A stretch of DNA of 64,000 nt from Fibrobacter sp. UWT2 (GTDB lineage Bacteria; Fibrobacterota; Fibrobacteria; Fibrobacterales; Fibrobacteraceae). Location of the stretch: NCBI RefSeq assembly GCF_900142545.1, contig NZ_FRBF01000013.1:1-64000 (forward strand). Reading direction: 5' to 3'. The translations under genes were made by a program, and so were the position numbers. This document shows, one piece after another, positions 1 through 64,000 of the stretch (positions are counted from its first letter, which is position 1; each line of letters opens with the position of its first letter). The notes under the pieces are model-generated. The model made no database searches. It had not been told where the DNA came from and worked only from the letters and a program-made list of their open reading frames with translations.

Positions 1-199
1 GCTATACTGTTGCTTCCTTTGCCGGGAAGGGGTGAATAAAAACGGCGAACCTCCTTATCCTGCGCTCGCGAAGTGACTTTTTAAGGGTCAACTATCTATC
101 AAGGTTATCATTCTTGTGATTTTTTTCACTTTTCTCTTTTTTTTGTTATTTTAATGTTCGTATAAACATGACGATGCGATTAAGAAAGGAGAGTTGTTC
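1..199. other. Upstream leader, no gene recognised
   Basis: No reading frame or recognisable RNA gene was found here. The first 80 bases are G/C-richer and can fold weakly. Bases 118-150 are extremely T-rich, so they could be the end of a transcript that starts outside the window or the leader of the solute-binding protein gene. AAAGGAGAG at 185-193 is a good ribosome-binding site for the ATG at 200. Confidence 0.3.
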
Positions 200-1726
200 A
201 TGGGTATAAAGATGAATAGAATTATGCATTCAATTCTAGCGATTGCTATAGCCTCGACTGCAGTTATGGCCGCCCCTAAAAAGCAACCGCTCACAGTTTG
301 GATTATGCCCAATGGCGCATCTCCGCAAGAAACCCTCGAAAAACGTCTTGAACTTTACACCAAGAAGACCGGCATTCCGACCAAGGTCGAAGTGCTTGAC
401 TGGGGTGAAGCCTGGAACCGCATTACTGCCGCACTCTCTGGAACACAGCAAGCTCCCGACGTTTTGCAGCTTGGCACCACCTGGATTCCGTACTTTGCAT
501 CCCGCAAGGAAATCAAGCCGCTCAACGAAGAACTTTCGGCAATTCAACCGGAACGTTTTGTCCCCGTCAGCTGGAACACGACCCATATCGACGGAGACTC
601 GACAATCTATTCCGTGCCTTGGTTTATCGATATTCGAGCTGTTCTTGCCAACAAGAGAATCCTTGCTGAACACGGCATCACTAAAGATTCCATTAGAACC
701 TACGAAGGATTCAAGAACGCAATTCGCAAAGTCAACCAAAAAGACGAAGTTCTTGAAGACGGTGCCCACGTACGCGGTTACGCATTCCCCGGCAGGAGCG
801 ACTGGAACCTTCCTCACAACTTTGCCCCCTGGATCTGGAGTAACGGCGGTTCGTTCATCAAGAAAGACACAGACGGCAAGTGGCACGCCAACATTCTTTC
901 TGAAGAAACGCTCCTCGGTATCGCAAGCTACCTCCACTTTATCATGGATACGCTCGTAGCGCCCGAAGCCCTGCAGACCAATACGGCACAGATTGCCCAG
1001 CAATTCAACAATGGCGAGCTCGCCTTTATCGTGAGCACTTCCGAAATCATCATGCAGACCCGTTTCCACGGAAACATGGGAGGCCTTTCTAACGCCCGAA
1101 TCGGTTCCGACAGCGTCATGGTAGTTCCCATTCCTAAGGGCAAGGTCGGAAGCGTCAGCTTTATCGGCGGTTCAAACCTCGCCATTCCGGCAAGCAACAA
1201 ACGCAAAGAAGCTCTTGACCTTTTGCTCTTCTTGACCGACGACGAAAACCTGGACGCCTACACAAAGCAGATTGGCCTATTGCCGCCCTCTAGAAAGGTT
1301 TTGCAGACTTGGGCCGAAGACGAAGAATACCGAGTGCTGGTCCGCGCCCTTGAAACCGGTCGCGCCTACGTGGCCATTCCGGAATGGGGCGAACTGGAAC
1401 AGCAACTCAACACACTATTCAGCGCCATTTGGGAACAGATGGAAATTCCGTCGCTCTATTCCGAAGACAAGCTGTACGAGATTTTCAAGGACCTCACGGT
1501 CGAAATCGACAAAAAGTTGAACTACCCGACAACCAATATTATGACGGCAGCCGAATTCAAGGCCGCCTGGAACAAGATCAACGAAGAAAGCCAGCCGAAG
1601 GTTGAAGTCGCCAAGGACTCCACAAACGAAGCCGTTGACAGCAATATGAAAAAAGCTCCGTTTGTATTCGTTGTCATGCTGGTCCTCGGATTCCTGTTCG
1701 CCTTCCTCCGCAAGCGCAAGAAATAA
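200..1726 (+). CDS. Membrane-anchored extracellular solute-binding protein
   Basis: This 508-residue protein resembles family 1 solute-binding proteins of ABC sugar transporters (SBP_bac_1). It has an N-terminal signal peptide ending near AVMAA and a mature start typical of the family (LTVWIMPN). Later segments fit too: tryptophan-rich sugar-site regions and FIGGSNLAIPASNKRKEALDL. Unusually, the C-terminus carries one hydrophobic helix (about residues 483-502) followed by RKRKK, so the protein should be anchored in the inner membrane with its binding domain in the periplasm. No permease or ATPase gene is nearby. A diguanylate cyclase gene follows after 22 bp, which suggests a sensory rather than transport role (inference). 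ATG 200 is preferred over the TTG at 194 because AAAGGAGAG lies 6 bases upstream. Confidence 0.8.
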   Translation: MGIKMNRIMHSILAIAIASTAVMAAPKKQPLTVWIMPNGASPQETLEKRLELYTKKTGIPTKVEVLDWGEAWNRITAALSGTQQAPDVLQLGTTWIPYFASRKEIKPLNEELSAIQPERFVPVSWNTTHIDGDSTIYSVPWFIDIRAVLANKRILAEHGITKDSIRTYEGFKNAIRKVNQKDEVLEDGAHVRGYAFPGRSDWNLPHNFAPWIWSNGGSFIKKDTDGKWHANILSEETLLGIASYLHFIMDTLVAPEALQTNTAQIAQQFNNGELAFIVSTSEIIMQTRFHGNMGGLSNARIGSDSVMVVPIPKGKVGSVSFIGGSNLAIPASNKRKEALDLLLFLTDDENLDAYTKQIGLLPPSRKVLQTWAEDEEYRVLVRALETGRAYVAIPEWGELEQQLNTLFSAIWEQMEIPSLYSEDKLYEIFKDLTVEIDKKLNYPTTNIMTAAEFKAAWNKINEESQPKVEVAKDSTNEAVDSNMKKAPFVFVVMLVLGFLFAFLRKRKK

Positions 1727-1748
1727 CCGACTTTAGAAGATTTCGCCT

Positions 1749-3635
1749 ATGTCTACCACTACGATATCAGGTTTCTCGCGAAGCATCGTCTTCAAGATGC
1801 TTATCGTTTTGATTTTCTCCATGACCCTCGTGGTCACGGGGAGTATCCTTATATTCACGTCAAAACAGACCAACCTGATGTTGGAGTGGAGCTTCAACAA
1901 CAACGAATCAACGCTTTCTCAGATTGGCTACATGGCGTCTAGCGAAATGAAGCAGTTCGGCGACCGCCTGACGCTTCTTTCCAAGACTTCTGAAATCCAG
2001 AGCCTAGACCCCAATACCGCAGCAAGCTACCTCAAGAGCTATAGCATTTCGTCGCTGTTCATTTCGGGCGAAACAGTTACTTTGTACGACAGAGAAAACT
2101 CGTTTATTTGCGACAATTCCATGGTCGGCATTCCAACAGAAAGCCCCTACCCCATTGATTTTTCGCGCATTACTCCGCACCGCCCTTACTTGACGCCCTG
2201 GTTTAGGGAAGCAAAGGATGCACCCCCGAAGCGTCTGTTCGGCATTAGCATTACAAACAAGTCTAGTTCCAGCGGATACCTGCTTGCAGAATTCTCACTT
2301 CGCAGACTTTGGACGAACTTCCCTAACTATAAAATTGGTAAAAACGGATTCCTGGTCGCCATTAACGGTCAAGGAGAAATTCTGTACCACCCCGACTTAA
2401 AGCGTTGGCTTACAGATACACACAAGATCAACGAACTTGGATTTACAGAAATTGATCCTCGCAACTATGATGTCAAGAAAGCTCAGTTCCAGAAGCTTTA
2501 CGACAACGAGCAGTATCTTGTTAACTACTACTTTGATTCTAACACCGATTTTGGTCTCTTTGCTTTCCAGCCGAAACGCGAAATTGACGACCTAATTTCT
2601 TCGGCAACGCAGGCAAGCCTCGCCATTCTCGTGATTTCAATTCTGATAATCTTCCTTGTCGCAGCATGGATGTTCTACATGCTGGGCGTTCCGCTGAACC
2701 GCATTACCAAGCACATCCGTAGAATCACTGACGGAGACCTTGATATCGAAAACATTGACGTGGGTAGCCGTAAAGACGAACTGGGCCAGTTGGGCAACGC
2801 CTTCAACTCGATGCACGATACCATTAAACGTCAGATTAAGGAACTGAACGCCCATAGAGAAATCTTGGAACAGGAAGTCAAGGAACGAACCAAGGATTTG
2901 GAACTGGCCAACAAGAAGCTGGAACTGATTTCGAAGACCGACGAACTGACGGGACTCCCGAACCGCCGCGAAATGAACGAAACCGTCGCAAACGAAATGG
3001 GTCGTTCAGCCCGAACCCACAAGCCCTTCTGCTTTATCTTTATTGACATTGACCACTTCAAGAATATCAACGACACCTACGGCCACGCCTGCGGCGATAT
3101 CATCCTGAAGTCGGTGGCCCAGACCATTCGCGGTCTGTTGCGCAAGTACGATGTCTTTGCCCGCTACGGTGGCGAAGAATTCTTGACCCTGTTGCCCGAA
3201 ACGGACCTCGAAGGCGCAAGAGTTGTCGCCGAACGTTTCCGCAGACAGATCGAAAAGATGACCGTTCGCTACGCGGACTTCACCATCAAGATTACCATTA
3301 CGCTCGGTGTCGCCAAGTTCGACGAACGCCTCGGTGCAGACCGAAGCATCCAGATGGCAGACAAGGCCCTTTACCAAGGTAAGGAAGGCGGCCGTAACCG
3401 CGTGATCGTGTGGAAGCCCGAATGGGTGACCGAAGCCGACTACGAGGCTGCCGCTATCGAACTCGCCGCCTTGAAGAAGGATGCCGAAAAGCCCAAGGGC
3501 GAAAATTTCCAGGTAAGCCTTGACTATATCGAAGACCACCCGCTCAAAATGGCCGCAGAATCTGCGGAACAAGAAAAGGGCGAAGATGAACGCGATGACG
3601 AAAATTCGCCTGAAGAGGAAGAAAAGCAGAGTTAA
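1749..3635 (+). CDS. Sensor diguanylate cyclase (HAMP-GGDEF)
   Basis: This 628-residue membrane protein should make cyclic di-GMP from two GTP. The order is TM1 (about 16-38), a periplasmic region of about 240 residues with dCache-like character, TM2 (about 282-305), a HAMP segment, a short coiled coil (about 358-395) and a GGDEF domain. The active-site motif is GGEEF at 474-478. An intact inhibitory I-site, R465-K-Y-D468, sits five residues before it, so product feedback is expected. The C-terminal 100 residues are a charged Glu/Lys tail of unknown role. It lies 22 bp after the membrane-anchored solute-binding protein and is probably cotranscribed. Catalytic class is confident; the signal it senses is not known. 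Confidence 0.93.
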   Translation: MSTTTISGFSRSIVFKMLIVLIFSMTLVVTGSILIFTSKQTNLMLEWSFNNNESTLSQIGYMASSEMKQFGDRLTLLSKTSEIQSLDPNTAASYLKSYSISSLFISGETVTLYDRENSFICDNSMVGIPTESPYPIDFSRITPHRPYLTPWFREAKDAPPKRLFGISITNKSSSSGYLLAEFSLRRLWTNFPNYKIGKNGFLVAINGQGEILYHPDLKRWLTDTHKINELGFTEIDPRNYDVKKAQFQKLYDNEQYLVNYYFDSNTDFGLFAFQPKREIDDLISSATQASLAILVISILIIFLVAAWMFYMLGVPLNRITKHIRRITDGDLDIENIDVGSRKDELGQLGNAFNSMHDTIKRQIKELNAHREILEQEVKERTKDLELANKKLELISKTDELTGLPNRREMNETVANEMGRSARTHKPFCFIFIDIDHFKNINDTYGHACGDIILKSVAQTIRGLLRKYDVFARYGGEEFLTLLPETDLEGARVVAERFRRQIEKMTVRYADFTIKITITLGVAKFDERLGADRSIQMADKALYQGKEGGRNRVIVWKPEWVTEADYEAAAIELAALKKDAEKPKGENFQVSLDYIEDHPLKMAAESAEQEKGEDERDDENSPEEEEKQS

Positions 3636-3672
3636 AACGCTCCGGCATAAAACCGATACAAGCTTCTAAAAC

Positions 3673-3702
3673 AAAAACACCGCTTTTAAAAGCGGTGTTT
3701 TT
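3673..3702. terminator. Bidirectional terminator
   Basis: A perfect inverted repeat (AACACCGCTTTT / AAAAGCGGTGTT) has A-runs on the left and T-runs on the right. It can end the diguanylate cyclase transcript on the plus strand and the tRNA-Pro transcript on the minus strand. Confidence 0.8.
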
Positions 3703-3704
3703 TA

Positions 3705-3778
3705 TCGGGATGACTGAATTCGAATCAGCGACCTCTTGAACCCCATTCAAGCGCTCTACCAGGCTGAGCTACATCCCG
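3705..3778 (-). tRNA. tRNA-Pro (GGG)
   Basis: Read on the minus strand this is a full cloverleaf: acceptor CGGGATG/CATCCCG, D-arm beginning TAGCTCAGCCTGG, anticodon stem CTTGA/TCAAG around the loop ATGGGGT (anticodon GGG), and a TTCGAAT T-loop. The discriminator is A and CCA is not encoded. A TAATTTTG element at 3796-3803 (minus) lies 17 bases before the tRNA and fits a promoter. Confidence 0.93.
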
Positions 3779-3853
3779 TTGGTTCATTGGTGGGTCAAAA
3801 TTAGATAAAAGTGGGCTTTTTTGCAAGGCTAAAGCCCCAAAAAAGCCGTTTTT

Positions 3854-4585
3854 TTACTTCCAGAAACCAACAATCAGCACGTCAGGCGTAGCCTTCGGGT
3901 ACTTTTTGCTCTTGAACGAAACGATCTTCCGGATACTCTGTTGCTTGAGTTCCCAGCCTTCGCGGGAGAGCCCCTTGGTCGAAAGGGTGATTTTCAGGCC
4001 GGGGACCTTGCCACCTTCCTTGATCTGGTCAAACTTGTCCACGTTCAGCATTACGGGTTTGGCAGACATGGAGAACTGCTTGGCGGACTCGGGCGCGAGA
4101 GTCAAGTCCGGACGTTCCTTCTTGTCGGTGCCCCATACATAGAAAGTCCATTCACGCTTTTCGCCCTTGGCATAGTAACCGGCGTCAAAGAGTTTTTCGC
4201 CGAAGAAGAACGGTACCTTCACGATGCCATCCATATTGGCAAGATAGGGTTTGCCAGTGGTATCCACCAACACCACAACCGGTTTGATTTGGCCTTCCAT
4301 TTCGGCAGAGTTAAAGTCAAATTCGATTTTGACCGTCCCCTTGGCAGGAATCTTGTTCGGGTACTTGAAGTTCGACATGCCGTTGCCTTGGCCGAACACA
4401 TTTTCGAGAACGATTTCTTTATCCGTCAGATTGGCTCCCTGCAAAACGATATGCTTGGTATCGCCCTGGTTCAAGACGCCAATCGGGTAATTTTCGGGAA
4501 CAAAGCGGATGGCCTCGTCGGCAAAAGCTGCTGTAGAAAGTGCAAATGCTGCAGCCAAAACAGTAGGAATCATTTTGAAAGTCAT
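3854..4585 (-). CDS. Exported DUF1573-like protein
   Basis: This 243-residue protein has a signal peptide (cleavage near AFADEA) and an immunoglobulin-like first half. The pattern matches DUF1573 proteins: IGVLNQGDTKHIVL, then a glycine-rich strand region, then IPAKGTVKIEFDF and a second beta repeat. DUF1573 domains are found in secreted proteins of Bacteroidetes and relatives; their function is unknown. The gene follows the HAD phosphatase gene by 21 bp, but TATATTCA just before the start may be a separate promoter. The alternative start MIPT lies four codons downstream. No catalytic residues are evident. Confidence 0.6.
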   Translation of the reverse strand: MTFKMIPTVLAAAFALSTAAFADEAIRFVPENYPIGVLNQGDTKHIVLQGANLTDKEIVLENVFGQGNGMSNFKYPNKIPAKGTVKIEFDFNSAEMEGQIKPVVVLVDTTGKPYLANMDGIVKVPFFFGEKLFDAGYYAKGEKREWTFYVWGTDKKERPDLTLAPESAKQFSMSAKPVMLNVDKFDQIKEGGKVPGLKITLSTKGLSREGWELKQQSIRKIVSFKSKKYPKATPDVLIVGFWK

Positions 4586-4606
4586 GATATGAATATAGAA
4601 AAAATA

Positions 4607-5287
4607 CTAGTCAGAGATTCGGGCAAGCAACTGACACATTTCAGCATAGCTTTCGACCGTATTTTCGGGCTTTAACGGGAGCAAGTTCACCGGTTTTCCA
4701 AAGCCGCAAAGGAGCGTAATGCAATCGACCCCGGCGTTACGGGCCGCCAAAATATCCGGCTGGTCATCGCCCACCATTACCGCCTCTTCGCGAGAAACGC
4801 CCGCCATTTCAAGAATCTTGAGCAAGCCAGCGGGGCTCGGCTTGCGTTCGGGCGTGGTATCGCCGCAAAGAATAAATTCAAAACGGTCGCGGAGTCCAAA
4901 GTGATTGAGGATTTTTTCGCTGGGGAGAAGCGGCTTGTTCGTAAGCATCGCCACTCGGGCTTTGGAATTATTCAAGAAATCAACAATTCCCGGATTCGGG
5001 AGCGTACGTTCGGTGCAATGCTCCCAATAAAAATCCGAATAGACCTTATGAACCATTTCAATGGTTACACCCGTACGTGCCATATTTTCAGGAAGCGCAG
5101 CCTCCCCCATGCTACGCTCGATAAGCTTCATGGAGCCGTTCCCGATAAAGGTTCGCACGCGCTGTTCGTCGTGTTCCGGGAGCCCGAAATGGCGCAGCGC
5201 AAAATTCACTGCCACGGCAAGGTCTCCAAGCGTATTGAACAGAGTCCCGTCCAAGTCAAAAACAATGAGGGATTTCTTTTTGAGCAT
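4607..5287 (-). CDS. HAD hydrolase, phosphoglycolate phosphatase-like
   Basis: This 226-residue HAD-superfamily phosphatase has motif I DLDGTLFNT (nucleophile and acid/base Asp), motif II LTNKP, motif III Lys in the PERKPSPAG region, and motif IV GDDQPDILAARNAG. An alpha-helical cap lies between motifs I and II. Length and motifs match the Gph/PGP branch, which removes phosphate from 2-phosphoglycolate, but HAD substrate specificity cannot be read from sequence. A TACATTTG promoter element at 5296-5303 (minus) ends 8 bases before the ATG, which leaves almost no 5' leader. Confidence 0.85.
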   Translation of the reverse strand: MLKKKSLIVFDLDGTLFNTLGDLAVAVNFALRHFGLPEHDEQRVRTFIGNGSMKLIERSMGEAALPENMARTGVTIEMVHKVYSDFYWEHCTERTLPNPGIVDFLNNSKARVAMLTNKPLLPSEKILNHFGLRDRFEFILCGDTTPERKPSPAGLLKILEMAGVSREEAVMVGDDQPDILAARNAGVDCITLLCGFGKPVNLLPLKPENTVESYAEMCQLLARISD

Positions 5288-5295
5288 AGCGCGCC

Positions 5296-5303
5296 CAAAT
5301 GTA
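5296..5303 (-). promoter_or_regulatory. TAnnTTTG promoter element, HAD gene
   Basis: TACATTTG on the minus strand, 8 bases before the ATG of the phosphatase gene. The start site expected 4-8 bases downstream would give a leaderless or nearly leaderless mRNA. Confidence 0.5.
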
Positions 5304-5308
5304 GAAAT

Positions 5309-5533
5309 TTACCGAATGAATTCCATCTCAACCAGGAATCGGTAAAAGCAAAGCGCCGACACTCCCAGAATAAATACGACAACGATAACAAACTGCACCG
5401 GATGCTCATGGAAATCGTAATCCGCCTTGCCGTAAGAAAACTTTCCACGGACAATGGCGCTGATAAACAGGGCAAGGAATATGACTGCGAGAAGTAGGGA
5501 CATGTAAAGCGAAAAATAGAAAAACATGTCCAT
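5309..5533 (-). CDS. Small two-helix membrane protein
   Basis: This 74-residue frame has two strongly hydrophobic segments (about residues 5-28 and 47-66) separated by a short polar loop (RGKFSYGKADYDFHEHP). No family was recognised. It lies 21 bp upstream of the HAD gene in the same direction and has no competing frame, which supports it as a real gene. A second ATG two codons later is an alternative start. Confidence 0.55.
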   Translation of the reverse strand: MDMFFYFSLYMSLLLAVIFLALFISAIVRGKFSYGKADYDFHEHPVQFVIVVVFILGVSALCFYRFLVEMEFIR

Positions 5534-5595
5534 TTTTATTATTTCATTTGATTATATTTATTAATAAATCAAATCATTTATCTTTACGTAATGTC

Positions 5596-5961
5596 ATGAA
5601 AAAAATAAGAGTACTTATTTGCTTAGCATTTTCCTTAATAGCCCTATGTAGTTGTGCCACAGGTGCTGTTATCGTTACGGGAAAAACAAGACCACCTATA
5701 GACCCTGAAAAAGTTCAAGTCCTTGCAGAATACCCAACTAAATATGAAATTATCGGAATTGTTACAGCATCGAGTGGTTCTGGATGGGACGCTACAGGGG
5801 ATTATGAATACGCTAAAGAAGAACTAAAAAAGCAAGCCGCTAAAATCGGAGCAAACGCCGTTGTGATTGAAACTATTGGGAAAGAAACTGTTTATTTCCC
5901 AGATTCCTATACAGCATCATCTGAACATTCCCTAACAGGAAAGGCGTTGTTAATCCCCTAA
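5596..5961 (+). CDS. Small lipoprotein
   Basis: This 121-residue protein has a lipoprotein signal (MKKIRVL..., lipobox LCSC near residue 18). The mature part contains YEIIGIVTASSGSGWDATGDY and a helix KEELKKQAAKIGANAVVIE. This resembles small envelope lipoproteins of the DUF4156/RcsF or YbjQ fold types; the resemblance is only by pattern. The frame stays open upstream to 5548, but ATG 5596 is chosen because the signal peptide begins there. The gene is AT-richer than its neighbours and opens a small low-GC islet. Confidence 0.7.
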   Translation: MKKIRVLICLAFSLIALCSCATGAVIVTGKTRPPIDPEKVQVLAEYPTKYEIIGIVTASSGSGWDATGDYEYAKEELKKQAAKIGANAVVIETIGKETVYFPDSYTASSEHSLTGKALLIP

Positions 5962-5990
5962 CAAACAATACATAATTTCACTTCCTTACT

Positions 5991-6122
5991 ATGTTCCTAA
6001 AAAACAAACCAAAAACGCAAAAAGAACTATATCTCAAACTTGCCGAAGTCGCTTCAGAACTTGAACGGGGCGAAAAATGCGCCAATGCAGAAAAGTTCCT
6101 AAAAGAATTGATGAAGAAATAA
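5991..6122 (+). CDS. 43-residue hypothetical protein
   Basis: A short frame encodes 43 residues, basic at the N-terminus (MFLKNKPKTQ) and then an amphipathic helix rich in Leu, Glu and Lys (KELYLKLAEVASELERGEKC). It lies between the lipoprotein gene and the HNH-motif gene, 29 bp after the former. No family was recognised. The regular helical pattern is unlike random translation, but proof of expression is lacking. It could be a small regulatory or antitoxin-like peptide (speculation). Confidence 0.4.
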   Translation: MFLKNKPKTQKELYLKLAEVASELERGEKCANAEKFLKELMKK

Positions 6123-6198
6123 ACAAAGCAATATATTTTAAACAGGTAATAATCTCTTTTTGCTATAATTAAACCGGGACCCAAAAGGAAACACTAAT

Positions 6199-6909
6199 AT
6201 GATTAATGATTTTGTTAGAGAGGCTTTCGACATTGAGTGCGTTGCATTCAAGAAAATGTGGGATATCATTCGTGCTGCGGAGTTCGATATAGACGGCGAA
6301 GGCAAAGAATTGCATCATATTGTTCCAGTAACCTTCTTCGCTCAAAAAGCTATTGCTAGCTTAGAGAACCCCTATCTTGGCGGAATCGGCGAATCAGAAA
6401 TAAGCCGAGCCATTCGTAATAGCGACAGTCACTATTGTAATGAATCCTGGAACGTGGTATATCTCAGTGCTGAGGACCACAACAAAGTACATGCTCTCAT
6501 GCAAGAATGCGCTACAGATGATTGGATAGCCCCTAGCAAAGGGGCGTCAATTGATGTCAGCGAAATCGTAGCCAGAAAAAAGGACGGCGATTTTTTCCGC
6601 AACTGGAAATTTGACCATGACATTAATCTGGTTGCAAAAAGTAATCCAAGCGCAAAGTTCATCCTACATGCAGACAAAACAGCAACAATTAAAGCCGGTA
6701 ATACTATAAAAATGGCTCGAACAAATTCTAAACACAATCAATTTATTCAGTCTAAAGGATTAATGCCAGGCAATGTTGTAGCATCAGACTTACATGTTAG
6801 TTGCCTTGCTTTGGCTCTAGATGCAGTTTTAGGGTATGTAAACACCATTAACGATATGGTCATTGAAGAAGAAACCGGAAAAACTCTTCGCGATTTAAAA
6901 TGCGATTAG
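6199..6909 (+). CDS. HNH-motif protein, possible DUF4357-like C-terminus
   Basis: This 236-residue protein carries an HNH nuclease-like pattern: H39-H40 in LHHIVPVTFF, N85 in WNVVYLS, and H94 and H98 in EDHNKVH. Such motifs bind one metal ion and cut DNA or RNA in proven members; activity here is not shown. The C-terminal 85 residues include SDLHVSCLALALDAVLG and ETGKTLRDL, a pattern like DUF4357, a small domain often attached to nucleases (tentative). It stands alone in an AT-rich islet, with no methylase or immunity gene beside it. It may be a solitary nuclease or a remnant of a defence system. Confidence 0.6.
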   Translation: MINDFVREAFDIECVAFKKMWDIIRAAEFDIDGEGKELHHIVPVTFFAQKAIASLENPYLGGIGESEISRAIRNSDSHYCNESWNVVYLSAEDHNKVHALMQECATDDWIAPSKGASIDVSEIVARKKDGDFFRNWKFDHDINLVAKSNPSAKFILHADKTATIKAGNTIKMARTNSKHNQFIQSKGLMPGNVVASDLHVSCLALALDAVLGYVNTINDMVIEEETGKTLRDLKCD

Positions 6910-7091
6910 CCTAAAATACATTTGGGGCGTTGCGGGGTGTCCCCGTTAGAAGGGGTGATGGAAGACCCGGCAAGGGCGGGGTTAGGGAGATTTCTGGTTC
7001 CCTGAACTTGATTCAGGGCGAGAAAGACAATGTGGGTGGGAGCCGGGGCTGTAATCAGGGGAAGGCGTTCCCCTCTTATCTTATATTTTAC

Positions 7092-7099
7092 TAAATTTG
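7092..7099 (+). promoter_or_regulatory. TAnnTTTG promoter element, miaB
   Basis: TAAATTTG ends 5 bases before the miaB ATG. Transcription starting 4-6 bases downstream would begin at the start codon. Confidence 0.5.
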
Positions 7100-7104
7100 C
7101 CCGC

Positions 7105-8427
7105 ATGAAAAAATACCACTTGGCCACATACGGCTGCCAGATGAACGAGTATGACTCGGCGATGATTGCCCAGGAACTCGACATGTGCGGTTGCATCGAA
7201 ACGAGCAACCAGGAAGATGCCGACTTCATCATCGTGAATACCTGCAGTGTACGTGAAAAGGCCGAGGAAACCGCCATCGCGAACATCAGCAAGCTCAAGT
7301 ACCTGAACAAGAAGAACCCCGACGTGAAGGTTGTCGTGTGCGGCTGCATGGCTAAAAATCGCGGGCCGGAACTTTTGAAGCGCCTCCCGAACGTGAGCTA
7401 TATCGTGGGTCCGGACCAGTACAAGAAAATTCCGGAACTGCTGCTTGGCGATGCCCACAGCCCGCTGCACCTGACGCACCACAAGATGTTCATCGACGAG
7501 GACCTGAGTGAAAACTACTTGGGCGAATACGCGAAGCTCCAGAACGACTTTACCACCTTCGTCGCGATTCAGCGCGGGTGTAACAAGCGCTGCAGCTACT
7601 GCATTGTGCCGTATCTCCGCGGACCGGAAAAGTACCGCGACATGAATGACGTGCTCGCCGAAGTCCGCAAGGCCGCAGACAAGGGCATTACCGAGGTGAC
7701 GCTGCTGGGCCAGACGGTGAATGCCTACAAAACGGAAGGCGGCAACTTTGCCGACCTCCTTACGAAGGTTTCTGAAATCGACGGCATCCGCCGCATCCGC
7801 TTTACGAGCCCGCACCCGAGGCATTACACGAACGAGCTCATCGACGTGTTGCTGAACAACCCGAAGGTCTGTCACTACGCGCACATTCCTATCCAGAGTG
7901 GCTCCGACGCCATGCTCAAGAAGATGCGCCGTCAGCACAACATGGAGCAGTACCTCTCGATTATCGAGCAGTTGCGCAGCAAGGACCCGTTCTACGGCAT
8001 TTCGACGGACGTGATTTGCGGATTCGTGGGCGAAACCGAAGAAGATTTTGAAGCTACCCTCAAGGCATTTGAACAGTGCCAGTTCGACAGCGCCTTCATG
8101 TTCATCTACAGCCCGCGCAAGGGCACGGAATCATACAAAGAAGCAGAGACACTCACCGAACAGGAAAAGCAGGAACGCCACACGCGCCTCGTGGAACTGC
8201 AGAACGCTATCACGCTCAAGCGCAACCAGATGATGCTCGGACGCACCGAGGAACTTCTGGTCGAAAAGAATTCTGCACGCGACGAGACGGAACTGCGCGG
8301 CCGTACCGACAACTTCAAGAAGGTGGTGTTCAAGCCCGAAGAAGGCCGCGTCGTAAAGCCCGGCGACTACGTGAAGGTGAAGCTCGACGACATTCGCGGA
8401 TGGACGATTCGAGGAAAGTTGGTTTAG
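7105..8427 (+). CDS. miaB: tRNA-2-methylthio-N6-isopentenyladenosine synthase
   Basis: MiaB is a radical-SAM enzyme that adds a methylthio group to i6A37 in tRNAs reading UNN codons. The 440-residue protein has the three expected parts. An N-terminal UPF0004 domain carries its three cluster cysteines (YGCQMN, NTCSVREKA, CGCMA). A radical-SAM core has CxxxCxxC in RGCNKRCSYC. A C-terminal TRAM domain of about 70 residues ends at the last codon. ATG 7105 is chosen because the protein starts with the canonical YHLATYGCQMN segment; the frame extends 25 codons upstream but overlaps the promoter. The 195 bp before the gene hold no other gene. Confidence 0.97.
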   Translation: MKKYHLATYGCQMNEYDSAMIAQELDMCGCIETSNQEDADFIIVNTCSVREKAEETAIANISKLKYLNKKNPDVKVVVCGCMAKNRGPELLKRLPNVSYIVGPDQYKKIPELLLGDAHSPLHLTHHKMFIDEDLSENYLGEYAKLQNDFTTFVAIQRGCNKRCSYCIVPYLRGPEKYRDMNDVLAEVRKAADKGITEVTLLGQTVNAYKTEGGNFADLLTKVSEIDGIRRIRFTSPHPRHYTNELIDVLLNNPKVCHYAHIPIQSGSDAMLKKMRRQHNMEQYLSIIEQLRSKDPFYGISTDVICGFVGETEEDFEATLKAFEQCQFDSAFMFIYSPRKGTESYKEAETLTEQEKQERHTRLVELQNAITLKRNQMMLGRTEELLVEKNSARDETELRGRTDNFKKVVFKPEEGRVVKPGDYVKVKLDDIRGWTIRGKLV

Positions 8428-8472
8428 AGGAATGAGGTCGTGCCTACGGCACTTTGAGGTATGAGGTTTTTG
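8427..8472. repeat. Dispersed TGAGGT hairpin element, copy 1
   Basis: GAGGTCGTGCCTACGGCACTTTGAGG contains the small hairpin GTGCCTACGGCAC flanked by GAGG direct repeats and followed by TATGAGGT. A close relative (hairpin GGTGCTACGCACC) occurs near 61613-61640 and fragments occur near 46173-46320. Confidence 0.5.
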
Positions 8473-8474
8473 AT

Positions 8475-9362
8475 ATGAAAGCAAAGTCAATTTCTATTAT
8501 ACTCGCATTTTTTGCAACAGCCGCATTCGCACAGACGATGGCTGATGCGCAGAAGGCTTATGTGGCCGGTAACTGGAAAGAAGCCGCAGACGCCTACGAA
8601 GCCGCCTGTCCCAAGGAACCGGACTCTTCAAAAGCCGAATGCTATTTGTGGAACGTCCTGGCTCTTTCGCAAACCGGAAACGCCCAACTGTTCAAGACCG
8701 CTGGCAAGCGACTGGACAGTCTAATTCAGACTACCAATCCGCAGAAGGCTATTTATGCAGACCTCATGATGACCAGCGCACAGTTCAAACTGTACTTGGG
8801 CAAGAATGAAAAGGCTGCAGAAGATTTGATTCAGGCTATCGAAACTTCGCACCCCCACCAGGCCGTCGTTCTCCAGAAGGTATGCCAGGCAGTCAAGGCA
8901 AAGGTCAAGTCCGAAGACCTTAACGATCGCTGCAATCTGTTGAGCAAGCCCGATTCCCTGAAGGCCATTCAGGCCGCAAAGGTCGCTCCTGCCACCGAAC
9001 CGGCACCTGCAGTCGAACAACCTAGGGAACAGCCCAAGGCCGTTCCTGCCCCTGCACCCGCTCCGGCCGCAACAGCGACAGCTGCAGTTGCTCCGGCAAC
9101 AGCCGCCCCTGCAGCAGCCCCGACCGCAGAATATTGGACCCTGCAGCTGGGTGCCTTCGGGACCAAAACCAACGCCGACTTGCTGGTCACCAACCTAAAA
9201 AAGCAAAAAATCACCTGTACCGTCATTGAACAGCCCAGGGGCGAAAGAACCCTTTACCTTGTTCAAACTGGACGATTTGAAACAAAGGATCAGGCGGTCG
9301 ATTTCGCGGCAAACAAGCTTGCCCCCCTAAAAATCGAATTTCAGCCCCTTTTGAAAAGGTAA
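8475..9362 (+). CDS. Exported SPOR-domain protein
   Basis: This 295-residue protein has a signal peptide ending at AFAQT, a helical TPR-like region (about 25-165), an Ala/Pro-rich linker (about 175-215) and a C-terminal SPOR domain starting at YWTLQLGAFG. SPOR domains bind denuded peptidoglycan at division sites, so the protein probably acts in the periplasm or outer envelope during cell division. The start at 8475 begins the signal peptide. A terminator follows directly. Confidence 0.85.
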   Translation: MKAKSISIILAFFATAAFAQTMADAQKAYVAGNWKEAADAYEAACPKEPDSSKAECYLWNVLALSQTGNAQLFKTAGKRLDSLIQTTNPQKAIYADLMMTSAQFKLYLGKNEKAAEDLIQAIETSHPHQAVVLQKVCQAVKAKVKSEDLNDRCNLLSKPDSLKAIQAAKVAPATEPAPAVEQPREQPKAVPAPAPAPAATATAAVAPATAAPAAAPTAEYWTLQLGAFGTKTNADLLVTNLKKQKITCTVIEQPRGERTLYLVQTGRFETKDQAVDFAANKLAPLKIEFQPLLKR

Positions 9363-9377
9363 TTTTTCATCAAAAAA

Positions 9378-9412
9378 CGCTTTTTTCGCAGATTCCCCCT
9401 GCAAAAAAAGCG
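9378..9412 (+). terminator. Terminator after the SPOR gene
   Basis: CGCTTTTTTCGCAG and CTGCAAAAAAAGCG form a long hairpin around a seven-base loop, with a single mismatch. It lies between the SPOR gene and tRNA-Leu. Confidence 0.55.
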
Positions 9413-9421
9413 AAATTGTTC

Positions 9422-9429
9422 TATATTTG
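9422..9429 (+). promoter_or_regulatory. TAnnTTTG promoter element, tRNA-Leu
   Basis: TATATTTG, 12 bases before the 5' end of mature tRNA-Leu. The identical element precedes both tRNA-Glu genes. Confidence 0.6.
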
Positions 9430-9441
9430 AACAAACCCCGA

Positions 9442-9525
9442 GCCGGGGTGGTGAAATTGGTAGACGCGCCGGACTCAAAATCCGGTACTCGCGAGAGTGT
9501 GAGGGTTCGATTCCCTCCCCCGGCA
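9442..9525 (+). tRNA. tRNA-Leu (CAA)
   Basis: Class II tRNA: acceptor GCCGGGG/CCCCGGC, D-arm TGGTGAAATTGGTAGACGC, anticodon stem CCGGA/TCCGG around CTCAAAA (anticodon CAA), a long variable arm (TACTCGCGAGAGTG) and T-loop TTCGATT. The discriminator is A; CCA is not encoded. Confidence 0.95.
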
Positions 9526-9547
9526 CTATTATTGAAGGAAGAAATTG

Positions 9548-10303
9548 ATGGCGAATTGGTGCAAGATTCTCACAACGGTGCTTTTGTGCGGCTCCATTGC
9601 GTTCGCACAGTTTGACGACGAATCTTCCGAAGATTCCTATTCTTACGGGGCATCCACCGAAGAAACTGACGACGGCTTTGCTGACGACAACAGCAGCGAA
9701 GAACCCGCCGAAGAAGAAACCAAGGTCGGAGAAGCCACCGCTTCTGCTGATGAATGGCAGGGTTTCAATTACGAAGAAATGGGTCTTACCCAGTGGGAAT
9801 TCCAGCAAGCAAAGCAAGAAGGCGTTTCTAGAGCCAAGCTGACGAGCCTCGTCGAAATGGGTGTCCGTCCGTCTGAATACTTGCAGAAGCCCTGGGAAAA
9901 GCTCGGCGTTTCCGAAGAAGACTGGCTCGCCCAGCGTTCTGGCGGACTTGAAGATGCCGACATTGACCGTTCTTACCGCAACCGCTCTGGTGACCAGGGT
10001 TATGCATATCTTTCTCTGCTCGTTCCGTCCCTGTATCAGTGGCACAAGAACGAATCCATGAAGGCTATTTGGATTGACGCCCTTTGGGGTGTAAGTGTCG
10101 GCGCAACGGTTTACCTTGCAGTCGACGGCAATACCGCTTGGTGGTATGGTCTGATTTTTGTGGCTGGCGCACACATTTGGTCCTTTGCTGACGCTTTCTT
10201 CAGCACCCAATGGGACAGCAACCCGGACGCAAACCGCTTCAGCTACGGCATTCTCCCGACCCCGGAAAAGGGTGTTGCGGGATTCTTCAATGTCAAGTTC
10301 TAA
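9548..10303 (+). CDS. Exported acidic membrane protein, unknown
   Basis: This 251-residue protein has a signal peptide (cleavage near AFAQF), then about 50 residues almost entirely Asp, Glu, Ser and Thr. A helical region follows (about 70-140). Two hydrophobic segments near the C-terminus (about 170-215) start at [18 protein letters not shown], reminiscent of the DUF5683 proteins at 34400-36549. It ends in FFNVKF, as does one of those. ATG 9548 with GAAGGAAG upstream is the start. It is followed by panD. Function unknown. Confidence 0.75.
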
Positions 10304-10310
10304 GCGCATC

Positions 10311-10658
10311 ATGCAGCTGGAATTACTCAAAAGCAAAATTCATCGCGCAACTGTAACCGACGCAAACCTCAATTACGAGGGTTCGATTACTATTGCCCGC
10401 GACCTGATGGATGCAGCAAACATCCTCCCCTTCGAAAAGGTGGGCGTTCTTGACGTGAACAACGGCAACCGCCTGGACACCTATGTCATCGAAGGTCCTG
10501 CCGGTTCTGGCGTTATTTGCCTGAATGGTGCCGCCGCCCGCCTGGTTCAACCTGGCGACCTGGTGATTATCGTCGCCTACGCTACCATGAGCGAAGACGA
10601 AGCCAAAACGTGGAAACCCACCGTGATCCACGTGAACGCTAAAAACGAAATCGTATAG
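10311..10658 (+). CDS. panD: Aspartate 1-decarboxylase
   Basis: PanD makes beta-alanine from aspartate for pantothenate and coenzyme A. The 115-residue proenzyme cleaves itself at Gly24-Ser25 (YEGSITIA), and the new N-terminal serine becomes the pyruvoyl cofactor. Starting at ATG 10311 places this pair exactly at 24-25, as in the E. coli enzyme. An in-frame ATG at 10290 would overlap the previous gene by 14 bp. Conserved K9, H11 and R12, plus [12 protein letters not shown] and DLVIIVAYA, are present. Together with coaBC at 57661 it covers two steps towards coenzyme A. Confidence 0.96.
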
Positions 10659-10690
10659 CGGCAATGCCGCTCTTTTTCTATATTCATTAC

Positions 10691-11257
10691 ATGCGAATCT
10701 GGTTGTTGGCCATAGCGTTTGCAACTACAGTTTTTGCGGGCAATCCCGTAAAAGCGGACTCCGCTATTGTTTCCACCGCCAAGAAAGACACTATTGTTGA
10801 CACGGTCTACGAGGTTCCCGACGACGGCATTCCCTGGAATCGTGAGCATTTTGACCCAGACCGTTTAGTACGCCACGAAACGTTTGACCCCGCCTTGAAA
10901 GTCGCCTACACCTACTCGGTAAGCTTCATGGGCGGCACCTTCGGAAGTTTCGCCCAGCAAAGCTATATGGCACACCTCGCCTACGAATTCACGCCGGAAC
11001 TTCATTTGTATGCAAACGTGGGACTCTGGATGCCGCTGTATTCCAATTTCCGTTTCGGCACGCCGATTGCCAAAGAAGATGTACGACAGGGTAATGTCGA
11101 TGTCGTCATTCCGGACATCGCGCTGGAATACAAGCCTAACGACAACATGAGCTTTAGGGTGATGTTCGTGAACGAAAGCGACGCCTTCAAGGCATACGGC
11201 CCGCACCGCTACTTGTATGGCGGCTGCCCGTGGAGAACGCCGTATTACTGCAGGTAA
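10691..11257 (+). CDS. Exported protein, possible outer-membrane beta protein
   Basis: This 188-residue protein has a signal peptide (cleavage near VFAGN) and a mature part dominated by alternating hydrophobic/polar strands with aromatic girdles, such as LHLYANVGLWMPLYSNF and MSFRVMFVNES. That is typical of small outer-membrane beta-barrels. No named family was recognised. The start at 10691 follows the promoter-like TATATTCATTAC directly, so the mRNA leader is short. An upstream in-frame ATG at 10664 lies before that element and is rejected. Confidence 0.65.
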   Translation: MRIWLLAIAFATTVFAGNPVKADSAIVSTAKKDTIVDTVYEVPDDGIPWNREHFDPDRLVRHETFDPALKVAYTYSVSFMGGTFGSFAQQSYMAHLAYEFTPELHLYANVGLWMPLYSNFRFGTPIAKEDVRQGNVDVVIPDIALEYKPNDNMSFRVMFVNESDAFKAYGPHRYLYGGCPWRTPYYCR

Positions 11258-11292
11258 GATAAATAAAAATATGACAGCACTTCACATTTTTC

Positions 11293-11300
11293 TAAATTTG
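11293..11300 (+). promoter_or_regulatory. TAnnTTTG promoter element, LytR_C/rsfS/argS operon
   Basis: TAAATTTG, 9 bases before ATG 11310. It probably drives the three overlapping genes that follow. Confidence 0.5.
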
Positions 11301-11309
11301 CACTAGAAG

Positions 11310-11750
11310 ATGTACAACTGCCGTTCCAAAACATTTCAACTTCTCTTTGCCGCTATGGCCATTTTTATGGCGTTGCTTTTAACGAGCTGCGAAGAGGAAC
11401 AGAAAAAGGCCCCCGTCGTAAAGGTCAAGCGCACCTACAAGGGCGACGTGGAAGTGCTGAACAGCTGCGGGATGCAGGGTGCAGCCGCCAAGATGCGCTC
11501 TTACCTGCGCGAAAACGGCTTTGACATTGTCAGTTCTAGAAACGATAGATTACAGAACTACGACGAAACGGTGCTGGTGCTTAGAAACCCCGAATGGGAA
11601 GGAGCCAAGGCGCTCGCCAAAGCACTTAAGACCGACAACGTGCTGGTGGTCCACAGCAGCCGTGCCGTCGTAGATGCAGCCGTTTACATCGGCAAAGACT
11701 TTGAACAAATAATAGAACCCGAACAGGGAGAAACAGATGACAACGAATAA
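11310..11750 (+). CDS. LytR C-terminal-domain lipoprotein
   Basis: This 146-residue lipoprotein has lipobox LLTSC (Cys27). The rest matches the LytR_C domain seen at the C-terminus of LytR-CpsA-Psr proteins: DVEVLNSCGMQGAAAKMRSYL, then a variable loop, ETVLVLRN, and a final AKALAKALKTDNVLVV region. Free-standing copies are common in Fibrobacter and Bacteroidetes relatives; their role at the cell wall is not established. Its end overlaps rsfS by 14 bp, so the two are translationally linked. Confidence 0.75.
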   Translation: MYNCRSKTFQLLFAAMAIFMALLLTSCEEEQKKAPVVKVKRTYKGDVEVLNSCGMQGAAAKMRSYLRENGFDIVSSRNDRLQNYDETVLVLRNPEWEGAKALAKALKTDNVLVVHSSRAVVDAAVYIGKDFEQIIEPEQGETDDNE

Positions 11751-12150
11751 TCAAGAACTTCCCCAGTCCGTCCAAATCGGCGCAAGCATTTTGTTTGAGC
11801 TTCGCGCCCAGAACGTGCAGCTCATCGATCTGCGCGGCATCAAGGATGTCACGGATTATTTCCTCGTGGCAACCTGCGAAAGCGAAGCCCAGATGCAGGC
11901 CATTCTGAACGAACTCCGCAAGGAATTCAAGGCGAACAAGCTCCCCTCCGTGGGCGTGGAATACAAGGAAGGCGTGCGTTGGGCTGTGTTCGACGCGGGC
12001 CTCGACCTGATGGTTCACCTGTTCGAAGAAGAAAAGCGTAACGAGATTTCGCTCGACCGTCTGTACGCCGACGGCAAGATCGTGGAACTCGACGAAAATG
12101 ACTTTGTAAAGACCACCGACAAGAAGGCCGACGACAATGAACTCGTTTGA
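11737..12150 (+). CDS. rsfS: Ribosomal silencing factor
   Basis: RsfS (iojap/YbeB family) binds ribosomal protein L14 and blocks subunit joining when nutrients run low. The 137-residue protein shows the family core DVTDYFLVATCESEAQMQAI and a region ending in WAVFDAGLDLMVHLFEEEKR. The C-terminal 25 residues are acidic and specific to this lineage. It overlaps both neighbours (14 bp each), forming a tight LytR_C-rsfS-argS operon. Confidence 0.93.
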   Translation: MTTNNQELPQSVQIGASILFELRAQNVQLIDLRGIKDVTDYFLVATCESEAQMQAILNELRKEFKANKLPSVGVEYKEGVRWAVFDAGLDLMVHLFEEEKRNEISLDRLYADGKIVELDENDFVKTTDKKADDNELV

Positions 12151-13849
12151 GCAAGAAATCGCAGAAGCGCTCGCCGCTACCGGTTCCTTCGAAAAGGAAG
12201 CCGCCCTCAAGCTTATCTCCGTGCCGCCTGATACCACGCACGGCAACTTCACCATTCCGTGCTTCTCGCTCGCCAAGGTGATGCGCAAGGCCCCGAAGAT
12301 GATTGCCGAAGACTTGGCCGCACAGGTGAAGCTTCCGGCAGGTCTTTCGAAGGTCGAAGCCGTGAACGGTTACCTAAACTTCTTTATCGACCGTAGTTTC
12401 CTCGCAAAGTCTACGCTCGAAGAAATCGCCGCGAAGGGCCTCGAATACGGCCACGCCGCATCGAACGGCAAGGTGGTCTGCATAGACTTCAGTTCCCCGA
12501 ACATCGGCAAGGAACTCGCCTTCCACCACCTGCGTTCAACGATGATCGGAAACTCGCTTTCCCGCATCTACAAGGCCGCGGGCTACAAGGTGGAACGCAT
12601 TAACCACCTCGGCGACTGGGGTACCGCATTCGGCAAGCTCATCGTGATGTACCTCCGCGAAAAGCGCCCCACCGACGATGCTACGCTCGACAGCCTGACC
12701 GTGAAGGAACTCAACATCCTTTACGCCGCCTTCTCCAAAGCCAGCAAAGAAGAACCCGGCCTCGAAGATGAAGCACGCGCCGCATTCACCAAGCTCGAAC
12801 AGGGCGACGAGTTCTACCGCAAGCTTTGGACCGCCTTCCGTGCGGCTACACTCAAGGAACTCATGCGCATCTATGACATGATGGGCGTTGGCTTTGACCA
12901 CTACACCGGCGAATCCTTCTTTGAAGACAAGATTCCCGCGATTCTCGACGAACTCCGCGAAAAGAATTTGATGGTGAAGAGCCAGGATCTGGACGTGGTG
13001 ATGCTCGATGAATTTGACTTGAACCCCTGCCTGATTCGCAAGAGTGACGGTTCTACGTTGTACGCAACCCGCGACCTCGCCGCTGCCTGCTACCGCAAGA
13101 AGGAATACAACTTTGACAAGTGCCTTTATGTGGTGGACCTCGGACAGGCGCTCCACTTCAAGCAGGTTTTCCACGTGCTCAAGAAGATGGGCCGCGAATG
13201 GTACAAGGACATGTACCACATTCCGTTCGGCGTGATCCTGCAGCTGGTCGACGGCAAATGGGAAAAGGGTAAGACACGTACGGGTACCGCAAGCCTGCTC
13301 CGCGACGTGATTGAAGCTGCCCAGAAGAAGATTCTCGAATTCATCGATGCAAAGAATCCGGAACTTGAAAACAAGGAGCTTATTGCTCGCCAGATCGGTA
13401 TTTCCGCGCTCACCTTCAACGACCTCAAGAACAGCCGTCTGAAGGACGTGCGTTTCGATTGGGATGCCGTCATGAGCTTCGAAGGTGATACCGGTCCGTA
13501 TGTGCAGAATGCCCACGTGCGTCTTTGCAGCATTATGCGCAAGGCCGGCTACACGGTGAATATTGCCGATGTGGATATGGCCCAGCTCAGCGACGATGCC
13601 GCCTACAGCCTCATCAACATTTTGTCGAAGAAGGGCAAGAAGATTCTGGACGCTGTCGCCGGTGACGAACCGAGCGTTCTCGCCCAGTACGCCTTGGAAA
13701 TCGCAGAAGCCGCACACAAGTTCATCCACGAAGACCGCGTGCTCGGTTCTGCCGAAGAAAAGTCCCGTCTGTTCCTGGTTCAGGCCACACAGATCGTGCT
13801 CGAGAACGTGCTCGATTTGCTCGGCCTCTTCCCGATCAGGCAGATGTAG
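12137..13849 (+). CDS. argS: Arginyl-tRNA synthetase
   Basis: This 570-residue class I synthetase charges tRNA-Arg. It has the N-terminal Add1 domain, the catalytic core (INHLGDWGTAFGKL is a family hallmark) and a C-terminal anticodon-binding DALR domain (YVQNAHVRLCSIMRKAG onward). Two signatures are altered. The usual HVGH (HIGH motif) is AFHH at 128-131 within SPNIGKELAFHHLRST. The KMSTRKG-like loop reads KGKTRTG (about 376-382). The rest of the family framework is intact, so the enzyme is presumably functional and divergent. It overlaps rsfS by 14 bp and is followed by a terminator. Confidence 0.93.
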   Translation: MNSFEQEIAEALAATGSFEKEAALKLISVPPDTTHGNFTIPCFSLAKVMRKAPKMIAEDLAAQVKLPAGLSKVEAVNGYLNFFIDRSFLAKSTLEEIAAKGLEYGHAASNGKVVCIDFSSPNIGKELAFHHLRSTMIGNSLSRIYKAAGYKVERINHLGDWGTAFGKLIVMYLREKRPTDDATLDSLTVKELNILYAAFSKASKEEPGLEDEARAAFTKLEQGDEFYRKLWTAFRAATLKELMRIYDMMGVGFDHYTGESFFEDKIPAILDELREKNLMVKSQDLDVVMLDEFDLNPCLIRKSDGSTLYATRDLAAACYRKKEYNFDKCLYVVDLGQALHFKQVFHVLKKMGREWYKDMYHIPFGVILQLVDGKWEKGKTRTGTASLLRDVIEAAQKKILEFIDAKNPELENKELIARQIGISALTFNDLKNSRLKDVRFDWDAVMSFEGDTGPYVQNAHVRLCSIMRKAGYTVNIADVDMAQLSDDAAYSLINILSKKGKKILDAVAGDEPSVLAQYALEIAEAAHKFIHEDRVLGSAEEKSRLFLVQATQIVLENVLDLLGLFPIRQM

Positions 13850-13865
13850 CCGACGAGCCCTTGGC

Positions 13866-13902
13866 TCGCGGCAGTAGGCAGTAAACAGTTAGAAGTAGAC
13901 AG
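13866..13902. repeat. Intergenic CAGTAGG/AGTAGAC repeat, copy 1
   Basis: GCAGTAGGCAGTAAACAGTTAGAAGTAGACAGT is built from heptamers related to AGTAGRC. The complement recurs at 13982-14011, 16598-16620 and 21890-21923. Confidence 0.6.
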
Positions 13903-13903
13903 T

Positions 13904-13936
13904 AAAAAACGAGAGCTTTCAAGCTCTCGTTTTTCT
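13904..13936. terminator. Bidirectional terminator, argS/FISUMP
   Basis: ACGAGAGCTT and AAGCTCTCGT form a 10-bp stem with a two-base spacer, A-run before and T-run after. It serves the convergent argS and FISUMP genes. Confidence 0.85.
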
Positions 13937-13981
13937 TTTCTTAAAAATTAGCGGAACTTCGTTCGGTTTTCGTTAAAAACT

Positions 13982-14011
13982 TCCTACCGACTACTTCCTA
14001 CTGTCTACTAG
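13982..14011. repeat. Intergenic CCTACTG/TCTACTT repeat, copy 2
   Basis: CCTACCGACTACTTCCTACTGTCTACTAG, the inverted counterpart of the copy at 13866-13902. It overlaps the last codon and stop of the FISUMP gene. Confidence 0.6.
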
Positions 14012-15123
14012 TTACCGTTGATGCAGCGGACGGAGTAGGCGTTGGTCTTGCTCGGCACGAGCTGGCGGACCATCTGATCACTCATGCGGCCCATTGCCCA
14101 AATCCAAATCGTTTCGTTACGGCCGTTCTGTGCAGACCAGAAACCGGCGTATTCCCCCATGTCTTCGTAGCGGACAATGGACTTGCCCACCATCTTGCGG
14201 TAGCCCGAAGAGAAAACGGAGAAGCCGTATTCGTCGGTACCACCACCGCCCTGCCAACCGGTGGTAGCCTTCATCTTGTTAGCAAACTTTTCGCACTTGT
14301 CCACGCCATCGTAGCAGTGAGTCAGGCCAACGAGCAAGTCCATCCATTCGCGGTCACGCGGCAGGTGCCAGCCTTCGGGGCAAGCCTTACGGGCACCTTC
14401 CAAGTCATACAGACGACCACCGCGGGCGCAGTAGTTTTCCTTGTCTTCGTAGCACCAGGAGTGACCTTCCACATTGTAGTTCACGTTCTGAGCAAACCAT
14501 TCGCGGCCTTCCACCTTGATGGTGCGGTACACTTGACCATCGCGCGGGTCCTTGACCATGCCAGAGACATCACGCAAAGAAGCGCGGTGTTCCTGTTCGG
14601 CACGGCGGTACTCCACCACCTTTTCGCGCTTGTACTTTTCACGACCTTCCAAGTTGGTTGCCCAAGCTTCTTGAGCCTTGGGGTTCGTGAACTTGATTCT
14701 CAAATCGCCCACAGCAAAGAGTTCGTCGCCACAAGCCAGGTCAACGCCAGCGATGTTGATGACAAGCTGTTCGCCACCGAAATCGCGAGGCTTGTTGAAG
14801 TACGAAATCCATGCTTCCATGGTTTCGTTGCACTTTTCGTAGAAATGTTCCTTTTCGATCTTGTCGGCAGGAACGGTCATGTTACCAGCCACAGAGAATG
14901 CGAACAGGCTATCGGCAACCTTGAAAGATACCGGCTGCACTTCCTTGTAGTGAGTGTACTTACCAAAGCGGAGCTTTCCTTCGATCTTAGCTGCGGAATA
15001 ATCACCTTCACCTTCGGCATTATAGATTGCGTCCCACGACTTCTGCGGAACAGCAACCGCCTGAACAACAGCCATACCGAATACGACGGCCATCATAGAC
15101 TTGAAAGAGAATTTACGACTCAT
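14008..15123 (-). CDS. FISUMP (Fibrobacter major paralogous) domain protein
   Basis: This 371-residue exported protein has a signal peptide (cleavage near VVQAVA), a lineage-specific region (about 30-185) and a C-terminal FISUMP domain (about 190-371). The domain is recognised from DPRDGQVYRTIKVEGREWFA, a W-C-Y-E-D segment, GRLYDLEGARKACPEGWHLP and the end YSVRCI. This is a large paralogous family of Fibrobacter succinogenes and related bacteria. The fold resembles lectin/formylglycine-enzyme-like surface domains and the function is unknown. Paired cysteines suggest disulfides outside the cytoplasm. The gene is divergent from purU. Confidence 0.88.
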   Translation of the reverse strand: MSRKFSFKSMMAVVFGMAVVQAVAVPQKSWDAIYNAEGEGDYSAAKIEGKLRFGKYTHYKEVQPVSFKVADSLFAFSVAGNMTVPADKIEKEHFYEKCNETMEAWISYFNKPRDFGGEQLVINIAGVDLACGDELFAVGDLRIKFTNPKAQEAWATNLEGREKYKREKVVEYRRAEQEHRASLRDVSGMVKDPRDGQVYRTIKVEGREWFAQNVNYNVEGHSWCYEDKENYCARGGRLYDLEGARKACPEGWHLPRDREWMDLLVGLTHCYDGVDKCEKFANKMKATTGWQGGGGTDEYGFSVFSSGYRKMVGKSIVRYEDMGEYAGFWSAQNGRNETIWIWAMGRMSDQMVRQLVPSKTNAYSVRCINGN

Positions 15124-15211
15124 TTTTCCTTCTCGTATAAAGTTTTCGGTTTAAAGTTAGAATATTTTAGATTTTCGGAAGGAGAACAAAGACTGAATCC
15201 TTGCGATTTTA

Positions 15212-15219
15212 TAATTTTG
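15212..15219 (+). promoter_or_regulatory. TAnnTTTG promoter element, purU
   Basis: TAATTTTG ends 4 bases before ATG 15224, predicting a leaderless mRNA. Confidence 0.5.
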
Positions 15220-15223
15220 GGCT

Positions 15224-16069
15224 ATGGCTATTACACGTTACATTTTGCAGATTCATTGCCCTGACCAAAAGGGCCTTATTGCCGGTACCACACAAGTGCT
15301 TGCCAAAGCAGGTGCAAACATTGTTGATTTACAGCAACATACGGCAAAAGACATCGAAACATTCTTTTTACGTGCCGTTTTTGAAGCGGAATCCGAAAAT
15401 ATCGAAGAAGTCCGCAAGCACCTGGAGACCCTGGAAGGCCACCTCCATTTAAACTGGAAGTTGTTCGATACCACCAAAATTGAACGTGTCGCTATCTTCG
15501 TTTCGAAGACGGACCACTGCCTTTACGACCTTTTGCTCAAACACCGCGATGGCGACCTCCCCTGCGAGTTCAGTTGCATTGTGGGTAACCACCCCGACCT
15601 GGGCCCTGTAGGCGGAACCTTCGGCGTTCCCTTCTACTACGTGCCGTCGAACCCGGACAAGAGCATTCCTGAAAACCGTTTCCGCGAAATTATCGCCGAA
15701 ACCAAGACCGATACGGTCGTTCTCGCCCGCTACATGCAGATTTTGAGCGAAGCCTTTACCGAAGAATTCAAGTACCGCATCATCAACATCCACCACGGAT
15801 TCTTGCCGGCCTTCAAGGGTGCAAAGCCCTACCACCAGGCATGGCACAAGGGTGTGAAGATTATCGGTGCTACCGCCCACTTCGCCACCGAAGACTTGGA
15901 TCAGGGCCCCATTATTTGCCAGGACATCCAGCGCGTGCCCGAAACCGCCAGCATCGACGAGCTCGTGGAACTGGGTAAGGACATCGAAAAGCGCACGCTT
16001 TCGGCAGCCCTCAAGCTTTGGCTGGAACACCGCGTATTCGTTTACGCCGGCAGAACATTTATTCTATAG
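15224..16069 (+). CDS. purU: Formyltetrahydrofolate deformylase
   Basis: PurU hydrolyses 10-formyltetrahydrofolate to formate and tetrahydrofolate, balancing one-carbon pools. The 281-residue protein has an N-terminal ACT domain (about 4-80, YILQIHCPDQKGLIAGTT), a regulatory amino-acid-binding fold. A formyltransferase-type catalytic domain follows, with the family's Asn/His/Asp set in IINIHHGFLPAFKGAKPYHQA and ATAHFATEDLDQGPII. Length is normal. The next gene starts 9 bp after its stop, at a good ribosome-binding site. Confidence 0.95.
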   Translation: MAITRYILQIHCPDQKGLIAGTTQVLAKAGANIVDLQQHTAKDIETFFLRAVFEAESENIEEVRKHLETLEGHLHLNWKLFDTTKIERVAIFVSKTDHCLYDLLLKHRDGDLPCEFSCIVGNHPDLGPVGGTFGVPFYYVPSNPDKSIPENRFREIIAETKTDTVVLARYMQILSEAFTEEFKYRIINIHHGFLPAFKGAKPYHQAWHKGVKIIGATAHFATEDLDQGPIICQDIQRVPETASIDELVELGKDIEKRTLSAALKLWLEHRVFVYAGRTFIL

Positions 16070-16077
16070 GAGACGAT

Positions 16078-16581
16078 ATGTCCGAAGAACTGAATAACCA
16101 GAACAACGTGGAACCCGAGGCCGAAGCCCCGGTTATTGCAACGCCTGAAACCTCTGCCCCGGTCGAAGTCCCGGCAGAACCGGTGGAACCGGCCGAAGAA
16201 CCGGCACCTCAGGCAGCAGCTCCCCAACCGCAAGTGATTGTGCAGCGCGAAAGGGGTTTCGCCCATTATGTAGGTTTCGCTCTTCTGTGCGTTCTCTGCA
16301 TTGCGTTCTACTTTATTCCGGGCATCGCACTCACGTTTGCCATCAGCCTGATTCCGGGCATTTCGCTCGGCGCCGTTGCCGCATGGACGTTCAGCGCTAT
16401 CTTCAGCGTCATCGCCTGGGCAATTTTCAAGCTGAAAATCAAGGGCATCAAGAAGTCGTTCTACTTCTACATCGGTCTGTGCGTTTTCGTGACAATCCTC
16501 CTGATTGCTATTGAAATCCTCACCGAAGAGACGAACGTATTCGCTAAGATCTTCAGCCTTCTCTGCGGAGCAGGTGCATAG
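16078..16581 (+). CDS. Membrane protein with acidic Pro/Glu-rich N-terminus
   Basis: This 167-residue protein starts with about 60 residues of Glu, Pro and Ala (low complexity). Three or four hydrophobic helices follow (about 68-90, 92-122, 133-160). No family was recognised. The start at 16078 has GGAGACGAT directly upstream and lies 9 bp after purU, so the two are probably cotranscribed. A topology with the acidic tail on the cytoplasmic side is plausible. Confidence 0.7.
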   Translation: MSEELNNQNNVEPEAEAPVIATPETSAPVEVPAEPVEPAEEPAPQAAAPQPQVIVQRERGFAHYVGFALLCVLCIAFYFIPGIALTFAISLIPGISLGAVAAWTFSAIFSVIAWAIFKLKIKGIKKSFYFYIGLCVFVTILLIAIEILTEETNVFAKIFSLLCGAGA

Positions 16582-16597
16582 CAACTAGGGAACCTTC

Positions 16598-16620
16598 CTA
16601 CTGTCTACTTCTAACTTCAA
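16598..16620. repeat. Intergenic CCTACTG/TCTACTT repeat, copy 3
   Basis: TTCCTACTGTCTACTTCTAAC lies directly before pyrE and matches the complement of the copy at 13866-13902 over about 20 bases. Confidence 0.6.
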
Positions 16621-16629
16621 ACTAATATT

Positions 16630-17301
16630 ATGAATAACAAAGACCAATTTGTTCATTTTCTCGTTGAAGCCGGCGCACTCAAGTTCGGTGATTTCGTGAC
16701 CAAGAGCGGCCGTAATACACCGTATTTCATTAACACCGGAGAATTCCGCACGGGCGCCACCCTTTCGAAGCTGGCTGAATTTTATGCCGCCGCATTCATG
16801 AAGTACTTTGATGGCAAGGCCCAGAACCTTTACGGTCCGGCCTACAAGGGCATCCCCCTTTGCGCCGCTACGGCCATGAAGCTCAGCGACGTCTACGCCC
16901 AGAACCTGACCTTTACCTACAACCGTAAAGAAGTCAAGGACCACGGCGAAGGCGGTTCCCTCGTGGGTTACAAGTATGCCGAAAAGACCAACGTGGTCAT
17001 TATCGAAGACGTGATTACTGCAGGCACCAGCGTGAACGAAACCATGCAGGCCCTGTCGCAGATCGAAAACGCAAATGTTGTCGGTCTGTTGATTTCGGTG
17101 GACCGCAAGGAAAAGCTTGAAAACGGCAAGTCTGCACTCCAGACCGTGCAAGATGAATACGGCATCGAAGCTCACTCCATCGTGAACATCAACGATATCA
17201 TCGCATTCCTCGAAAGCGAAGACAATCGCAAGAAGATCAACGCTCCCGAAGGAATCCTCGACAAGGTGTACGCCTACCGCGAAAAGTGGGGCGCACAATA
17301 A
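16630..17301 (+). CDS. pyrE: Orotate phosphoribosyltransferase
   Basis: PyrE joins orotate to PRPP to make OMP in pyrimidine synthesis. The 223-residue protein has the PRPP-binding loop VVIIEDVITAGTS, the flexible catalytic loop RKEVKDHGEGGSLVG with the conserved Lys-Lys/His pattern, and LYGPAYKGIPLC. Length is typical. It is followed after 13 bp by a lipoprotein gene that may be cotranscribed but has no obvious link to pyrimidines. Confidence 0.95.
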   Translation: MNNKDQFVHFLVEAGALKFGDFVTKSGRNTPYFINTGEFRTGATLSKLAEFYAAAFMKYFDGKAQNLYGPAYKGIPLCAATAMKLSDVYAQNLTFTYNRKEVKDHGEGGSLVGYKYAEKTNVVIIEDVITAGTSVNETMQALSQIENANVVGLLISVDRKEKLENGKSALQTVQDEYGIEAHSIVNINDIIAFLESEDNRKKINAPEGILDKVYAYREKWGAQ

Positions 17302-17314
17302 CCCGCAAGGATTA

Positions 17315-18004
17315 ATGGCACGCCTTTGGGGAACATTGTTTGTAATGGCGGCGCTACTCTTCACGGGTTGCGCCGATTCTTACCAATGGTCCCAAAGCCA
17401 CCCGGCGTACAAGCGAGCCCCTTATGGCGAACTTGCTGTCACGGGGCTGCAAAAGGCGTTTGTACTTACCCGCACCAAGTGGTTTGCCAACCGGCTTGAC
17501 TTCGGCGACAGCACGCAGGTTAAGGCTACAGAATTCTGCGCCAAGGCTATGGAAAAAGAATTCCATGGCGGCTACACCAAGCTTCTCGTGCTCCCAGATT
17601 CCGTTTTGGACAATGCTCCTGAAGAAAGCCAGAAGCTTGACGCTCGCATCTTTATGAAAGGGAGACTCCCCGAGCAGGGTGTAACGATTACCGCACCCGA
17701 CGGAAGCGTACCACCACAAATTCTCTTGATTCATGAAGTCATTGTGGGCACAGACCTTAAGCGCGAAAACTTCTTCGACTACGCACTCATTCATAACGAA
17801 ACCGAAGAACGCCGAGATGTCAAGAGCATCAGCGCCATTGTCTCGTACACGCTTTGGGACAACATCAAGCAGCGTTCTCTCTTTAGCGCCGTCGACGAAA
17901 TCCAGCACCCCTTGACATTCAAGTTGACCTTGACCGACCTTGAGCAGCTGATGCGCCAGACCGTGCAACAGATTCGCAAGAACATGTACCAGGGGGTAAA
18001 ATGA
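17315..18004 (+). CDS. Lipoprotein, unknown
   Basis: This 229-residue protein has a lipobox (LLFTGC, Cys19). The mature domain mixes alpha and beta with no recognised family. It contains a long segment DARIFMKGRLPEQGVTI and a C-terminal helix LTDLEQLMRQTVQQIRKNMYQ. AAGGA upstream sets the start at 17315. Its stop overlaps the start of the next gene in ATGA at 18001-18004, so the two probably form a translational pair whose products act together in the envelope (inference). Confidence 0.75.
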   Translation: MARLWGTLFVMAALLFTGCADSYQWSQSHPAYKRAPYGELAVTGLQKAFVLTRTKWFANRLDFGDSTQVKATEFCAKAMEKEFHGGYTKLLVLPDSVLDNAPEESQKLDARIFMKGRLPEQGVTITAPDGSVPPQILLIHEVIVGTDLKRENFFDYALIHNETEERRDVKSISAIVSYTLWDNIKQRSLFSAVDEIQHPLTFKLTLTDLEQLMRQTVQQIRKNMYQGVK

Positions 18005-19287
18005 AACATTTCTCCCTAGTCATTTTCGCATTTGTTGTCGCCTTGCACGCTTTGTTCGCTAACGAGGCCAACGCCAAGGACATTTACTTTGATTCCAAGT
18101 GGACCCTGTGGCAAAATGCAGACATTCTCATCTGGACTCCCGATAAAGAGCCCGCCGTTGACATGAAGGAATTCTGCCTTTCGCTGCGCCGCTACAATTC
18201 GGGAATCGGCGATCCCAAGTGCAGATTGTTCGGCGAATGGGAACGCGATACCGTTGCTATGCGTTATGCCACCTGGCTATCTAGCAACATCGAGCCGGGA
18301 CTTGATGCGCACCACCTTAAGGCGCGCCACCCCGCCATGATGGCGAAGTTCCAGGAACTCGAAGACAAGATTGTCCTCTACATTGCCGATAAAGGATCGA
18401 ATTTAACTATCGCCATTTTTGACGAAACCTCCAGCGAGCCTAAAGCCGCCGGAACCGTCACCAAAACCGCAGATAAAATCGCACAAGGCGACGAAATCGC
18501 TAACGCCTTTTTTGGTCGCCATACCAAGCGCCGTTTAACCAAAGAAGAACGGCTCAAAATGGAAACGGAACCCGACGACCTTTACAAGGAAACTCCGACA
18601 TTCCGCTCATGGGCTGGTATTTCGGCAGGGTACGCACAGGCCCAGATTCCTTTTACGCCGCACAACTGGTACAAGCGTAAAGTCAAAAGTCGCGTTTCGA
18701 ATTACCGCGCGACCCGCGACTCCGTAAGCCTATGGAACTTTATGGACGATTCCACGCCGCTATTTACTTTGTATGCAGGCGGAATCTGGTTTGGCTTTAT
18801 CGGCGGCGAAATATTCTACCGCTATTCTGATCACGCCGTAAAAACGGACGACCGCGATTCCGTCTACGAAGAACTGGACCACTGGGATTTCGCCCAACAC
18901 GAAATCGGCCTGAACGTGATGTTTGCAAGAACCTATGAACCATTCAAATGGCTTGATTTGCACCTCTTTGCATTCCTCGGATTCCAATACAGTTTCTACT
19001 CCGAAGATATCGAACTCAAGGATTCCAAGAAAAAGCCCTCTAGAGAATACAATACCCGATTCAAGACCGAAGACCCCTACAAGGGCGCCCTCTTTGGATT
19101 CGGCACACAATGCGTGTTTCTGCAGCACTACGGTTTGAGCGTTCGCACAGGCATCTCTAGCCGCGGCAAGGACATTTACACCGAGCCCTCGCCCGATGCC
19201 GCCGCCGAGCCTACCACCATCGGCGCCTCCACCGTTGACTGGTTTATCAGCGTCGGATTGGAATATCACTGGACGCCATTCAAGTAG
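18001..19287 (+). CDS. Exported protein with beta-barrel-like C-terminus
   Basis: This 428-residue protein has a signal peptide (cleavage near ANAKD). The N-terminal half is a soluble domain of about 180 residues (FDSKWTLWQNADILIWTPDK onward). The C-terminal half has strands with aromatic ends (LFTLYAGGIWFGFIGGEIFYRYS, WLDLHLFAFLGFQYSFYSED) and ends in GLEYHWTPFK, as expected of an outer-membrane barrel. It is coupled to the upstream lipoprotein gene by the ATGA overlap. Function unknown. Confidence 0.7.
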   Translation: MKHFSLVIFAFVVALHALFANEANAKDIYFDSKWTLWQNADILIWTPDKEPAVDMKEFCLSLRRYNSGIGDPKCRLFGEWERDTVAMRYATWLSSNIEPGLDAHHLKARHPAMMAKFQELEDKIVLYIADKGSNLTIAIFDETSSEPKAAGTVTKTADKIAQGDEIANAFFGRHTKRRLTKEERLKMETEPDDLYKETPTFRSWAGISAGYAQAQIPFTPHNWYKRKVKSRVSNYRATRDSVSLWNFMDDSTPLFTLYAGGIWFGFIGGEIFYRYSDHAVKTDDRDSVYEELDHWDFAQHEIGLNVMFARTYEPFKWLDLHLFAFLGFQYSFYSEDIELKDSKKKPSREYNTRFKTEDPYKGALFGFGTQCVFLQHYGLSVRTGISSRGKDIYTEPSPDAAAEPTTIGASTVDWFISVGLEYHWTPFK

Positions 19288-19294
19288 AATTTTC

Positions 19295-19302
19295 TAAATT
19301 TG
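19295..19302 (+). promoter_or_regulatory. TAnnTTTG promoter element, DEAD-box gene
   Basis: TAAATTTG, 8 bases before ATG 19311. A start 4-8 bases downstream leaves little or no leader. Confidence 0.5.
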
Positions 19303-19310
19303 CTCGCACT

Positions 19311-20705
19311 ATGAGCGAAGAAGTTAAAGAAGAAAAGAAAGAAGAAAAAGTAAATCCGTTTCTGACTCCCGTTAAGATTATCGAGCCCGAACACAAGCTC
19401 CCCGACTACACTTTTGACATGCTGCCCGAAGAACAGAAGGCCGTTCTCGCTCAGCACGGCTGGACCGACCTGATGCCGGTGCAGCGCAAGACGATTCCTT
19501 ACATGCTCGCCGCCCGCGATATGCTGGTGCAGTCCAAGACCGGTTCGGGAAAGACCGGCGCCTACGTTCTCCCGCTTTTGCAGGTGATTGTTCGCGACCA
19601 CGTTTTCCCGCAAGCACTCATTTTGGTGCCGACGCGTGAACTCTGCTTGCAGGTTCAAGACGAAATCGAAAAGCTTTCTGCCGGTACGGGCATCCGCTCT
19701 GTTGCGATTTTTGGCGGCGTGAGCTATGAACCGCAGCTGAAGGCGCTGAAGAACGGCGTGCACATTATCGTAGCAACTCCGGGCCGCCTGATGGACCATG
19801 TGCAACGCGGCAATGTGGATTTCCTCGATATCCGCGACTTGATTCTGGACGAAGCCGATGAAATGCTTTCGATGGGATTCTACCCCGATATGCAGAAGAT
19901 CCGCAAGTACTTGCCGAAGCAAATCGCTTGCACCATGTTCAGCGCCACGATTCCGCAGACGGTGAAGAGCCTCGCCCGCGAATTCCAACGTCCGAGTGCC
20001 GAATTCCTTTCGCTCAGCTACGACAAGGTGATTGCCAACAACCTGGAACACCGCTGGTATCCTTGCGACGTGATGGACAAGGATTCCATGACCATCAAGG
20101 TGCTGGAATACTACAATCCTGAAAGCTGCATGATTTTCTGCAACAAGAAGAGCGACGTGAGCTACCTGGAACAGGTGCTTTCGGGTTACGGCTTCAACGT
20201 GGGCGCCTTGAGTGGCGATGTCGCCCAGAACATGCGCGAAAAAACGCTGAACGCCTTCCGTGACAAGAAGCTCCGCATTTTGATTTGCACCGACGTGGCT
20301 GCCCGCGGCATTGACGTGGACCACGTGACGCATGTGATTGTGTACGATCATCCCGATGACCACGAAGTGTATGTGCACCGTAGCGGACGTACCGCCCGTG
20401 CGGGCCGCAGCGGTCTTTGCATTTCGCTGATTACGCCGGTCGAAGAAATCGACATGAAGCAGACCGCCGCTGACTTCGGCATCAACTTCATCAAGATGGA
20501 AGTTCCCTCTAACGAAGAAATTGCGAAGAAGGTCAGCGAACGCGTGCGTGCCAAACTTGAACAGGAACGCAACCACTTTGGTGGCCAAAAGGCCCGCGAA
20601 CGCATCAGCCGCGTCATTCCGCTGGTAAAGGAACTCGCAAACGGCACCGAAGAAGACCAGATGCTTCTCGCCTACCTCGTTGACCGCTACGCATGGAAGA
20701 AATAG
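19311..20705 (+). CDS. DEAD-box ATP-dependent RNA helicase
   Basis: This 464-residue superfamily 2 helicase has the complete motif set: motif I SKTGSGKT (75-82), PTRELC, TPGRLMDH, the motif II DEAD box in LILDEADEMLSMGF, SATIP, and motif VI HRSGRTARAGRSG. A short acidic/lysine N-terminus (1-20) and a modest C-terminal extension (about 390-464) without a recognised RNA-binding domain distinguish it from the larger helicase at 42926. It probably remodels rRNA or mRNA. The map gene follows 12 bp later. Confidence 0.93.
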   Translation: MSEEVKEEKKEEKVNPFLTPVKIIEPEHKLPDYTFDMLPEEQKAVLAQHGWTDLMPVQRKTIPYMLAARDMLVQSKTGSGKTGAYVLPLLQVIVRDHVFPQALILVPTRELCLQVQDEIEKLSAGTGIRSVAIFGGVSYEPQLKALKNGVHIIVATPGRLMDHVQRGNVDFLDIRDLILDEADEMLSMGFYPDMQKIRKYLPKQIACTMFSATIPQTVKSLAREFQRPSAEFLSLSYDKVIANNLEHRWYPCDVMDKDSMTIKVLEYYNPESCMIFCNKKSDVSYLEQVLSGYGFNVGALSGDVAQNMREKTLNAFRDKKLRILICTDVAARGIDVDHVTHVIVYDHPDDHEVYVHRSGRTARAGRSGLCISLITPVEEIDMKQTAADFGINFIKMEVPSNEEIAKKVSERVRAKLEQERNHFGGQKARERISRVIPLVKELANGTEEDQMLLAYLVDRYAWKK

Positions 20706-20717
20706 GACAACGTAACA

Positions 20718-21479
20718 ATGGCTAAGATTAAAATCAAATCCGCAAAAGAAATTGAACTGATCCGCGATGCCGGCGCCCTTGCCGCCGAAACGCTGATTCG
20801 CGCAGGCGAAATGTGCAAGCCGGGTGTTTCCACCCTCGAAATCGATGAATTCATCGGTGACTATACCCGCAAGAACAAGGGGATTTCCGCTTGCATGGGC
20901 TACCACGGTTACCCGCGTTACGCCTGCATTAGCATTAACGAAGTCGTTTGCCACGGCATTCCGAGCGCAAACACAATCCTGAAAGACGGCGACATCGTGA
21001 ACATCGACATCACGACGATTCTTTCGGGCTACCACGGCGACACTTCCGCCATGTTCTGCGTGGGTCGCGTGAGCAACCTCGCCCAGGAACTCGTGGACAC
21101 CGCCAAGTTCTGCATGGAAGAAGGCATTCGCGTTGCCGGTGAAGACGGCGCCCGTTACTACGATATCGGAAACATCATTCAGGATGTCGCCGAAGAACAC
21201 GACTTTAGCGTGGTAGAAGACTACTGCGGTCACGGCATCGGTCGTGGATTCCACGAAGAACCGACCCTGTACCACTTCCGCAACAACGTTCTGAAGCAGT
21301 TTATCGAAGTCGGTCACGTGTTCACGATTGAACCCATGATCAACGTGGGTCGCCCGGGCACCAAGACGCTCAGCGACGGTTGGACTGCAGTGACCCGCGA
21401 CGGCTCTTTGAGTGCCCAGTGGGAACACACCGTGGCTCGCACCAAGAACGGCATTGAAATTCTGACGCTCCCGCGTTAG
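20718..21479 (+). CDS. map: Methionine aminopeptidase, type I
   Basis: This 253-residue metalloenzyme removes the initiator methionine from new proteins. The metal ligands are all visible: two Asp in VNIDITTILSGYHGDTSAMF, His in CGHGIGRGFHEEP, Glu in FTIEPMI and Glu in AQWEHTV. Substrate-site residues lie in ISINEVVCHGIP. Length fits bacterial type I without an extension. It lies 12 bp after the helicase gene and is probably cotranscribed. Confidence 0.96.
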   Translation: MAKIKIKSAKEIELIRDAGALAAETLIRAGEMCKPGVSTLEIDEFIGDYTRKNKGISACMGYHGYPRYACISINEVVCHGIPSANTILKDGDIVNIDITTILSGYHGDTSAMFCVGRVSNLAQELVDTAKFCMEEGIRVAGEDGARYYDIGNIIQDVAEEHDFSVVEDYCGHGIGRGFHEEPTLYHFRNNVLKQFIEVGHVFTIEPMINVGRPGTKTLSDGWTAVTRDGSLSAQWEHTVARTKNGIEILTLPR

Positions 21480-21521
21480 CCAAGAGAACGGACATTCTGT
21501 CCTACAGACGAGAGACGAGAG

Positions 21522-21857
21522 ATGTCACTATTGGGAAATCTCCGCAACAAGGCGGTAGAAGCCTTTGTCAAGAATCACGAACTGGTCAAGCGCTTTGGCG
21601 ATGTCCAGTCGGTTTCTATTGATTCGGACAACGGCACCGCCGACGTGAGTGTTCTTTTGCACGGCGAGATTTTCCCGATCAAGTTCCGCGGCTATTATTA
21701 TTTTGACGATACCGATACAGGTACCGATATCGTGGTCCGCAAAATCACCTGCGAGCGCCAGTGGATTGACCAGGCGCTTTCGTATTGGCTCGAAGGCAAG
21801 ACCCTCCGCTACAACCTCCCCGGACTCGCCGGCGGCCTCGCGAAGATTATATTCTAG
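21522..21857 (+). CDS. Conserved small protein, unknown
   Basis: This 111-residue soluble protein has no signal peptide. Its pattern is a short N-terminal helix (NLRNKAVEAFVKNHELVKRFG) followed by beta strands (VSIDSDNGTADVSVLLHGE, IKFRGYYYFDDTDTGTDIVV) and a final helix. No family was recognised. It starts 42 bp after map, and the decamer repeat GACGAGAGAC (21508-21517) lies directly in front of its start. Confidence 0.65.
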   Translation: MSLLGNLRNKAVEAFVKNHELVKRFGDVQSVSIDSDNGTADVSVLLHGEIFPIKFRGYYYFDDTDTGTDIVVRKITCERQWIDQALSYWLEGKTLRYNLPGLAGGLAKIIF

Positions 21858-21889
21858 GTTTCGTATAGCTCAGGAAGACACGTTCGTGT

Positions 21890-21923
21890 CACTTCCTACT
21901 GCCTACTTCCTACTGCCTACTAA
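21890..21923. repeat. Intergenic CCTACTG/CCTACTT repeat, copy 4
   Basis: CTTCCTACTG-CCTACTTCCTACTG-CCTACTAAC is a tandem of CCTACTG and CCTACTT heptamers, continuing as ACCACTAATCACTAA. Confidence 0.65.
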
Positions 21924-21969
21924 CCACTAATCACTAAATATTATATATTAGTCTCGTAAGGAGACTCTT

Positions 21970-22572
21970 ATGAGCGATTGTACCGACGAAAAGATGGAAA
22001 AAATCAAGGAAAAGCTGAGCGCCCTGTTGTTTGAGCTGATTACCGACATTCCGGAATCTCTTCACGCCCCTACAGAAAATTCTGACGAAAAAATCAACAA
22101 ACTGATTCGTCAGGCTGCAGTCAAGGCCTCCCTGGTCAGCGCGACCCTTTCGGTACCCGCCGGTGTTACGGGCGTTTTGACTTCTATCCCCGACATTGCC
22201 GCCATTTGGCGCATCCAGGCGCAACTCGTGTCCGATATCGCTGCAACTTATGGCAAATTCGCCCAATTGAGCCGCGAAGCCATGGTCTGGTGCCTGTTCC
22301 GCCACAGTGCCGCCCAGTTGGTCCGCGACATTGCCGTACGCACCGGCAGCCGCATCGTGGTCCAGAAGGTCTCTTTTGCCGTCTTGGAGACGCTCCTCAA
22401 GAAAATCGGCCTCAAAGTCTCTACCAAATTCCTAGGCAGGGCCGCCCTCCGTGCCATTCCGGCCATCGGGGCCATTGGAAACGGCGCCTATTCCTTCTAC
22501 GACACCACCGAAGTCGGGAAAACTGCCGCCGCCTACTTTAAGGCATTAGCTGATAATCCAGAAGAAAATTAA
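21970..22572 (+). CDS. EcsC-like protein
   Basis: This 200-residue protein resembles the EcsC family: a helical start, then VSATLSVPAGVTGVLTSIPDIAAIWRIQAQLVSDIAATYG, and glycine/alanine-rich helices towards the C-terminus (AIPAIGAIGNGAYSFYDT). EcsC proteins are membrane-associated and their biochemical role is unknown. The strong GGAG before ATG 21970 supports the start. A bidirectional terminator separates it from the convergent TRL-like gene. Confidence 0.65.
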   Translation: MSDCTDEKMEKIKEKLSALLFELITDIPESLHAPTENSDEKINKLIRQAAVKASLVSATLSVPAGVTGVLTSIPDIAAIWRIQAQLVSDIAATYGKFAQLSREAMVWCLFRHSAAQLVRDIAVRTGSRIVVQKVSFAVLETLLKKIGLKVSTKFLGRAALRAIPAIGAIGNGAYSFYDTTEVGKTAAAYFKALADNPEEN

Positions 22573-22573
22573 A

Positions 22574-22604
22574 AAACGGCCGCTTTTCAGCGGCCGTCAA
22601 ATTT
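22574..22604. terminator. Bidirectional terminator
   Basis: ACGGCCGCT-TTTC-AGCGGCCGT forms a 9-bp GC-rich stem, preceded by six A and followed by a T-rich tract. It lies between two convergent genes. Confidence 0.85.
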
Positions 22605-22620
22605 TTCCCTAACCTAGGAA

Positions 22621-22935
22621 TTACTCACCAGTCACAACGACGGTGTACTTGGCATAGAGGGTCAAGATGTTGGATGCCTTGACATCAACAGTCTTGATCT
22701 TGGTGATACCACCGGCCTTGGCAGCAGCGGCAACGCTAGCGTCGCCAGAAGCGAAGATACCGAGGATAGAGGTAGCGGTTGCTTCACCGGTCTTGGAGCC
22801 AACTTCGCTAGAAGTAGCGGTGATCGGGTAGTTCACGTCGCTATAGAGAACGCCGGAAACCGGGGTAGCGACAGTGGCGCAGCCAGTGAGAGAAGCAGCT
22901 GCAACAGCAGCGGCGAGAAGGATTGCTTTTTTCAT
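22621..22935 (-). CDS. TRL-like family lipoprotein
   Basis: This 104-residue lipoprotein has signal and lipobox ASLTGCA (Cys19). The mature part has the TRL-like pattern: GVLYSDVNYPITATSSEVGSKTGEA, a glycine-rich SILGIFASGDASVAAAAKAGGI, and a strand ending VDVKASNILTLYAKYTVVV. The family is common in Gram-negative envelopes and has no known function. Its ribosome-binding site AAAAAGGAG is very strong and codon use is biased, suggesting high expression. TAATTTTG at 22974-22981 (minus) is the likely promoter. Confidence 0.82.
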   Translation of the reverse strand: MKKAILLAAAVAAASLTGCATVATPVSGVLYSDVNYPITATSSEVGSKTGEATATSILGIFASGDASVAAAAKAGGITKIKTVDVKASNILTLYAKYTVVVTGE

Positions 22936-22973
22936 ATTAGAACTCCTTTTTCCTTTTTGTTAAGTGAGTGCGT

Positions 22974-22981
22974 CAAAATTA
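22974..22981 (-). promoter_or_regulatory. TAnnTTTG promoter element, TRL-like gene
   Basis: TAATTTTG on the minus strand, 38 bases before the ATG, with AAAAAGGAG in the leader. Confidence 0.5.
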
Positions 22982-23090
22982 GTAACAAATTAACAAAAAA
23001 GGGAATTTCGTCAAAAAAAAGGCAATTTTTCTTATTTTTCCCCTAAATTTTTCATTTTTGGCCTAAAAACCCTTTTCCGGGGGGTGGGGC

Positions 23091-23121
23091 TTGAACGTTG
23101 CCCCCTTTTTTTCTACATTTG
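23091..23121 (+). promoter_or_regulatory. fusA promoter
   Basis: TTGAAC (23091-23096), a 17-base spacer, then TACATT extending to TACATTTG (23114-23121). This fits both a sigma-70 promoter and the TAnnTTTG rule. The leader to ATG 23165 is about 38 bases. Confidence 0.6.
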
Positions 23122-23164
23122 GGCGCAACTCAAACAAACATCAACTCCATTTGTGGAATAAAAT

Positions 23165-25294
23165 ATGAAAAACATTGAAAAGCACAGAAATATTGGTATT
23201 TCTGCCCACATCGACTCCGGTAAGACCACCCTTACCGAACGTATCCTCTACTTCACAAAGCGTATCCACGCTATCCACGAAGTTCGTGGTAAAGACGGCG
23301 TCGGTGCCACGATGGACTCCATGGAACTTGAACGCGAACGCGGCATCACGATTCAGTCCGCTGCTACGTTTGCAAACTGGACCCACACCAAGTCTGGCGA
23401 AGCCGACTCCATCAACATCATCGATACCCCGGGGCACGTGGACTTCACGATCGAAGTGGAACGTTCTCTCCGCGTGCTCGACGGTGCTATCCTCGTGCTT
23501 ACCGGCGTGGAAGGTGTTCAGTCCCAGTCTATTACCGTTGACCGCCAGATGAAGCGCTACCATGTTCCGCGCGTCGTGTTCGTGAACAAGTGCGACCGTT
23601 CCGGTGCAAACCCGCTCCGCGTGGCTGTCATGCTCAAGGAAAAGCTCAACCACAAGCCCTGCGTCATGCAGATTCCTATCGGTCTCGAAGACCAACTGAA
23701 GGGCGTGGTCGACCTCGTCGAAATGAAGGCCTACTACTTCGAAGGCGCTAACGGCGACGACATGATCGAAAAGGAAATCCCGGCCGAACTCGTTGACCAG
23801 GCTAACGAATACCGTGAAAAGCTGATTGACTGCTGCGCAGACTACAGCGACGAAATCATGGAAAAGGCTATGGAAGGCCAGTATGGCGTCGACGAAATCG
23901 ACAAGAACCTCATCAAGGCCACCATCCGTAAGGCTACCATCAGCCTCGAAGTGACCCCGGTGTTCATGGGTTCCGCTCACAAGAACGTTGGTGTCCAGAA
24001 GCTCCTCGACGGCGTTATCGACTACCTCCCGAACCCGACCGAAGTTGAAAACAAGGCCCTCGACCTCGACAACAACGAAGCCGAAGTCGTGCTGAAGTCC
24101 GAAGACAACGCACCGCTCGTCTGCTACGCATTCAAGCTCGTGAACGACCGCTATGGCCAGCTCACCTACATCCGTATTTACCAGGGTACCCTCAAGAAGG
24201 GCGACATGATCACCAACATGGCCACCGGCAAGAACGTGTCCGTGGGCCGTCTCGTGCGTATGCACGCTGACGAAATGGTGGATATCACCGAAGCCGGTGC
24301 AGGCGACATCGTTGCTCTGTTCGGTATCGACTGCGCCTCCGGTACGACCTTTACCGATGGCAAGAACCACTACAACATGACTTCTATGCACGTGCCGAAT
24401 CCGGTGATCGAACTCGTGATCGAAGCCAAGAACCGCGACGACCTGGACAACATGTCCAAGGCTCTGAACCGCTTCACCAAGGAAGACCCGACGTTCCAGG
24501 TGGAAGTCGACAAGGAATCCGGCCAAACCATCATCAAGGGTATGGGCGAACTTCACCTCGACGTTTACATCGAACGTATGCGCCGCGAATACAAGTGCGA
24601 CGTGACGACCGGTGCTCCGCAGGTGGCTTACCGCGAAACCATTACCCGTCCGGCCAAGTTCGACTACACCCACAAGAAGCAGACCGGTGGTTCTGGTCAG
24701 TACGCTAAGGTTGTCGGCGAAATGCGTCCGATGGCTGTCGAAGGCGACCAGGAAAAGGTTTACAACTTCGTGAACTCCGTCGTGGGTGGCCGTATTCCGA
24801 AGGAATACATCCCGTCTTGCGACAAGGGTTTCCAGAGCTGCATGGAAGCAGGTTCCTTGATCGGCTTCCCGGTTGTGGGTATCGAAATGGAAGTCCAGGA
24901 TGGTGCATACCACCCGGTCGACTCTTCTGATATGGCGTTCCAGGTTGCTGCCCGTATGGCCTTCCGCGAAGCTTTCGAAAAGGCTGGCGCCCAGATCCTC
25001 GAACCGATCATGAAGGTCGAAATCCAGACTCCGACCGAATTCCAGGGCTCTGTTGTTGGTAACGTTTCCCAGCGTCGTGGTACCATCACCGGTACGAACG
25101 AAGAACTCGGCATGACCACCATCACCGCCGAAGTCCCGCTGTCCGAAATGTTCGGTTACGCTACTGACCTGCGTTCTATGACCCAGGGTAAGGCTGAATT
25201 CACCATGGAATTCTGCAAGTACCTCCCGGTTCCGAAGAACATCCAGGAAGAACTCATCAAGAAGTACGGCGACAAGGCCAAGGCCCGCGCCTAA
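23165..25294 (+). CDS. fusA: Elongation factor G, mtEFG1/spdEFG1-like
   Basis: EF-G drives ribosome translocation with GTP. The 709-residue protein has G1 AHIDSGKTT (14-22), the switch region RERGITI, G3 DTPGH, G4 NKCD, and domains II-V in order ([16 protein letters not shown] in [15 protein letters not shown] in V). The P-loop reads HIDSGK rather than the HIDAGK of canonical bacterial EF-G. The start [20 protein letters not shown] is like mitochondrial EFG1 and the spd-type EF-G of spirochaetes and planctomycetes (inference from motif). It is a single gene outside any str operon. Strong codon bias indicates high expression. Confidence 0.93.
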
Positions 25295-25354
25295 TAAGAC
25301 CGAACTGGCTAAATTCAACAGAGTCCTTACTCTGAAGCCAGTTCTCTCGCAATC

Positions 25355-25381
25355 GCGACCGGTTAATACCGGTCGCTTTTT
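25355..25381 (+). terminator. fusA terminator 1
   Basis: GCGACCGG-TTAATA-CCGGTCGC followed by TTTTT, about 60 bases after the fusA stop. Confidence 0.85.
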
Positions 25382-25445
25382 GCTCACGGAGACCGCTCGC
25401 GCCCAATCGTACTAAGTACGTACCCTGAGCGCTCGCTCTCACAAC

Positions 25446-25478
25446 AGCCCCCGGTTAACACCCGGGGGCTTTGTTGTT
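25446..25478 (+). terminator. fusA terminator 2
   Basis: AGCCCCCGG-TTAACA-CCGGGGGCT followed by TTGTTGTT. It resembles terminator 1 in loop and orientation (CCGGTTAAYACCGG core) and lies about 90 bases downstream, as if duplicated. Confidence 0.75.
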
Positions 25479-25521
25479 CACGGAATACCGCTCAATGTTT
25501 TGCGTTGAATTCTTTTATACA

Positions 25522-25651
25522 CAAAAATCCCGCAGGGTGGGAGACCCTGCGGGACAGTGGAATTAGAAGAAAACAAGCGTGCTTCCGGTCTATTCTACCC
25601 CGTGATTTGCTCCAGCATCCCTTCGCTAAATCAGAATGGACTGGAAGCACA
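25522..25651 (-). ncRNA. Candidate structured small RNA
   Basis: On the minus strand TATATT (25658-25663) is followed about 7 bases later by GTGCTTCC. A long hairpin begins there: GTGCTTCC(A)GTC(C)ATTCT pairs with AGAAT(A)GAC(C)GGAAGCAC (25579-25650), closing inner helices GATTT/AAATC and AGC/GCT. A single-stranded stretch and a strong terminator follow: TCCCGCAGGGT, a five-base loop, ACCCTGCGGGA (25528-25554), then TTTTT. The result is an RNA of about 130 nt in the 434-bp gap between fusA and mazG. It matches no family I can recall (not SRP RNA, tmRNA or a riboswitch I know). No plausible protein is encoded. Confidence 0.55.
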
Positions 25652-25728
25652 TTACTTAATATACCATCGGGATTTGGAATGCGAAAAAATTTTTTCAACT
25701 TTCGTATTCCAAAATGGAATGCTCCAAA

Positions 25729-26535
25729 TTAGAACGACTTGGATGCAGCCTTCGCTTGTTTCCACATTTCTTGCAGGCCTTCGAGGCCAACGTCCTTCAT
25801 TTCTTTGCCCTGATCGCGAGCCATCTGCTCCACTACACGGAAGCGGCGTTCGAACTTGGAGTTCGCGCGTTCCAGCGCGAGAGCCGCATTGAAGCCACAA
25901 TGGCGCGCCACATTCACCAAGCTGAACATGATATCGCCAAATTCGTCTTCCATACGTTCCACGTTGCGATTTTCAGGAGAAGCCGCTTGCATTTCGGCAC
26001 GGAATTCACTAAATTCTTCCACAGCCTTGTTAAAGACAGGTTCGGCCTCGGTCCAGTCAAAGCTCACTTTGGCGGCACGACGCTGAAGCTCTTGGGCACG
26101 GGCAAGCGTCGGCAAGCTTTTGCTTACTTTGTCCATAGCGGACTTGCCCTGCATTTTTAGATTGTTTTTTTCTTGCGCCTTGATGCGTTCCCATTGGCGT
26201 ACAACGCCTTTCGAATCATCAACCTTCGCATCGCCAAAAACGTGCGGATGGCGCCGGATCATTTTTTCGCAGATTCCCTGCACCACGTCGTCGATAGAAA
26301 AATCGCCGTTTTCTTTGGCGACTTGCGAATGGAATACTACCTGGAATAGTACATCGCCCAATTCCTCAGCCATATGAGCCTTGTCGTTTGCCTGGGCAGC
26401 ATCAATATATTCGTGGGATTCTTCGACTAAATACGGGAGTAGCGACTGATGCGTCTGTTGCTTATCCCAAGGGCAGCCTTCCGGGGAGCGGAGGGTCGCC
26501 ATAATTTTCACCAAGTCATCAAAGGAATATTTCAT
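25729..26535 (-). CDS. mazG: Nucleoside triphosphate pyrophosphohydrolase
   Basis: MazG cleaves (d)NTPs to monophosphates and pyrophosphate, cleaning nucleotide pools. The 268-residue protein has two MazG domains in tandem. The first has the metal-binding pattern E38-E39-x-x-E42 followed by E58-x-x-D61 and the family hallmark SPEGCPWDKQQTH. The second has EEFSEFRAE and EDEFGDIMFSLVN. The start is ATG 26533-26535. A TTG nine bases upstream is rejected. The start codon overlaps that of divergent dprA within one CATG. Confidence 0.93.
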   Translation of the reverse strand: MKYSFDDLVKIMATLRSPEGCPWDKQQTHQSLLPYLVEESHEYIDAAQANDKAHMAEELGDVLFQVVFHSQVAKENGDFSIDDVVQGICEKMIRRHPHVFGDAKVDDSKGVVRQWERIKAQEKNNLKMQGKSAMDKVSKSLPTLARAQELQRRAAKVSFDWTEAEPVFNKAVEEFSEFRAEMQAASPENRNVERMEDEFGDIMFSLVNVARHCGFNAALALERANSKFERRFRVVEQMARDQGKEMKDVGLEGLQEMWKQAKAASKSF

Positions 26536-27448
26536 GACAGACAAAGATAGAAAGTACGAAACACTTGAACCGAATCAATTCCCGCTTTCGTTAAAGGAAT
26601 CTCCATTAGCGCCGCCGTTACTGTACTATCGCGGCAACTTGCCCGCAAGCGATTGCATCGGAATCGCCATGGTGGGAACGCGCCGTCCCACTAGTTCCGC
26701 CCGCGAGCTTTGCCGGCGCCTGGTGAAGTCATTGCAAGGCACTCAAGCCGTCGTTGTTTCCGGGCTCGCACAAGGCATCGATTACTATTGCCACGAAGCT
26801 GCGCTTGATTTCGGCATTCCGACGATTGCCGTTATTGCGCAGGGACTGGGCGTCCCTATTCCCGGAGACCGCGCAACGCTCGCACGCCGCATTATCGAAG
26901 CCGGAGGATGCATCATGACCGAATACGAGGAAGACTTTCCCTCTTTCAAAGGAAACTTCCCTGCCCGCAACAGGATTATCAGCGGTCTCAGCCGCGCCAC
27001 AATTTTAGTACAAAGTAAATCTAAAGGCGGTGCACTCATTACCGCCGACTATTGCCTGCAAGAAAACAAGCTATTGATTGCCGTTCCCGGAGACTTCGAT
27101 AGCGAAGCGGCCGCCGGGCCAAACAAGTATTTGGATCAAGGAAAAGCCAAGCCCGTCTTTGTCCCTGAAAGCCTGCGCACCGTTGCCGGTTTACCCCAAA
27201 TCAAGACGGATTCGGAAGCACCTGCTGCAGCCAGCCTCTCCCAAATAGAAGCCATCGGGTGTAACCTTTCGAGCGAAGCACTCACCCTATTTAAGCAATT
27301 TAATGGCTTCAAGAAGACATTTCAGGAGTTGCAGAACGAATGTAACCTCAAGTCCACCAATATTTTAGCTATATTAACGGAGCTAGAACTCTCGGGGCTA
27401 GTCGAAACCCCGGACAACTTCCAATTCTACTTTAACGGAGCAACTTGA
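26534..27448 (+). CDS. dprA: DNA-processing protein A
   Basis: DprA loads RecA on incoming single-stranded DNA during natural transformation. The 304-residue protein has the Rossmann-like DprA fold: PPLLYYRGNL, MVGTRRPTSSARE, VVSGLAQGIDYYCHEAAL, FPARNRIISGLS, and KGGALITADYCL with VPGDFDSEAAAGPNKYL. A C-terminal winged-helix-like part (about 250-304) is present, and no SAM domain at the N-terminus. The start codon overlaps the divergent mazG start. FtsB/DivIC-like follows 1 bp later. Confidence 0.92.
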   Translation: MTDKDRKYETLEPNQFPLSLKESPLAPPLLYYRGNLPASDCIGIAMVGTRRPTSSARELCRRLVKSLQGTQAVVVSGLAQGIDYYCHEAALDFGIPTIAVIAQGLGVPIPGDRATLARRIIEAGGCIMTEYEEDFPSFKGNFPARNRIISGLSRATILVQSKSKGGALITADYCLQENKLLIAVPGDFDSEAAAGPNKYLDQGKAKPVFVPESLRTVAGLPQIKTDSEAPAAASLSQIEAIGCNLSSEALTLFKQFNGFKKTFQELQNECNLKSTNILAILTELELSGLVETPDNFQFYFNGAT

Positions 27449-27449
27449 C

Positions 27450-27734
27450 GTGAACAAGCGTTTTTTCTGGGTCATTCTGCTTGTGGTAGCCCTTACGATA
27501 GCGGCTGTCATTTCGCAGTTGATGTTCGGAAAGAACAGCATCAAACAGCAGCAAAAGGTCACCCACGACATCAAGATGTACGAGATGCAAATTGACTCGC
27601 TGAAGCACGCCATCGACTCCTGCAATGTGGAAATCGAACGCCTTAAAAAAGATTCCCTGTACAAAGAAAACTTGTTGCGCACCCGCTACGGCATGAGCCG
27701 CAAGGGCGAACGAGTATTTCAGATGGTGAAGTAA
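27450..27734 (+). CDS. FtsB/DivIC-like septum formation initiator
   Basis: This 94-residue single-pass membrane protein starts with GTG, 1 bp after the dprA stop, with ACGGAG upstream. It has one TM helix (about 5-26), then a coiled coil (KQQQKVTHDIKMYEMQIDSLKHAI) and a terminal segment (LLRTRYGMSRKGERVF) like the conserved end of FtsB/DivIC. These proteins bridge FtsL and FtsQ in the divisome. The family call rests on architecture and the end motif (ARxxYGM..GE). Confidence 0.8.
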   Translation: MNKRFFWVILLVVALTIAAVISQLMFGKNSIKQQQKVTHDIKMYEMQIDSLKHAIDSCNVEIERLKKDSLYKENLLRTRYGMSRKGERVFQMVK

Positions 27735-27737
27735 GGC

Positions 27738-29003
27738 CTAGTAGTCTGCCGGTAAATCTTCCGGCAAAAGTTTCATTAAGTCCGAAACGCTATAATCCTT
27801 TTGAGCCAAGCGATTCGCCTGGTTCACAAGAGTTTTTTCGTACAAATTGCGAACTCCGCGGCCATTGCCGAACGAAGAATCTCCTTTGGCGATAACGCGG
27901 GAGAACAAAGCCTTCAAAGCATTTTTGAATTCAGAAGACAGTTCCAACTTTTGCTTTTCAGCAAGACGCTTGAAAATTTCAAGCAACTCAGCTTCGCTAT
28001 AATCAGGGAATTCTATATAGCGGTTAAAGCGGGAAGACAACCCCGGATTGCTCTCAATGAAAGCCTTCATCTCATCCGTATAGCCGGCCACAATTACGAC
28101 CAAACGGCTACGGTCATCTTCCATTCGCTTCAAAAGCGTATCAATGGCTTCTTGACCAAAAGTGTCTTGGCCATCATTACGAGCAAGGGTGTACGCCTCG
28201 TCAATAAAGAGAACTCCATCGAGAGCCTTGTCAATGACTTCGTTAGTCTTGATTGCAGTTTGGCCAGCATAACCCGCCACAAGCGAGGAGCGGTCACATT
28301 CCACCAAATGCCCTTTTTCAAGAATCCCCAGATCCTTGTATATTTCAGCCACAATCCTCGCTACCGTCGTCTTACCGGTTCCGGGATTCCCCGTAAACAC
28401 GCAATGATAGGACATGGGAATCGCAGGCAAACCCGCCGAAGCCCTTTTGTTTTGAGCCACGATCATGTTTTTCAAAGACAGGATTTCTTTTTTTACCGAG
28501 GCAAGGCCTACTAAAGAATACAATTCTCGATCCGCTTTGGACAACGAAAACTTGCCTATATTTTTCTTGACAAGAGCCTTGACGGATAGACCTTCTTTCT
28601 TCTCCCCCGCCTTTTTAGGAGATACCACATTTGCCACTACTGGGCCAGCCATAGTCAACCGTTTAAACAAAAGCAATTCAACCGGCAACAACCAAAAGCA
28701 GAGATTCTTAGAAACCGATATTAACGCAATCGGCAAAGAGAAATCTAAATCCCTGGAAACAAGGATGGCGGATACAAGAATTGCCACGGAACAGAAAGCG
28801 ATCATTTCCCATTTGCGCAAGGCACAATCAAGATCGGCATTTTCGATCATCAGGAAATAAACCAATTGGACGACGGCGAAAACCAATAGGGCTATACTCA
28901 TAGCCCAAGATACAGGATAAAAGGGAATTACACCCACAAGGCTGATTAAAATGCCCAAAGTTGAAAGCACCATCAGGCCTAAAATTTTCTTAATAAAGCT
29001 CAT
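27738..29003 (-). CDS. Membrane-anchored CbbX/EccA-like AAA+ ATPase
   Basis: This 421-residue protein begins with four hydrophobic helices (about 5-28, 32-53, 66-84, 88-114). A cytoplasmic AAA+ module of the CbbX/SpoVK/EccA class follows. Walker A is GNPGTGKT (205-212), the pore-loop segment GYAGQT (244-249), Walker B VLFIDEAY (264-271), and arginine fingers lie around SRFNRYIEF (324-332). Relatives remodel protein substrates (Rubisco activase CbbX, type VII secretion EccA), usually soluble. The membrane domain is unusual. It follows the RND pump gene by 21 bp on the same strand and may be cotranscribed. Its target is unknown. Confidence 0.85.
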
Positions 29004-29024
29004 CGCTTTAAATGTAAGAAAAAA

Positions 29025-32000
29025 TTAAGCCATCTTCGAGGCATCGGTACTCTTCAACGCATCGAGACTTACCTTACCCGCAAAGAAACTGTAGGCCGCA
29101 GGGACGATGAAGAGGGTCATAAAGGTGGCAAACGTAAGACCGCCTGCAATAGCGATGCCCATGGCGATACGGCTCGGGGTGCCCGTGAGAATCAAGGGCA
29201 CGGCGCCCAATACCGTGGAAAGGCTAGTCATCAGAATTGGGCGGAAGCGGCGTTCCGCCGCCATCCGAGCCGCCTCCAGCTTGCTGCAGCCGGTATTTGC
29301 GGCAATCTGGTTTGCAAATTCCACAATCAAGATACCGTTCTTCGTCACAAGTGCAATCAAAAGAATCAGCGCAATCTCGCTAAAGATGTTGAGCGTCTGG
29401 CCCGTAATGAACAAGCAAGCGAGCGCACCCGCGAGTGCAAGCGGCACAGTAAAGAAGATCACGAACGGAGCGCGGAAACTTTCGAACTGCCCCGCAAGCA
29501 CCAAGAACACCAGCGCAAGCGCCAAAAGGAACACGATATAAAGACCGCTGGAGCTTTCTTCGAATTCCTTGGAGGAGCCACTCAATGCCGTACTCACGTT
29601 CGGGTAATCCTTCAGCAAGTGCTTTGCAATGCGGCGCATTTCTTCGACGCCGTCGCCAATCGTCTTGCCGGGCACAAGGCCCGCCTGAATCGTCGCGGCA
29701 CTAAAACGGTTGAATCGCGGCAGCGACGGTGATGCAGACTGTTCGCTAAACGTAACGAAATTGTCAAGACTTACAAGTTCGCCCTTCCCGTTCTTGACAG
29801 TAAGCATAGAGATGTTTTCGGGCATGCTGCGGTACTGATACCCCACCGCACCGATGATATCGTACTGGCGACCATCCTTATAGAATTCACCGTAGCTCTG
29901 GTCGCTAATGGCAAGCTGCACCGCCTGCGCAATATCATTTACCGACACGCCTTCTTCGTTCGCCTTGTCGCGCAAAATTTCAATATGGAGTTCAGGCTTG
30001 GTAAAGCGCAGGTTCGTATTCACCACGCTGAAGACAGGACTATGGCTCGCTTCTTCTTCGAACTTGGGAACAAGCGTACGCAAGATTTCAATATTCGGGG
30101 CCTGCAACACAAACTGCACCGGAAGGCCTCCACGCTGCGTACTAATGCTCTGCGGTTCAAACACCATTACGCGCAAGTCAGGATATTCGTTACCCAGCAA
30201 CTGGATTTCACGAGCAATCACGCTCTGCGGGCGACGCGCCTTTTTGTTGTCATTCAACGTCAAGCGCATTCTCGAATTGCCTGCATTCCATGCACCCGCC
30301 TGGAATTCGGTATATTCGTTGCTGTCTAAAAGTCCAATCACTTCTTCGGCAAAGGCATCAGCCATGCGCTTGGTACGCGTAAGCGTGACACCTTCGGGCA
30401 TATTCAAGTTCACCATGACCGCGTTTGAGTCTTCGGTCGGAGCCATTTCGCTACTCATATTGTCGAAGCAGAAATAAGCCGCAATCAAAAGCCCCGCCAC
30501 AATCGGGAACAAGAGCAAACGCATCCTAAGGAATCCGCCGAGAAGCACCGAATAGATTCGATTCATTCCGTCGAAAAACGGTTCCGTGACTCGGAAGAAC
30601 CAACCCTGCTTCTGCTTTTTCAAGAACTTGGAGCAAAGCATCGGCGAAAGGGTCAAGGCGCAAAGCGTCGAAAGGAATACCGTCCCGATCATCACCGCCA
30701 CAAATTCACGGAACAAGAGACCCGTGGTACCGCCCAGCGCAAGCACCGGTACAAATACAGCCATCAACACCACAGAGGTCGCAATCACGGCAAAAAAGAT
30801 TTCATTCGTGCCCGCCACAGCAGCCTGCTTAGGCGTCATGCCGCGTTCAATCTTATGATAAATGTTTTCCACAATCACAATGGCATCATCCACCACAAGG
30901 CCAATCGCCAAGACCATCGCAAGCAAAGTCAGCACGTTGATCGAGAATCCGCACAAGTAAAGCACAAAGAAGCTACCGATCACCGATACCGGTACCACCA
31001 CCATCGGAATCAGCGTCGTGCGACCCTCGCGGAGGAAAGCAAAGATAATCGCAATCACCAACAGGAATGCTATGAAAATCGTTTCCACCACTTCTTTAAT
31101 AGATGCACGGATATTGATAGAGGTATCACGACCATAAAGGACATCAACGCCTTCGGGAATTTCGCGGCGAATGTCTTCGACACGCTTGTAGAATTCATCG
31201 GCTATTTCCACGTGATTCGAACCAGGCTGCGCCATCAACGCAAGCGTAATGGAATTCTTGCCGTTGCGCCTAAAGCCTGTACGCGTATCCTTGGGTTCAT
31301 AGTGAATGTCAGCCACATCGGAAATGCGAATCACGGTGCCGTCAGCAGCGGTCTTAATGGCGATGTTTTCAAAAGCCTTCGGGTCAAGAATACGGCCAAG
31401 CGTACGAATTGAAAGTGTGGTTTCGCTACCTTCGATAGAGCCAGAAGGCAGTTCCAGGTTACCCTTCTTGAGTGCCGCCGACATCTCGGCACCGGAGACT
31501 CCGAGCGCCTGCAAGCGCACCGGATCAATCCACAAACGAACCGTGGGGCGTTTTTCACCCCAAATGGCGATTTCGGAAACGCCATTGATGGTCTGCAAGC
31601 GTTCCTTGACAAAGTTGTTGGCCAGTTCCGAAACTTCCATCGGATCGAGCTTATCGCTCACAAGGCTCACCATCAAAATCGGGTCGTTGTCACTGTCGGA
31701 TTTATAGACCGTCGGTTCATCGACATCATCCGGCAAACGACGGCGTACGCGACTCACGCGGTCGCGGATTTCGTTGGCAGCCGCTTCTAGGTCCATGCCG
31801 GTTTCAAATTCAATGTTAATGAAGGAGAATCCATCGCGGCTCGTAGAGGTCAATGCCTTAATGCCTGATGCACTGTTGATGGAGGCTTCCAAGATTTCGG
31901 TAACTTCGGCTTCGACCACGGCTGCGTTTGCGCCCGGGTAAGAAGTACGCACCTGAATAAGCGGATAGTCTACGTTCGGGTATTCGCGCACGCCCAAATT

Positions 32001-32090
32001 AGACGCACCAAAGGCGCCAAGCAAAATAATCACGAGCGCCATCACGGTCATGAGCACCGGGCGACGTACAGACAGGTTCGCGACACTCAT
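29025..32090 (-). CDS. RND efflux pump, inner-membrane subunit
   Basis: This 1021-residue AcrB/MexB-type (HAE1-like) proton-driven exporter has TM1 at the N-terminus (LSVRRPVLMTVMALVIILLGAFG) and two large periplasmic loops. Two six-helix membrane halves carry the proton-relay aspartates expected in TM4 (LAIGLVVDDAIVIVENI). Drugs, detergents or cell-made compounds are possible cargo. The adaptor gene lies 7 bp upstream. No TolC-type channel gene is in the window, so the pump must use one encoded elsewhere. Confidence 0.95.
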   Translation of the reverse strand: MSVANLSVRRPVLMTVMALVIILLGAFGASNLGVREYPNVDYPLIQVRTSYPGANAAVVEAEVTEILEASINSASGIKALTSTSRDGFSFINIEFETGMDLEAAANEIRDRVSRVRRRLPDDVDEPTVYKSDSDNDPILMVSLVSDKLDPMEVSELANNFVKERLQTINGVSEIAIWGEKRPTVRLWIDPVRLQALGVSGAEMSAALKKGNLELPSGSIEGSETTLSIRTLGRILDPKAFENIAIKTAADGTVIRISDVADIHYEPKDTRTGFRRNGKNSITLALMAQPGSNHVEIADEFYKRVEDIRREIPEGVDVLYGRDTSINIRASIKEVVETIFIAFLLVIAIIFAFLREGRTTLIPMVVVPVSVIGSFFVLYLCGFSINVLTLLAMVLAIGLVVDDAIVIVENIYHKIERGMTPKQAAVAGTNEIFFAVIATSVVLMAVFVPVLALGGTTGLLFREFVAVMIGTVFLSTLCALTLSPMLCSKFLKKQKQGWFFRVTEPFFDGMNRIYSVLLGGFLRMRLLLFPIVAGLLIAAYFCFDNMSSEMAPTEDSNAVMVNLNMPEGVTLTRTKRMADAFAEEVIGLLDSNEYTEFQAGAWNAGNSRMRLTLNDNKKARRPQSVIAREIQLLGNEYPDLRVMVFEPQSISTQRGGLPVQFVLQAPNIEILRTLVPKFEEEASHSPVFSVVNTNLRFTKPELHIEILRDKANEEGVSVNDIAQAVQLAISDQSYGEFYKDGRQYDIIGAVGYQYRSMPENISMLTVKNGKGELVSLDNFVTFSEQSASPSLPRFNRFSAATIQAGLVPGKTIGDGVEEMRRIAKHLLKDYPNVSTALSGSSKEFEESSSGLYIVFLLALALVFLVLAGQFESFRAPFVIFFTVPLALAGALACLFITGQTLNIFSEIALILLIALVTKNGILIVEFANQIAANTGCSKLEAARMAAERRFRPILMTSLSTVLGAVPLILTGTPSRIAMGIAIAGGLTFATFMTLFIVPAAYSFFAGKVSLDALKSTDASKMA

Positions 32091-32097
32091 CGTTTAC

Positions 32098-33198
32098 CTA
32101 CTCCACTTCGTAATCGGTATTATGACGGATTTCGCGGATACGAACGGAAGCACCTTCGCGAAGGCTAATCAAGCCAGAGGTAATCACCGTATCACCTTCA
32201 TCGAGGCCACCGGTGACATCAACAGCAATCGGGGTGCGAAGGCCTGTTTCGACATGCTTGATTTTGGCCTTGCCGCCAGTAGCTACAAACACGTAGGCGC
32301 CATCTTTATCAAGCGTAAACGCTTCTGCCGGAATCGGAATGCTCTTTGCCAATCCCGCCTGCATCGTAACATTCACCTTAGCATAAGAGCCAGCCAAAAG
32401 TTCATTGCCGCCGTTATCGACTTCAACAAGCACCTGACGCGTGCGGCTGCTTTCAGAGAGTGCAGCCTCTAATGCCTTCACCTTGCCAGACTTAGAAACG
32501 TTGCGTTCTTCGTCTTTGACATCCACCGCATTGCCCACTTTAAGCGTCGAGGCATAGCGCTGCGGAAGAGCAAACTTCGCCTTCAGCTTCTTGACTTCGC
32601 TCAAAGAGGCAATCGATGTGCCAGTCGTAAGCCAGGCGCCCACAGACACATTCACAAAGCCGAGCTTACCTGCAAACGGAGCGCGGACTTCAGTCTTTGC
32701 AATTTGAGCCTTGATAAGTTCTACGGATGCTTCGGCAGACTTGAGCGAAGCTTCGGCGGCTTCCATGTCAGCCTTGGTAGCACCGTCTTTTTCGAAAAGT
32801 GTCTTGATGCGATCAAACTTTTGCTGAGCGAGCTGTTGGTTCGATTCTGCCTGCTTGAGCTGTGCACGGAGTTCGGAATCGTCAATTTTAGCGAGGAGCG
32901 CACCCTTTTGAACTTGGGCGCCGTCTTTTGCATAAAGGTTCGTGAGTCTGCCCGAAGCAGCTGCCGTCAGCTGTACATTGTTCAGCGGTTCAAGCGTTGC
33001 CATGGCAGTAAAAGTCTTGCCAGATTCGTGGGCCTCGGCAATATAGCCTTCGACGGCGATTTCGCGAGCGGGTCTGCCACCCGGGCCACCCTTACCTGCG
33101 GCGCCCTTTCCAGGAGCCCCTGCACCAGGGGCCGATTCACCGCCACCACAAGCGGCAAGGAAGAACGAAGCCAAAATAAATAAAAAGATCTTTTTCAC
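32098..33198 (-). CDS. RND efflux periplasmic adaptor (lipoprotein)
   Basis: This 366-residue membrane-fusion protein has lipobox FLAAC (Cys17), then a glycine-rich tether (18-45). The usual order follows: beta-barrel/lipoyl half (LTAAASGRLTNLYAKDGAQVQKGALLAKID), an alpha hairpin (about 108-170, coiled coil), second lipoyl half (VRAPFAGKLGFVNVSVGAWLTTG) and a membrane-proximal beta domain. It links the RND pump to an outer-membrane channel. Upstream on the minus strand, TCTAGATTTTG followed by a short leader may be the operon promoter. Confidence 0.93.
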   Translation of the reverse strand: MKKIFLFILASFFLAACGGGESAPGAGAPGKGAAGKGGPGGRPAREIAVEGYIAEAHESGKTFTAMATLEPLNNVQLTAAASGRLTNLYAKDGAQVQKGALLAKIDDSELRAQLKQAESNQQLAQQKFDRIKTLFEKDGATKADMEAAEASLKSAEASVELIKAQIAKTEVRAPFAGKLGFVNVSVGAWLTTGTSIASLSEVKKLKAKFALPQRYASTLKVGNAVDVKDEERNVSKSGKVKALEAALSESSRTRQVLVEVDNGGNELLAGSYAKVNVTMQAGLAKSIPIPAEAFTLDKDGAYVFVATGGKAKIKHVETGLRTPIAVDVTGGLDEGDTVITSGLISLREGASVRIREIRHNTDYEVE

Positions 33199-33261
33199 GC
33201 TACTTAGATGTTTTTCAAGTACAATTGGTTACAAAATCTAGAAAAAAAAGTATGCCCTTCC

Positions 33262-34392
33262 TTAATCCCAATCGAATTCGGAGCGCATCCAAGCACTCAA
33301 CTTTTTCGCATCTTCGGCGGCCATTTCCTTAACCGGATGATAGTCTAGACGATTCTGGGATTTTTTCCTCGGTTCAAACGAGAAACGGAACAAACCCGAC
33401 TCCCCCATGCCTTCAAGACGAGCCTTCACCACGTCCAGGAATTCACGGCATTTAACCATGTAATCTCCCAACAGCATCGGGCCATCCAGCAATACGATTT
33501 TCGCCTCCGGATGGTACGACCGAATGCGCTGAACAAAGTCTACCGCAACGTTCACAAATTCGGCAGAATCAACCACACCGCTCGCAAAATCATTTGTTCC
33601 CAAATTCATCACGACAACATCCGGGTGCCATTTAGCATGGTCCCAGGCGACCGCAGAAAGCGTATCCGTTCCCGTCCAGTCGTAAACGAAGGGAAGTAGC
33701 ATCGACTTGCTCCCGTCAAAATTCACCGTGAGACCATGAGCGACACTGCAAATGGTATGCGTTTCTGCGCCGAGAGCTTTCGCCGTTTGCCCCGAGAAAC
33801 TGTAATACGAGCTTTCATAATCAGGGGCCGTTTCCTGGCCCTGTTCCGGAATCAGGACATCGCTACCACATGTAATCGAATTCCCGATAAATTCAATTTT
33901 CCGTTCAGGAGCCTTAGGCAAAAGCTCCTTGTCCACTTGTCCCAACACTCGCAATCCGTAAAAGTACCAATCGCCAAAATTGCTGCTGACCCGTTTATAC
34001 AAGGTCACGACATGCGTGCCATAAGGCAAACCGGAAACCGCAGGAACCATAGAAGTTTTTTTGCTAGCAGCAATGGATATTGCAGAAGAAGGATTCTCTT
34101 CGCCATCCACAAAGACGTCCAGGAAAAGGACATTGTTCGTCCGAATTTTCACCTCGAGCGCCGTGCCGACAAATGCAACCGTAATCGAAGAAGCCGACCA
34201 AGATAGCACCACAAAGTCGCCTTTTTCAAAATTGGCGCGACCGGAAATTCGCAAAAGGTCCGAATCGTAAGGGACCCACGTCCATTCCTTTTCGGCATCA
34301 TCCGAACTAGGATCGTCTGCACTGCAAAAAACAAAAAGCAGGGAGAATAACAGCACAATGGAGAGACGTATTCCCTTCGCTGTTCCCTGCAT
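33262..34392 (-). CDS. CE2-like acetyl (xylan) esterase lipoprotein
   Basis: This 376-residue lipoprotein (lipobox FVFC, Cys23) has the two-domain layout of carbohydrate esterase family 2. An N-terminal jelly-roll (about 45-160) precedes an SGNH hydrolase domain. Catalytic blocks are block I IEFIGNSITCG with Ser172, GTND at 265-268, and D350-x-H352 in DYHPVKE. Block I has GNS instead of the common GDS. Such enzymes remove acetyl groups from xylan or glucomannan, fitting a plant-fibre degrader. Its stop lies well away from the adaptor gene, so it is probably a separate unit. Substrate is inferred. Confidence 0.87.
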   Translation of the reverse strand: MQGTAKGIRLSIVLLFSLLFVFCSADDPSSDDAEKEWTWVPYDSDLLRISGRANFEKGDFVVLSWSASSITVAFVGTALEVKIRTNNVLFLDVFVDGEENPSSAISIAASKKTSMVPAVSGLPYGTHVVTLYKRVSSNFGDWYFYGLRVLGQVDKELLPKAPERKIEFIGNSITCGSDVLIPEQGQETAPDYESSYYSFSGQTAKALGAETHTICSVAHGLTVNFDGSKSMLLPFVYDWTGTDTLSAVAWDHAKWHPDVVVMNLGTNDFASGVVDSAEFVNVAVDFVQRIRSYHPEAKIVLLDGPMLLGDYMVKCREFLDVVKARLEGMGESGLFRFSFEPRKKSQNRLDYHPVKEMAAEDAKKLSAWMRSEFDWD

Positions 34393-34399
34393 TGATCAC

Positions 34400-35110
34400 C
34401 TAGAATTTCACATTCAACATCAGGCCGCTGCCGTCTTCATAGAACTCAGGTACAAATTCCATGCGTTCGGTAAAGGCTTTAGAAGAGGTCGCGCGATAAA
34501 TACGGATTGTATTCAGCATCGACACCACGCGATTCAAGAGCAACGCACCTACAGATACCTGGAATACGATACGGCTCACGCGGTAATGGCGCAAACGGCT
34601 CTTGTATTCGTCAATATGCTCCGTCGTTTCAGGATTGTCGCTGGAACCCCAGTCCCACTGAATGCTCTCATCAAGGTCTTCGTCAATTTTCTTGCCGGAA
34701 CGCAGCATGGCCTGGTTGTAATCTTCGTCCATATCAGGCGAAGAATTCTGCCCCGCTACACCGCTACGGCTGCGGTAATCGCCCACCGTATTCAGCATGT
34801 CTATGTTACGGCTTTTAGAGTTAAGACCTGCATGACGCACCGCATAATTGTGTGCCGAGGTAACATAGCGTTCGCCGATAGCGTAAGAACCGATAGCCGT
34901 AAACCAAAGCGCGATATCGGTCCATACGAAAGGCCGCACGAACTGTCGTTCACCCAAGTACAGTTCACCCATACCGGGCAACAATGCCGACGAACCCATA
35001 GCAATCAGCCAGTTCTTGTCAGAGTTCTTGCTCACGTTTTGGTCAACAGACACAACCACCTGCGAAAAGGCAGATGCAGCGGCGAGCAACAAAACCAAGA
35101 GCAACTTCAT
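34400..35110 (-). CDS. DUF5683-like membrane protein (paralog A)
   Basis: This 236-residue protein has a signal peptide (cleavage near AFSQV). Membrane segments begin with SSALLPGMGELYLGERQFVRPFVWTDIALW, the PGxGxxYxG pattern typical of DUF5683. A charged loop (about 90-165) and another hydrophobic helix follow (about 180-205). It ends in LMLNVKF. Its ATG overlaps the stop of the next upstream gene in TAATG at 35108-35112, so translation is coupled. That neighbour contains the same DUF5683-like core. Function unknown. Confidence 0.72.
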   Translation of the reverse strand: MKLLLVLLLAAASAFSQVVVSVDQNVSKNSDKNWLIAMGSSALLPGMGELYLGERQFVRPFVWTDIALWFTAIGSYAIGERYVTSAHNYAVRHAGLNSKSRNIDMLNTVGDYRSRSGVAGQNSSPDMDEDYNQAMLRSGKKIDEDLDESIQWDWGSSDNPETTEHIDEYKSRLRHYRVSRIVFQVSVGALLLNRVVSMLNTIRIYRATSSKAFTERMEFVPEFYEDGSGLMLNVKF

Positions 35111-36549
35111 TAAAAGCCCCAGCTAGCCTGCACGTTAAATCCAAAGCCGTCTACAAAAGACAGACCGCTATCGAAATGCAAATGGTCGTACCAAGAAAGA
35201 TCTTCTTCGTACAAGGACTTGTTGTGCGAGTTGGCAGAAATAGCGGCATCAACAGCAGAAATGATATGGTTCAGGATCAGTCCGCCAAAGAACCAAGCCT
35301 GCATATCGGCATAGTCGTTAGCCTTGCTGCGCAGGCTGCGATACTTCTTTTGATTGCTAGAGGCACCCAGCTTTTCGGTTGCAGAATTAGGGTCTTCCAG
35401 TCCAAGAGCCGTTGCAACGGCAACGTCGGACACATCGTCCCAACCAAGCACATAGGCATTGTCAGAAATCAGCTGGTAAACATCGGCTGCGGAATTGAAC
35501 TTGATCTTGTCCATTTCGTCACCCAGGCTCTTGGGGTTGTTCACGAAATCGTTCACGTATTCCACATCGTTTTTATACAGCTTGTCACGGTCATAGCAAC
35601 CATGGATAGTCGCCGTTCCAAAGATCCCTTCGCAGAAAGATTCGCGGCTACCCAAGTAGCGACGGCGGAACTCGGACTCGTAGCTCACCGCATCGGCATT
35701 GTACAAATCACGCATGCCGCGTTCGTAACGGCCAATAGAATAGTGTTCCTTGGCGAATTTCTTGTACTTGTTCACCTGCTGATCGTACTTGTGCACAGAG
35801 AAATAATACCAGCTGCCCCACAAGGCGGCTTCCAAGGCGAGGTACACGCCACCGCGGGCATAAGTAAAACTGGAACCGCCCACATACATCTGGCCGGAAC
35901 CCGGAATCACGAGAGACATGAACAGGGCCTTACGCGGGCTCTTGTAGCGGCCCTTCATTTCGTCGATGCCGTTGACCTTGGACACCTTTACCGGGCCAAG
36001 CAATTCACGGCGGTTCATGCTGCTAGAGGACGGAACATCTGCGGCAGAAGAAGAACTGGGAAGCATTGCAAGGGAATCGCGGATGCGGTTTTCTTCGTTG
36101 TGCCTTTTCATTTCGGCGGCGTAGGCTTCTTCAGGAGTCATTTCCCTGACGGAATCGCCGGCGAGAGTATCAACGAGTGCGGAATCTGCAGTCGGTGCTT
36201 CGGCAACCGCCGCGGAATCGACCGTAGCACTGCTCGACGAAACTTCAACCGAGCTTGATACCGGAGCGGGGGCAACGCTGCTAGAAGAAGCGACCGAGCT
36301 GGATACCGGAGCAGGGGCGACACTTGAACTCGAAGCGACGCTGGAGCTAGAAACCGGGACGGGGGCGGGCTTTGCCGCTACACTGGAACTTGAAGGAACC
36401 GAGGCACTGCTCGGCGCCACAGCCGCACTAGACTGAGCCGCTTCGGCTTCAGCCTCGAATTCCGCAAAAAGGTCTCGGGGCTGGGCAAAAGACTGGGCTA
36501 CAAAAACACTTGCCACGCAGGCGATGAATGAAAAGGCAAATTTGCGCAT
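35110..36549 (-). CDS. Exported DUF5683-like protein with poly-Ser linkers (paralog B)
   Basis: This 479-residue protein has a signal peptide (cleavage near SFAQP). A low-complexity region (about 38-130) follows, with repeated SSSSVA/APAPVSSSV units, then a DUF5683-like core (KSPRKALFMSLVIPGSGQMYVGG..., about 205-260) and a helical C-terminal domain. Poly-serine linkers are characteristic of exported Fibrobacter proteins. The serine units repeat nearly exactly at 70-102. The gene forms a translationally coupled pair with the paralog at 34400. It may build an envelope complex with it (inference). Confidence 0.8.
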   Translation of the reverse strand: MRKFAFSFIACVASVFVAQSFAQPRDLFAEFEAEAEAAQSSAAVAPSSASVPSSSSVAAKPAPVPVSSSSVASSSSVAPAPVSSSVASSSSVAPAPVSSSVEVSSSSATVDSAAVAEAPTADSALVDTLAGDSVREMTPEEAYAAEMKRHNEENRIRDSLAMLPSSSSAADVPSSSSMNRRELLGPVKVSKVNGIDEMKGRYKSPRKALFMSLVIPGSGQMYVGGSSFTYARGGVYLALEAALWGSWYYFSVHKYDQQVNKYKKFAKEHYSIGRYERGMRDLYNADAVSYESEFRRRYLGSRESFCEGIFGTATIHGCYDRDKLYKNDVEYVNDFVNNPKSLGDEMDKIKFNSAADVYQLISDNAYVLGWDDVSDVAVATALGLEDPNSATEKLGASSNQKKYRSLRSKANDYADMQAWFFGGLILNHIISAVDAAISANSHNKSLYEEDLSWYDHLHFDSGLSFVDGFGFNVQASWGF

Positions 36550-36648
36550 ACAACGCTAAAATAGCAAAATACGGGCATTTAGGCGCATAAAATTCCCCGA
36601 CAAAGTCAGGGAACTGCAACAAGCCAACACTTTTATACAAATACGAAG

Positions 36649-36684
36649 AACCACCTAGCGAGGGATTACCCCGTTAGGCGGCGA
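36649..36684 (-). terminator. Possible rpmB terminator
   Basis: On the minus strand CCGCCTA...TAGGTGG encloses GGG...CCC. It could fold as a bulged hairpin after rpmB, but the T-run following it is poor. Confidence 0.35.
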
Positions 36685-36710
36685 ATCTTGGCAAACCTTA
36701 GAGATCTAGA

Positions 36711-36932
36711 TTAGATGCCGAGTTCCTGAGCAACAGCCTGGATACCAAGCTTGTTGATCGTGCGGAGACCAGCAGCGCTAACGCGGAGGGTCACCCAGCG
36801 GTCTTCTTCAGGAATGTAGAAACGCTTCTTCTGAAGGTTCGGCAGCTGCTTCATCAACTTCTTGCGGTTAGAGTGGGAAACCATGTTGCCCACGAGGCCG
36901 GCCTTGCCGGTAACTTCACAAATGCGGCTCAT
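36711..36932 (-). CDS. rpmB: 50S ribosomal protein L28
   Basis: This 73-residue basic protein matches L28: MSRICEVTGKAGLVGNMVSHSNRKK, then FYIPEEDRWVTLRVSAAGLRTINKLG. L28 sits on the large subunit near the E-site side. The gene stands alone without the L33 partner seen elsewhere. Its leader carries a well-formed promoter and a hairpin covering the ribosome-binding site. Confidence 0.97.
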   Translation of the reverse strand: MSRICEVTGKAGLVGNMVSHSNRKKLMKQLPNLQKKRFYIPEEDRWVTLRVSAAGLRTINKLGIQAVAQELGI

Positions 36933-36939
36933 AATAAAC

Positions 36940-36991
36940 TCCGTTGTTTTATAACGGACGCAATTTTAGAAAAAAAGCGTCCGTTCGTCAA
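36940..36991 (-). promoter_or_regulatory. rpmB promoter and SD-masking leader
   Basis: On the minus strand: TTGACG (36986-36991), a 17-base spacer, TAAAAT (36963-36968). AACGGACGC and GCGTCCGTT form a 9-bp inverted repeat flanking the -10 box. In the leader, TCCGTT (36953-36958) can pair with AACGGA (36940-36945), which is part of the ribosome-binding site ACGGAG. Confidence 0.6.
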
Positions 36992-37001
36992 GGTTAAATT
37001 A

Positions 37002-37934
37002 TCAATCTTGCAATGTCTTTGGCAGGTTAAATTTGGTAGATTCGACCAATTTTACGAAATTTTCGATTTCTACGGGGGCAAATTTCTCTTTTATCCAGTC
37101 CACCACCCCCTGGACAAGCACTTCAGGAGCGCTTGCGCCGCTCGAAATACCCACCGATTCGATATTTTCGAACCATTCCGGCTTCAAGTCTTCTACCGAG
37201 GCAATCAAATAGCTAGGAATGCCCTGTTCAAGCCCAAGTTCCATCAAACGGCTGGAATTGGAGGAATTCTTGGCGCCCACCACCAAAAGCATGTTCACCT
37301 TGGAGCAGAGATCGAGGACCGCCGCCTGACGATTGCCCGTTGCATAGCAGAGGTCCCCCGCATCGGGGCCAATAATGTTGGGGAAGCGTTCCTTGAGGGC
37401 GTCGATAATCTTGCGGGTCTCGGCAACAGAAAGAGTGGTCTGCGTAATGTAGGCCAGTTCCTTGTCGACAGGCACTTCTACGGTACGGGCGTCCTCTTCG
37501 TTCTTGATGAGCGTGATGGCTCCCGGCGGAAGCTGACCCAGCGTACCAATCACTTCGGCATGGCCCGCATGGCCAATCAGAATGATGTGGCGACCCGCAG
37601 CATAATGGCGTTTGGCACTATAATGAACCTTGAGCACCAGCGGGCAGCTGGCATCCAGCACCTGCAGTCCGCGCCTTTCAGCATCGGCATAAATTTCTTC
37701 GGCGACTCCGTGGGCAGAAAAAATCACCACCGAGCCCGACGGGACTTCGTCCAGTTCATCGACAAAGACAACGCCCTCGGACTTCAGCGTATCGACCACG
37801 AACTGGTTATGCACGATTTCATGGCGCACATAAATAGGAGTCCCAAACTTTTCAATCGCTTTTTCAACCACGTGAATGGCGCGGTCTACGCCCGCACAGA
37901 AACCACGAGGTGTCGCAAGAATCACCTTTTTCAT
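37002..37934 (-). CDS. ispH: HMBPP reductase
   Basis: IspH catalyses the last step of the MEP pathway, making IPP and DMAPP. The 310-residue iron-sulfur enzyme has its three cluster cysteines in PRGFCAGV (Cys13), LDASCPLV and GDLCYATGNRQ. Active-site His and Glu lie in VRHEIVHNQFVV and the GHAGHAEVIGT region, and the SSNSSRL motif is near the C-terminus. Its ATG overlaps the waaA stop by 4 bp (ATGA). It ends 69 bp before the rpmB start, in the region holding the rpmB promoter. Confidence 0.96.
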   Translation of the reverse strand: MKKVILATPRGFCAGVDRAIHVVEKAIEKFGTPIYVRHEIVHNQFVVDTLKSEGVVFVDELDEVPSGSVVIFSAHGVAEEIYADAERRGLQVLDASCPLVLKVHYSAKRHYAAGRHIILIGHAGHAEVIGTLGQLPPGAITLIKNEEDARTVEVPVDKELAYITQTTLSVAETRKIIDALKERFPNIIGPDAGDLCYATGNRQAAVLDLCSKVNMLLVVGAKNSSNSSRLMELGLEQGIPSYLIASVEDLKPEWFENIESVGISSGASAPEVLVQGVVDWIKEKFAPVEIENFVKLVESTKFNLPKTLQD

Positions 37935-39121
37935 AAAATCCCTTTTATAAAATTCAGCAACAACTTATAAGAATTCAAAACCTTTCTTCTTTCGCCCATC
38001 AGGAACGACCGCACCATGTCGACGGCGGGAATCCTACGACGCAAGTAATCCGCAGGCGTGTTGATCCGCGCAAGTACATGCGATTCCACAAGGCGAGCCA
38101 CCACATCTTCGTGACCCTTGGCGTAAGGGCCCACGCAAGTCGAAACGCCCATCTGCAATGGTTCCCAAAAATCATGGATCCCCAGCCGGCGGTCAAAGGA
38201 ACCACCCACCACGGCGCTGCGGCTATTCAAGAAAATTTCGCGGGAGAGACCGAATCGGGACACCAAGGAAACGGCACCCTTTTGCACCGTAGGATAATCC
38301 ACCACAGGCAGTTCAGCCCCTTGCAACATCTTGCGGAACTGGTTCAACTCCGAAAGGCGGCGAGGCATCAGCACCACCGACTCGCCCTTGTCCACAGCAT
38401 CTTTCGCCATAGCGACAAAGGCCTCGGCTTCTTCTTGATGGAAAGAGACAAACACCACATCGATGGCCGGATTTTCAGGAACGCAAATCAGCCCACCGTC
38501 ACGAGCCCAGTTCAAAAGTTTCCAGTCACCGCCCATGGTGCAAGGCACAAAGCCCTTGCTGGCATAAGTGAAACGGCCCAGGTCTGCCGCCGTCTGCATG
38601 CAGGCATAGCCCATGCCCGAAAAATCAATGAACGGGAACGACCTGCGGTAGCGCCCCGAAACAAGCGCTATGTTTCGGCGAGTCGAAAGCTTGGACATGG
38701 TGGAAAGGTAGCCCGGCCAAAGCTCATTCTCGGCCAAGATAAGTCCCAAGGGCTGCACCGTGCTCACGAACAAATGCAGCGCCGACGGAATATCCGCCGG
38801 AGCCATAGCCACATCGGCCACGCCCGCGCAGGAATCCTTCAGGAACGAAACCACCTCGACCTTCTGCGAGGTAATCAGGATTTTCGGACAATCGGGCAGG
38901 TCTTCCTTGAGTGCATGAGCCAGACCGCGGAGCATGCGGCATTCGCCGAGACTGGCCCCATGAAGCCACAGATACGGACCGTCGCTAGGCCACGGTCCCG
39001 ATAAACGTTCTTCTATGTGATATTCCCGGTCAACTCCCGGCCACTTGCTGGCAGCCTTCGCCACCGTCTTGACGGCAGCCCCAACTGCAAGGCGTCCTAA
39101 GTTCTTTATGTTTAAGCCCAT
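37931..39121 (-). CDS. waaA: Kdo transferase (GT30)
   Basis: WaaA transfers Kdo from CMP-Kdo to lipid A precursor at the inner membrane. The 396-residue GT-B protein has HGASLGECRML in the N-terminal half, with the family's catalytic Glu. LILAENELWPGYL and the C-terminal GGSFDRRLGIHDFWEPLQMGV, a nucleotide-sugar site, are also present. It overlaps the upstream methyltransferase-like gene by 10 bp and ispH by 4 bp, so the four minus-strand genes form one operon. Presence implies a lipid A-Kdo outer membrane. Confidence 0.9.
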   Translation of the reverse strand: MGLNIKNLGRLAVGAAVKTVAKAASKWPGVDREYHIEERLSGPWPSDGPYLWLHGASLGECRMLRGLAHALKEDLPDCPKILITSQKVEVVSFLKDSCAGVADVAMAPADIPSALHLFVSTVQPLGLILAENELWPGYLSTMSKLSTRRNIALVSGRYRRSFPFIDFSGMGYACMQTAADLGRFTYASKGFVPCTMGGDWKLLNWARDGGLICVPENPAIDVVFVSFHQEEAEAFVAMAKDAVDKGESVVLMPRRLSELNQFRKMLQGAELPVVDYPTVQKGAVSLVSRFGLSREIFLNSRSAVVGGSFDRRLGIHDFWEPLQMGVSTCVGPYAKGHEDVVARLVESHVLARINTPADYLRRRIPAVDMVRSFLMGERRKVLNSYKLLLNFIKGIL

Positions 39122-39831
39122 AGCATGAACGCAATCTTACGGACAACGATCAGCAAAAGGATCATGATCATCCAGAGCCATGTAAAATGGTCTGAAAGGA
39201 ACGCCTCCCTTGCAGAACGCATCGGCCCAGAGCGGTGGAATTCGCGCGGGAAAAAGGCCGGGGTCTGCTGCGCCCAAATTTTCCACTCGTCACCAAACTT
39301 TTTCTCCAGGAAGCGGTCATCGAGTTTACCCAGATAGGCTTCAAACGCAACAAGAACCACGATGAACGGAATGACACGCAGGCTTAGGCCTAGGTGCAAG
39401 AATATCAGCGAAATTCCAAACGCAGCGTTGGACACGTACAGCGGATGGCGCAACCTGGCGTAGGCTCCCCAGGTCACCAACTCATCGGCCTCCTGGATGT
39501 CACCACGCGTATGTTCGCCAATGACGCGGCGCGCCTTGACGCGCAGGTAGAAAGCCAAGATGAATATATTGATAAAAATAAGGAACATGATGAGTTCAAG
39601 GTCCGCCGGTTCGAATAGCAGCAAGATCAATGAAAGGATTCCCAAGACCCATCCGCGATAGCGGTACAGGAACTCGCGTTTCGGTTCTTCTTCGGCAAGT
39701 GACGCCGTACCCGATTCATTCGATTCGGCAGAAACCGTACTAGACTCCGTTACATCAGCAGGCACATTCTGTTCAGCAGGATTTTCAATCGGATTCACCT
39801 GTTCTTGCTCTTTTTCCATTTGTTCATCCAT
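39112..39831 (-). CDS. ICMT-like membrane methyltransferase family protein
   Basis: This 239-residue protein starts with about 55 acidic residues. Four or five hydrophobic helices follow, with the signature of the isoprenylcysteine/phospholipid methyltransferase family: TWGAYARLRHPLYVSNAAFG and the end EKKFGDEWKIWAQQTPAFFPR. RHPxY and the E/K-rich loop are the usual SAM-binding elements. The substrate may be a lipid (inference from waaA and the ABC neighbours). GGAGG, 5 bases before ATG 39831, supports the start. Confidence 0.8.
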   Translation of the reverse strand: MDEQMEKEQEQVNPIENPAEQNVPADVTESSTVSAESNESGTASLAEEEPKREFLYRYRGWVLGILSLILLLFEPADLELIMFLIFINIFILAFYLRVKARRVIGEHTRGDIQEADELVTWGAYARLRHPLYVSNAAFGISLIFLHLGLSLRVIPFIVVLVAFEAYLGKLDDRFLEKKFGDEWKIWAQQTPAFFPREFHRSGPMRSAREAFLSDHFTWLWMIMILLLIVVRKIAFMLWA

Positions 39832-39842
39832 AATCGCCTCCG

Positions 39843-41414
39843 CTAAAGCTTTGCAACATTAAATATACATTCAACTTCGGGAGAAAGTACATCGTGGCTA
39901 ACAATAATTGTCCATTTGCCAAGCGATTCAGCCGTTTTTAGGTACGCTTTAAGTAGGGGTTCGCGATCCGCCAGTGCCACAGATGCAAAAGGCTCATCCA
40001 GAAGCACGGTACGGCAATCCGAGGCGAGCGCCCAAAGGAGCGCCACTCGGGCACGTTCACCGCCCGAAAGGCCCGATTTCTGAAGGAGGGGGGCCGCCCC
40101 AGAAACCCGCATAAAGGTCTCGAGAGTCTGCGCAGCCTCGGCACCGCGCCCTTTTTCCAAAAGTCGAGAAAGCATCCATTTGGAAGGAAGTTCCAGGTCC
40201 TGGGCCACAAAGAAGACGTCGCTCGGAGTAGAAACATCGGCTGAATTCCAACGTTCAAGTCCCGAAAGCAGGCGAAGCAAGGTGGATTTGCCAACGCCAT
40301 TTTTGCCACGGACAAGAACCGGCTTTTCGCGGGACCAATTGAGCGCAAGATCCGTAAACACAGGGATCTCGGAGCCTTCGTAAGTGAATTTACCACCGCG
40401 AATGGAAACCGCGTCGGAGGTTGCATCGGAAGTCGCATCTGGTGCCGCGGCAAAATCCTTGCCAGCAGATTTTCCGGCCAATTCAAGCCGTTCAAATTCT
40501 TCGAGGACATTGATTGCCGAGACCGCCGAGCGGAACTGCGGCATAACGCGTGCACATTCCTTGACTGGCTTGTAGCAGAGGAGTACCGCCGAGGTAAACA
40601 GCACCAGGCCAGACGCATCCATGTAGCCGCGATTCATAAGGAGCGCGCAGAACGCCAATACAAAAACCATCGCAAGCACCGAAACCGTTTCAGTCAAAAG
40701 CGAAAGGCCGGACTTCTTGATCGCGGCATTCAATCCGTTATCGCGGAGCCCGCGAACTTCTCTCAAGAGGCCGTCCGAGATTTCTTTGCGTTCGTCGCGG
40801 CCGCTCCACTGCCTAAAAAGCCTACGGGCCAGCGACAGATTTCCGCGAAAATCGGAACGGGACCGCAACAGGGATTCTTCGGCGGGGCCAAGCTTATGGA
40901 GTTTGCGCTGAAGGACCGCCACCAGTGGCACAATCACCACGAAAAGAAACGTCGTAAGCGGCCAAGAGATATAGAAAAGCACCGGCAAGAAAACCAGCAG
41001 TTGAAGCACCGCCTGCACCGCCTGAAAGAAGACTCCCCCGTTATTCTGCAGCACGACCGTGGCCTCGTAAGCAGATTCGACCATACGTTCGCCTTTGGGA
41101 GTGTGGAAATTCTTAGGAGCCAGATCACGGAGCCTGTGCAGGAACCATGCCTGCACCCGAGCCGACACCTTATAGAGCCAACCTTCGGAAACTTTGGACT
41201 TGCCGTACAGGAACAATAAACGAAACATGGCGAGCGCCACCATTCCCCCGACCCAGGCCGCAAGCGGAATATCAGCCTTGCCATCTACGATATCGATAAA
41301 GGAGCGAATACCCCAGAGCACCGCCGCATCAGCAGCACTTGCCAAAAGCGCCAGCGGCAAAAAGCGGATTACACCGCCTTTCAGGGATTTTTTCAGCCAT
41401 TTTCGCAAATTCAC
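39843..41414 (-). CDS. ABC exporter, fused permease/ATPase
   Basis: This 523-residue half-transporter has six predicted TM helices (residues about 15-290) and an ATPase domain (about 335-523). Walker A is GKNGVGKST, the signature LSGGERARV, Walker B TVLLDEPFA, and the H-loop His lies in TIIVSHDV. It is shorter than MsbA-type exporters, and the Q-loop region reads FFVAQDLELPS. Cotranscription with a lipid-methyltransferase-like gene and waaA suggests a lipid or envelope substrate (inference). Confidence 0.92.
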   Translation of the reverse strand: MNLRKWLKKSLKGGVIRFLPLALLASAADAAVLWGIRSFIDIVDGKADIPLAAWVGGMVALAMFRLLFLYGKSKVSEGWLYKVSARVQAWFLHRLRDLAPKNFHTPKGERMVESAYEATVVLQNNGGVFFQAVQAVLQLLVFLPVLFYISWPLTTFLFVVIVPLVAVLQRKLHKLGPAEESLLRSRSDFRGNLSLARRLFRQWSGRDERKEISDGLLREVRGLRDNGLNAAIKKSGLSLLTETVSVLAMVFVLAFCALLMNRGYMDASGLVLFTSAVLLCYKPVKECARVMPQFRSAVSAINVLEEFERLELAGKSAGKDFAAAPDATSDATSDAVSIRGGKFTYEGSEIPVFTDLALNWSREKPVLVRGKNGVGKSTLLRLLSGLERWNSADVSTPSDVFFVAQDLELPSKWMLSRLLEKGRGAEAAQTLETFMRVSGAAPLLQKSGLSGGERARVALLWALASDCRTVLLDEPFASVALADREPLLKAYLKTAESLGKWTIIVSHDVLSPEVECIFNVAKL

Positions 41415-41446
41415 GCAGAAAAATTAACTTTTTTCCTGTTGCCCCC

Positions 41447-41477
41447 TTGACTAAAATTAAATAGTTACCTATATTTG
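41447..41477 (+). promoter_or_regulatory. Promoter of tRNA-Glu copy 1
   Basis: TTGACT (41447-41452), 17 bases, then TATATT within TATATTTG (41470-41477). It ends 12 bases before the tRNA. Confidence 0.7.
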
Positions 41478-41489
41478 GCCCTACTAAAC

Positions 41490-41562
41490 GCCCCTATCGT
41501 CTAGTGGCCCAGGACTCGGGATTTTCATTCCCGCAACAGCGGTTCGAAACCGCTTGGGGGTA
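41490..41562 (+). tRNA. tRNA-Glu (TTC), copy 1
   Basis: Acceptor GCCCCTA/TGGGGGT, anticodon stem CGGGA/TCCCG around TTTTCAT (anticodon TTC), T-arm AGCGG-TTCGAAA-CCGCT, discriminator A, no encoded CCA. Identical in sequence to copy 2. Confidence 0.95.
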
Positions 41563-41564
41563 TA

Positions 41565-41598
41565 AAAGGAACCTTTCGAAAGAAAGGTTCCTTTTTTT
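41565..41598 (+). terminator. Terminator of tRNA-Glu copy 1
   Basis: AAAGGAACCTTTC-GAAA-GAAAGGTTCCTTT, a 13-bp perfect stem with a GAAA loop, followed by T7. Confidence 0.9.
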
Positions 41599-41609
41599 GT
41601 TATCCGCCC

Positions 41610-41639
41610 TTGACAAACAAAAATAGTTACCTATATTTG
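41610..41639 (+). promoter_or_regulatory. Promoter of tRNA-Glu copy 2
   Basis: TTGACA (41610-41615), 16 bases, then TATATT within TATATTTG (41632-41639). ATAGTTACCTATATTTGG is identical to the copy 1 promoter. Confidence 0.7.
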
Positions 41640-41651
41640 GTCGCACAAATC

Positions 41652-41724
41652 GCCCCTATCGTCTAGTGGCCCAGGACTCGGGATTTTCATTCCCGCAACA
41701 GCGGTTCGAAACCGCTTGGGGGTA
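41652..41724 (+). tRNA. tRNA-Glu (TTC), copy 2
   Basis: Exact duplicate of the tRNA-Glu at 41490-41562, 162 bp downstream, with its own promoter and terminator. Confidence 0.95.
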
Positions 41725-41726
41725 TA

Positions 41727-41762
41727 AAAGGAACCTACCGAAAGGTGGGTTCTTTTTTTGTT
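41727..41762 (+). terminator. Terminator of tRNA-Glu copy 2
   Basis: AGGAACCTACC-GAAA-GGTGGGTTCT, followed by T7. It is the copy 1 terminator with compensating stem changes (TTTC/GAAA became TACC/GGTG). Confidence 0.85.
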
Positions 41763-41803
41763 TATATTTATGGCATTCATTACTATGTAAATCTGGGGTA
41801 TTG

Positions 41804-42319
41804 ATGAAGTTCCTGCTGTACTTAATAATCGCGTGCTTTCTTTGTGGCTGTGCCACAGGTGAATGCAGAACGAACGCATGCCTCACATACAAGAGAACGG
41901 AGGCTTTCTGTAACGAAATCCGAGCAGAGGGAGCCTTTTGTTTGGAATACGATTATTTTAACTACTGTATCAGGGATGGTCTGAACAATCAAAAGATTGC
42001 AACGATGTGCATAGATACCCTGATTTATAAGGAAATCCTTGAGGTCTTTGACGGAAAATGGGCTAAAGGTACTGTTGGCAATAGCCAGCCAACTGAAGAT
42101 TCTACGGGTGCAGGCCCTTATTGGATTGATCGAATAGAATACAGTTATAGTTCCTTTACGCGGGATGTAATTCAAGATACAGTAATTTACCATCATTATT
42201 GTAAGTCAAAAGACAATAACAACTGTGACATGATTTTTTTGATTCACACAAATAGGGGCCCAAGGTACCAATATGATTACAAAACGAAAGAAATAAAAAC
42301 CAAGGGTTGGCCTATGTAG
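41804..42319 (+). CDS. Cysteine-rich small lipoprotein
   Basis: This 171-residue lipoprotein (lipobox FLCGC, near Cys16) has a mature domain with many cysteines (TNACL, AFCNE, AFCLEY, NYCIRD, TMCID, HHYCKS, NNCDM), suggesting disulfides outside the cytoplasm. No family was recognised. It is AT-rich compared with the core genes. ATG 41804 is the start. The frame stays open back into the second tRNA-Glu, which is rejected. TATATTTA at 41763-41770 could be the promoter. Confidence 0.7.
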   Translation: MKFLLYLIIACFLCGCATGECRTNACLTYKRTEAFCNEIRAEGAFCLEYDYFNYCIRDGLNNQKIATMCIDTLIYKEILEVFDGKWAKGTVGNSQPTEDSTGAGPYWIDRIEYSYSSFTRDVIQDTVIYHHYCKSKDNNNCDMIFLIHTNRGPRYQYDYKTKEIKTKGWPM

Positions 42320-42391
42320 AAATCTAAAATAACTGTCATAACGAGGGGAAACGGACGTTCCAAACAGCTTTTTTGTCGGCCTATTAGTCTT

Positions 42392-42550
42392 CCCTCTCTC
42401 AGGAGAGAGAGGGATGGGACTACAAGCTCATCTCATTTCGCTTGTAGCCCTTCGGGTTACGGCCGTTGGCCGTAATCCTTAACTGCGCTTTGTTCGCTTC
42501 GCTCTCGCGCAGTTAATCGAACCCTCTCGAGGGTTCTCATCCCGTTTTTT
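42392..42550 (+). other. Multi-hairpin structured element
   Basis: Consecutive inverted repeats fill this stretch. CCCTCTCTC/GAGAGAGGG is at 42392-42413. CTACAAGC/GCTTGTAG is at 42420-42447. TTACGGCC/GGCCGTAA is at 42457-42475. TTAACTGCGC/GCGCAGTTAA is at 42479-42516. GAACCCT/AGGGTTC is at 42519-42536. An outer stem GGGATGGGA (42411-42419) with TCTCATCCC (42535-42543) can enclose the inner hairpins as a multiway junction, followed by GTTTTTT. No protein is encoded. It could be a terminator-ended ncRNA, a mobile miniature element or an att remnant. Confidence 0.55.
42399..42414. repeat. 16-bp copy of the tRNA-Ser 3' end
   Basis: CAGGAGAGAGAGGGAT is identical to 42594-42609, the 3' terminus and T-arm edge of the minus-strand tRNA-Ser. 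The direct repeats are 195 bp apart. Confidence 0.75.
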
Positions 42551-42555
42551 CAGTA

Positions 42556-42593
42556 AAATAAAAAGCGAAACCTTGCGGCTTCGCTTTTTATTT
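42556..42593. terminator. Terminator beside tRNA-Ser
   Basis: A 14-bp perfect stem AAATAAAAAGCGAA/TTCGCTTTTTATTT around a 10-base loop, T-rich on both strands. On the minus strand it ends the tRNA-Ser transcript. Confidence 0.85.
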
Positions 42594-42594
42594 C

Positions 42595-42679
42595 AGGAGA
42601 GAGAGGGATTCGAACCCTCGGTCCTGTGACAGACTCCGGATTTCGAGACCGGCCCAATCGACCACTCTGGCATCTCTCC
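42595..42679 (-). tRNA. tRNA-Ser (CGA)
   Basis: Class II tRNA on the minus strand: acceptor GGAGAGA/TCTCTCC, D-arm TGCCAGAGTGGTCGATTGGG, anticodon loop CTCGAAA (anticodon CGA), long variable arm and T-arm GAGGG-TTCGAAT-CCCTC. The base after the acceptor stem reads T where serine tRNAs usually have G. No CCA is encoded. Confidence 0.92.
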
Positions 42680-42750
42680 GAGGTTCGCACAATGTAGTAA
42701 AATAATTTTCGGTTGTCTACACCCATTTCTAAAGAAAAGCTTGCAACCCT

Positions 42751-42780
42751 TTGAAATCAGTCCCCATATTTCTACATTTG
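42751..42780 (+). promoter_or_regulatory. Promoter of the large DEAD-box gene
   Basis: TTGAAA (42751-42756), 16 bases, TACATT extending to TACATTTG (42773-42780). Transcription from here gives a leader of about 140 nt. Confidence 0.6.
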
Positions 42781-42784
42781 GCCG

Positions 42785-42925
42785 CAAATCCAACAAAAAC
42801 GGATCCAAAAAACTTCAGGTTTATAAGCGCGAGTGCGCTTCGGGGCTTTTCAAGGTTCAAGACTGAACCAATCGATAGTGCGGCATGGGCCGCAGATGAA
42901 GTTTACGGGTCCCTGAAGGTGCATT
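42785..42925 (+). promoter_or_regulatory. Structured 5' leader able to mask the RBS
   Basis: Three hairpins lie in a row: AAGCGC/GCGCTT (42825-42840), GGTTCA/TGAACC (42854-42869) and TGCGGC/GCCGCA (42879-42894). CTTCAGG at 42813-42819 is complementary to CCTGAAG at 42912-42918, which overlaps the ribosome-binding site before ATG 42926. The long-range pairing would enclose the hairpins and block translation. Confidence 0.5.
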
Positions 42926-45265
42926 ATGACAAAGAATACTGAAGAACGTATTCCTGAAGAAGCTATTGACCCTAAATCCAAGATTGCCCGCGAAGCAGAC
43001 GCGTTTTTGAACGCTATTGCAGGCGGTGCCGACGAAGACGAGGCCGATGAAGCCGCGTTCCTGGAACTGAACCCGAACGGCGTGGTCGTCGACGAAGAAG
43101 GCGACGTGCTCAAGAAGGGTCGAAAGTCCGCCATTGAAGTCGGCACGAAGGTCGAATTCGAAGAAGGCGAAGTCGAACAGCCCGAAGAAGATGAAAGCGC
43201 CGAAGATTACGCCGAATCTAAAAAGAGCTGTGCCGAACCGGTTGAAGACGAACAACCCGCTGTAAAGGACTCCGCAGAGGAAGAACCGACGGAAGAATCC
43301 GATGACGATTCTGACGAGGAACCGGGCGACGAAGCCCTCGTAACTTTCGAAGACCTCGGACTTGCAGACGAAGTTCTTGAAGCTATCAAGGCCATGGGCT
43401 ACGAGACGCCCTCTCCCATTCAGGCGAAGGCGATTCCCGCCCTTTTGCAGGGAGCAAACTTACTCGGTACGGCCCAGACCGGTACCGGAAAGACCGCCGC
43501 AATCTCGCTTCCGCTGCTTTCGAGGCTCGACTTTAATGGTCACGAAACCTCGATGCTGGTACTCACGCCGACCCGCGAACTTGCAATCCAGGTGGCCGAA
43601 GCCATCCAGCAGTACGCCGCCAAGATGCCCAAGGTGCATGTGGTTCCGGTTTACGGCGGTCAGGACATCGCCGTACAGCTCCGCGCCCTCAAGCGCCAGG
43701 CGAACATCGTCGTCGCTACCCCGGGCCGCCTAATTGACCACATCAAGCGCGGTTCCATCGTGCTTTCGGGCGTGAAGGCCATCGTACTCGACGAAGCCGA
43801 CGAAATGCTCGACATGGGATTCATGGAAGATGTGGAAACCATTCTCAAGGAAATCCCGGCAAGCGCTCAGCGCGCCCTCTTTAGCGCCACCATGCCTAAA
43901 GAAGTCAAGAAGATTATCGAACAGCACTTGGGCGAATACGAAGAAGCCTGCATCGAAGGCAAGACGACAACCGTCGAAAACATCCGCCAGCGTTACTTGC
44001 TCGTAAAGAACGAGCACAAGATCGAGGCACTCGCTCGCGTGCTCGAAGGCGAAGACTTTGACGGCGTGCTGATTTTCGTGCGCACCAAGCAGAACACGAC
44101 CGAAGTCGCCGAAAAGCTGGAAAGCCGCGGCTTCAACGTGGCCCCGCTAAACGGCGACCTCGCCCAGTCCATGCGCGAACGCACCATCAACCGACTCAAG
44201 ATGGGCAAGCTCGACATCGTTGTCGCCACCGACGTGGCCGCCCGTGGAATCGACGTGGACCGCATCACGCACGTGGTGAACTACGACATTCCCTACGACA
44301 CCGAATCTTACGTGCACCGCATCGGCCGTACAGGCCGCGCAGGCCGCAGCGGAAACGCCATCCTCTTTATCACGCCACGTGAAAAGAAGATGCTCAAGAT
44401 TATTGAAAAGGCAACCCGCCAGCCGATCGAAACGATGGAATTGCCCACCGCCGAAATCATCAGCGCAAAGCGCGTCGCCGCCTTCAAGGACAAAATCAAG
44501 AGTGTCATTACCACCGGCGAACTCGACAAGTTCAAGGAACTCGTGGAAAGCATGGTTGCCGAAAGCGCTACAGAAGGTGCAGAACCGCCGACCGCCGCAG
44601 ACATCGCCGCCGCCGTCATCAAGATTTGGCAGAAAAAGCAGCCGCTGTTCCCGGAACTCAAGCCGCTTGACGTTCCTCGCGAACGCCGCGAACGCAATGA
44701 CAATTTTGGTCTTGACCGCGAAGAAAAGAGCCGACTCCGCAAGGAACGCAACGAAGGCGCAAACGGCGTCGAAGAAGGCTACCTGCGCTACTACCTGGGT
44801 GTTGGCCGCCGCGACCATGTGACGCCGCGAGACATCGTAGGCGCAATCGCCGGCGAAGGCAATATCAGCAGTTCCAACATCGGACGCATCAAGCTGTTCG
44901 ACAAGTTCAGCACCGTAGAACTTCCCGAAACCATGCCGCAAGAAGTTCTCGACATTCTCGCCGACATGACGATTCGCGGTAACGAATCCAGATTCCGCCT
45001 GATGACCGACGAACCGCCTACCGGCCCTGCCCCCGGAACTCGCCCGCGTGCCAGCCGCGAAGACCGCCGTAGTTTCCATCGCGATGGAGACCGTCGCAGC
45101 AAAAAGTTCGACGACAAGCCTTTCGAAAACCGCAAGGCCCGCCGCGAAAAAATGTTCGGCGACAAGAAGTTCGGCAAAAAGGAAGACCGCTTCCACAAAG
45201 ACCACGACGAACGCAGCTTTGGCGACAAGCCCTTCCGCAAAACTCGCCGTTTCGGAAGAGTTTAA
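42926..45265 (+). CDS. DEAD-box RNA helicase, DeaD-like, with DbpA domain
   Basis: This 779-residue helicase has an acidic extension (1-138) followed by the Q-motif (about 140-168) and a complete helicase core: AQTGTGKT (183-190), PTRELA, TPGRLIDH, DEAD in VLDEADEMLDMGF, SATMP and HRIGRTGRAGRSG. A DbpA-type RNA-binding domain follows (about 625-705, YLRYYLGVGRRDHVTPRDIVGAI). The C-terminal tail of about 75 residues is rich in Arg, Lys, Asp and Phe. DeaD/CsdA-type helicases act in ribosome assembly and cold adaptation. The structured leader suggests control at translation. Confidence 0.93.
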   Translation: MTKNTEERIPEEAIDPKSKIAREADAFLNAIAGGADEDEADEAAFLELNPNGVVVDEEGDVLKKGRKSAIEVGTKVEFEEGEVEQPEEDESAEDYAESKKSCAEPVEDEQPAVKDSAEEEPTEESDDDSDEEPGDEALVTFEDLGLADEVLEAIKAMGYETPSPIQAKAIPALLQGANLLGTAQTGTGKTAAISLPLLSRLDFNGHETSMLVLTPTRELAIQVAEAIQQYAAKMPKVHVVPVYGGQDIAVQLRALKRQANIVVATPGRLIDHIKRGSIVLSGVKAIVLDEADEMLDMGFMEDVETILKEIPASAQRALFSATMPKEVKKIIEQHLGEYEEACIEGKTTTVENIRQRYLLVKNEHKIEALARVLEGEDFDGVLIFVRTKQNTTEVAEKLESRGFNVAPLNGDLAQSMRERTINRLKMGKLDIVVATDVAARGIDVDRITHVVNYDIPYDTESYVHRIGRTGRAGRSGNAILFITPREKKMLKIIEKATRQPIETMELPTAEIISAKRVAAFKDKIKSVITTGELDKFKELVESMVAESATEGAEPPTAADIAAAVIKIWQKKQPLFPELKPLDVPRERRERNDNFGLDREEKSRLRKERNEGANGVEEGYLRYYLGVGRRDHVTPRDIVGAIAGEGNISSSNIGRIKLFDKFSTVELPETMPQEVLDILADMTIRGNESRFRLMTDEPPTGPAPGTRPRASREDRRSFHRDGDRRSKKFDDKPFENRKARREKMFGDKKFGKKEDRFHKDHDERSFGDKPFRKTRRFGRV

Positions 45266-45273
45266 GTAAAGAC

Positions 45274-45303
45274 AAGAGGTTTGCTCCGGCAAGCCTCTTT
45301 TTT
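45274..45303 (+). terminator. Terminator of the DEAD-box gene
   Basis: AAGAGG-TTTGC-TCCG-GCAAG-CCTCTT followed by T6. The promoter of the next gene begins three bases later. Confidence 0.85.
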
Positions 45304-45305
45304 AC

Positions 45306-45313
45306 TATACTTG
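45306..45313 (+). promoter_or_regulatory. TAnnTTTG-type promoter element, NERD gene
   Basis: TATACTTG ends 4 bases before ATG 45318, implying a leaderless mRNA that starts directly after the upstream terminator. Confidence 0.5.
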
Positions 45314-45317
45314 CGGC

Positions 45318-46184
45318 ATGACTTTTTCGACTCTTATTGGCATCATTCTGTTGCTAGCCCTTGTCTTTTTTAAGATCAAGGGCAAATCGCCGAAAAAGAA
45401 TCCGAAAATGTACCATGGCGATGGACGCCGCAAGACATTCCGCGATTTCGAGCAGGAACGCCGCAAGGGTCTGAGCGATGGAATTCGCGGACTGGACAAG
45501 CCTTTTGAATTGGGCGGTTACGGCATCACGCATGCGCCAACCCGCAGCGAGAACTTCTTTAAGCCAGATCCGAAATTCAACGACGAGCGCATCGCAAACG
45601 ATCCGCGAGGCATTTTTGGCGAAGCGGCCATGATGGCTTTGACCGCACGCGTCTGCGATACCGACAAGCGCCGATATGTACTGATGCGAAACTTGTACAT
45701 TCCCGCACGCACTGGCTTCACCGAAATCGACGCGTTACTTTTGCACCAGTCGGGCATCTACGTACTCGAAAGCAAGAACCTTTCGGGCGAAATCGCAGGC
45801 GACCTTGAAAGCGAGCGATGGAACCAGCACTTGAACGCAAGCACCGAGCATACATTCCACAACCCGATTCGTCAAAACATCGGGCACATTTTGGCGCTAG
45901 AACATTTTCTGAAAATCCGCCATGAACAGGCGCACTTTATTTCGTTCGTGGTATTCAGCGACCGTTGCGTACTGCGAAAGGTACCCAAGGATAACGAATT
46001 CTGGAGCATCGTTCATTGTAGCGAACTGCAAGACGCCCTACTCAAGCGCATCACGAGCCGCAAGACCATTTACACTATGCAACAGCTTGAAGACTTTTAT
46101 TATAAATTGCAAGGTTGCATGAATGTGAGCGAAGAAGTGAAGGCGAAGCACAGGGAATATGCTAGTAAACGGAGTGAGCAATGA
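45318..46184 (+). CDS. Membrane-anchored NERD-domain protein
   Basis: This 288-residue protein has one N-terminal TM helix (about 3-19), then a basic linker and a NERD (nuclease-related) domain (about 97-210). The nuclease-like residues are in place: GIFGEAAM, TEIDALLL (E136, D138) and YVLESKN (E151, K153), matching the D-(D/E)xK pattern. NERD proteins are predicted nucleases or nucleic-acid-binding proteins, occasionally in defence or plasmid contexts. Here it stands alone, and activity is not proven. Confidence 0.87.
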   Translation: MTFSTLIGIILLLALVFFKIKGKSPKKNPKMYHGDGRRKTFRDFEQERRKGLSDGIRGLDKPFELGGYGITHAPTRSENFFKPDPKFNDERIANDPRGIFGEAAMMALTARVCDTDKRRYVLMRNLYIPARTGFTEIDALLLHQSGIYVLESKNLSGEIAGDLESERWNQHLNASTEHTFHNPIRQNIGHILALEHFLKIRHEQAHFISFVVFSDRCVLRKVPKDNEFWSIVHCSELQDALLKRITSRKTIYTMQQLEDFYYKLQGCMNVSEEVKAKHREYASKRSEQ

Positions 46185-46320
46185 GGTCGCTCGTAAACTC
46201 GCTTCGAGCGCGCTACGCTTTGAGCAAAACATTAGGCGCCCTAGGCGCGATTATTTTTAACTCAAAGGGGCAAAGCCCCGTCCTCACCCCTCAAAGGGAG
46301 CCCTAGGCGACCGAGCTGAG
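46173..46320. repeat. Intergenic TGAGGTCG-type repeat tract
   Basis: Fragments of the dispersed element seen at 8427-8472 and 61525-61678: TGAGGTCGCTCGTAAACTCG, the inverted repeat AGGCGCCCTAGGCGC, the hairpin GGGGCAAAGCCCC, and direct repeats CCTCAAAGGGAG/ACTCAAAGGGG. The tract overlaps the last codons of the NERD gene and ends just before the peptidase gene. Confidence 0.5.
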
Positions 46321-46326
46321 ACCTAT

Positions 46327-47598
46327 ATGAAACAGATTGTAAAAAAGACAGTTCTTGATAACGGAATCACTATTTTAACGGACTACATGCCGCATGCCTA
46401 CTCGGTTGCGGTTGGCGTCTGGGTGCCGCGCGGATCGCGTCACGAAGCGAAAGACGAATTTGGCCTGAGCCATTTTTACGAGCACTTGGTATTCAAGGGA
46501 ACCGAAAACCGCAGCGCCCTTGAAATTGCCCGCGCTATCGAAGACAAGGGCGGAAACCTGGAAGCCTACACCACCCGCCAAGAAACGGGATTCTACGCTC
46601 AAATCGAACGCAGCCACTTGCCGCTCGCCATCGACGTGATTGCCGACATGCTCATGCACCCGCGCATGGACAAGAAGGAAATGGAAAAAGAACGCCGTGT
46701 GATTATCGAAGAAATCCACAGCTACGACGACATTCCCGAAGAAATCGTGGGCGACGTCTTTAACGCCATTCACTTTAAGGGTTGCGGCATCGCGCATTCC
46801 ATTACCGGAAACATCAAGCAAGTCAAGGCACTTACCCACAAGCAAATGCTCAAGTACAAGGAGCAGGTCATCAACGAGATTCCGCTCCTGATTTGCGCCT
46901 CGGGCAAAGTCAACCACGAAGAGCTTGTGGAAATTTGTGCCGAAAAATTTGCACAAAAGAAATCAAATGGCACAACCCCCATCGACATTTACAAGGCCCA
47001 CAATAGCGTAAAGGTCGTACAGAAGCAAGACATTGCCCAGTCGAACCTTTTCTGGGGTTTAAGCTTTGACCGTTCCCTGGTAGACGAGCGTACCCGTTGC
47101 GCGCTTTCGCTGTTCAATGTAGCGATGGGTGCGGGCATGGCCAGCCGCTTGTTCCAGAAGATTCGAGAAGACAAGGGCCTCGCCTACTCCGTTTATTCTA
47201 CCGCCGACATTTACTGCGACTGCACCGACTGGGGCGTATCCCTTGCTACCGAGCCGCACCAGCTGAAAACGGCGCTTGACCTTTCGCTGAACGAGACTCG
47301 CAACTTCTTGAAGCATGGTTTCAACAAGGGCGAATTCGAACGCACCAAGACAAACATCTTGGGAGGCATGTACCTGGGTGCCGACAGCCCCGAAAAGCGA
47401 GTTGTCCGCATGGCCGAACAGGTATTGCACCTGGGCGAATACCGCACCATGGAAGAATCCGAAAAGATCATCAAGTCCATGCCGGAAGAAGAAGTTGTCG
47501 ACATCACGAACCGCCTGTTCGCAGCAGCCAAGTTCTCGGCAGCCGTCATTGAGCCCGCCGGACGCAAAAAGACGGCGCTTGATATAGACTTTTTCTAG
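46327..47598 (+). CDS. M16-family zinc peptidase
   Basis: This 423-residue insulinase/processing-peptidase-like protein has the inverted zinc motif H49-F-Y-E52-H53, with the distal Glu in KERRVIIEEIHSYDD about 75 residues later. The family R/Y segment lies in the second half (GLAYSVYSTADIY). Length matches bacterial single-chain M16B proteins such as PqqL/YmxG-type peptidases. No signal peptide is seen, so it should act in the cytoplasm. Substrate unknown. Confidence 0.93.
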   Translation: MKQIVKKTVLDNGITILTDYMPHAYSVAVGVWVPRGSRHEAKDEFGLSHFYEHLVFKGTENRSALEIARAIEDKGGNLEAYTTRQETGFYAQIERSHLPLAIDVIADMLMHPRMDKKEMEKERRVIIEEIHSYDDIPEEIVGDVFNAIHFKGCGIAHSITGNIKQVKALTHKQMLKYKEQVINEIPLLICASGKVNHEELVEICAEKFAQKKSNGTTPIDIYKAHNSVKVVQKQDIAQSNLFWGLSFDRSLVDERTRCALSLFNVAMGAGMASRLFQKIREDKGLAYSVYSTADIYCDCTDWGVSLATEPHQLKTALDLSLNETRNFLKHGFNKGEFERTKTNILGGMYLGADSPEKRVVRMAEQVLHLGEYRTMEESEKIIKSMPEEEVVDITNRLFAAAKFSAAVIEPAGRKKTALDIDFF

Positions 47599-47642
47599 AG
47601 CCTGTGGTCTAAGCACATAGTATTTGTTATAATTGAATCATT

Positions 47643-48101
47643 ATGAGAATTTCTACCAAAGGCCGCTACGCACTCCGCGTCATGATTGACCTTGCTCAGC
47701 ACAGCAAGGACGAATACGTGAAGTTACAGGAACTTGCCGAACGTCAGCAAATTTCTGAAAAATACCTCGAAGGTATTTTGGGTTCGCTCGTTCGCGGCAA
47801 ACTGCTTACGGGCGCCCGCGGCAAGGCCGGCGGTTACAGGCTCAATTGCGAACCTGCCAACTGCAGCGTATGGCAGATTCTTTCGGTTGTAGAGACATCG
47901 GTATCGCCCGTCGCTTGTCTAGACGAAAAGGAAAACTCCTGCGAACGAGCCGATATCTGTATTACGCTCCCGGTATGGAAAGAACTACACTCCATGATCA
48001 AGGATTACCTGGACGGAGTCAAGCTGGACCAGTTTTTGCGCAACAGCCCCAAGGCCAAAGGCAAAATTCCTGGCGGAAAGAACTGGAATTGCGGTTTATA
48101 G
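47643..48101 (+). CDS. Rrf2-family regulator, IscR/CymR-like
   Basis: This 152-residue protein has an N-terminal winged helix (MRISTKGRYALRVMIDLA, KYLEGILGSLVRGKLL). Three cysteines C92, C100 and C106 match the cluster-binding spacing of IscR (about 92/98/104), so an iron-sulfur sensor is likely. Additional cysteines are C69, C74 and C150. The genes downstream encode MetY and CysK, so control of sulfur/cysteine metabolism like CymR is likely (inference from context). It is a monocistronic-looking gene about 350 bp before metY. Confidence 0.88.
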   Translation: MRISTKGRYALRVMIDLAQHSKDEYVKLQELAERQQISEKYLEGILGSLVRGKLLTGARGKAGGYRLNCEPANCSVWQILSVVETSVSPVACLDEKENSCERADICITLPVWKELHSMIKDYLDGVKLDQFLRNSPKAKGKIPGGKNWNCGL

Positions 48102-48448
48102 CGTTTAAACCGCTTTTTTTGAATACTAGTTATAGCTTAAAACTATTAGTAAGAAAAATGTAAGCAAATTTCTTGCATGCTCAGCCATATTCCTATTGAT
48201 TCGGTGGGATTAAAGTTCTAATTTACCACCTGTCGAACGGATGAGCCGTTCAAAGCCATTAACAAAAAGAAATCACTCCGAATCAAATCCGGAATGACAC
48301 GCGAGGAAGAATCGCAAAGGTAGGATAGCCTATGAGTTGTCGAATGTGTAACAGAACTGAACAATCCTGGAAAAGCCAGGCATAACAAATAAAAAACAAA
48401 ACATTTAATCGTCCCACCGGGGACAACAATCAAAAAGGAATTTATACA
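48102..48448 (+). promoter_or_regulatory. Long leader region before metY
   Basis: These 347 bases hold no credible gene. They contain small hairpins: AACGG/CCGTT near 48238-48250, CCTGG-AAAAG-CCAGG near 48368-48382, and GTCCC-ACC-GGGGAC near 48411-48424. The dispersed repeat at 48271-48299 is also here. I looked for the conserved cores of SAM-type riboswitches and did not find them. AAAGGA before ATG 48449 is the ribosome-binding site. The region probably carries the operator of the adjacent Rrf2 regulator, but no specific site can be named. Confidence 0.4.
48271..48299. repeat. TCCGGAATGAC-type dispersed inverted repeat
   Basis: ATCACTCCGAATCAAATCCGGAATGACA is an imperfect palindrome of the GTCATTCCGGATTTGATCCGGAAT type seen dispersed between genes in many bacteria. 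Confidence 0.45.
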
Positions 48449-49732
48449 ATGACTACACAGAACAAGCTCCATTTCGAAACTCTTCAGATTCACGTTGGCC
48501 AGGAACATGCAGATCCCACAACCGATTCTCGCGCAGTTCCCATCTACCAGACCACTTCCTACGTGTTCCATAACGCACAGCATGCCGCTGACCGTTTTGC
48601 CCTGAAGGATGCCGGTAACGTTTATGGCCGTATCAACAACTCCACTCAGGGCGTGCTCGAAGAACGTATCGCTGCCCTCGAAGGTGGCGTTGCCGCTCTG
48701 GCCGTCGCCTCTGGTGCCGCTGCCATTACTTACGCCATCACGGCTCTCGCTCGCAAGGGTGATCACGTGGTTGCCCAGCGCACTGTTTACGGCGGTACTT
48801 TCAACCTGCTGCAGCACACGCTCCGCGACTTCGGTATCGAAACCACTTTCGTGGACACGCACGATCTGAAGGCTGTCGAAGCTGCCGTGAAGGACAACAC
48901 GAAGCTTATCTTTATCGAAACTCTCGGCAACCCGCATTCCGACATTCCGGATATCGACGCTATCGCCGAAATCGCTCACAAGAACAAGATTCCGCTGGTA
49001 ATCGACAACACCTTCGGTACTCCGTATCTGATTCGCCCGATTGAACACGGTGCTGACATCGTGGTGCATTCCGCTACCAAGTTTATCGGTGGCCACGGCA
49101 CGACTCTCGGCGGTATCATCGTGGACGGCGGCAAGTTCAACTGGGCTGCATCCGGCAAGTTCCCGCAGTTCACCGAAGTGAACCCGAGCTACGGTATTCC
49201 TTTCACCGCAACGGGCGCCGCTGCTTACGTAATCTACGTTCGCACGATTCTCCTCCGCGACGAAGGTGCTGCAATTTCTCCGTTCAACGCATTCCTCCTG
49301 CTGCAGGGTGTCGAAACGCTTTCTCTCCGCTTGGATCGCCATGTGGAAAATACCAAGAAGGTGATTGAGTTCCTCACCAAGCACCCGAAGGTGACGCACG
49401 TGAGCCACCCGAGTCTTTCGAACCATCCGGACCACAAGCTTTATCAGAAGTACTTCCCGAATGGCGGCGGTTCCATTTTCACCTTCGACATCAAGGGTGG
49501 CCAGGAAGAAGCCTTCAAGTTCATTGACAACCTGAAGATCTTCAGCCTGCTTGCTAACGTTGCCGACGTGAAGAGTCTCGTGATTCACCCGTACACCACC
49601 ACGCACGCCGAACTTTCTCCGGAAGAATTGGCCGCAGCCGAAATTACCCCGGCAACAATCCGCGTGTCTATCGGTACGGAACACTACGAAGACATTATCG
49701 CTGACCTCGAAAACGGTTTCGCCGCAATTTAA
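48449..49732 (+). CDS. metY: O-acetylhomoserine sulfhydrylase
   Basis: This 427-residue PLP enzyme of the Cys/Met metabolism family makes homocysteine from O-acetylhomoserine and sulfide. The PLP lysine is K211 in [33 protein letters not shown] and the substrate segment IVVHSATK fit MetY. The sequence [21 protein letters not shown] is typical of MetY rather than MetB. It lies next to a cysteine-cluster regulator and near cysK, forming a sulfur block. A long terminator follows. Confidence 0.93.
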
Positions 49733-49748
49733 TTGTTTGCATTGAGTT

Positions 49749-49805
49749 TCCAGTTCCGAGCGCGTTTTCACCATTAGGAAACGTTCGTCGGACTGGATTC
49801 TTTTT
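49749..49805 (+). terminator. metY terminator
   Basis: TCCAG-T-TCCGA pairs with TCGGA-CTGGA around an inner CGTTTTC/GAAACG helix, followed by a T-run. Confidence 0.75.
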
Positions 49806-49837
49806 ATTGCCACCAAGGCGGTAACGGAGAGTATTAA

Positions 49838-50998
49838 ATGATTGACTTCGAATATTATAATCCAGCAAAAATTGTATTTGGCGAACATAGTGAACAGAAG
49901 TTAAAATCGCTTTTGGCTGCGTATGGCGTGAAATCGCTTCAGCTTGTATACAGCGGTGACTTTATCAAGACGCTCGGCATTTACGATGTGATCAAGACGG
50001 CTGTTGCGGAACTCGGGATTCGTTTTTCTGAAAACGGGAACGTGGTGCCGAACCCCTCTATTAATCTGGTTCGCGAACTCGTGAAGCAGGGCAAGGAAAG
50101 CCAAGTAGACTTCGTTCTGGCTGTCGGTGGAGGAAGTTCAATTGACACCGCAAAGGCCGTGGCTCTAGGCATTCCTTATGAAGGCGATGTATGGGACTTC
50201 TTTGAAAAAGGCGTCTCGCCCAAGCAGGTTTTGCCCATTGGCGTGATTGCCACGACGGCTTCGAGCGGTTCCGAAACATCCAATGCGGCAATTCTTTCTA
50301 GCGGCGAATGGAAACTCGGTTTTGAAGACGACCGAATCATTCCGAAATTTGCCATCATGAATCCGAAATACACCGTGGGCCTGCCTGCATACCAGACTTT
50401 CGTGGGCATTGCCGACGTGTTGTCCCACCTTCTGGAAAGGTATTTCTCGGACGAAAAGAATTCCGATACCACAGATTACCTGATTGAAGGCGCAATTCGC
50501 GCGTTACTCGTGAACGCAGACAAGCTTCTCAAGGATCCCAAGGACATTAACGCCCGCGGTGAAATCCAGTGGCTCGCCAGCGTTGCCCATGGCGGATTCC
50601 TGGACGCAGGTCGCCGCGCGGACTGGGGTTCTCACCGAATCGAGCATGAACTTTCGGCGCAGTACAACATCACGCATGGCGAAGGCATGGCCGTTGTCAC
50701 CGTCGCTTGGACAAAGTACATGGCCAAGCAGAAGCCCTGGTGCCTCGCACTTTTGGCAAGCCGAGTTTTCGGAGCAGACTCCTACAACTACAGCGAAACC
50801 GAAAGGGCTTACATTTTGTCTGAAGAACTCACGAAGTTCTTCAAGAAACTGCACCTCGCAACGACTCTGACAGAACTCAAGATCGACAACAAGGATTTTG
50901 ACGCCATGGCCGCAAGAGCAGTAAGAAACGGCAAAGTCGGGCATTATGTGCCTTTGGATGCAACCGCCATCAAGGACATTTTGACATTAGCTTTGTAA
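49838..50998 (+). CDS. Iron-containing alcohol dehydrogenase, BDH/YqhD-like
   Basis: This 386-residue group III (metal-dependent) alcohol dehydrogenase starts [16 protein letters not shown]. It has the NAD(P) loop [13 protein letters not shown] and the metal ligands of the family (Asp and His in [13 protein letters not shown], further His in [11 protein letters not shown] and [11 protein letters not shown]). It resembles butanol dehydrogenase/YqhD-type enzymes that reduce aldehydes, often with NADPH. It lies between metY and cysK but has no obvious sulfur role. A fermentation or detoxification role is likely. Confidence 0.92.
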
Positions 50999-51039
50999 AT
51001 TTTAACAGGAAAAACAATTCAAAGATAAGGATTAAAAAC

Positions 51040-51966
51040 ATGTCTAAAATCTATACCTCCGCCGACCAGCTTATTGGTCACACCCCGCTTCTCGAACTCA
51101 CCCATATCGAAGAAGGCCTCGGAGCCAAGATTCTTGGAAAGCTCGAATACTTCAACCCCGCCGGTTCCGTGAAGGATCGTATTGCAAAGGCGATGATTGA
51201 CGAAGCAGAAAAGAGCGGTAAGCTCAAGAAGGGTGCCGTGATTATCGAACCGACTTCGGGCAACACCGGTATCGGTCTTGCATCTGTCGCTGCAGCACGT
51301 GGCTACCGCATCATCATCGTGATGCCCGAAACCATGAGCGTGGAACGCCGCCAGATTATGAAGGCTTACGGCGCAGAACTCGTGCTGACCGAAGGCGCCA
51401 AGGGCATGAAGGGCGCTATCGAAAAGGCCGATGAACTCGCCAAGGAAATCCCGAACAGCTTTATTCCGGGCCAGTTCGTGAACCCGGCAAACCCGGCAGC
51501 CCATAAGGCCACCACCGGTCCTGAAATTTGGGAAGACACCGATGGTAAAGTTGATATTTTTGTGGCCGGTGTCGGTACCGGTGGTACGGTGACAGGCGTG
51601 GGTGAATACCTCAAGTCCAAGAATCCGAACGTGAAGGTTGTCGCTGTTGAACCGGCAAGTTCTCCGGTGCTTACCAAGGGTACTGCAGGCGCCCACAAGA
51701 TCCAGGGCATCGGCGCAGGCTTCGTTCCTGAAACCTTGAACACCAAGGTTTACGACGAAGTGATCGCTGTCGAAAACGAAGCCGCATTCGAAGCCGGCCG
51801 CGAAATCGGCAAGAAGGAAGGCGTGCTCGTGGGTATTTCTTCTGGTGCCGCTCTCTGGGCTGCCAAGGAACTCGCGAAGCGCCCCGAAAACAAGGGCAAG
51901 ACGATTGTCGCACTCCTCCCGGATACCGGCGACCGTTACCTTTCTACCGCCCTCTTCGCAGAATAA
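51040..51966 (+). CDS. cysK: Cysteine synthase A
   Basis: This 308-residue PLP enzyme makes cysteine from O-acetylserine and sulfide. PLP lysine is K45 in NPAGSVKDR, the substrate loop TSGNTG is at 72-77, and the phosphate-binding GTGGT is in [12 protein letters not shown]. The C-terminal DTGDRYLST motif is the OASS-A hallmark. It is probably part of the sulfur regulon of the nearby Rrf2 protein. A strong terminator follows. Confidence 0.96.
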
Positions 51967-51989
51967 GATTTCATCTTTGTTCATAGAAA

Positions 51990-52027
51990 ACGGCTTCTAG
52001 AAAAAATCTAGAAGCCATTTTTTTATT
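51990..52027 (+). terminator. cysK terminator
   Basis: GGCTTCTAGA-TCTAGAAGCC stem (10 bp, five-base A-rich spacer) followed by ATTTTTTT. Confidence 0.9.
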
Positions 52028-52031
52028 TTTG
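52024..52031 (+). promoter_or_regulatory. TAnnTTTG promoter element, HAD gene
   Basis: TATTTTTG lies inside the T-tract of the cysK terminator, 16 bases before ATG 52048. Confidence 0.45.
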
Positions 52032-52047
52032 CGGCGCACGGTAACCT

Positions 52048-52701
52048 ATGGCATACAAGAACATCATCTTTGACTTGGGCGGAGTCATCCTCGACATCAA
52101 TATGCAAAAGGCCCTAAATGGTTTTGCAGCACTCGGGCTCCCCGAAAGCGAACTCCGCTTTGATGTAGGCGAAGCCGCTGACTTGATGCACCGTTACCAG
52201 CTCGGGCAATTTACGACCGACGAATTCTGCAAACTCGTTGCCGCAAGATGCAATCCAGGCACAACTCCCGAACAAGTAGCACTCGCCTGGAACAGCATTT
52301 GCATCGGCATTCCCGAACGAAAGCTGAACGCCATCAAAGCACTCAAGCAAAAAGCCAACGTTTATCTGCTGAGCAACACCAACGACCTTCATTGGCAATA
52401 CTGCCTGGACCATTGGTTCAACGCAGGCGGCAACCGCTGCGAAGATTTTTTTCATCAAGTATTTTTAAGCCAGGACCTGCACCTCGAAAAGCCCCACGCC
52501 GAAATCTTTGAACACGTCATCAAGACCATCGGCGCTGTCCGCGGCACAGAGGTGTCAGGTGACGTAACCTCGGACACAATCTTCCTCGACGACAACATCG
52601 ATAACGTAAATGCCGCAAAAAATTGCGGCATTCAAGCGGTGCAAATCACACCCGATGTAGACTGGATCGAATACTTCGATTCGCTAAACTACATCGCCTG
52701 A
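52048..52701 (+). CDS. HAD-superfamily hydrolase, YihX-like
   Basis: This 217-residue HAD phosphatase has motif I FDLGGVILDIN, motif II LSNTND, motif III Lys in LEKPHAEIFE, and motif IV FLDDNIDNVNAAKNCG. It resembles the YihX/acid sugar phosphatase branch (DLGGVI form), which dephosphorylates small sugar phosphates. The insert is an alpha-helical cap. It overlaps the convergent TraB gene by 13 bp at their 3' ends. Confidence 0.87.
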   Translation: MAYKNIIFDLGGVILDINMQKALNGFAALGLPESELRFDVGEAADLMHRYQLGQFTTDEFCKLVAARCNPGTTPEQVALAWNSICIGIPERKLNAIKALKQKANVYLLSNTNDLHWQYCLDHWFNAGGNRCEDFFHQVFLSQDLHLEKPHAEIFEHVIKTIGAVRGTEVSGDVTSDTIFLDDNIDNVNAAKNCGIQAVQITPDVDWIEYFDSLNYIA

Positions 52702-53864
52702 TAAATCTTGAAGATAGCGAGGATCTTTCCGATAATCGCAGGGATTCCCGGGCACAAGAAGCAGAGAATCACGCGCGTCACGCGGTTTTTCCACCAGCGC
52801 TTGACCTGCCAAATGTCATCGGTCAAAGTTTCCATTTCGGACACGCGCGGCGGCCTCATGTAGACCTGCGTCAGCGCCGTAAAGAACCCGACACCAATCA
52901 GTGGCGTAAGTCCCGTAAACGGAGCCGCGACAAGCGCCACCAAAACCGTCAGCGGATGACCGCCCGCGATAATCGTACCGAGCATGGCACCACCGCCAGT
53001 AAGCATCGCCCACTGCAAGCTGAGTTCGCCCGCCTTTTCGGCTCCCGTATGCACGCCCACGGCAATAATGCTCGCGATGATTGCAACAGGAATTGCCCAG
53101 CCGATAATCTTCCAAATCGGAGCGCTCTTGGGAATGACGCTGATAGATTCTTCGCTAGGGAGCTCGCGGTTTTCTTCGATAATCTTTGCGATACCGTTCA
53201 TATGACCGGCACCGACGACCGCCACAATCTTTTTGCCCGGAGCGTTTCTGATTTTGCTTGCGAGAAACTGGTCGCGTTCGTCGATAAGCACCTGCTTGAC
53301 TTCGGGGAAAGATTTTCCGAAATCCTGCATCATGGCACTCAAGGCATCTTGCTGTTTGATCTTGGCCAAGTCTTCTTCGCTGACTTCGGTTTTATCAAAG
53401 ATGCTTGCAATGAGTCCGCCCAGCAGGCTCAGTTTGCGGTACCAGGGAGTGCAAGCCCAAGTACGCCTCAAGGTAATCTTGATGTCGCGGTCAGCGAGCA
53501 CCAGTTCGGCATTCTTTTCGGCGGCGACATCGACAGCTTCTTTAAGTTCGGAGCCCGGCTTGACCCCCGTCTGGGCACCCATGCGCTTTTGGTAAGACCC
53601 AAGCACCAGGTTTGCAATCAATGTAGCCAGTTGTTTTTTCTTGATGACCTGCTTGAGGTCGGTCTTTTTCCAGCGGTCCGGATCCTTGATGGAATTCAGG
53701 CGGCCTTCGTCTAACTCTACACAAACCGTATCGGGGGATTCTGCCTCAATAGTCGCCCTCACCAAGTCCTTGGAGGCCTGGGAAATATGGGCAGTACCAA
53801 TTAGAATAAACTCTCTATCGTCTTTTCTTATGCGGCAAATGTCGGAAATTTCGTTCATCGGCAT
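52689..53864 (-). CDS. TraB-family membrane protein
   Basis: This 391-residue protein starts with a soluble TraB domain (EFILIGTAHISQASKDLVRATIE, then CVELDEGRL and a C-terminal half VVAVVGAGHMNGIAKII). Three or four TM helices follow (about 255-345). GTAHIS and GAGHM carry the conserved His residues of the TraB/GumN/TIKI superfamily, proposed metalloproteases or pheromone-shutdown factors. Two neighbouring starts fit, at 53864 and 53858. The upstream extension to 53927 is not used because it runs into the divergent promoter. Confidence 0.85.
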   Translation of the reverse strand: MPMNEISDICRIRKDDREFILIGTAHISQASKDLVRATIEAESPDTVCVELDEGRLNSIKDPDRWKKTDLKQVIKKKQLATLIANLVLGSYQKRMGAQTGVKPGSELKEAVDVAAEKNAELVLADRDIKITLRRTWACTPWYRKLSLLGGLIASIFDKTEVSEEDLAKIKQQDALSAMMQDFGKSFPEVKQVLIDERDQFLASKIRNAPGKKIVAVVGAGHMNGIAKIIEENRELPSEESISVIPKSAPIWKIIGWAIPVAIIASIIAVGVHTGAEKAGELSLQWAMLTGGGAMLGTIIAGGHPLTVLVALVAAPFTGLTPLIGVGFFTALTQVYMRPPRVSEMETLTDDIWQVKRWWKNRVTRVILCFLCPGIPAIIGKILAIFKIYQAM

Positions 53865-53976
53865 AAATGATAGCAAGAAATGACGCATAAATTGAAAATT
53901 TTTGGCCAATTTCTGTAACTTTATCAAAAAATGTTTATATTTATATGGAAATTATATTTTTCGGAGGTTTAATCCT

Positions 53977-54588
53977 ATGAAAAAATTCTTGGCTTATTTT
54001 TCTTTGGCAGCGCTGGTTCTGACCGGCTGTGCAGGTTCTAGGTCTAACGACCCCGAGGCTCTGGATAACGCTCTCGTGGGTTTCACCTCCTGCGTGCAGG
54101 GTGCCCGCTGGCAAGAAGCACTTGAATACGTGACTCCCAGTGAAGCTGACGCCATTGCCACTTCTGATGGTTACGAATTCAAGGACGAATACAAGACTGC
54201 AGCTCGCCGTCTCCCGCTTTCGACGCTCCGCAAGGCCGGTCTCGAAGTGGACGGTCGCGGTCGCTTGGTCGGCATCAAGGACGCCATGGATGAAGCTAAT
54301 AGCCGCTACGTGATGTCCGAAGAACAGGCCAAGGTCGGCACAAACCTCAAGCAGATGGAAGACGAACGCGTGAAGCGTCGCATCGAACAGGGTCAGAAGA
54401 TCCTCCAGGAAGAAGAGGAAGAAGCCAACCAGGAACAGGAAGAAATCGTTTACTCCAACAAGCTGACCGACGAAGAAAAGCGTAAGTACGGCAGCACTCG
54501 CGACCTGCAGGCTCCGGAAGCCTACGAAGACGAAAGCACGCAGGAAGCCGAAGAAACCCTCTACGGCGGCGATTACGAAAATCCGTAA
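53977..54588 (+). CDS. Lipoprotein with charged C-terminus
   Basis: This 203-residue lipoprotein (lipobox LVLTGC, near Cys18) has a mature helical N-terminal domain (DNALVGFTSCVQGARWQEALEYVTPSEADAI). A highly charged coiled-coil tail (about 135-175, EDERVKRRIEQGQKILQEEEE) follows, ending in an acidic segment. GGAGG sits close before ATG 53977. Codon use indicates good expression. Its stop overlaps the next gene's ATG (TAATG). Function unknown. Confidence 0.78.
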   Translation: MKKFLAYFSLAALVLTGCAGSRSNDPEALDNALVGFTSCVQGARWQEALEYVTPSEADAIATSDGYEFKDEYKTAARRLPLSTLRKAGLEVDGRGRLVGIKDAMDEANSRYVMSEEQAKVGTNLKQMEDERVKRRIEQGQKILQEEEEEANQEQEEIVYSNKLTDEEKRKYGSTRDLQAPEAYEDESTQEAEETLYGGDYENP

Positions 54589-55076
54589 TGGAGCAGATGA
54601 GAATCTCTCTTAAATCTTTTGCGAAAACGGCGCTCCCAAAAGCGTCGTTTTTTGCAGTATTGCTTGCAATGCTACTGGGCCTTGCCGCCTGCGACTTGGG
54701 CCCGGATCCCGATGCAGACGGGGCACGATTCAGTAGGCGTTTTCATTACTACTACGTACAGGACTGCCGCGCCGACGCCTTTGGAGCCTATGACTGCGAA
54801 GTCCCCCAAGTACTAAGTCCATCAATGACCGTCAGCCTCCGAATCGACAGTGACGGGCTTGCCTCCCTAAACGTCGACGGCGACCCCTTCTACCTTTTGG
54901 AATCGGAATACTCTGAAGATTACGACATGGTCTATGGTGGTTACTACAACTTTTATGGTCTCTACCAACGCGATGACGAGCTGACCCTCTACAAAGATGG
55001 CCTAACCATGGCACACTGGTACCGGGAAGACATGGAAGACCGCGTTACCTACTATTTCAAGTACTTACCAGATTGA
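54588..55076 (+). CDS. Lipoprotein, unknown
   Basis: This 162-residue lipoprotein (lipobox LAAC, Cys35) has a mature part rich in Tyr, Asp and Phe (RRFHYYYVQDC, YDMVYGGYYNFYGLYQ) with mostly beta pattern. No family was recognised. Start 54588 gives MEQMRISLKSF; ATG 54597 is an alternative. It overlaps the previous lipoprotein gene by 1 bp and is followed by the cmk promoter region (TCTAAATTTTG at 55094-55104). Confidence 0.72.
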   Translation: MEQMRISLKSFAKTALPKASFFAVLLAMLLGLAACDLGPDPDADGARFSRRFHYYYVQDCRADAFGAYDCEVPQVLSPSMTVSLRIDSDGLASLNVDGDPFYLLESEYSEDYDMVYGGYYNFYGLYQRDDELTLYKDGLTMAHWYREDMEDRVTYYFKYLPD

Positions 55077-55112
55077 CGACGGGGCTTCAAGTTTCTAAAT
55101 TTTGCCCCACTC

Positions 55113-55781
55113 ATGAGTAGTTCAGAAAATTTTGTTATCGCCCTCGATGGCGGTTCGGGTACCGGTAAGAGTACCACCGCAAAGATCGTGGCAAAGACCC
55201 TCGGCATCACCTATCTTGATACAGGCGCCATGTACCGCGCCGTGACTCTTGCAGCCCTTGAAAAAGGTTTGCCCGCCGAAGAAGGTCCCGCCATGGACGA
55301 ACTGCTCGCCAACCTCACACTCGGGTTCGACTCCGAAAACCACGTGCTCATCAATGGCGTTTCTCGCGAAAGCGAAATCCGCGGCATGAAGGTGTCGAGC
55401 AACGTGAGCATTTACTGCGCACTCCCGTCGGTCCGCGCCGCCATGACCAAGCAGCAGCGCGAAATCGGCAAGAAGCAGAGTTGCATCCTGGACGGCCGCG
55501 ATATCGGTACGGTCGTGTTCCCCGATGCGAAGTACAAGTTTTTCATGGTGACGGACGTGAAGGTCCGCGCCGAACGCCGCTACAAGGAACTCCTTGAAAA
55601 GGGAGAAAAGGTGACGCTCGAAGAAGTCCTCAACAACCTGGTCGAACGCGACCGCCTGGATTCTTCCCGCGCAAACGCCCCCCTCAAGAAAGCGGACGAC
55701 GCTATTGAAATTGACACTACACACATCTCAATCCAACAACAGGTGCAAAAGATTCTCGACTACGTAGGTGTAGTGGCGTAG
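55113..55781 (+). CDS. cmk: Cytidylate kinase
   Basis: Cmk phosphorylates CMP and dCMP. The 222-residue protein has a P-loop GGSGTGKST, the CMP-binding YLDTGAMYRAVTLAAL, ILDGRDIGTVVFPDA, and the lid RDRLDSSRANAPLKKADD. The promoter-like TAAATTTTG ends 8 bases before ATG 55113. cmk followed by rpsA is a widely conserved order, and they are 35 bp apart here. Confidence 0.96.
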   Translation: MSSSENFVIALDGGSGTGKSTTAKIVAKTLGITYLDTGAMYRAVTLAALEKGLPAEEGPAMDELLANLTLGFDSENHVLINGVSRESEIRGMKVSSNVSIYCALPSVRAAMTKQQREIGKKQSCILDGRDIGTVVFPDAKYKFFMVTDVKVRAERRYKELLEKGEKVTLEEVLNNLVERDRLDSSRANAPLKKADDAIEIDTTHISIQQQVQKILDYVGVVA

Positions 55782-55816
55782 CCTGAATCCTTTGTTCCAC
55801 AACCCCAATTAACAAT

Positions 55817-57583
55817 ATGTCTCAAAATCTCAAATTCGGTACCGCAGAAGATCTCGCTGAAATCCTCGCCGCTCAGGGCGAATGCAGCCCCGACTTCCGT
55901 AAGGCTAACGCTGACGTTTATGCCGGCATGGATTGCCTCGAACAGGGCAAGCTCGTCACCGGTAAGATTAGCCAGGTGAACGACCAGGAAGTCTTGATCG
56001 ACGTGAACTACAAGTCCGAAGGTGTCATCGACCGTGGTGAATTCAAGGACACGGACTCCCTCGAAATCGGTTCCGAAATCGAAGTGTTTGTCGAAAAGCT
56101 CGAAGATGAAGACGGCCGTCTCATCCTTTCGAAGCAGAAGGCCGACTTCGTTCGCGTGTGGGATCGCATCCACGCTGCATTCGAAAACAACGAAGTCGTG
56201 CGCGGTACGCTCACGAAGCGTATCAAGGGCGGTGTGGTTGTCGACCTGTTCGGCATCGACGCCTTCCTCCCGGGTTCCCAGATCGACCTCCGTCAGATCC
56301 CGGACATCAACGCCCTCATTGGTCAGGAATACGACCTCAAGGTTATCAAGGTCAACAAGGCTCGCCGCAACATCGTCGTGTCTCGCCGTGTCGTTCTCGA
56401 AGAAGAACGCAACAAGCAGCGTGGCGACGTGCTCGAAACTCTCGAGAAGGGTCAGGTCCGCAAGGGTATCGTCAAGAACATCACCGACTTCGGTGCATTC
56501 ATTGACCTCGGCGGCGTAGACGGCCTCCTCCACATCACCGACATGAGCTACAAGCGCATCAACCACCCGACCGAATTGCTCCAGCTCGGCCAGGAAGTCG
56601 AAGTTATGGTTCTCGACTTCAACGACAAGAAGGAACGTATCTCTCTCGGCATGAAGCAGCTTAAGCCGCATCCGTGGAAGGACATCGCCGAACGTTATCC
56701 GGAAGGCGCTATCGTTAAGGGTAAGGTTGTTTCCATTACCGATTACGGTGCATTCGTTGAACTGGATAGCGGCGTTGAAGGCCTCATCCACGTTTCCGAA
56801 ATGTCCTGGACTCAGCATGTCAAGCACCCGTCCAAGATCCTCACCGTTGGTCAGGAAGTCGAAGCTGTCGTGCTCAAGGTTGAAGAAGATGCAGAACGTA
56901 TCTCTCTCGGCATGAAGCAGCTCGAATCCGATCCGTGGGATTCTATCGAAACCGAACTTCCGCCGGGTGCCCGCGTGGTTGGTGAAATCCGCAACATCGC
57001 TTCCTTCGGCGCATTCGTCGAAATCAAGGAAGGTGTTGATGGCCTCATCCACGTTTCCGACATGTCCTGGACCAAGAAGATCACTCACCCGAACGAAATG
57101 GTCAAGAAGGGTGACAAGGTTGAATGCGTCGTGCTCGCCGTCGATAAGGAAAAGCGCCGCATTTCTCTGTCCATGAAGCACCTCACCGAAGATCCGTGGG
57201 ACACCATCGACAACACCTATCCGGTGAACTCCGAAGTGAAGGGCAAGATCGTTCGCATGCTCGACCGCGGCGTCGTGGTTGAACTCGCTGACGGTATCGA
57301 AGGCTTCATCCCGGTTTCCAAGCTCACCGCTGAATACATCAAGGTTCCGGCCGATGCATTCAAGGTTGGCGACGAAGTTCCGGCCGTTGTGACCGAAATC
57401 GATCAGAACAACCGTAAGATCTTCCTCTCTGTGGTTGACTACTTCAAGAACCGTGAATCCGCTGAGCTCAAGGCTTGGATGGACTCTCACAAGCCGGGCG
57501 AATCTGGCACCACCATTGGTGAAGCCGCCGCTCCGAAGAAGAAGGCCACCAAGAAGAAGGCTGACGCTGAAGCCGAAGCTTAA
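55817..57583 (+). CDS. rpsA: 30S ribosomal protein S1
   Basis: S1 helps mRNA bind and unfold on the small subunit. The 588-residue protein has six S1 (OB-fold) repeats. The later ones are highly regular (DYGAFVELDSGVEGLIHVSEMSW, SFGAFVEIKEGVDGLIHVSDMSW). A short C-terminal Ala/Lys tail (KKATKKKADAEAEA) follows. It comes after cmk and ends at a strong terminator. Codon use is heavily biased, as expected. Confidence 0.97.
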   Translation: MSQNLKFGTAEDLAEILAAQGECSPDFRKANADVYAGMDCLEQGKLVTGKISQVNDQEVLIDVNYKSEGVIDRGEFKDTDSLEIGSEIEVFVEKLEDEDGRLILSKQKADFVRVWDRIHAAFENNEVVRGTLTKRIKGGVVVDLFGIDAFLPGSQIDLRQIPDINALIGQEYDLKVIKVNKARRNIVVSRRVVLEEERNKQRGDVLETLEKGQVRKGIVKNITDFGAFIDLGGVDGLLHITDMSYKRINHPTELLQLGQEVEVMVLDFNDKKERISLGMKQLKPHPWKDIAERYPEGAIVKGKVVSITDYGAFVELDSGVEGLIHVSEMSWTQHVKHPSKILTVGQEVEAVVLKVEEDAERISLGMKQLESDPWDSIETELPPGARVVGEIRNIASFGAFVEIKEGVDGLIHVSDMSWTKKITHPNEMVKKGDKVECVVLAVDKEKRRISLSMKHLTEDPWDTIDNTYPVNSEVKGKIVRMLDRGVVVELADGIEGFIPVSKLTAEYIKVPADAFKVGDEVPAVVTEIDQNNRKIFLSVVDYFKNRESAELKAWMDSHKPGESGTTIGEAAAPKKKATKKKADAEAEA

Positions 57584-57614
57584 TTAGCTTCTTCAAAAGC
57601 TTAATGCTTTAAGG

Positions 57615-57648
57615 AATCCCGCGGGTAACCGTGGGATTTCTTTTTTCT
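57615..57648 (+). terminator. rpsA terminator
   Basis: AATCCCGCGG-GTAA-CCGTGGGATT hairpin (one G-T pair) followed by CTTTTTTC. The coaBC promoter region lies within the next 12 bases. Confidence 0.85.
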
Positions 57649-57660
57649 ATTTTTCGTTTC

Positions 57661-58968
57661 ATGAACCTCGCTGGAAAGAAAATCTTGCTCGGAGTCTCGG
57701 GCGGCATTGCCGTGTACAAGAGCTGCGAGCTGTTGCGCCTGCTGCAGAAGAAGGGCGCCGAAGTGCGCGTATGCATGACCGATGCGGCTACCGAATTCGT
57801 GGCTCCGCTGACTTTTGCAAGCCTGAGCAAATGCCCCGTGTATCTAAAGAACGGAGCTGTCGAAGCGCGCCCCTTCCAGCATATCGATTTTCCGCGTTGG
57901 GCAGACCTTTATTTGGTGGTACCCGCGACAGCAAATGTCATCGGTAAATTCGCCTGCGGTATCGCCGACGATCCGGTGAGCCTTTGCTTTATGAGCTGCA
58001 CGTGCCCGCGCGTGATTGCGCCGGCGATGAATGTGGCGATGTACAACTCCCCTGCGGTAAAACGCAACCTCGAGATTTTGCGCGGTTTCGAAAACACGAC
58101 CGTGCTTGAATCGCCTGCGGGTGAACTCGCCTGTGGTGAGGTGGGGCAGGGCCGTCTGATGGAACCGGCTGAGATTGCGAAGTATTTAGAGACGAGAGAC
58201 GAAAAGCCCGCCCTGAGCCTGTCGAAGGGACGAGAGACAAAAGGCGAAAAGGTTCAATGCGAACCGCCCGCAATTTCTGTCGCAGTCGATATTCCGCCGA
58301 CACAAGATGCAAGCCTTCCCGGCTTCGGCAAGAAGGTTCTCTTGACCGCAGGCCGCACCGAAGAAGCGATCGATCCGGTGCGCTATATTAGCAATCGCAG
58401 CAGCGGCAAGACCGCCGTGGCGCTAGCCTCGGTATTCTACGCCAACGGCTTCGAAGTCGAAGTGGTCGCAGGCCCGATGGAGGCCGAATTCCCGAAGGGC
58501 GTTCGCGTGACTAAAATCAGAAGTGCCCGCGATATGCATGACGCCGTCCTTGAACGAATGAAGAATGCAAGCGTGCTCGTTCACTGCGCTGCAGTCGCCG
58601 ACTACCGCCCGAAAGTGGCCGCTACCGAAAAGATTAAGGATAGCCGCAGCCAGCTGATTCTGGAGCTGGAACCGAACCCGAATATTTTGCGAGACAGCGT
58701 CGCCCAAAAGCGCGACGATCAAGTGATTGTCGGTTTCGCACTTGAGACCGATCACTTTGAAGAACACGCCGCCGAAAAGCTTGCAAAGAGCGGCGCTGAC
58801 GCTTTACTTTTGAACGCACCCGTGGCCACCGACTCTGGCTTTGGCCGCGACTGCGTACGCTTCGCCCTGGTGGAAACGGGCAAGCCCGTTCCACAGCTCG
58901 CCATGGGCGAGAAGGTCGATTTGGCCGAGACGATTTTGAACTTTTGCCTGGAGCGCCTGAATGGCTGA
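57661..58968 (+). CDS. coaBC: CoaBC: PPC synthetase/decarboxylase
   Basis: This 435-residue bifunctional enzyme makes 4'-phosphopantetheine. The N-terminal flavin-dependent decarboxylase (about 3-180, VSGGIAVYKSCELLR, ATANVIGKFACGIADD, PAMNVAMY) is joined to a C-terminal synthetase (about 225-430, TAGRTEEAIDPVRYISNRSSGK, AAVADYRP). The linker (about residues 178-200) has gained a repeat translating as PALSLSKG with flanking direct repeats. ATG 57661 is the start; the frame upstream to 57631 overlaps the rpsA terminator. It overlaps the next gene by 8 bp. Confidence 0.95.
   Translation: MNLAGKKILLGVSGGIAVYKSCELLRLLQKKGAEVRVCMTDAATEFVAPLTFASLSKCPVYLKNGAVEARPFQHIDFPRWADLYLVVPATANVIGKFACGIADDPVSLCFMSCTCPRVIAPAMNVAMYNSPAVKRNLEILRGFENTTVLESPAGELACGEVGQGRLMEPAEIAKYLETRDEKPALSLSKGRETKGEKVQCEPPAISVAVDIPPTQDASLPGFGKKVLLTAGRTEEAIDPVRYISNRSSGKTAVALASVFYANGFEVEVVAGPMEAEFPKGVRVTKIRSARDMHDAVLERMKNASVLVHCAAVADYRPKVAATEKIKDSRSQLILELEPNPNILRDSVAQKRDDQVIVGFALETDHFEEHAAEKLAKSGADALLLNAPVATDSGFGRDCVRFALVETGKPVPQLAMGEKVDLAETILNFCLERLNG
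58191..58238. repeat. REP-like insertion in coaBC with direct repeats
   Basis: CCCTGAGCCTGTCGAAGGG (58211-58229), the widespread CCTGAGC-TGTCGAAGG repeat, lies between two copies of GACGAGAGAC (58191-58200, 58229-58238). It is in frame and encodes LSLSKG. Confidence 0.75.
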
Positions 58969-59911
58969 CGAATTTGACTTTAGCGAACTGCGCAACTACC
59001 TTTCAGGACAAATCGACCTGGGCGAAGCGGAACTCCTGCTAGACGAACCGTGGACGTTGACTCGCAAGCCCGCAATTTCGACCGCAACGACAGCGCGCCC
59101 AGCTGCGCCTGTTGCCCCGCATCCCGTTCCGCCGACTCCGACCGCAGCTCGCCCAGTGCCGCGCAACCTGCCGCCACAATTCCCGAACAGCTCGGCAGCC
59201 GCACCAGCCGATGCACCACAAGCCCCGATTCCGGACACCACCGGATTCGCACCTTCGCTCTTCGGCGCCGTCGATGCCAAGGCAACCACGATTTCTGCCG
59301 CCAACATGCCGACCGAGCGCATCGTCAAACGTACCGCCTCCGCCTTCGAATCTGTCGATTCTCTTGATGCATTCTACGACGCCATCAAGGGCGAAGCCAT
59401 GTACGCCAGGGAAGCTGCACTTGCCCGCTATACAGGTCCCGCCAAGCCGAAATTGCTTTTCCTGCTTCCCGCCATTAAAATGGCTGAAGCTGCAAACATC
59501 TCGACAACAAGCACCGACGTTTTCTTCGGCACCGCTGTCGGACAGATGCTTTCGCGCCTGTTCGCAAGCCTAAACATCGATCAAAAAGACATCGGCATCA
59601 CGTACTTCTTCAAGTCGACCGAACGCCCGCTCGCGCCGCTTCTCGAAGCCGCGCTCCGCAAGATGCTCACGAAGGAACTCAGCTTCATTCAGCCCGAAAT
59701 CATGGTGACCTTCGGACAACCGCTGTTCTATCAGGTGTTCGGCAAGGGCAAGAATTTTGACGACAACGCCGGCACCGCCATGGACTTCGCCGGCACCAAG
59801 AGCGTCGCCCTCGTAGACCCCTACCTCATGGTAAACGACAAGCAAATGAAATGGCTCACCTGGAAGGTTCACATCCCGCGCAGCGGCATGTTCACCATCG
59901 CCGCCAAGTAG
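58961..59911 (+). CDS. Degenerate uracil-DNA-glycosylase-like protein
   Basis: This 316-residue protein has a Pro/Ala-rich linker (about 40-95). The C-terminal domain (about 150-316) follows the layout of family 4 uracil-DNA glycosylases: a first strand [28 protein letters not shown], a second strand [16 protein letters not shown], and [19 protein letters not shown]. The catalytic GEAPG motif and the cysteines of the iron-sulfur cluster are not seen, so it is probably not an active glycosylase. It is translated with coaBC (8-bp overlap). Family assignment is tentative. Confidence 0.55.
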
Positions 59912-59918
59912 AGGCCCC

Positions 59919-60554
59919 ATGAACACTCCGAATCCGAACACGGTGCATCCGATTGCAGGCTACGACAAGGAAATCTACGTCAAGCCTACCATCAAGAACC
60001 CGAACATTATTGTCGGGGACTTCACCTATATCGCGGATTCAGAATTCGAAAGCCATGTGACGCACCACTACGACTTTATCGGCGATAAGCTGATTATCGG
60101 AAAGTTCTGCCAAATTGCCGCCGGCGTGGAATTCGTCATGAACGGCGCCAATCACCAGATGAATGCGGTTTCGACGTTCCCATTCTATACGCTAGAAGGT
60201 TGGAAAATGAATCCGCCCGCCAAAAGCGACATGCCGTTCAAGGGCGACACAGTCATCGGAAATGATGTGTGGATTGGCCAAAACGCCACCATCTTGCCGG
60301 GCGTACATATCGGTGACGGCGCCATCATCGGCGCGAACAGCGTCGTCGGTAGCGATGTAGAGCCTTATACGATTGTCGTCGGCAACCCCGCCGAAGCAAT
60401 CCGCTATCGATTCGATGAAGACCTGACGGAACTTCTGCTCAAATTCAAGTGGTGGGACAAACCCATCGAAGAAATCAACGAATTGATTCCAATTCTTACG
60501 GATAGCAATCTTGATAAAGTTAAAGCCGAAATCTGTCGGCTAATGAAGCGTTAA
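59919..60554 (+). CDS. Vat/CatB-like hexapeptide acetyltransferase
   Basis: This 211-residue acetyltransferase has left-handed beta-helix repeats. Its central part matches the xenobiotic acetyltransferase family: [72 protein letters not shown] and [17 protein letters not shown]. Vat enzymes acetylate streptogramin A and CatB-type enzymes acetylate chloramphenicol, but close relatives are housekeeping. Catalytic His is in HHYDF/NGANHQ. Resistance is not demonstrated. The gene lies 7 bp after its neighbour. Confidence 0.85.
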
Positions 60555-60570
60555 AACGAAGCTTCAATCA

Positions 60571-61524
60571 TTACACTTCAATCAGCGTCGCCACTAGGCA
60601 GCTATCTTTGGTGTGGCCGGAGCCGACAAAGTCGATATCCTGCGACTTATTCCAAAGAGTTTTCGCTTTCGGGTGAACGGACGCAACCGCTGCAAGTGCA
60701 TTCCGCGAGAAGGCGGACAAATTGAATTCGCTGTAGTTGGAACTCACCATGAAGAGGCCGCCCTTGTTCAAGAGCGTAGCGCAATCAGCCACGAGCGGCA
60801 TCAGGTGTTCGCGTACATTGAAGTTCTTGCCCTTGAAGCGGGCAAAGCTCGGCGGATCGAGCACGATGGCATCGAACTTGAGACCTTTCTTTTGCGCCCA
60901 GTGAACGTATTCAACGGCATTGCCTCTGAAGAATTCACCCTGCTTAGGTTCGAGCCCGTTGAGGGCGTAGTTTTCGCGGCCCTTATCCAGAATCTTTGCA
61001 CTGATGTCGGCATTCGTCGAAATCTCGGCACCGCCTAGACGGCCGTGCACCGAGAAGGCGCAGGTGTAGCTGAACAGATTCAACATACGGCGGTCGGCCG
61101 CACGCTCCCCCATCTCCAAGCGAATCGCACGCATGTCCAGGAACAGCCCCGGATTCACCGTATCGAGCAAATCGATGTGGAACATCGCAGAACCTTCGCG
61201 GACAACGCCCGTGGAATCTTCGGAGCGGCCCACCAGCACTTCCATCGGCGGATTTTCCAGCGACTTGCCGGAACGGGAAAGGCGTTCCTTTACCACAAGG
61301 CAAACGGGAGAAAACTTCTGCGCAATCGCATCGGCAACGGCACGCTTTTCGCGGAGCAGTTCATCGCCGAAAAACTGAATCTGGTAACGGTCGCCGAACT
61401 TGTCGAGCGTCATGCCAGGGAAACCGTCCGGCGCCCCGTTCACAATGCGAAAAGCCTCGGTAATCCCAAGCAAAGGAGCTCGTTTTTTATAAGCAGCATC
61501 TAAATTATTGATTAAATCTTTCAT
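60571..61524 (-). CDS. RlmI-like SAM-dependent RNA methyltransferase
   Basis: This 317-residue methyltransferase of the RlmI/RlmK (m5C) family has an N-terminal domain (FRIVNGAPDGFPGMTLDKFGDRY). The catalytic domain has the SAM loop LNLFSYTCAFSVHGRLGGA and the m5C motif LDPPSFARFKG with the catalytic Cys region further on (VSSNYSEF). The family methylates 23S rRNA cytosine. The PUA domain often present is missing here. It is convergent with the Vat-like gene (16 bp apart). Confidence 0.85.
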   Translation of the reverse strand: MKDLINNLDAAYKKRAPLLGITEAFRIVNGAPDGFPGMTLDKFGDRYQIQFFGDELLREKRAVADAIAQKFSPVCLVVKERLSRSGKSLENPPMEVLVGRSEDSTGVVREGSAMFHIDLLDTVNPGLFLDMRAIRLEMGERAADRRMLNLFSYTCAFSVHGRLGGAEISTNADISAKILDKGRENYALNGLEPKQGEFFRGNAVEYVHWAQKKGLKFDAIVLDPPSFARFKGKNFNVREHLMPLVADCATLLNKGGLFMVSSNYSEFNLSAFSRNALAAVASVHPKAKTLWNKSQDIDFVGSGHTKDSCLVATLIEV

Positions 61525-61678
61525 AGGTATGAGGTATGAGCTCGGTCGCCTTCAGCTCCCTGAGGAACGAGGCTTTAGTAGAAAGATAAATTTTTATTCC
61601 TAGCTGAATCCTCAATGGTGCGTAGCACCGACCTCAAAGTGAGTTTACGAACGCGCTCAAAACTCATAGCGCGCAGCG
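61525..61678. repeat. Intergenic TGAGGT-type repeat tract
   Basis: Contains GGTATGAGGTATGAG at the left. On the minus strand it has GAGGTCGGTGCTACGCACCATTGAGG (61613-61640), which matches the element at 8427-8472 with its hairpin varied (GGTGC-TA-CGCACC). GAGTTTACGAACGCGCTC recalls 46173-46320. It separates the methyltransferase gene from nrdR. Confidence 0.55.
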
Positions 61679-62122
61679 CTATTTGTCCATGCTCTTGATC
61701 TGGTCCACGAATTCGCCGACTTCCTTGAATTCGCGGTAAATCGAGGCAAAGCGCACGTAGGCGACGGCATCGAGTTTCTTGAGTTCCTGCATCACCAGGT
61801 TGCCAATCTGTTCGTAACTGACTTCGGCATTTTCGGTGAGAGTCAAAGCGTTTTCCACATTGGTCGCCAGCTGTTCAATTTCAGCCACCGACACAGGGCG
61901 CTTTTTGCAGGAGTTCATGATTCCGCGCAAAAGCTTTTCGCGCTGGAAAGGTTCATGCTCGCCGCTGCGCTTGATGACGGTCAACGGTTGCACTTCGATG
62001 TACTCACGAGTCGTAAAGCGACGGCCACATTCGCAACATTCACGACGGCGACGAATGGACGAACCGCTCACGCGGCTGTCTACCACCTTGTCGTTATCTT
62101 TCTTGCAGAACGGGCAAATCAT
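61679..62122 (-). CDS. nrdR: NrdR transcriptional repressor
   Basis: NrdR represses ribonucleotide reductase genes when dATP is high. The 147-residue protein has the zinc ribbon MICPFCKKDNDKV...CCECGRRF (two Cys pairs) and an ATP-cone (about 49-138, VIKRSGEHEPFQREKLLRGI). Length is typical. It starts 8 bp after the transketolase stop and is probably cotranscribed. The promoter lies outside the window. Confidence 0.96.
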   Translation of the reverse strand: MICPFCKKDNDKVVDSRVSGSSIRRRRECCECGRRFTTREYIEVQPLTVIKRSGEHEPFQREKLLRGIMNSCKKRPVSVAEIEQLATNVENALTLTENAEVSYEQIGNLVMQELKKLDAVAYVRFASIYREFKEVGEFVDQIKSMDK

Positions 62123-62130
62123 CTTAAACC

Positions 62131-64000
62131 TTAGTTGAACTTCTTGAATTCAGCGACGCTTGCCTTGAATTCGACGAGGTATTCCTTCGCGGCAGCCACG
62201 ACAGCTTCCGGAGTGTAACCGAATTCCTTTTCGAGCACGCCAGCCGGAGCAGAGGCGCCAAAGCGTTCGAGACCGGAGACCTTGCCGAATCCGCCCACGA
62301 CCTGGGCGAACAGGAGCGGAAGGCCGCTGGACTTTGCAAACACCGGAGTCCAAGGAACGATGATGGAATCGCGGTAAGCCTTGTCCTGAGCCATGAAGAG
62401 GGCCGGGCTAATCATCGAGACCACGCGGACCTTGAGGCCTTCGCCACGGAGGATTTCGGCGGCGTCGTGAGTCAGGAGTACGTCGGAACCGTTAGACACG
62501 AAGGTCAGGTCCGGACGTGCGGAACCGCAGTTGTCGCTCACGATGTAGGCGCCCTTGCGGCAAGCCTTGGAAGCTTCGTAGCGTTTGTCACCCGGGAGAG
62601 TCTTCACGTTCTGGCGGGTCAGGATAATCGCGGTCGGGCGATCGTTGTTTTCAAAAGCCATTTCCCAGGCGGTCACGGTTTCGAAGGCGTCGGCCGGGCG
62701 GAGCACCAGCATTTCGGACTTGCCGTCTTCGCGCTTGAGGCCTTCGAGCAAACGGATCTGGGTTTCGTGTTCGATCGGCTGGTGCGTCGGGCCGTCTTCG
62801 CCCACGCGGAAGCTGTCATGCGTGTACATGAACTTGACCGGGAGCTTCATGAGGGCAGCCATGCGGATCGCCGGCTTCATGAAGTCGCTGAACACGAAGA
62901 ATGTAGCACAAATCGGATAGAGGCCGCCGTGCAGTGCGATACCGCAGCAGATGGCGCCCATGGTGAGTTCGGCAACGCCCACCTGGACGAAGGCGCCCTT
63001 GAAGTCACCTGCGCGGAAGATGCCGGTCTTGTTGAGGAAGGCCTGGGTGTTGTCGGAGTTGGAAAGGTCAGCGGAGCTGCAGATGCAGTTCTTCACGTTT
63101 TCGGCGAGGTAGCCGAGCACGGTACCGGAGGTCACGCGGGTAGCGACGCCTTCCTTAAGTTCGAGCTTGGAAAGGTCGATCTTCGGAGCCTTGCCCGAGA
63201 GCCATTCCTTGAGGGTAGCAGCCTTTTCCGGGTTCTTGGCATCCCAAGCGGCCTTAGCCTTCTTCCATTCGGCGACTTCCTTGCGGAGTTCTTCCTTGCG
63301 GGCTTCGAAGCCAGCCTTCACGTCGTCAAAAATCTTGAATGCATCGGCCGGATCGCCACCGAGGTTCTTCACGGTTGCATCGGTAGAAGCGCCTGCTGCG
63401 TTGAGCGGCTGGCCGTGAGTAGAAACGGCACCTTCGAAGGACTTGCCGTCTTCGGCGATGGCGCCCTTGGCCATGGTGGTGTGACCGATGATGATGGTCG
63501 GCTTTTCAGTTTCGGCCCAAGCGGCCTTGAAAGCCTTGCGGAGTTCAGCGATGTCGTGACCGTCGGCCACGTCAATCACGCGGAAGCCCCAGGATTCGTA
63601 CTGCTTCTTGAAGTCGTGGCTCATCACGTCTTCAACCTTGCAAGAGAGCTGCACCTGGTTGGCGTCGTAGAAGAAAATGAGGTTAGAAAGCTTCAGGTGA
63701 CCGGCAATGCGGCCCACGCCGTAGGCGATTTCTTCTTCGAGACCGCCGTCAGACACGAGGCAGACCACCTTGTGCTGCAGAATATCGCCAAAGCGTTCAA
63801 CCATGAAGCGTTCGGCAATAGCGTTACCGAGAGCTACGGCATGACCGATACCGAGCGGGCCCGAGGAGTTTTCGATGCCGAGGGCGACTTCGACTTCGGG
63901 GTGACCCGGAGTGCGGGAACCCAGCTGGCGGAAATTCTTGAGGTCATCCATGTTGAGCTTACCCAGCAGGGCAAGTTCACCATAAAGAAGAGCGGACATA
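62131..64000 (-). CDS. tkt: Transketolase (5' end outside window)
   Basis: 622 codons of the C-terminal part lie in the window. The frame starts at SALLYGELALLGKLN, which is normally about 65 residues into the protein. Transketolase transfers two-carbon units with thiamine diphosphate in the pentose-phosphate pathway. The catalytic domain has GPLGIGHAVALGNAIAERF, GDGGLEEE-like VSDGGLEEEIAYG and ANQVQLSC. The second (pyrimidine-binding) domain has AELTMGAICCGIALHGG, FMYTHDSFRVGEDGPTHQPIEH and a C-terminal transketolase-specific domain. It ends 8 bp before nrdR. Confidence 0.95.
   Translation of the reverse strand, partial: MSALLYGELALLGKLNMDDLKNFRQLGSRTPGHPEVEVALGIENSSGPLGIGHAVALGNAIAERFMVERFGDILQHKVVCLVSDGGLEEEIAYGVGRIAGHLKLSNLIFFYDANQVQLSCKVEDVMSHDFKKQYESWGFRVIDVADGHDIAELRKAFKAAWAETEKPTIIIGHTTMAKGAIAEDGKSFEGAVSTHGQPLNAAGASTDATVKNLGGDPADAFKIFDDVKAGFEARKEELRKEVAEWKKAKAAWDAKNPEKAATLKEWLSGKAPKIDLSKLELKEGVATRVTSGTVLGYLAENVKNCICSSADLSNSDNTQAFLNKTGIFRAGDFKGAFVQVGVAELTMGAICCGIALHGGLYPICATFFVFSDFMKPAIRMAALMKLPVKFMYTHDSFRVGEDGPTHQPIEHETQIRLLEGLKREDGKSEMLVLRPADAFETVTAWEMAFENNDRPTAIILTRQNVKTLPGDKRYEASKACRKGAYIVSDNCGSARPDLTFVSNGSDVLLTHDAAEILRGEGLKVRVVSMISPALFMAQDKAYRDSIIVPWTPVFAKSSGLPLLFAQVVGGFGKVSGLERFGASAPAGVLEKEFGYTPEAVVAAAKEYLVEFKASVAEFKKFN

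Follow-up and report, generated by a model that had tools for sequence, protein, structure and literature searches.

Organization of the locus behind tRNA-Ser(CGA)

The window, meaning the whole stretch of 64,000 nucleotides that was analysed, belongs to contig 13 of a Fibrobacter-like genome (G000). An intact tRNA-Ser(CGA), called by ARAGORN and Rfam, is located at 42595-42679 on the minus strand, and it is the donor of a copied 3' half that lies nearby. Given this orientation, an element of about 150 bases at lower coordinates is situated downstream of it, behind a strong terminator-like hairpin of the intrinsic type recognised from its sequence (AAATAAAAAGCGAAGCC-GCAA-GGTTTCGCTTTTTATTT, 42556-42593, minus strand). 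Such a hairpin fills the gap between tRNA and element in nearly all Fibrobacter relatives, and its sequence changes fast. Along the minus strand the order of parts is tRNA, terminator, inverted copy of the 3' half, T5, a four-hairpin module of ~100 nt, and T3.

T5 and T3 are the two pieces of the copied tRNA 3' half, which is broken in the T-loop after A58. All features of the element are given here on the minus strand. The T5 copy (GAGGGTTCGA, 42517-42526) exactly reproduces tRNA positions of about 49-58, and the T3 copy (ATCCCTCTCTCTCCTG, 42400-42415), also exact, comprises the T-arm 3' strand, the acceptor 3' strand, the final base of the tRNA and a single base of its flank. Between them, at positions 58/59, lies the module of 101 nt (42416-42516). 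Ahead of T5, the sequence GGGATGA (42537-42543; GGGAT with GA after it) is an inverted T-arm 3' strand and forms the 5' strand of stem P0, with the T3 copy as pairing partner, while hairpin P1 (GAACCCTC-GA-GAGGGTTC, 42519-42536) pairs an inverted copy of the T-arm 5' strand with T5; in most relatives P1 carries a GNA loop. Within the module, P2 (TTAACTGCGC...GCGCAGTTAA, 42479-42516, tip GA-GC-GAA-GC-GA) and P3 (TTACGGCC-AAC-GGCCGTAA, 42457-42475) are backed by covariation, and P5 (CTACAAGC...GCTTGTAG, 42420-42447) by compensatory changes in 8/8 outer pairs. The mini-hairpin P4 (CCC-GAA-GGG, 42448-42456) is near-invariant, with a C-G to T-A compensation in 3/28 sequences. Finally, T3 pairs with a partial inverted copy that follows it (CCCTCTCTC-TCCT-GAGAGAGGG, 42392-42413), and this site is the attachment point of further short units in relatives.

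The dense hairpin structure noted in the original prediction is real, with a folding energy of -107.2 kcal/mol compared to -63.1 +/- 4.7 kcal/mol in 200 dinucleotide shuffles (z -9.4, 0/200). A multi-way junction comprising P0 to P5 can form from one strand, and the element strand reaches -41.5 kcal/mol under DNA parameters. The reported 16-bp copy of the tRNA 3' end was also confirmed: there are exactly two copies of CAGGAGAGAGAGGGAT, at 42400-42415 and 42594-42609, in the same orientation and 194 bp apart, and the second of them consists of the 3' end of tRNA-Ser-CGA together with one further base. T5, a second tRNA-derived piece, and the inverted copy ahead of it had been overlooked. The proposed outer stem of 9 bp is reduced to 6 bp under strict pairing, as one G-T pair lies within the 9 bp, and the T6 run was ruled out as a terminator of the element, since it is not conserved in relatives.

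Several other features were observed around the element. A small ORF encoding a lipoprotein-like signal (MKFLLYLIIACFLCGCATGE..., 41804-42319, plus strand) sits between it and two identical tandem tRNA-Glu(TTC) genes (41490-41562 and 41652-41724), each with one terminator; in relatives, the region past this tRNA-Glu pair is crowded with short terminator-like repeats, and the downstream neighbours of the element vary from genome to genome. Congeners share a strongly conserved leader (42810-42925; CTTCAGGTTTATAAGCGCGAGTGCGCTTCGGGGCT...GCGGCATGGGCCGCAGATGAAGTTTACGG) with several hairpins ahead of a DEAD-box helicase gene (42926-45265); it gave no Rfam match and is perhaps a cis-regulatory RNA.

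Distribution across Fibrobacteraceae

A single copy lacking both conservation and transcription had been named in the original prediction as the outcome that would tell against it. A DNA search of the own genome does return the element as single-copy by sequence, yet it is conserved genus-wide, and the single-copy result is misleading, since what the units at different tRNAs have in common is structure rather than sequence for the most part. Weaker matches elsewhere lie behind Pro-CGG, Pro-TGG and Gly-CCC tRNAs, each carrying the T5 and T3 of its own tRNA. The tRNA-copy signature was found behind 6/50 tRNA genes of this genome, namely Ser-CGA, Pro-TGG, Pro-CGG, Gly-CCC and both Gly-GCC, and behind no others.

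The covariance model R1, built from 28 units from Fibrobacter only, matched 75/80 genomes of the genus (39/40 of the good ones) as well as other genera of Fibrobacteraceae, and there were no matches outside this family in the phylum sample. In 12 genomes, 38/40 regions around R1 matches contained a Ser-CGA, Pro-CGG, Pro-TGG, Gly-CCC or Gly-GCC tRNA, and the other two were interrupted by contig ends. Most congeners have the element downstream of their tRNA-Ser, some of them as tandem units. The tRNA-Ser(CGA) locus of the window has a single full unit, and tandem units occur in relatives and at Pro-TGG of the own genome, each unit in such arrays having its own terminator. The copy number of units differs between relatives, and losses or truncations at tRNA-Ser were observed in several of them (e.g., G022, G025, G028, G029, G030 and G036).

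Correspondence between element arms and the neighboring tRNA

Against a panel of 59 T-arm pairs, the own tRNA was the best (81) or a tied (8) match to the T5/T3 copies in 89/90 loci, a count that is biased because these loci had been chosen by their match to the own tRNA. The less biased part of the evidence is provided by sequence variants within one tRNA species. Where the Ser tRNA has ACCCC, the element also has ACCCC (7/7), and one Ser tRNA with CTCACCC is accompanied by an element with CTCACCC; likewise, GTGGG/CCCGC of Pro-CGG in another genus (3/3) and an ATCCC variant of Pro-CGG (3/3) recur in the element.

Module similarity was 0.45 for the same tRNA in different genomes, 0.27 for different tRNAs in the same genome, and 0.26 when both differed. 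In 50/53 testable cases the orthologue was nearer than a module of the same genome, and only the modules of Gly-CCC and Gly-GCC mixed between tRNA loci. Because the modules cluster by tRNA locus and not by genome, the element is inherited in place and does not move between tRNAs at present.

Relationship to the RtT RNA of Escherichia coli

The best non-tRNA Rfam match on the right strand was RtT (RF00391), which aligned over its full length with 30.5 bits in the window and 31.8-33.0 bits in relatives, below the gathering cut-off of 45 bits (E 2e-4 for the 221-base stretch). Matches to psbl-rps4, mir-4484, RsaE, sX4 and STnc380 also remained below their cut-offs and were set aside as chance or tRNA-overlapping. 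In the reverse direction, R1, with no E. coli sequence in its training, detected three E. coli rttR units with E values of 7e-9 to 4e-8. In E. coli K-12 the order GGGGAAGGAT-GA-GAAGCTTC-GACC-AAGGTTCGA, hairpins and then ATCCTTCCCCCACCACCA is found three times behind tyrV, and GTTGCC-GCA-GGCAAC, CCCGAAGGG and GCGC-GCA-GCGC are among the hairpins of the unit. On this direct comparison and the reciprocal search, which reveal the same plan, we assign the element to the RtT class with high confidence, though not as a formal member of RF00391.

A wider search in GTDB species was performed with a pattern derived from the Fibrobacter P1 and chosen to avoid Fibrobacter T-stems. It returned 14 stretches, of which three were chance hits in coding-like sequence. 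Nearly all the others were found behind a tRNA whose T-arm is copied: in Marinobacterium and an Oceanospirillaceae MAG this tRNA is Tyr or Pro-TGG, in a gammaproteobacterial MAG it is Glu-CTC, and in a Spirochaetes MAG a degenerate Arg-CCT; two more lay at contig edges. Whole-genome searches with R1 in six of the genomes with GTDB matches gave few matches; those inspected adjoin tRNAs, and Ser-GGA was added to the list. A strict pattern was present in 3/369 gammaproteobacterial genomes, beside tRNAs in at least 2 of the 3; either the class is rare in gammaproteobacteria or the strict pattern is too strict. The distant matches could also be convergent. No prior generalisation of rtT was found in a literature search that covered mostly openly accessible papers.

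Folding as DNA or RNA

It was rightly anticipated that the hairpins are linked to the tRNA copy and that relatives and covariation were worth seeking. The stems covary strongly, with a covariation score of 0.543 compared to 0.177 in shuffles (0/500), and the score collapses when the structure is slid. Changes on both sides were observed in 27/39 pairs, and double-compensated cells numbered 226 compared to 70 in shuffles, 0/500 of which reached 226. One-sided changes were rare: in one MAFFT alignment of 28 related sequences, G-T accounted for 1.7% of element pairs and the ratio of G-T to A-C was 17:10, whereas G-U reached 7.4% in tRNA stems of the same genome, which are an imperfect control. 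Compensation is thus present, but G-U does not stand well above A-C, as it should under selection at the RNA level.

Loop types were also uneven. GNA triloops made up 49% of element loops and 4% of the loops of adjacent terminators, and the ratio of GNA to its complement TNC was 226:14, an excess that singles out the tRNA-sense strand. C-GNA-G loops are very stable mini-hairpins in DNA. Extraordinarily stable hairpins have been described as a concept for both DNA and RNA (PMC10527192). GNA triloops and tandem G-A pairs are not exclusive to DNA and are found in RNA too. Taken together, the strong covariation, the near absence of G-U and the GNA triloops of the tRNA-sense strand favor folded single-stranded DNA over RNA, and we infer with moderate confidence, slightly better than even, that maintenance acts on the sense strand folded as DNA.

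A competing explanation is a structured ncRNA, as the original prediction had offered among its options, which would be transcribed by terminator read-through or from its own promoter, processed at tRNA-like 3' ends and active in trans like the proposed E. coli RtT RNA. The covariation agrees with it, as does the annotation of rttR, the nearest relative, as an RNA, and T-stem pairing could provide a tRNA-like T-arm. Moreover, a covarying tandem GA motif has been reported in the RtT RNA (PMC7657543), and the GA-xx-GNA-xx-GA tips of Fibrobacter elements match it. The strong terminator between tRNA and element in Fibrobacter, the lack of conservation of T6, the scarcity of G-U pairs, about as common as A-C, and the GNA triloops argue against it, and an RNA function alone leaves unexplained why the arms follow the sequence of each tRNA. 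The structural part of the prediction thus stands, and the E. coli relative does yield RNA, but both the pairing statistics and the kinds of loop agree better with DNA, and we consider a trans-acting RNA unlikely for the Fibrobacter element. E. coli rtT is a long-known repeat without an agreed role, and as it is known as an RNA, an RNA function is likely in some members of the class.

Origin and maintenance of the element

In five relatives, the module interrupts a whole tRNA copy at this very site of the T-loop, involving tRNA-Ser (G024, G009 and G035), Pro-CGG (G015, a 97%-identical copy) and Pro-TGG (G079). These copies support entry of the module into the T-loop of redundant tRNA copies. 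The three Ser cases (L084, L085 and L082 in G024, G009 and G035, respectively) are degenerate full-length tRNA-Ser-like genes that lie upstream of an intact tRNA-Ser. They have a promoter-like TATACTAAATTG box and the 100-nt module in the T-loop, and they could be expressed as tRNA-like RNA with a giant T-loop. Behind tRNA-Ser of G030 (L044), the two arms are left as a palindrome (GAACCCTCGAAGAGGGTTCTCATCCC) and the module is cleanly absent, which represents either a loss or a pre-insertion state. Another insert of ~100 bp (GCCCTCGGGTGTAAACCGAGGG...GAGAGC.AAGTC...) was observed in G079, where it interrupts the broken tRNA-Pro in the anticodon arm (L229), and in G033, inside P3 (L088); it looks like a further dispersed repeat.

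We propose, with a probability of roughly 60%, that the element is a member of a widespread tRNA-anchored class that includes the E. coli tyrT repeat and is maintained in cis at the DNA level. The active form would be the tRNA-sense strand as folded single-stranded DNA or an extruded cruciform. DNA-level copying, by template switching or gene conversion among the tRNA, the T5 and T3 copies and the inverted arms, would keep the stems perfect and the arms matched to the tRNA. Judging by the broken copies in five relatives, the module may originally have inserted into the T-loop of a tRNA copy, full or partial, that was redundant. Most speculatively, the element would persist through a service in cis to the tRNA gene, without which it should be lost cleanly by deletion between the direct T3 copies; it might provide a spare 3' end from which the tRNA is restored following insertion or excision of a mobile element, or act as a decoy for tRNA-targeting integrases. 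Confidence in any specific function is low, and the spare-end or decoy role is weakened by the finding of no non-Xer integrase near these tRNAs in 14 genomes.

A broader version is held tentatively, below even odds: rtT would be one case of a pan-bacterial class of DNA elements that sit in the T-loops of tRNA copies, fold from the sense strand, have their arms matched by DNA-level copying and act as cis companions of tRNA genes. As part of this version, such a companion would have no described counterpart in function or mechanism.

It is also conceivable, but improbable, that the element is a functionless by-product, in which duplications of tRNA 3' ends and quasi-palindromes are tidied only by template-switching and slippage during replication. 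The DNA-like compensations without G-U intermediates speak for it, as do the shifts in copy number between relatives and the losses and truncations at tRNA-Ser described above. Salmonella rtT similarly varies in copy number and behaves as a VNTR (PMC2658671). Such tidying does not account for the conserved order of parts, for P4 and the GA tips, which are near-invariant across phyla, or for the retention of several loci in nearly every genome despite direct repeats of 14-16 bp. Repeats of this length should permit clean deletion by slippage.

The original prediction had also offered a miniature mobile element or an att remnant. A MITE, a satellite or an attL/attR scar of a tRNA 3'-end integrase, with the T3 copies as att repeats, would account for the directly repeated tRNA 3' end, the constant insertion point at T-loop positions 58/59, the whole tRNA copies interrupted there, the tandem arrays with one terminator per unit and the patchy distribution across phyla. 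The only tyrosine recombinases of the own genome are two XerC/XerD-like proteins on other contigs, and the recombinase or element genes that accompany att sites were seen neither nearby nor elsewhere in the genome; no Y1 transposase was found in 11/14 element-carrying genomes, the own genome included, no non-Xer integrase within 50 kb of a match on the same contig in 14 genomes, and no similar sequence in the phages, plasmids and viral contigs searched. Same-genome copies are not more alike than orthologues, as those of a mobile MITE would be, and the same five tRNAs are used family-wide. On these recombinase, Y1 and module-clustering results, an attL/attR remnant, an integrase satellite and a RAYT/REP element were rejected as present-day states and a mobile reading is very unlikely, although past mobility is possible.

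Comparison with known systems

Placing the element in a tRNA-anchored class turns a local oddity of E. coli into a class open to comparison, dating and testing. Its members share one plan at tRNAs for Ser, Pro, Gly, Glu, Arg and Tyr, spread over no fewer than three phyla, with arms that track the sequence of each tRNA and with DNA-like rather than RNA-like pair statistics. It also shows that a structured element can be inserted in tRNA T-loops with no recombinase accompanying it, and it bears on the duplication of tRNA 3' ends and their use by mobile DNA.

Among known systems, integron attC sites provide a distant analogy, in that a site-like structure could form from one folded DNA strand, but sequence and structure are unlike, and no IntI-type array or cassettes were seen. 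REP/BIME sequences with RAYT (Y1) proteins resemble the element as palindromes between genes for which a role as folded single-stranded DNA is conceivable; in contrast to them, the Fibrobacter element is tied to tRNAs, has tRNA-specific arms and occurs without Y1_Tnp in 11/14 carriers. With the attL/attR sites of tRNA-integrated elements it shares a tRNA 3' end directly repeated on either side of an insert, whereas the insert is here ~180 bp of hairpins without a recombinase, the T-arm is split and accompanied by an inverted copy, and inheritance is vertical.

The closest counterpart is RtT/RttR of the E. coli tyrT operon. The Fibrobacter element differs from it in lying beside Ser, Pro and Gly tRNAs in a different phylum and in its position behind a terminator, whereas the E. 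coli repeat is inside the tRNA transcript. In both, however, the unit lies right behind a tRNA and closes with the 3' end of that tRNA, the parts follow an identical order (inverted T3, GA, inverted T5, T5, hairpins, with CCCGAAGGG and GNA-loop hairpins among them, and T3), and the model searches match reciprocally.

Follow-up and report, generated by a model that had tools for sequence, protein, structure and literature searches.

REPs, which fall into GTAG- and CGTC-tagged superfamilies, are described in the relevant sections of PMC3733652 as short multi-copy stem-loops with intragenic copies that lean towards DNA repair and RNA enzymes, and those of the CGTC superfamily also lack a RAYT transposase. 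RPEs, according to the part of PMC10969869 that deals with them, are elements of about 150 bp with a CGTC end that insert in frame into unrelated metabolic genes and add a tolerated peptide to the product. Dispersed heptamers are a further kind of repeat; those treated in PMC4692102 include GGGGAYT and GGGAATC of Nostoc/Xanthomonas and the heptamers of Calothrix, and are over-represented in non-coding DNA.

Here we analyse a stretch of 64,000 nucleotides from Fibrobacter sp. UWT2 (the window), in which a 24-bp palindrome lies within a 7-nt repeat array in the linker between the two enzyme domains of CoaBC. Very probably the array is the older of the two, and the palindrome inserted into it later, without target duplication, and was tolerated. 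Like REPs, the Fibrobacter palindrome is a short (20-40 bp), dispersed, multi-copy stem-loop with covarying stem positions and an uneven distribution among species, and the likeness extends to intragenic copies, helicases and tRNA synthetases being among the genes concerned (PMC3733652). Unlike REPs, it has neither a GTAG nor a CGTC tag, and no RAYT gene flanked by it was found. GGT stands directly 5' of the stem in 26 of 30 copies from genomes G019 and G006 (loci L276-L305, counted by eye), a possible tag, where the window copy has CCCG. The palindrome resembles RPEs in CoaBC, a metabolic enzyme to which it added a tolerated peptide in frame and whose empty site is seen in the sister; the copy at locus L004 also reads in frame, as SSLSLPKG, by eye, and insertion into further, unrelated genes may be common to both. 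Unlike RPEs, the palindrome measures 24 bp and has no CGTC end (PMC10969869), and it is partnered by a heptad array of about 30 bp that is not palindromic. The partner array resembles the known heptanucleotide tandem repeats in forming period-7 arrays dispersed over the genome (PMC4692102), and differs from them in its unit, GACGARA, in its commonest length of four units, often after TTA, and perhaps in its placement, 13 of 39 arrays lying in 11 Pfam-recognised enzymes. The word 'Fibrobacter' is absent from the main text of PMC3733652, and literature searches on the peptide LSLSKG, Fibrobacter repeats, intragenic palindromes and heptameric repeats returned no description of these repeats in titles or the beginnings of abstracts. 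The CoaBC case is a Fibrobacter variant of intragenic REPs/RPEs, in which the main partner is a 7-nt element without palindromic symmetry. What sets it apart is that the 7-nt array arrived first, that GTAG/CGTC tags are lacking, and that repeats have replaced one another serially in a single linker.

The coaBC gene occupies positions 57661..58968 of the forward strand (ATG at 57661, stop codon ending at 58968) and encodes a bifunctional phosphopantothenoylcysteine decarboxylase / phosphopantothenate-cysteine ligase of 435 aa, in which Pfam recognises a Flavoprotein domain (residues 6-164) and a DFP domain (residues 223-400). The linker between them (58159..58344, forward strand), 62 aa that begin after GRL and end before TAGRTEE, is made up mostly of dispersed repeats. 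The 19-mer palindrome core CCCTGAGCCTGTCGAAGGG lies there in frame at 58211..58229 (forward strand), as the original prediction held and as sequence search, Pfam and frame check bear out; it is the single copy in the window at up to 3 mismatches, and 100 shuffles of the window gave no match. Compared with the sister species, the inserted unit is the 24-bp palindrome CCCGCCCTGAGCCTGTCGAAGGGA (58207..58230, forward strand), eight codons in frame that read PALSLSKG (residues 183-190, between the two Pfam domains), its ends uncertain by 1-2 bases because the flanks have diverged. An AlphaFold2 model built on an alignment of 25 sequences (mean pLDDT 81.6; pTM 0.53, the relative placement of the domains not being reliable) predicts the linker around the insert to be disordered, residues 181-209 forming the sole segment of at least 3 residues with pLDDT below 50, and such disorder would account for the tolerance of the insert.

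On either side of the 19-mer stands the decamer GACGAGAGAC, at 58191-58200 and 58229-58238, as had been predicted. A third copy, previously placed one base too far along (21508-21517), is at 21507-21516; 0.19 copies are expected in the window by chance, and no shuffle reached three. The first G of the right-hand decamer is also the last G of the 19-mer. A count over the genome (3.49 Mb in 49 contigs) gave 53 copies of the decamer, often 7 or 14 bp apart, against 3 for the reversed control. The decamer is therefore part of a 7-bp tandem repeat and corresponds to one and a half units of the array (GACGARA)n. The concern that it might be common by chance thus holds in one half: common it is, as a repeat and not by chance. 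The left part of the array in coaBC (58191..58204, forward strand, GACGAGA GACGAAA) includes the left decamer and is present, without the palindrome, in the sister (G102/L182); the right part (58229..58249, forward strand, GACGAGA GACAAAA GGCGAAA) shares its first base with the 19-mer, includes the right decamer and has CGAGTGGCGATAGGCGAAAAGG as its counterpart in the sister.

The second heptad element of the window (21480..21521, forward strand) has a small-hairpin form, AGAACGGACATTCTGTCCTACA then GACGAGAGACGAGAG, and lies between the stop codon at 21477-21479 and the ATG at 21522. Almost the whole gap consists of this element, whose array extends into the next start codon (GACGAGAGATG); the gene ending at that stop codon presumably encodes methionine aminopeptidase. 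With the decamer as seed we found 39 distinct arrays in the genome, of 1 to 5 units, four being commonest. Fifteen lie directly 3' of TTA and ten follow ACA, most of these ten belonging, by eye, to a second form that has a small hairpin; inspection by eye revealed no clear case of target duplication around the arrays. That the heptad is free of stops in all six frames explains little of its tolerance, 8264 of 16384 heptamers sharing this property.

MAG RUG14497 has the closest CoaBC in the named genome collection (L182); it is 96% identical over the protein and, by coordinates, the same gene as that of G102 (L208). Fibrobacter sp. UWT2 and G102 are sisters (support 100/95) in a tree of the two CoaBC domains with the linker left out. 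Alignment of the Fibrobacter linkers revealed that the sister has the same linker minus the palindrome (ETRDETRVAIGEKVQCEPPA, against ETRDEKPALSLSKGRETKGEKVQCEPPA in the window): ETRDET is followed directly by RVAIGEKVQCEPPA in the sister, and ETRDEK by PALSLSKG and RETKGEKVQCEPPA in the window. In DNA, GAGACGAGAGACGAAACG adjoins CGAGTGGCGATAGGCGAAAAGG in G102, and GAGACGAGAGACGAAAAG and CGAGAGACAAAAGGCGAAAAGG are separated by the 24 bp in the window. The difference is in codon register and local, with alignable sequence up to both sides. The ends and the polarity of the window insert carry some doubt, since there is a single empty-site genome, with several substitutions in the flanks; an exchange of a single base pair for 25 is also conceivable.

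A second insertion in the same linker is base-exact. The 24-bp sequence CCTGTGCTGAGCAACGCCGAAGCA, read as PVLSNAEA, lies between CCCCTTCT and AGCGGGGG in four genomes (G030, G070, G074 and G094), and in G012 and G014 these two flanks adjoin directly, reading CCCCTTCTAGCGGGGG; comparison of empty and occupied sites gives 0 bp duplicated. The insert resembles that of the window in its peptide (P-A/V-L-S...) and in its DNA (CTGAGC...CGAAG), and from this likeness it is probably a dispersed repeat too, although the sample of 124 non-coaBC sequences contained no match to it. In a third case, SLSLSKG occurs elsewhere in the linker, with an AAGGT flank, in G032 and G068.

We found coaBC homologues in 72 of 80 Fibrobacter genomes and extracted 71 linkers, the match in G065, a fragment without linker, being left out. 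The linker DNA of 55 of the 71 species matches repeats at non-coaBC loci (E up to 0.001), as against 0 of 71 reversed linkers, in a comparison set made of the window outside coaBC and other non-coaBC loci (124 sequences, 0.42 Mb) that is biased towards heptads and the 19-mer. By pattern, 14 of the 71 linkers contain heptads, 10 (11 with G019) contain CTGAGC..CGAAG palindromes, 5 contain ATCCTGAGC..GTCGAAGGATC, 4 contain CCCGCG..GGCGGGGATCTC and 30 a GC-rich element, besides others. The families matched at other sampled loci are heptads, LSLSKG, TEPAE/GEPAEP, ATCCTGAGC.., CCCGCG.. and the GC element; CATTCCGG.. was matched at one other locus of the sample, and PVLSNAEA, VTLSETKG, AACAAT, TACGAG and CATTGCGAG at none within the 124 sequences. 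Across the genus the same CoaBC linker carries a changing set of different repeats. The repeats in this one linker of an essential enzyme differ from species to species, and empty sites are found next to occupied ones, which shows bacterial proteins gaining sequence through repeated insertion of dispersed repeats. This offers a natural experiment in which the sites of core enzymes that accept new peptides can be counted, and a system in which to learn how repeats of 24-30 bp move without a visible transposase. In the linkers of G081 and G084 (L242, L243), forward heptads (GACGAAA...) and then heptads in reverse complement (TTTCGTCTATAGTC...) surround short hairpins, forming a larger inverted heptad element.

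The original prediction had likened the decamers to a target duplication; on that view the palindrome is a tiny transposon that duplicated GACGAGAGAC at insertion, and two identical decamers do stand on either side of it. The sister, however, has heptads on both sides of its empty site, which makes the decamers the older sequence and not a target duplication of the palindrome; they belong, moreover, to a 7-nt-periodic repeat with 53 genomic copies, the right one overlaps the palindrome by one base, and the base-exact PVLSNAEA insertion, the cleanest of all, duplicated nothing. What stands of that prediction is the clean in-frame insertion into the inter-domain linker, backed by the sister's empty site and by the second 24-bp case; a target duplication is hardly credible, and a MITE with one was rejected on the same two grounds, the pre-existing array in the sister and the 0 bp duplicated with PVLSNAEA. 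A loss of 24 bp from an ancestral palindrome in G102 is unlikely. The array context is common to only two species, which makes the polarity depend on outgroups, but other heptad-bearing linkers (G001, G012, G014, G018, G070 and others) are without the palindrome at that place, the five named having an array at the same codon (YLETRD), and excision would have had to leave an in-frame, heptad-phased join by coincidence.

A different possibility is that nothing transposed, and that recombination between dispersed repeats, by gene conversion or slippage, swaps and patches linkers, so that what they contain, the palindrome with it, comes in blocks from other places. Linker contents do differ wholesale between species: the strict heptad label (13 of 71 linkers) changes 11 times on the CoaBC tree, at least 10 of them forced by well supported branches, with gains indistinguishable from losses or exchange. 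Array length also ranges from 1 to 5 units, and at locus L018, unrelated to coaBC, heptads and the GC element are likewise neighbours. For the window insert, however, the array of the sister lacks the palindrome, the difference is confined to 24 bp with flanks alignable right up to it, and the PVLSNAEA event is equally local; we give recombination perhaps one chance in a few as the source of the palindrome, and consider recombination among dispersed copies a serious competing explanation where whole linkers have been replaced. That the inserted peptides are useful, as spacers or for binding, in a linker selected to change, is very unlikely. The linker measures 44-122 aa in the 71 species, every one of them exceeding the 25-30 aa of four outgroup sequences (measured by eye between the same landmarks), but neither its sequence nor its length varies in any evident pattern, the model predicts disorder there, and the same decoration in unrelated enzymes argues for tolerance.

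In the genome of UWT2 the 19-mer CCCTGAGCCTGTCGAAGGG has 1 exact copy and 6 more at up to 2 mismatches, with 0 for the reversed control. The outer stem pairs of the palindrome covary: in 30 contexts drawn from 139 matches in G019 and G006, the first position is paired in 29, with four pair types, against a shuffle maximum of 21. Folding energy as RNA was no better than that of shuffles for the insert (z = 0.25), the PVLSNAEA insert (0.37) or a 58-nt region (0.73), and an RNA hairpin as the reason for the palindrome was rejected on these results.

We favour insertion of the palindrome into an older array, for which the sister's empty site, the in-frame 24 bp and the dispersed nature of both repeats are direct support, along with the predicted disorder of the linker. 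In the ancestor of Fibrobacter sp. UWT2 and its sister, (GACGARA)n would have come to occupy the disordered linker, replacing the GC-rich repeat of the next relatives; later, in the UWT2 lineage only, a 24-bp REP-like palindrome (CCYG-NN-CTGAGC..CGAAG-NN) would have entered the array without target duplication. It would have survived because 24 bp make eight codons, the frame read (LSLSK) has no stop and the linker has no fold to disturb, and selection probably tolerates the inserted peptide without using it. The palindrome may have moved as single-stranded DNA, in hairpin form, through an HUH/RAYT-like enzyme acting in trans, which the absence of target duplication fits. A RAYT as mover found no support: a PF01797 search found no RAYT gene in the UWT2 genome, 20 of 61 Fibrobacter genomes having PF01797; the palindrome was near none of ten RAYT loci examined; and the number of palindromes bore no relation to the presence of a RAYT (medians 8.5 and 7.0; p = 0.62). 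The enzyme may have been lost or may act from elsewhere.

Heptad arrays also lie in other genes of this genome. By plain count, twenty-two of the 39 are in a frame that stays free of stops for at least 40 codons to either side; these make up 20 reading frames, all scanned with Pfam, and 13 of the 39 are internal to 11 Pfam-recognised enzymes. These are a DegT aminotransferase, an HrpB-like helicase, an RlmL-like methyltransferase (two arrays), a topoisomerase III-like protein (two arrays), HemD, a radical SAM-SPASM protein, an HrpA-like helicase, a class I Glx-tRNA synthetase-like protein, which we take to be GluQ-RS, an M18 aminopeptidase, PriA and CoaBC. Among the other nine frames, two have a Pfam match that was not counted, one being a TonB plug protein and the other a Fib_succ_major protein. 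The remaining seven have none, and some of these are surely chance frames. The paired arrays of the topoisomerase III-like (L024, G000 C4) and RlmL-like (L013, G000 C2) genes are separate elements. In the DegT-family aminotransferase (L009, G000 C1:212145) a four-unit array in reverse orientation (LSSLVSRLSS) stands just before SFYPTKNLG, presumably the lysine site.

The TopoIII-like and RlmL-like loops, compared in 11 relatives (the RlmL-like gene being found in 10), hold heptads, ATCCTGAGC..GATC palindromes, another 7-nt-like repeat or simply a short loop, depending on the species. The TopoIII stretch compared is 30 bp longer in Fibrobacter sp. UWT2 than in G102, G101 and G005, and since the flanks have diverged, no base-exact empty site for the array was found in the loops of either gene in these relatives. 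The topoisomerase III loop of G029 (L251) has a different 7-nt-like repeat, GTAGGAAGTAGGAAGTTAGAAGTAGACAGTAG, where others carry GACGARA. We consider it possible, if rather doubtful, that the heptad array is itself an undescribed mobile element, of about 30 bp and four GACGARA units, with neither inverted repeats nor target duplication, which enters after TTA by machinery of its own; it would decorate core enzymes throughout the genus, and the CoaBC linker, like other permissive loops, would record successive repeat invasions.

Both repeats are common in Fibrobacter. A 19-nt heptad pattern (up to 1 mismatch) matches in 55 of 61 Fibrobacter genomes, with 0-186 copies and a reversed control of 0 except for 1 in one genome, and the 19-mer palindrome (up to 2 mismatches) likewise in 55 of 61, with 0-132 copies, 7 of them in Fibrobacter sp. 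UWT2. In a sample across the phylum, a 23-nt heptad pattern allowing up to 1 mismatch was present in 61 of the 67 Fibrobacter genomes and in 2 of 83 others, and the palindrome (exact, with Y at one place) in 51 of 67 and 15 of 83. Among the sampled genomes of the phylum the heptad is therefore nearly genus-bound and the palindrome wider; the palindrome had been said to be spread through many bacterial genomes, a statement to which these counts speak within the phylum. One of the two heptad-bearing genomes outside Fibrobacter, G152 (genus g15, same family), has 93 heptad matches, and its sampled congeners G109 and G160 have none, which suggests a recent transfer or expansion.
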